From: an uncultured Verrucomicrobia subdivision 3 bacterium
GTDB taxonomy: Bacteria > Verrucomicrobiota > Verrucomicrobiae > Limisphaerales > UBA11358
Assembly: GCA_903921455.1 (NCBI GenBank)
Contig: CAIXPZ010000280.1
Location: 1-9,380 of the forward strand
Direction: 5' to 3'
Length of the DNA: 9,380 nucleotides
Numbering within the stretch: the stretch's first letter is position 1; each line of letters opens with the position of its first letter. The position numbers were made by a program, and so were the translations under genes. The notes beneath the pieces are model-generated. The model saw nothing but the letters and a program-made list of their open reading frames with translations, was not told where the DNA came from and searched no databases. Positions 1-9,380 of this stretch are shown here, piece after piece.

Positions 1-1016
1 CTGTCCCAGTTCGGATCGAGGCCGAGGTCTTTGAGCATCTGGAGATCTTTTTCCACGGGCTGGTTCAGCGTGGTGAGATAGTTGCCGACCATCAGCGCGC
101 TCGCGCCGGCCATGAAGATCATGCTTTGCGCGTCGCGCAAATTCACGGTGCGGCCGCCGGCGATCATGATCTCCTGGCGGGGCAAAATGAACCGGAAGCA
201 GGCGATGGTCTTCAGGATTTCCATGACGGGCAGCGGCTCGTTCTTAGCGAACGGCGTGCCGGGAATGGGATTGAGAATGTTCACGGGCACGACGTTCGCG
301 CCGATGGCCTTCAACTCAAACGCGAGGTCGCAGCGATCCTCGCGCGTCTCGCCCATGCCGATGATGCCGCCGGAACATATCTTGATGCCGGCCTTTTTCA
401 GGTAGCCGATGGTCTTCAGGCGGTCGTCGAAGGTGTGGGTGGTGCAGGTGTTCGGGAAAAAGCGGCGCGAGCTTTCGAGGTTGTGGCCGTAGCATTCAAG
501 CCCGGCCTCTTTCAAGCGGTCGGCGACTTCCTGTTTCTTGATGATGCCGAGCGAGGCGTCGGGGCGCGTCTTGCCGCCGGCCTTCAATTCGCGGATGCGG
601 TCGCAGACTTCGTCGAGCATCGGGCCTTCATTGAGGCCTTTCCACGCGGCCACGAGGCCGACGGCGGTGACGGCGTTCTGGTTCGCCTCCGCGGCGGCCT
701 CGGCGACGGGCTCGGGATCCACAAAACCGTATTTCGGCGAGCCGGTCTGGTAATGGGACGACTGCGAGCAGAAGCTGCAATTCTCGGAACACGCGCCGGC
801 CTTGGCGTTGACGATGGAGCAGAGATGAATCTTGTTGCCCTTGAACTGCTCGCGGATGCGGTTGGCCCACGAGAGCAAATCCAGAATGTCGGCGGACGAG
901 GCGAGGTTGAACAACCAGGAGGCTTCGTCGCGGGTGATGTGTCCGCCGCCGAGCACGCGCTGGCCGAGGGTGGAAAGCCGGGCGTGGTTCGTGGCGTCAA
1001 CCAGTTTTGCTGTCAT
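1..1016 (-). CDS. bioB: Biotin synthase (radical SAM), 3' end missing
   Basis: BioB inserts sulfur into dethiobiotin, the last step of biotin synthesis, in the cytoplasm. The frame is open from the ATG at 1016 to the window edge (338 residues seen); the C-terminal end lies outside. The radical-SAM signature is C76-x3-C80-x2-C83 (GACSENCSFCSQS). Other family landmarks are NAKAG (70-74), YGHNLESS (176-183), GIKICSGGI (210-218), GMGETREDR, PVNILNPIPGTP (244-255) and the AGGR-x-VNL block with R289. Two of the three [2Fe-2S] cysteines of the E. coli enzyme (C97 and C128) have no counterpart: the matching stretches read AVGLVAAW and RPDASLG. C214 does match C188. Extra cysteines at 66, 175 and 191 instead fit type II BioB, which uses a [4Fe-5S] auxiliary cluster. 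The assignment as BioB is firm; the type II call is by eye from remembered family sequences. Confidence 0.96.
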   Translation of the reverse strand, partial: MTAKLVDATNHARLSTLGQRVLGGGHITRDEASWLFNLASSADILDLLSWANRIREQFKGNKIHLCSIVNAKAGACSENCSFCSQSSHYQTGSPKYGFVDPEPVAEAAAEANQNAVTAVGLVAAWKGLNEGPMLDEVCDRIRELKAGGKTRPDASLGIIKKQEVADRLKEAGLECYGHNLESSRRFFPNTCTTHTFDDRLKTIGYLKKAGIKICSGGIIGMGETREDRCDLAFELKAIGANVVPVNILNPIPGTPFAKNEPLPVMEILKTIACFRFILPRQEIMIAGGRTVNLRDAQSMIFMAGASALMVGNYLTTLNQPVEKDLQMLKDLGLDPNWD

Positions 1017-1023
1017 GGTTGAC

Positions 1024-1051
1024 AAGATAGCGGGCGCCGGAAAAACCGCAA
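1024..1051 (-). promoter_or_regulatory. Candidate bioB promoter, close to the start codon
   Basis: On the minus strand a TTGCGG-like -35 (1046-1051) and a TATCTT -10 (1024-1029) are separated by 16 bases. The -10 ends only seven bases before the bioB ATG at 1016, so the transcript would have almost no 5' leader. No Shine-Dalgarno sequence is visible in those bases, which fits leaderless translation. The hexamers are imperfect, so this is a sequence-based guess. I saw no clear BirA-type operator. Confidence 0.4.
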
Positions 1052-1083
1052 GCGGACATCGCGTTTAGCGCGGGCCACACCCG

Positions 1084-1102
1084 TTAACTGCTCCGCAGTT
1101 AA
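1084..1102. repeat. Short perfect palindrome, 8-bp stem with TCC loop
   Basis: TTAACTGC (1084-1091) and GCAGTTAA (1095-1102) form a perfect stem around the three-base loop TCC. It lies upstream of bioB in the 316-base gap 1017-1332, where I see no gene. The stem / three-base loop / stem design recurs in the palindromes near the right edge (9268-9280, 9324-9340, 9346-9360), which suggests a dispersed palindrome type rather than a site specific to bioB. It has no T-run and so is not a standard terminator. Confidence 0.55.
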
Positions 1103-1165
1103 ACCATACCGGCGGGTGCGGGGATTACATTGATTGTGACAATGGTTTTGCATGCGCGAGTCGCA

Positions 1166-1193
1166 GCGCCCGGGGAGAGGACGGGCGCACTCC
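1166..1193. repeat. Hairpin repeat followed by GCACTCC (copy 1)
   Basis: GCGCCCG (1166-1172) pairs with CGGGCGC (1182-1188) around a GGGAGAGGA loop, and GCACTCC follows at 1187-1193. A second hairpin with an AGAG loop and the same GCACTCC tail sits about 75 bases away at 1247-1268. I read the pair as two members of a dispersed palindromic family in the bioB-cytochrome gap. They may also help end transcription of the cytochrome gene, but there is no U-tract. Confidence 0.5.
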
Positions 1194-1246
1194 GCGATAG
1201 CAGTTTGATTTTACATGGGCACCGTTGAGCGGGCCAACGGGAAAAG

Positions 1247-1268
1247 CGGCGGAGAGCCGCCGCACTCC
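1247..1268. repeat. Hairpin repeat followed by GCACTCC (copy 2)
   Basis: CGGCGG (1247-1252) and CCGCCG (1257-1262) pair around the loop AGAG, followed by GCACTCC (1262-1268). From general familiarity, this GCGGAGAGCCGCCGCACTCC motif is abundant between genes in Verrucomicrobia; I cannot count copies here. It lies 65 bases downstream of the cytochrome stop codon. Confidence 0.5.
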
Positions 1269-1332
1269 CAGACGCTACCGCGCGGCGCTAAAACGAACGG
1301 AAACGCGCAGCGTCGGGCGAAACCGGTAAACT

Positions 1333-2199
1333 TTACCTGGCCGGCGCTTGGGGGACGTGCGACGGGATGACGGCGTTGAGGTAGGCGGCGAGCGAGGCGA
1401 TCTGCAGATCGTTCAGCGGGCCGCCCTGCGAGGTGGCGAAGGCGGGCATGAGGGAACCGGCCTTGCCGGCAGTGATCCAGGTGCGCCAGAACTCCTCGTT
1501 GGTGGGCACCTGCAGGTTGTGCAGATCGGGCACCATGGTGGCGCGGCGCGGGGACTCGTGGCAGATGGCGCAGATGGCGTCGAAGAGCTGCTGGCCGTAT
1601 TTGCCCTCGACTTTTTTCAGGTGGCAGCTCGCGCAATCGCTTTTAAAAACGGCCTGGCGGTCGGCCCTGGCGGCGAGGATGCCGGCGTCGCGCTGCGCCC
1701 CGGTCATTTCCGGCGCGGGCGGCGCGGGGAGGATATTGATGCGGAGCATGAGGTTTTTATTGCCATGATCGGTCACGATATTGACCTGCTTGAACAGGGT
1801 GCCCTGCTTGTTGGCGAGATCGACCTTCAATTTGATCTCGCCGTTCGTGCCGGGCGGGAGCGTCCACGGGACGGGCGGGAGCTCGGCCGTGGTGCAGCCG
1901 CAGGACGGATGCACCATGACGACGGTGACGTTGCTGCCGGTGACATTGGTGAAGGTGAAGGCGAAGCGGGCAAAGTCCTGGCCGTTGGTGACGTCCACGG
2001 CCTTGAGGAGGGAATCCCAGGCCAGGACGCCGTCCGGCAGCGGCTCGCCGCTGTGGGTATAATCCGGCATATAGACCGGGGCTGAGGCCAAGGGGCCGGC
2101 GGGCGGCGCGGCATTGGCCGGCTGGGCAGCCACGGAAAAAATCCCGGCGGCGAAACACAGCAGAGCCGCAAGGGCACAGAGGGCGGGGCGCAATTTCAT
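1333..2199 (-). CDS. Exported DUF1573-cytochrome c fusion protein
   Basis: The product is 288 residues. Residues 1-25 form a Sec signal peptide (basic start, hydrophobic core, cleavage near VAA-Q). A DUF1573 domain spans roughly 60-155, with the family's HPSCGCTTAE block (C100, C102) and the PPGTNGEIKLKVD strand segment. The C-terminal part is a c-type cytochrome with two haem-attachment motifs, CASCH (189-193) and CAICH (210-214), and a likely axial methionine in SLMPAF (M251). The protein should be periplasmic and carry one or two haems; spacing of only 17 residues between the motifs makes it possible that just the second binds a full cytochrome-fold haem. It probably moves electrons, but no partner gene is nearby. 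It lies 106 bases after leuA with a hairpin between, so it is probably a separate transcript. The domain calls are firm and the exact role is unknown. Confidence 0.88.
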   Translation of the reverse strand: MKLRPALCALAALLCFAAGIFSVAAQPANAAPPAGPLASAPVYMPDYTHSGEPLPDGVLAWDSLLKAVDVTNGQDFARFAFTFTNVTGSNVTVVMVHPSCGCTTAELPPVPWTLPPGTNGEIKLKVDLANKQGTLFKQVNIVTDHGNKNLMLRINILPAPPAPEMTGAQRDAGILAARADRQAVFKSDCASCHLKKVEGKYGQQLFDAICAICHESPRRATMVPDLHNLQVPTNEEFWRTWITAGKAGSLMPAFATSQGGPLNDLQIASLAAYLNAVIPSHVPQAPAR

Positions 2200-2215
2200 T
2201 TGAACGAAAATTTAG

Positions 2216-2246
2216 CAGTTCACCCGCATTTGACGAGCGGGAACTG
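2216..2246 (-). terminator. Possible weak terminator after leuA
   Basis: Between leuA and the cytochrome gene, CAGTTCCCGC pairs with GCGGGTGAACTG when read on the minus strand. This gives about 10 paired bases with a two-base bulge and a TCGTCAAAT loop. CTAAATTTT follows, which is only a mediocre T-run and may instead be part of the cytochrome gene's -10 region (TAAATT, nine bases before its ATG). It could be a terminator, a promoter-proximal operator, or both. Confidence 0.4.
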
Positions 2247-2305
2247 GCGGCGTTCAAAACCCGCGCCGGAAACGCCCACACCCGGAAAGTTCCCAAACGG
2301 AAAGC

Positions 2306-3985
2306 TCATACCCGGTTGAGGGCGCTCAACACGGCGCGCACCGAGGCGAGCTCGATGTTCGTGTCCACGCCCGCGCCCCAGCGCGATTTTCCGTCGGCGG
2401 ATTTGATCTGGATATAGGAGATCGCCGCCGCCGTTTCGCCGGAACTCAAGGCGTGCTCGCTGTAATTGGTGATCTCAAAACGCGGCACACCCGCGGTGGT
2501 GAAACCGTGGACGAGCGCGGCGAGCGGACCGTTGCCCTCGCCTTTGAAGGCGACCGGCTGGCCGGCGCGCAACAACCGGGCCTGACATTTCACGACGCCA
2601 TTCTTGCTTTCGGTTTCAAAGCCGGACAATTGCCAGGGCGTGGTGCGCTCAACGTATTCCTTCCAGAACATCGCCTTGAGCTCCGCACCGCTGACCTCGC
2701 GGCCGAGCCGGTCCACGGCGTCGTTGGCGATCGGGCCGAATTCGCGCTGCATGTCCTTGGGCAGCTCGATGCCGAATTCGCTCTCGAGCAAATAGGCGAC
2801 GCCGCCCTTGCCGGACTGCGAATTGACGCGGATGACCTCGCGATACTCGCGGCCGATGTCGGCCGGATCAATCGTGAGATAGGGAACGTCCCAGAAAATT
2901 TCCGATTTCCGATTGCCGATTGCCGATTTTTTCCCATCCCATTCCGTCAAACCTTTCTTGATGGCGTCCTGATGCGAGCCGCTGAAGGCGGTGAAGACGA
3001 GCTCGCCCGCGTAAGGCTGGCGCGGCGGCACGGTCATGCCGGTGCTGCGCTCATAGACATCGATGATCGAAGCGAGATTGGAGAAATCCAATTGGGGATC
3101 GATGCCGTGCATGTAGAGATTCAACGCCACGGTGACGATGTCCAAATTGCCCGTGCGCTCGCCGTTGCCGAACAGCGTGCCCTCGACGCGATCCGCGCCG
3201 GCGAGCAGGCCAAGTTCGGTCGCGGCCACGCCGGTGCAACGGTCGTTGTGCGTGTGCAAGCTGATGATCAGCGAATCGCGGTGCTTAATGTTCGTGCACA
3301 TCCATTCGATCTGGTCCGCGTAGACATTCGGCATGGCGACCTCGACGGTGTCCGGCAGATTCAAAATCATTTTATGCTGGGGCGTGGGCTGCCACACGTC
3401 CATGACGGCTTCGGAAATCTCCCTGGCATATTCCACCTCGGTCATGCTGAAACTTTCCGGCGAATACTGGAGCATCACTTCGGTGCCCTTGAGCCGGGGC
3501 AAACGGTCCTTGATCATCTGCGCGCCTTTGACGGCGATGGCTTTGATCTCGTCCTTCGACTTGCCGAACACCACGCGGCGCTGCGCGGGCGACGTGGAAT
3601 TATACATGTGGATGATGACCTTCTTCGCGCCGACGAGCGACTCGACGGTGCGCTCGATCAGATCCTCGCGCGCCTGCACGAGCACCTGGAGCCACACGTC
3701 ATCCGGCACGCGCTTCTCCTCGATGAGCCGGCGGTTGAAGGTGAACTCGGTGTTCGACGCGGACGGAAAGCCGACTTCGATCTCCTTGAAGCCGATTTTG
3801 ACGAGCGTCTGGAACAATTCCAATTTCTGCGACACGTTCATCGGCACGGCGAGCGCCTGGTTGCCATCGCGCAAGTCAACGCTGGCCCAGCGGGGCGCGG
3901 CGGTGAGGACACGGTTGGGCCACTGGCGGTTCGGCAAGGGCACGGGCGGAAACGCGCGGTATTTCGATGACGGGTCTTTTTGCAT
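2306..3985 (-). CDS. leuA: 2-isopropylmalate synthase
   Basis: LeuA condenses acetyl-CoA with 2-oxoisovalerate, the committed step of leucine synthesis. The 559-residue product belongs to the longer yeast/actinobacterial-type LeuA group, judging by its length and its N-terminus (PRWASVDLRDGNQAL, 31-45). The HMGL-like TIM barrel carries the catalytic R39-D40, the metal-binding HTHND (244-248) and GNGERTGN (273-280). VNSQSGKGG (387-395) is a family signature linking to the C-terminal LeuA dimer domain (about 450-559), where leucine feedback normally acts. The ATG at 3985 lies 43 bases after the attenuator T-run. No Shine-Dalgarno sequence is evident, only a purine-rich AAGAAAG. Oddity: residues 353-362 (around SAIGNRKSEI) are encoded by a 7-bp tandem repeat and lengthen a variable loop just before the conserved WDVPYL. 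Confidence 0.97.
   Translation of the reverse strand: MQKDPSSKYRAFPPVPLPNRQWPNRVLTAAPRWASVDLRDGNQALAVPMNVSQKLELFQTLVKIGFKEIEVGFPSASNTEFTFNRRLIEEKRVPDDVWLQVLVQAREDLIERTVESLVGAKKVIIHMYNSTSPAQRRVVFGKSKDEIKAIAVKGAQMIKDRLPRLKGTEVMLQYSPESFSMTEVEYAREISEAVMDVWQPTPQHKMILNLPDTVEVAMPNVYADQIEWMCTNIKHRDSLIISLHTHNDRCTGVAATELGLLAGADRVEGTLFGNGERTGNLDIVTVALNLYMHGIDPQLDFSNLASIIDVYERSTGMTVPPRQPYAGELVFTAFSGSHQDAIKKGLTEWDGKKSAIGNRKSEIFWDVPYLTIDPADIGREYREVIRVNSQSGKGGVAYLLESEFGIELPKDMQREFGPIANDAVDRLGREVSGAELKAMFWKEYVERTTPWQLSGFETESKNGVVKCQARLLRAGQPVAFKGEGNGPLAALVHGFTTAGVPRFEITNYSEHALSSGETAAAISYIQIKSADGKSRWGAGVDTNIELASVRAVLSALNRV
2902..2929. repeat. Four tandem 7-bp units inside leuA
   Basis: On the plus strand the sequence reads CCGATTT, CCGATTG, CCGATTG, CCGATTT: four heptamers in perfect register. 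On the coding strand this yields the residues SAIGNRKSE in a surface-type loop of LeuA. Such 7-bp tracts normally occur between genes, and one in an essential enzyme is unusual. The frame is kept and the conserved blocks on both sides are intact, so the enzyme is probably functional. Confidence 0.85.
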
Positions 3986-4027
3986 GATGCTTGGCTTTCT
4001 TGATTATTGCCGTCCGGCGGTCAGGTT

Positions 4028-4063
4028 AAAACAAAAAACCCACCGCCTTGACGGCAGTGGGTT
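4028..4063 (-). terminator. Intrinsic terminator (attenuator) in the leuA leader
   Basis: Read on the minus strand, AACCCACTGCC (4063-4053) pairs with GGCGGTGGGTT (4047-4037) around the loop GTCAA. This is 11 base pairs with a single G-U pair, followed by TTTTTTGTTTT. It lies between the leader peptide stop and the leuA ATG, so it must be passed to express leuA. Together with the competing stem upstream, it acts as the off-state of an attenuator. Confidence 0.9.
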
Positions 4064-4098
4064 GATAAATTCCTGTGAACGCTCAAAACCCGACTGCC
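4053..4098 (-). promoter_or_regulatory. Antiterminator pairing of the leuA leader
   Basis: GGCAGTCGGGTT (minus strand, 4098-4087), which overlaps the last codons of the leader peptide, is complementary to AACCCACTGCC (4063-4053), the 5' arm of the terminator. The match is 11 Watson-Crick pairs with one bulged C, at least as good as the terminator stem. If a ribosome stalls at the upstream leucine codons, this stem can form and block the terminator. If it runs to the stop codon, it covers the arm and the terminator forms. The mechanism is inferred from the classical his/leu attenuation scheme; the pairing itself is visible. Confidence 0.82.
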
Positions 4099-4148
4099 GC
4101 GCCGGTCAGCAGCGCGCTCGTAAGCAGCAGGTTCCAATAACGATTCAT
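4083..4148 (-). CDS. leuA leader peptide, 21 residues, leucine-rich
   Basis: The frame starts at ATG 4148 and ends with TGA at 4083-4085. The product begins MNRYWNLLLTSALL and ends TGAAVGF. Leucines occupy positions 7-9 and 13-14 (CTG CTG CTT and CTG CTG), giving two stall points. The peptide ends 19 bases before the terminator stem, and its codons 17-21 supply the 5' arm of the antiterminator. It is therefore a regulatory peptide whose translation senses charged leucyl-tRNA. The promoter -10 lies only nine bases before the ATG, so the mRNA would be nearly leaderless, and no Shine-Dalgarno sequence is present. Codon 5 is Trp and codon 4 Tyr, which may be incidental. Confidence 0.82.
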   Translation of the reverse strand: MNRYWNLLLTSALLTGAAVGF

Positions 4149-4157
4149 CGAGGGCAG

Positions 4158-4184
4158 AGTATACGCCGGCGTCGGCGGGGTCAA
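4158..4184 (-). promoter_or_regulatory. Promoter of the leuA leader
   Basis: On the minus strand TTGACC (plus 4179-4184) and TATACT (plus 4158-4163) each match the sigma-70 consensus at five of six positions. The 15-base spacing is shorter than ideal. The -10 ends nine bases before the leader ATG, giving a predicted start site within a few bases of the initiation codon. Confidence 0.65.
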
Positions 4185-4290
4185 GCGCGGGAAGCGCGGG
4201 CGGCCCCGACTGCCGCAGATTGTGACACCCCGTCCCGATAGCGGTCAGTGCCCCCACCCCGCGGGGGCCGCCGCCGCGCCCTGAACTTAT

Positions 4291-4296
4291 TATAAT
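4291..4296 (+). promoter_or_regulatory. Candidate prepilin promoter (-10 only)
   Basis: A perfect TATAAT sits in a small AT-rich island (4283-4312) within GC-rich sequence, upstream of the prepilin gene and divergent from the leuA promoter. The bases where a -35 should be are GC-only and unlike TTGACA, so it would need an activator or another sigma factor. If it is real, the prepilin mRNA has a leader of about 155 bases. The rest of the gap 4185-4457 shows no gene. Confidence 0.4.
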
Positions 4297-4330
4297 GACA
4301 GTAATTTAAACTACTGGCGGAACAACGGCC

Positions 4331-4354
4331 CGGCGCGCCCGGTTTGGCGCGCCG
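4331..4354. repeat. GC-rich hairpin in the prepilin upstream region
   Basis: CGGCGCGCC (4331-4339) and GGCGCGCCG (4346-4354) form a perfect 9-bp stem around CGGTTT. Each arm contains the self-complementary octamer GGCGCGCC. The hairpin lies 104 bases before the prepilin start, inside the presumed mRNA leader. It has no T-run; it may stabilise the message or be a chance palindrome. Confidence 0.45.
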
Positions 4355-4457
4355 CCTGCTGGGACGGCGGCGCTGTCGGCACAGGCAATCAGTGAACACA
4401 TCATACCAACACAACCCGCCTGGGCCCCGTTCACGCAGCCAGACGGAAACAACACAT

Positions 4458-4829
4458 ATGAAAACAAGCAGACCCAGCAATCCCGCCCGCCGAGCCGGCT
4501 TCACGCTCGTGGAAATCATGATCGTCGTGGCCATCATCGGCCTGCTGGCCGCCATCGCCATCCCCAACCTGGTGCGGGCGCGCGCCACCAGCCAGATGAA
4601 TGCCTGCATCAACAACCTGTCCAAGTATTACGCCGCCAAGCAGCAGTGGGCGATCGAACATGGAAAGCTCAGCACCGACGTGCCGGGGTGGAATGATTTG
4701 ATGCCCTACGTGAAGGCGGACAAAAACGGCAACGGCGTGGTCTGCCCCGCCGGCGGCGCCTACACGTTCCTGGCCGTCAACACCAACGACGTCTGCTCCC
4801 TGGCGAGCATCGGCCACGCCATGCCCTAA
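4458..4829 (+). CDS. Short type IV prepilin / pseudopilin
   Basis: The 123-residue protein is cut by prepilin peptidase after G14 in RRAG-FTLVEIMIVVAIIGLL. The mature protein starts with F15, has the invariant glutamate at mature position 5 (E19), and has a hydrophobic N-terminal helix to about residue 36. The mature part is only 109 residues, small for a major pilin. Cysteines at 50, 96 and 113, in CPAGGAYTF and VCSLASIGH, resemble the tail of short pilin-like proteins common in Verrucomicrobia and Planctomycetes. I chose the ATG at 4458, with GGAA nine bases upstream, over the longer frame because it gives the usual short basic leader. It is the only recognised plus-strand gene in the left two thirds of the window. 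No assembly genes are adjacent, so pilus and type II secretion roles cannot be told apart. Confidence 0.9.
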   Translation: MKTSRPSNPARRAGFTLVEIMIVVAIIGLLAAIAIPNLVRARATSQMNACINNLSKYYAAKQQWAIEHGKLSTDVPGWNDLMPYVKADKNGNGVVCPAGGAYTFLAVNTNDVCSLASIGHAMP

Positions 4830-4889
4830 GCCGATCCGGCGGCCGCGGACAGGCCGCGCGAGCGGGGAGGGCGGGAAACTGGAAAGAAC

Positions 4890-4925
4890 AAACCGGCGGA
4901 CGGCGAAAGCCGTCCGCCGGTTTTT
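4890..4925. terminator. Strong bidirectional terminator between prepilin and lysC
   Basis: A perfect 15-bp stem (4890-4904 with 4909-4923) closes on a GAAA tetraloop and runs into TTTTT on the plus strand. It lies 60 bases after the prepilin stop and 23 bases after the lysC stop on the other strand. It can therefore end both convergent transcripts, although the T-run is better for the prepilin direction. Confidence 0.92.
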
Positions 4926-4948
4926 AGCCAGCAAAACGATCAGCCCGA

Positions 4949-5428
4949 TCAGCCGATGAAGGCCGCGTGGACGGCCTTGACCGCCGCCTCGGCCTTGGCG
5001 AGGTCGATGACGACGGAGATCTTGATCTCGCTGGTGGAGATCAAGTCGATGTTGATGCCCTCGTTGGCGAGCGTTTCAAACAGCTTGCCGGCGACGCCGG
5101 TGTGCGATTTCATGCCGACGCCGACGATGGACAGCTTGCCGATGGACTCGGCGGTGATGGCCTCGCGGAAGCCGACCTCGGGTTGCAAGCCCGCGATGAC
5201 CTTCTGCGCCTTGAGCAGATCCGGCTTGTCGGCGGTGAAGGAGACGTCGGTGGCCGGCGTGCCGTTGCCGTGGCTGATGTTCTGGACGATCATGTCCACG
5301 TTGACGGTCGCCTCGCCGAGCGCCTTGAAAATCTTCGCGGCCATGCCCGGCTTGTCCGGCACGCCGACGAGCGTGATCTTGGCCTGATTCTTGTCGAGCG
5401 CGACGCCGCGGACGACGACGCCTTCCAT
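4949..5428 (-). other. Possible internal start for a LysC beta subunit
   Basis: In Corynebacterium and Bacillus, lysC contains an in-frame internal start that makes a small ACT-only subunit, giving an alpha2beta2 enzyme. Here an ATG at 5428 (M247, sequence MEGVVVRGVALDKNQAK) falls at the same place as the known Corynebacterium start. It is preceded by a purine-rich GAAAGAAGAAACG. The product would be 159 residues. The position is suggestive, but the initiation signal is weak. Confidence 0.4.
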
Positions 5429-6166
5429 GCTTTTCGTTTCTTCTTTCACAATCGTTCCTGGGTTATCATTGAGGCTGGAGCGGACCTCGAACACGACTCC
5501 AAATTTCTTGGCAAATTCCACCGAGCGGCTCTGCATCACCTTGGCGCCGAGGCTGGCGAGCTCGAGCATCTCGTCGTAGGAAATCTCGGAAAGCTTCTTC
5601 GCGGTCGGCACGATGCGCGGGTCGGTGGTGTAGACGCCGTCCACGTCCGTGTAAATCTGGCAGAGGTCGGCCTTGAGCGCGGCCGCGAGGGCGATGGCGG
5701 TCAGGTCGGAGCCGCCGCGGCCGAGCGTGGTGATCTGGCCCTCGCGGGTCTCGCCCTGAAAGCCGGCGACGATGACGACGTTGCCGGCATTGAGCGCGGC
5801 GTGCACCTGCTTGGGCGTGATGTTATGGATCTTGGCCTTGGTATGGACGCCATCCGTGACGATGCCCGCCTGGGCGCCGGTCATCGAAATCGCGGGCACG
5901 CCGATGGTCTGCAGGGCGATGGCGGTGAGGGCGATGGTCTGCTGCTCGCCGGTGGCGAGGAGCATGTCCATCTCGCGCTCGCTGGGCAGCGGGGCGATGT
6001 CCTTCGCCAATTTGATCAAGCCATCGGTCACGCCGCTCATCGCCGAGACGACGACGACGACGGAGTCGCCGCGCGCCCGGTAGGCCGCCACGCGCCGGGC
6101 GACGTTCTGGATGCGGCCGGTGTTGCCGACCGACGTGCCGCCGTATTTCTGAACAATCAATGCCAT
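4949..6166 (-). CDS. lysC: Aspartate kinase
   Basis: The enzyme phosphorylates L-aspartate, the first step towards lysine, threonine, methionine and diaminopimelate. The 405-residue product has the usual length of a monofunctional kinase. The N-terminal kinase domain (1-240) shows KYGGTSVG (7-14), SAMSGVTD (41-48), the TTLGRGGSD loop (146-154) and TDVDGVYTTDPR (173-184). Two ACT domains follow: the first begins at KITLVGVPDKPGM (263-275) and the second at KLSIVGVGMKSHTG (344-357). They are the normal site of lysine and/or threonine feedback. The ATG at 6166 has no Shine-Dalgarno sequence. The gene lies 127 bases after the adenosyltransferase gene, so it is probably separately transcribed. The assignment is firm. 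Confidence 0.97.
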   Translation of the reverse strand: MALIVQKYGGTSVGNTGRIQNVARRVAAYRARGDSVVVVVSAMSGVTDGLIKLAKDIAPLPSEREMDMLLATGEQQTIALTAIALQTIGVPAISMTGAQAGIVTDGVHTKAKIHNITPKQVHAALNAGNVVIVAGFQGETREGQITTLGRGGSDLTAIALAAALKADLCQIYTDVDGVYTTDPRIVPTAKKLSEISYDEMLELASLGAKVMQSRSVEFAKKFGVVFEVRSSLNDNPGTIVKEETKSMEGVVVRGVALDKNQAKITLVGVPDKPGMAAKIFKALGEATVNVDMIVQNISHGNGTPATDVSFTADKPDLLKAQKVIAGLQPEVGFREAITAESIGKLSIVGVGMKSHTGVAGKLFETLANEGINIDLISTSEIKISVVIDLAKAEAAVKAVHAAFIG

Positions 6167-6293
6167 AGAAAATCGATAGAGCTGCGCCGACCAAGGGCAC
6201 CCGGAAGCTCAAAACGGGAACGGGAGGATAGTCAGAAGTTCCGCGTTTGAAAAGACCGGAGTTTGGGCCGGAGATTAGGGCGGAGCCGGGCGG

Positions 6294-6830
6294 TCAGGCC
6301 GGGACCTGCGTCTCGACCCAGCGCGCGAAGAGCCAGAGCAGATCCGACAGCCGGTTCAGGTAGATGATGATCTCGTCGTTGTGGCCGGCGCCGGCGGCCG
6401 CCAGCTCGCACACGCGGCGCTCGGCGCGGCGGCAGACGGTGCGCGCCACGTCCAGCGCGGCGGCCGACGGCGTCGCCCCCGGCGTGGCCCAGCCCTGGAA
6501 ATCCACCGACTGCGCCTCGATTTCCTTCACGAGCGCGTCGAGTTTGGCGGTCAGCGCGGGCGTGACGAGGGAGAAACCGCCCTGGACATAGCGCGCCAGA
6601 TCCTCCGGGGCCACCGCCAGCTCGCCCATGAGCACCACGAGATCCTTTTGGATCGCCAGCAGGTTGGCGCCCACAAAAGCCGGCGCCGCCGCGGCGCGGG
6701 CGAGGCCGAGCGCGGCGTTGAGTTCATCCACGGTGCCGTAGGCTTCCACGCGCGGGTGCTGCTTGGGCACGCGGCGGCCATACATCAGGGCCGTGGTGCC
6801 GTTATCGCCGGTTTTAGTCGCAATGCTCAT
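6294..6830 (-). CDS. pduO: PduO-type corrinoid adenosyltransferase
   Basis: The enzyme transfers adenosyl from ATP to cob(I)alamin to make adenosylcobalamin. The 178-residue product is the usual size for this trimeric helical family. It shows the N-terminal ATP-binding TKTGDNGTT (5-13), VEAYGTVDELNAALG (28-42), CRRAERRV (133-140) and the YLNRLSDLLWLFAR block (157-170). I start at ATG 6830 (MSIATKTGD), because the frame extending to 6878 would add residues encoded by a 7-bp-periodic repeat and would overlap the amidase stop. The start lies 44 bases after the amidase gene, so the two may be co-transcribed. No other cobalamin gene or cobalamin-dependent enzyme is in view, and no B12 riboswitch is visible. 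Confidence 0.94.
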   Translation of the reverse strand: MSIATKTGDNGTTALMYGRRVPKQHPRVEAYGTVDELNAALGLARAAAAPAFVGANLLAIQKDLVVLMGELAVAPEDLARYVQGGFSLVTPALTAKLDALVKEIEAQSVDFQGWATPGATPSAAALDVARTVCRRAERRVCELAAAGAGHNDEIIIYLNRLSDLLWLFARWVETQVPA

Positions 6831-6838
6831 TTGGGAAA

Positions 6839-6873
6839 GGATGCAGGAAGAAGGCCGAATGCAGAATGAAAAA
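6839..6873. repeat. Degenerate 7-bp-periodic tract between amidase and pduO
   Basis: Five consecutive heptamers fill the 44-base gap: GGATGCA, GGAAGAA, GGCCGAA, TGCAGAA, TGAAAAA. Most share G at position 2, G at position 5 and A at position 7. The 7-bp period matches the cleaner tract inside leuA (2902-2929). The tract separates the amidase stop from the adenosyltransferase start and can be misread as an N-terminal extension of the latter. Confidence 0.55.
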
Positions 6874-6874
6874 A

Positions 6875-7906
6875 TCACCGCTGCTTCCGCACCGGGGAAA
6901 CCTTGTTCGTCTTGTTCGTCGTCGGGCCAGTGTTTTTCGGCTCCGCCGCCGGCGCGGTCATTTTTTGATACGCCAGAATGCCTTTCACGATCGCCGCCGC
7001 CGTCTGCCGGCGGTAGGCGGGATCAAAAATCCGCGGGCCCTCCGCCGGATGGGTCAGGTAGCCGCTCTCCACGAGGATCGCCGGCATCGCCGCCGCGCGC
7101 AACACGGCAAACCGCGCGCGCCGGACGCCGCGATCCGGCACCCCGAGCTGGGTCACCAGCGACCGCTGCACGGCATAGGCCAGCAGCAGGCTGTTTTTCT
7201 CCGACACATTCGCGAGCGTGGCGCCGTAGCTGGCGCCCTCGCCCTGCGCGTTGCTGGAACTCGCGCCGACGGGCGTGATGCAATACGTTTCCGGCCCGCT
7301 CACCCCGGCCTGGCCCGACGCGGTGGCGTTGAAATGCAGGCTCACGAACAGGTCGGCGCCCGCGCGATTGGCCAGGTCCGGCCGCACGGGCAGCTCCACG
7401 AACTTGTCCTTGGTGCGCGTGAGGACAACCTTGAAGCCGGCGGCCTTGAGCTGGTCGCGCAACTCGCCGGCGAGCGCGAGGGTGGCGGTCTTTTCGTAGC
7501 GGGCGCCGCTGCGGTTGCCGGGATCCCTGCCGCCGTGGCCGGGGTCGAGGGCGATGGTGGTGATTTTTTTGCCGGAAGTTTTCGGGGGAAACACCAGCGG
7601 CTCGACGGTCCGGGCCAGGTCGAGCTGCGCGACGGAGAACTGCCCGTGGTCCACGGCCACGGGGAACGAGAGCAGCACGTTCACGCCGTTGATCCGGGCC
7701 GTATGCGAATCCTTGACGAAGACCAGCCGCGCCGCGCGGTTGGTCAGGACGATTTCATCCCCGCGCCGGGAGGCGGTGCGGAAGCCGCGGGGGTCCGCCC
7801 AGTCGGCGAGCGGCAGGTAGCTGCGGCCGTTGAGGAAGGCCGCGCGGGCCGCCGGCGCGGACAACGCGACGGCCAGCAGCAACAGCAGCCAGCAACGGAC
7901 TTTCAT
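6875..7906 (-). CDS. Secreted N-acetylmuramoyl-L-alanine amidase
   Basis: Amidase_3 family zinc enzymes cut the amide bond between MurNAc and the stem peptide, usually in daughter-cell separation or wall recycling. From ATG 7906 the protein has 343 residues. A Sec signal peptide covers 1-22 (MKVR, then a leucine-rich core, ARA-A). Residues 28-106 resemble the copper-amine-oxidase-like N-terminal (stalk) domain often fused to such amidases. The catalytic domain (115-315) has DPGHGGRDPG with zinc ligand H124, then E138, H191 in SLHFNA, and the catalytic-type E280 in ILVESGYLTH. The last 25 residues are polar and low in complexity. I prefer ATG 7906 to 7936 because it gives a standard signal peptide. 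A weak TTAACT lies nine bases before this ATG. Confidence 0.93.
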   Translation of the reverse strand: MKVRCWLLLLLAVALSAPAARAAFLNGRSYLPLADWADPRGFRTASRRGDEIVLTNRAARLVFVKDSHTARINGVNVLLSFPVAVDHGQFSVAQLDLARTVEPLVFPPKTSGKKITTIALDPGHGGRDPGNRSGARYEKTATLALAGELRDQLKAAGFKVVLTRTKDKFVELPVRPDLANRAGADLFVSLHFNATASGQAGVSGPETYCITPVGASSSNAQGEGASYGATLANVSEKNSLLLAYAVQRSLVTQLGVPDRGVRRARFAVLRAAAMPAILVESGYLTHPAEGPRIFDPAYRRQTAAAIVKGILAYQKMTAPAAEPKNTGPTTNKTNKVSPVRKQR

Positions 7907-8009
7907 GGCCGCGCAAGTTAAGGGGCGACGCGCCAAAGCTAAAGGGGAAATTTAGCGGCCGCCCCGCGAAGGGCCGGACCGGCGGTGCGCCGGGCGACAC
8001 CCATCCGAC

Positions 8010-8305
8010 CTAAGCGCCTGTCTGAAAATTGCGAGGCGTGCGGCGGCGAGGGATTTTGGATTTGGCCAAGGCGGCGAGGTTGGAGCCAGTGCCCCTCCGG
8101 AAGAAGCGCAGCGGGCGGTAATGACCGAGCCAACGCCGGACCAAGCCAAAAGACCCGCCGCCCGGAGGGTTTTCGGGCAAAAAGCCGTCTGGCTTTGTTG
8201 CTCCTCAGTCGCAGACCCAGGCAGGGTATGCGCCTTCGTCGCGCCTCGCCCGCCAGCCTTTTGCCCGAAAACAGCACCCCTCGGAATTTTCAGAGAGGCT
8301 CTAAG
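8010..8305. mobile_element. MITE-like element with 5-bp target duplication
   Basis: A 286-bp segment (8015-8300) is bounded by 27-bp inverted repeats, left 8015-8041 and right 8274-8300, which match at 23 of 27 positions by hand. The shared core is TCTGAAAATT-x-CGAGG. Exact CTAAG copies flank it at 8010-8014 and 8301-8305, as expected of a 5-bp target-site duplication. Inside, GTTTTCGGGCAAAA (8169-8182) is inverted at 8259-8272, so the right half can fold into a large hairpin. No transposase is encoded; the small open frames within (e.g. 8121-8327, which runs past the right end) look incidental. I read it as a non-autonomous element moved by a transposase encoded elsewhere. A single related end occurs at 8959-8985. 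Confidence 0.75.
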
Positions 8306-8383
8306 TATTTCACCTAGTCCCACGTAAACCATTCTCCATTTGTCTCCCGCCCCCGCCAAGGGCAACCTTGCGGCAACGATTTT

Positions 8384-8453
8384 ATCAGCCCCGCCTGGCG
8401 GGGTGGGGACACAATTTAGGGAAGACCAAGCCGGGGAGGCGGGGCTGATTTTT
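8384..8453 (+). promoter_or_regulatory. Mutually exclusive hairpins, one terminator-like
   Basis: CCCCGCC (8389-8395) can pair with GGCGGGG immediately downstream (8397-8403) as a tight hairpin. Alternatively it can pair with the identical GGCGGGG at 8438-8444. The distal pairing extends to 12 bp (8384-8395 with 8438-8449, ATCAGCCCCGCC/GGCGGGGCTGAT) and runs into TTTTT at 8449-8453, which resembles an intrinsic terminator. It lies 28 bases before the start of the 114-residue gene, so it could attenuate it, or simply end an upstream transcript. No ligand-binding domain or leader peptide is evident. Confidence 0.45.
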
Positions 8454-8480
8454 CAACAATCCAGGCAACGGGACAAACTC

Positions 8481-8825
8481 ATGGGAGCCATATGGCACAA
8501 GCCGGCAGCGGGAAAGCCAAGCGAAGCGCTTTGGCCGTTGCCCGCTGGCCAGGAGACGCTGGAGGAGCTGAGAGAACTGATCCTCCAACTGGCCCTGATC
8601 GGGCCGGCCCAGCACAGCCAGCCGACCTGCCCGTTCCGGATCCTGTCCAACCTGACCTACGCGTCGCTGACGCATTTAGTGGCGGGCATGTCCCGGGAAA
8701 CCTGCCTGCATTTATTCGACGGCGAAGAGCCCTGCATTTGCCAAACGCACCTTTCAGCCGGGCCACCGGCGGAAGCGGCGCACCGCCCGCCACGGAACCC
8801 AGGCCCGCCAAACTTTTTAACTTAA
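8481..8825 (+). CDS. Hypothetical small Cys-containing protein
   Basis: I do not recognise this 114-residue protein as a named family. From ATG 8481 it has a basic/proline start (1-22), a helical core ETLEELRELILQLALIG (25-41), then a block with cysteines C50 (TCPFRILSNL), C75 (MSRETCLHLF), C85 and C87 (EEPCICQ), and a proline/alanine-rich disordered tail (93-114). The C50/C75/C85/C87 spacing could bind a metal or form disulfides; there is no signal peptide or membrane span. The composition of 25-90 looks like real protein rather than a shadow frame. The open frame extends upstream to a TTG at 8340, but that part overlaps the hairpin region. GGGA lies ten bases before the ATG. It is followed after three bases by a membrane microprotein, so the two are probably co-translated. 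Confidence 0.6.
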   Translation: MGAIWHKPAAGKPSEALWPLPAGQETLEELRELILQLALIGPAQHSQPTCPFRILSNLTYASLTHLVAGMSRETCLHLFDGEEPCICQTHLSAGPPAEAAHRPPRNPGPPNFLT

Positions 8826-8828
8826 GCC

Positions 8829-8957
8829 ATGAAGTCCAAGCCGTCCCAGCACCAAAAACAAATCCAGTTTTTCACCTTTTGCGGCGGCGGCCTGCTGCTG
8901 CTCCTGCTGCTCGCGCTGCTGTGGTTTATCAACCGCACGCCACTGTCAGGCTTGTGA
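8829..8957 (+). CDS. Single-span membrane microprotein, 42 residues
   Basis: The frame starts with ATG 8829, three bases after the TAA of the preceding gene, and stops at TGA 8955-8957. The product has a polar, basic N-terminus (MKSKPSQHQKQIQ), one hydrophobic segment from about residue 14 to 35 (FFTFCGGG, seven leucines, ALLWFI), and a short tail NRTPLSGL. The positive charges favour the N-terminus staying in the cytoplasm. No Shine-Dalgarno sequence is visible, so translation is probably coupled to the upstream gene. I cannot assign a function; a partner subunit or regulator of the upstream protein, or a small toxin-like peptide, are possibilities only. The stop is followed at once by a copy of the MITE end. 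Confidence 0.6.
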   Translation: MKSKPSQHQKQIQFFTFCGGGLLLLLLLALLWFINRTPLSGL

Positions 8958-8958
8958 G

Positions 8959-8985
8959 AGCGTGTCTGGAAATTACGAGGGGCCC
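8959..8985. repeat. Solitary copy of the MITE terminal repeat
   Basis: This 27-base stretch matches the right end of the element at 8015-8300 at about 21 of 27 positions (core TCTGGAAATTACGAGG) and lies in the same orientation as its left end. The bases after it do not resemble the element interior. It is therefore a truncated or decayed copy, or a related element's end, lying directly after the microprotein stop. Confidence 0.6.
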
Positions 8986-9159
8986 GTTTGGGGAACCCGG
9001 TTTACCTGGCGAGCCGGAATGAAAACATAAATTTCCGGTTGCGCTTTGGCGAGCGAACCACAATCCGGGGTGAGCAACGGGGTAATAACTCTCCCAGCGG
9101 CAGGTCATGAGAAATGAAGATGGTGCTGCGCACGAACTGACGACCCTACCTCACCCCAG

Positions 9160-9192
9160 CCCTCTCCCTCCCACTGCGTGGGCCGGAGAGGG
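9160..9192. repeat. CCCTCTCC/GGAGAGGG nested hairpin repeat
   Basis: CCCTCTCC (9160-9167) pairs with GGAGAGGG (9185-9192), with an inner CCCAC/GTGGG stem (9170-9174, 9178-9182) around TGC. The preceding CCTCACCCCAG completes a motif (roughly CCTCACCCC-AGCCCTCTCCC) that I know as a dispersed intergenic palindrome in many bacteria. It is one of five palindromes filling 9150-9360. The gap 8958-9380 shows no convincing gene. Confidence 0.6.
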
Positions 9193-9215
9193 AGGAAATA
9201 ATAGGATCATCGTTT

Positions 9216-9254
9216 CCCCGGGTGGCGTCGGCCTGGCAGCCGACTTACCCGGGG
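9216..9254. repeat. CCCCGGGT/ACCCGGGG nested hairpin repeat
   Basis: The outer stem CCCCGGGT (9216-9223) / ACCCGGGG (9247-9254) encloses an inner stem GTCGGC (9227-9232) / GCCGAC (9239-9244) with loop CTGGCA. CTATTAT follows, leading into the next hairpin. The paired arrangement resembles an intergenic repeat family common in Verrucomicrobia and Planctomycetes; that family link is from memory. Confidence 0.6.
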
Positions 9255-9267
9255 CTATTATCATGGC

Positions 9268-9280
9268 GCCCCTCCGGGGC
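9268..9280. repeat. GCCCC-TCC-GGGGC palindrome
   Basis: A five-base stem with the three-base loop TCC follows the previous hairpin after 13 bases. The two probably form one repeat unit. The loop TCC is the same as in the palindrome at 1084-1102. Confidence 0.5.
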
Positions 9281-9323
9281 TCGGCGGGACGGAGAGGAAA
9301 ACAATGCTGGTTCGCGACGATAG

Positions 9324-9340
9324 GCAACGCCTCGCGTTGC
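9324..9340. repeat. GCAACGC-CTC-GCGTTGC palindrome
   Basis: A perfect seven-base stem surrounds the three-base loop CTC. It is separated by five bases from another palindrome of the same design (9346-9360), so the two look like a tandem unit. Confidence 0.55.
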
Positions 9341-9345
9341 TATTG

Positions 9346-9360
9346 GCAGGCAGAGCCTGC
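9346..9360. repeat. GCAGGC-AGA-GCCTGC palindrome
   Basis: A perfect six-base stem surrounds the three-base loop AGA. It is the last of the run of palindromes near the right edge. No T-run follows, so it is not a standard terminator. Confidence 0.55.
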
Positions 9361-9380
9361 ACCCACCATGGCCGGACGAA

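Follow-up and report, generated by a model that had tools for sequence, protein, structure and literature searches.

The leuA gene in a 9,380-nucleotide stretch of DNA from an uncultured bacterium of Verrucomicrobia subdivision 3 (this whole stretch is called the window below) is very probably controlled by a classical transcription attenuator of the ribosome-mediated kind, with charged tRNA-Leu as its signal, a reading to which we assign a probability of about 0.92. By its anatomy the element is a classical attenuator. The reading draws on computed leader conservation, covarying stems, promoter-to-start geometry and folds of free RNA, from which we infer the transcription start site, termination and the response to leucine. 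What is new is the bacterial group, the order-wide conservation, the presence of one element before two types of leuA and the combination of a probably leaderless layout with a full terminator and antiterminator before leuA. Classical amino-acid attenuation, probably leaderless, is hereby placed at order level in Verrucomicrobiota, and a covariance model of the element, R1, is supplied.

The window leuA encodes a protein with the Pfam domains HMGL-like, IPMS_D2 and LeuA_dimer; it exceeds the TIGR00970 cut-off and is 84-89% identical to records named 'Verrucomicrobia subdivision 3' or Limisphaerales. On the same strand and 3' of leuA lie genes for a DUF1573/cytochrome protein and a radical SAM/BATS protein, and within the window no other leu genes follow leuA. 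On the other side, a pilin-like gene with an N-terminal methylation motif diverges from leuA and separates it from an aspartokinase-like gene.

Table 1. Positions of leuA, its neighbours and the parts of the attenuator in the window
Feature	Coordinates	Strand	Basis
leuA (2-isopropylmalate synthase, TIGR00970 yeast type)	2306..3985	minus	Pfam and TIGR00970 score
T-run TTTTGTTTTA, 3' of the terminator	4027..4036	minus	
Region 4 GGCGGTGGGTT, terminator 3' arm	4037..4047	minus	
Region 3 AACCCACTGCC, terminator 5' arm, antiterminator partner of region 2	4053..4063	minus	
Leader ORF MNRYWNLLLTSALLTGAAVGF*, 21 codons, probably leaderless	4083..4148	minus	homologous leaders in the order
Region 2 GGCAGTCGGGTT, codons 17-21, partner of region 1 or 3	4087..4098	minus	
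Leu codons 13-14 (CTG CTG), second run	4107..4112	minus	occlusion folds
Leu codons 7-9 (CTG CTG CTT), first regulatory run	4122..4130	minus	occlusion folds
Region 1, 5' arm of leader self-stem 1:2	4124..4134	minus	fold and synonymous-codon control
-10 region, TATACT 4163-4158 (spacer 15) or TACTCT 4161-4156 (spacer 17)	4156..4163	minus	
-35 element TTGACC	4179..4184	minus	best-scoring -35 starts TTGA in 92/113 of the order sample
Pilin-like gene	4458-4829	plus	
Aspartokinase-like gene	4949-6166	minus	

An initial annotation of the window had described a 21-codon leader with leucine at codons 7-9 and 13-14, an 11-bp terminator with a long T-run, and a competing 11-bp stem broken by one bulged base. 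The coordinates and codon numbers of the leader were reproduced, as was the intrinsic terminator at 4063-4037, which consists of 11 pairs (-20.3 kcal/mol) followed by TTTTGTTTT and begins 19 nt after the stop codon. The competing stem was found again as antiterminator 2:3, in which region 2 pairs with the terminator 5' arm over 11 bp with one bulged C. The part overlooked by that annotation is stem 1:2, in which leader nt 15-25, at the first leucine run, pair with region 2 and enclose an inner hairpin; the folding energy of leader nt 1-64 is -24.1 kcal/mol. This stem completes the classical set of 1:2, 2:3 and 3:4. A search of Rfam gave no match in the window at gathering score. The seven matches at E 0.67-6.3 within 3980-4250 were all far below their cut-offs and contained no amino-acid operon leader (one was the Pseudomonas rnk leader, at 15.3 bits versus a cut-off of 55), and no amino-acid leader family was among the matches at E<=10. 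A T-box was rejected for want of an Rfam match.

In the proposed mechanism, transcription would start at or within a few nt of the leader start codon and, because the transcript would begin at or near this codon, a ribosome would load at its 5' end without a Shine-Dalgarno site. When leucine is ample, the ribosome would reach the stop codon and cover region 2, allowing the 3:4 terminator to form and giving a short RNA of ~110-120 nt. When leucine is scarce, it would stall at leucine codons 7-9 or 13-14 and cover region 1; regions 2 and 3 would then pair, the terminator would be blocked and RNA polymerase would enter leuA. An untranslated leader would fold on itself through 1:2, favouring termination.

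Folding was performed on ribosome-free RNA only, with an assumed footprint of 12 nt past the A-site codon and 10 nt past the stop codon. With this footprint, a stall in the first leucine run gave 2:3 in 111 of 114 folds, and a ribosome on the stop codon gave the terminator in 114/114. For the window, a ribosome stalled at codon 7, 8, 9 or 13 left 12-13 of the last 24 bases of the leader in 2:3, stalls at codons 14 and 15 kept 9 and 7 antiterminator bases, a stall at codon 16 left 4 bases and one at codon 18 none; both leucine runs are thus usefully placed. Folds with no ribosome contained 1:2 (6 or more bases) in 105/114 cases, and at least six bases of the leader end were also paired with region 3 in 65/114, which blurs the protector role of 1:2. 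When the entire window leader as far as leuA was folded, the minimum-energy structure lacked the terminator. In this full-leader fold the terminator 3' arm pairs with AACCTGACCGCC just downstream (within 4053-4010, minus strand), a pairing that replaces the terminator and can form only in read-through RNA.

Conservation was analyzed in the order of G001, the genome of one of the closest leuA relatives (L001). Among 293 sampled genomes of this order, leuA was present at E<=1e-150 in 146; upstream DNA was taken from 130 of these (16 were left out, the start being missing or not fetched), which together with the window made 131 regions. A simple scan identified both leader and terminator in 116/131, a terminator in 120/131 and a candidate leader in 124/131, some of the latter implausible. 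Of the 15 scan misses, R1 recovered seven (L091, L105, L143, L165, L168, L206 and L209), the match being partial in L091 and L105 being cut at its 5' end. Neither scan nor R1 detected an element in 8/131 regions (L109, L172, L173, L181, L182, L188, L195 and L216). Removal of L199 and L202, with long leader-to-terminator distances of 68 and 32 nt, reduced the 116 to 114 sequences, in which this distance is 15-26 nt, a range narrowed by dropping these two. The leaders of the order follow a common pattern of about NLxLLLxxALLxxAAVGF, and the T-run hardly varies across the alignment. On average they carry 6.3 leucines (114 leaders), and the five of 21 in the window, held at first to be unusual, are indeed below this mean, if only slightly. 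Leucine accounts for 28% of leader residues versus 9% in six window genes, a contrast that is partly built in because leaders were picked partly by leucine content. As a side observation, CTT represents 145/714 leucine codons in the 114 leaders versus 6/198 in the six window genes; this rare codon may sharpen starvation sensing.

Covariation was measured on alignment A1, which holds 79 of 82 non-redundant sequences (L199, L202 and L207 removed). In the terminator stem 97.9% of cells were paired, and in antiterminator 2:3 95.3%. Compared with shuffles, above which kinship alone can lift related sequences, cells changed on both sides numbered 36 versus 7.2 in the terminator and 24 versus 2.1 in the antiterminator, the latter value being reached by 0/500 shuffles; pairs with a two-sided change numbered 4 versus 2.5 (reached by 25/500 shuffles) and 4 versus 1.1 (0/500), respectively. 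With slid partners, controls that retain the kinship, pairing was still well below, falling to 39-61% for the terminator and 36-73% for the antiterminator. All six inner pairs of 2:3 were kept in 57/79 sequences and at least five in 74/79, and the bulge position was a C in 49/79. Relative to the mean of random synonymous codons, the leader self-fold was more stable in 99/114 sequences (mean z -1.1) and the 2:3 duplex in 106/114 (mean z -0.9), both modest shifts. Alignment of related leuA upstream regions thus revealed a conserved leader frame and two conserved stems, so that the element came through the test of conservation; the proposal first made from the window, that a verrucomicrobial leuA is under leucine attenuation, is now backed by leader and stem conservation and by the leuA relatives.

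The initial annotation had also pointed to a near-consensus promoter and to a nearly leaderless ORF. The promoter is only partly as described, being weaker: its best hexamers, TTGACC and TATACT, are 15 bp apart, and a scan requiring a 16-18 bp spacer listed no promoter. Read as TTGACC-N17-TACTCT-N7-ATG, with 7 nt from the -10 to the leader ATG, the window has the same geometry as its relatives. The promoter test covered 113 of the 114 sequences (one was left out, its upstream DNA being too short), and the promoter had played no part in choosing the leader starts. The -10 of the best promoter ends 6 nt (50/113) or 7 nt (27/113) before the leader start codon; a start codon 6-7 nt past the -10 was thus found in 77/113 sequences versus 3/113 in shuffles, a distance that the promoter score does not favour. 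The mean promoter score was 7.8 versus 6.0 in shuffles, and 71/113 leader promoters had a 17-bp spacer, a count partly built in because the score favours 17 bp. An SD-like 4-mer lay ahead of the leader in 7/114 sequences, and 89 of the 114 leaders start with GTG and 25 with ATG. This -10-to-start geometry places the predicted transcription start at or adjacent to the leader start codon, and on these sequence grounds the leader is probably translated from a leaderless transcript. The nearly leaderless layout therefore holds for the window; its description as unusual does not, the layout being common in the order and no oddity of the window copy.

When R1 was run against the sampled genomes of the order, 223/293 gave matches at E<=1e-12, up to 78 of these genomes having supplied R1's own sequences, and 70/293 gave none at this threshold. 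In a sample of the phylum, 8/387 genomes had matches at E<=1e-6; the only strong one (G047) is shared with the order sample, the remaining seven being at 5.7e-8 or weaker. Twenty genomes were then chosen in which R1 matched away from a window-type leuA or matched twice. Their 23 strong matches lay directly before a same-direction leuA in 19 cases and at contig ends in four. Five of the 23 preceded a window-type leuA and 14 a protein 25-28% identical to it, a 14:5 ratio that is no frequency because the genomes were chosen non-randomly; typing of three among these 14 put each above the cut-off of TIGR00973 (leuA_bact). Two genomes, G129 (L279, L298) and G068 (L284, L299), carry both leuA types, each with a leucine leader and a terminator. 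The occurrence of one element before two leuA types suggests that the regulation was kept while the enzyme differs. Weak matches (E 1e-4 to 1e-7), many of which span the terminator only, were not taken as copies.

Six weaker R1 matches (L300-L305) have Val-rich leaders such as MISTFVQVTLLVVVVVGGAAGSCRR* in the same layout, and tblastn placed all six at an ilvB gene. The ilvB copies of five of these loci are 66-70% identical to that of L303; L303 and L304 are above the TIGR00118 cut-off and L302, a partial protein, is just below it. Fifty-eight genomes yielded 28 ilvB loci, one of them (in G050) a place already known as an R1 match. Under a loose rule, 20 of the 28 have a Val-rich leader; it is absent from the other eight, one of which has almost no upstream sequence. 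Eleven of the 20 Val-leader loci combine TTGAC with a start 7-9 nt past the -10. The Val-rich ilvB leader with its terminator (L300-L305 and L315-L342) is probably leaderless as well.

Other explanations were weighed against attenuation by charged tRNA-Leu. The hairpin and T-run could be the ordinary terminator of an upstream unit, with the leader ORF arising by chance or encoding an independent small protein. Taken alone, the hairpin is indeed a generic strong terminator: 3700-4600 contains three terminator-like sites versus 1.1 expected from shuffles, two of the three being the leuA hairpin, one nested inside the other; on inspection of its sequence, the peptide also resembles a short hydrophobic signal sequence. 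However, the next gene upstream, the pilin-like gene, is on the opposite strand, a promoter-like site belonging to the leader lies at a fixed distance from it and, the two outliers having been dropped, the leader stands 15-26 nt ahead of the terminator in all 114 sequences. As region 2 moreover covaries with the terminator 5' arm, we consider this the least probable of the explanations.

The conserved AAVGF-like C-terminal end of the leader, and the related leader before ilvB, a gene common to the three branched-chain amino acids, could instead indicate that the same stems respond to a signal other than leucine, such as the nascent leader peptide itself or the general translation rate. Such a signal is very unlikely, given that the end is conserved because the codons of region 2 must pair and that the ilvB cousin has valine runs where the leucine runs stand, as an amino-acid sensor would. 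A slightly more remote prospect still is that the element acts on leuA translation or via Rho, the terminator being secondary. Pointing to it are leuA leaders in other Verrucomicrobiota that lack a T-run and have a C/T-rich stretch before leuA, and the actinobacterial LEU element, for which classical attenuation was judged unlikely by the authors (PMC1262725); yet in the window the T-run, near-invariant across the order, ends ~40 nt before leuA, and leuA has no SD-like 4-mer before it.

Ribosome-mediated transcription attenuation thus remains the preferred reading, and it can be set beside known systems. The enterobacterial leu (leuL) and his attenuators consist of a leader with runs of regulatory codons, mutually exclusive 1:2, 2:3 and 3:4 stems and an intrinsic terminator. 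The window has the same anatomy of leader runs, stems and terminator; it differs in that the leader of the order is probably leaderless and mostly GTG-started and, compared with the enterobacterial leu system, in that no other leu genes stand behind leuA. Leaderless cysteine attenuators reportedly exist in mycobacteria, in work ascribed to Canestrari in 2020. Streptomyces lividans has leaderless leucine leader peptides, LeuL1 (leuA) and LeuL2 (leuS), and TrpL1 and IlvL are leaderless also; LeuL2 has a hairpin and a U-stretch behind it, and LeuL1 lacks a typical Rho-independent terminator (PMC8079986), whereas the window combines leader, antiterminator and terminator before leuA. The actinobacterial LEU element resembles the window in having a uORF with a leucine run ahead of leuA; it differs in being a pseudoknot, with a base stem formed between the leucine codons and the leuA Shine-Dalgarno box (PMC1262725). 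In the order, an SD-like 4-mer, the partner in that base stem, precedes leuA in 8/114 sequences. Campylobacter jejuni LeuL is likewise a leucine leader before leuA (leuABCD), with 28 aa compared with the 21 codons of the window, five rare leucine codons near its C-terminus and an RNA that ends shortly past the stop codon; the similar leaders predicted for other Epsilonproteobacteria include a ribosome binding site (PMC3847290). The Sinorhizobium meliloti trpL attenuator RNA has its 5' end at the leader ATG, a leaderless attenuation like that proposed here, and differs in its amino acid, tryptophan, in its target, trpE(G), and in its unrelated sequence (PMC7298713). A search of the open-access literature, most subscription literature being outside its scope, found no described case of verrucomicrobial attenuation, in agreement with what had been said when the element was first noticed.

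Outside the order, leuA leaders differ from the order's leader. In the phylum, 59 of 60 leuA loci were examined (L272 was not placed). The word CGACTTA recurs in leuA leaders from records named Opitutaceae and Verrucomicrobiaceae and from further genomes of the phylum; loci with CGACTTA upstream of leuA are L008-L010, L013-L015, L019-L022, L025, L026, L029 and L076, with further ones forming part of L217-L253 and of L343-L370. It is often read as ALRL followed by T or S, and in many loci as Leu-Arg-Leu followed by Ser, Thr or Ile in a short ORF. The CGACTTA leaders of other Verrucomicrobiota that were inspected have a hairpin but no T-run. The C+T content before leuA is 62% in 25 CGACTTA-type loci versus 47% past the order's terminator, a comparison uncontrolled for genome composition. 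In Alphaproteobacteria, CGACTTA was found upstream of leuA in 20/30 loci, where shuffled neighbouring DNA gives an expectation of ~1.5%. The CTT-A core was found in three of four actinobacterial copies (L040, L066 and L075; not L077). In the loci tested outside the order, no Rfam family covered the leader regions at gathering score.

We tentatively raise, as a rather unlikely reading, that the window leader represents, in one lineage, an ancient leuA uORF with the core CTN-(CGA or CTN)-CTT-A, translated Leu-Arg/Leu-Leu-Ser/Thr/Ile, whose outputs would differ by group: an intrinsic terminator in the order, a hairpin with a C/T-rich stretch (perhaps for Rho) in other Verrucomicrobiota, the LEU element in Actinobacteria and some further device in Alphaproteobacteria. 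Whether one sensing core is common to the leuA leaders of distant phyla thereby becomes a testable comparative question. Nine of the 20 alphaproteobacterial CGACTTA loci hold the word at least twice, with a spacing of mostly 147-189 nt. Ahead of leuA in four loci from other genomes of the phylum (L266, L274, L275 and L276) stands another leucine leader, for example MKRAFNNLLLGLLLTGKDPVEAVCL in L274, accompanied by a strong hairpin and a T-run of its own.
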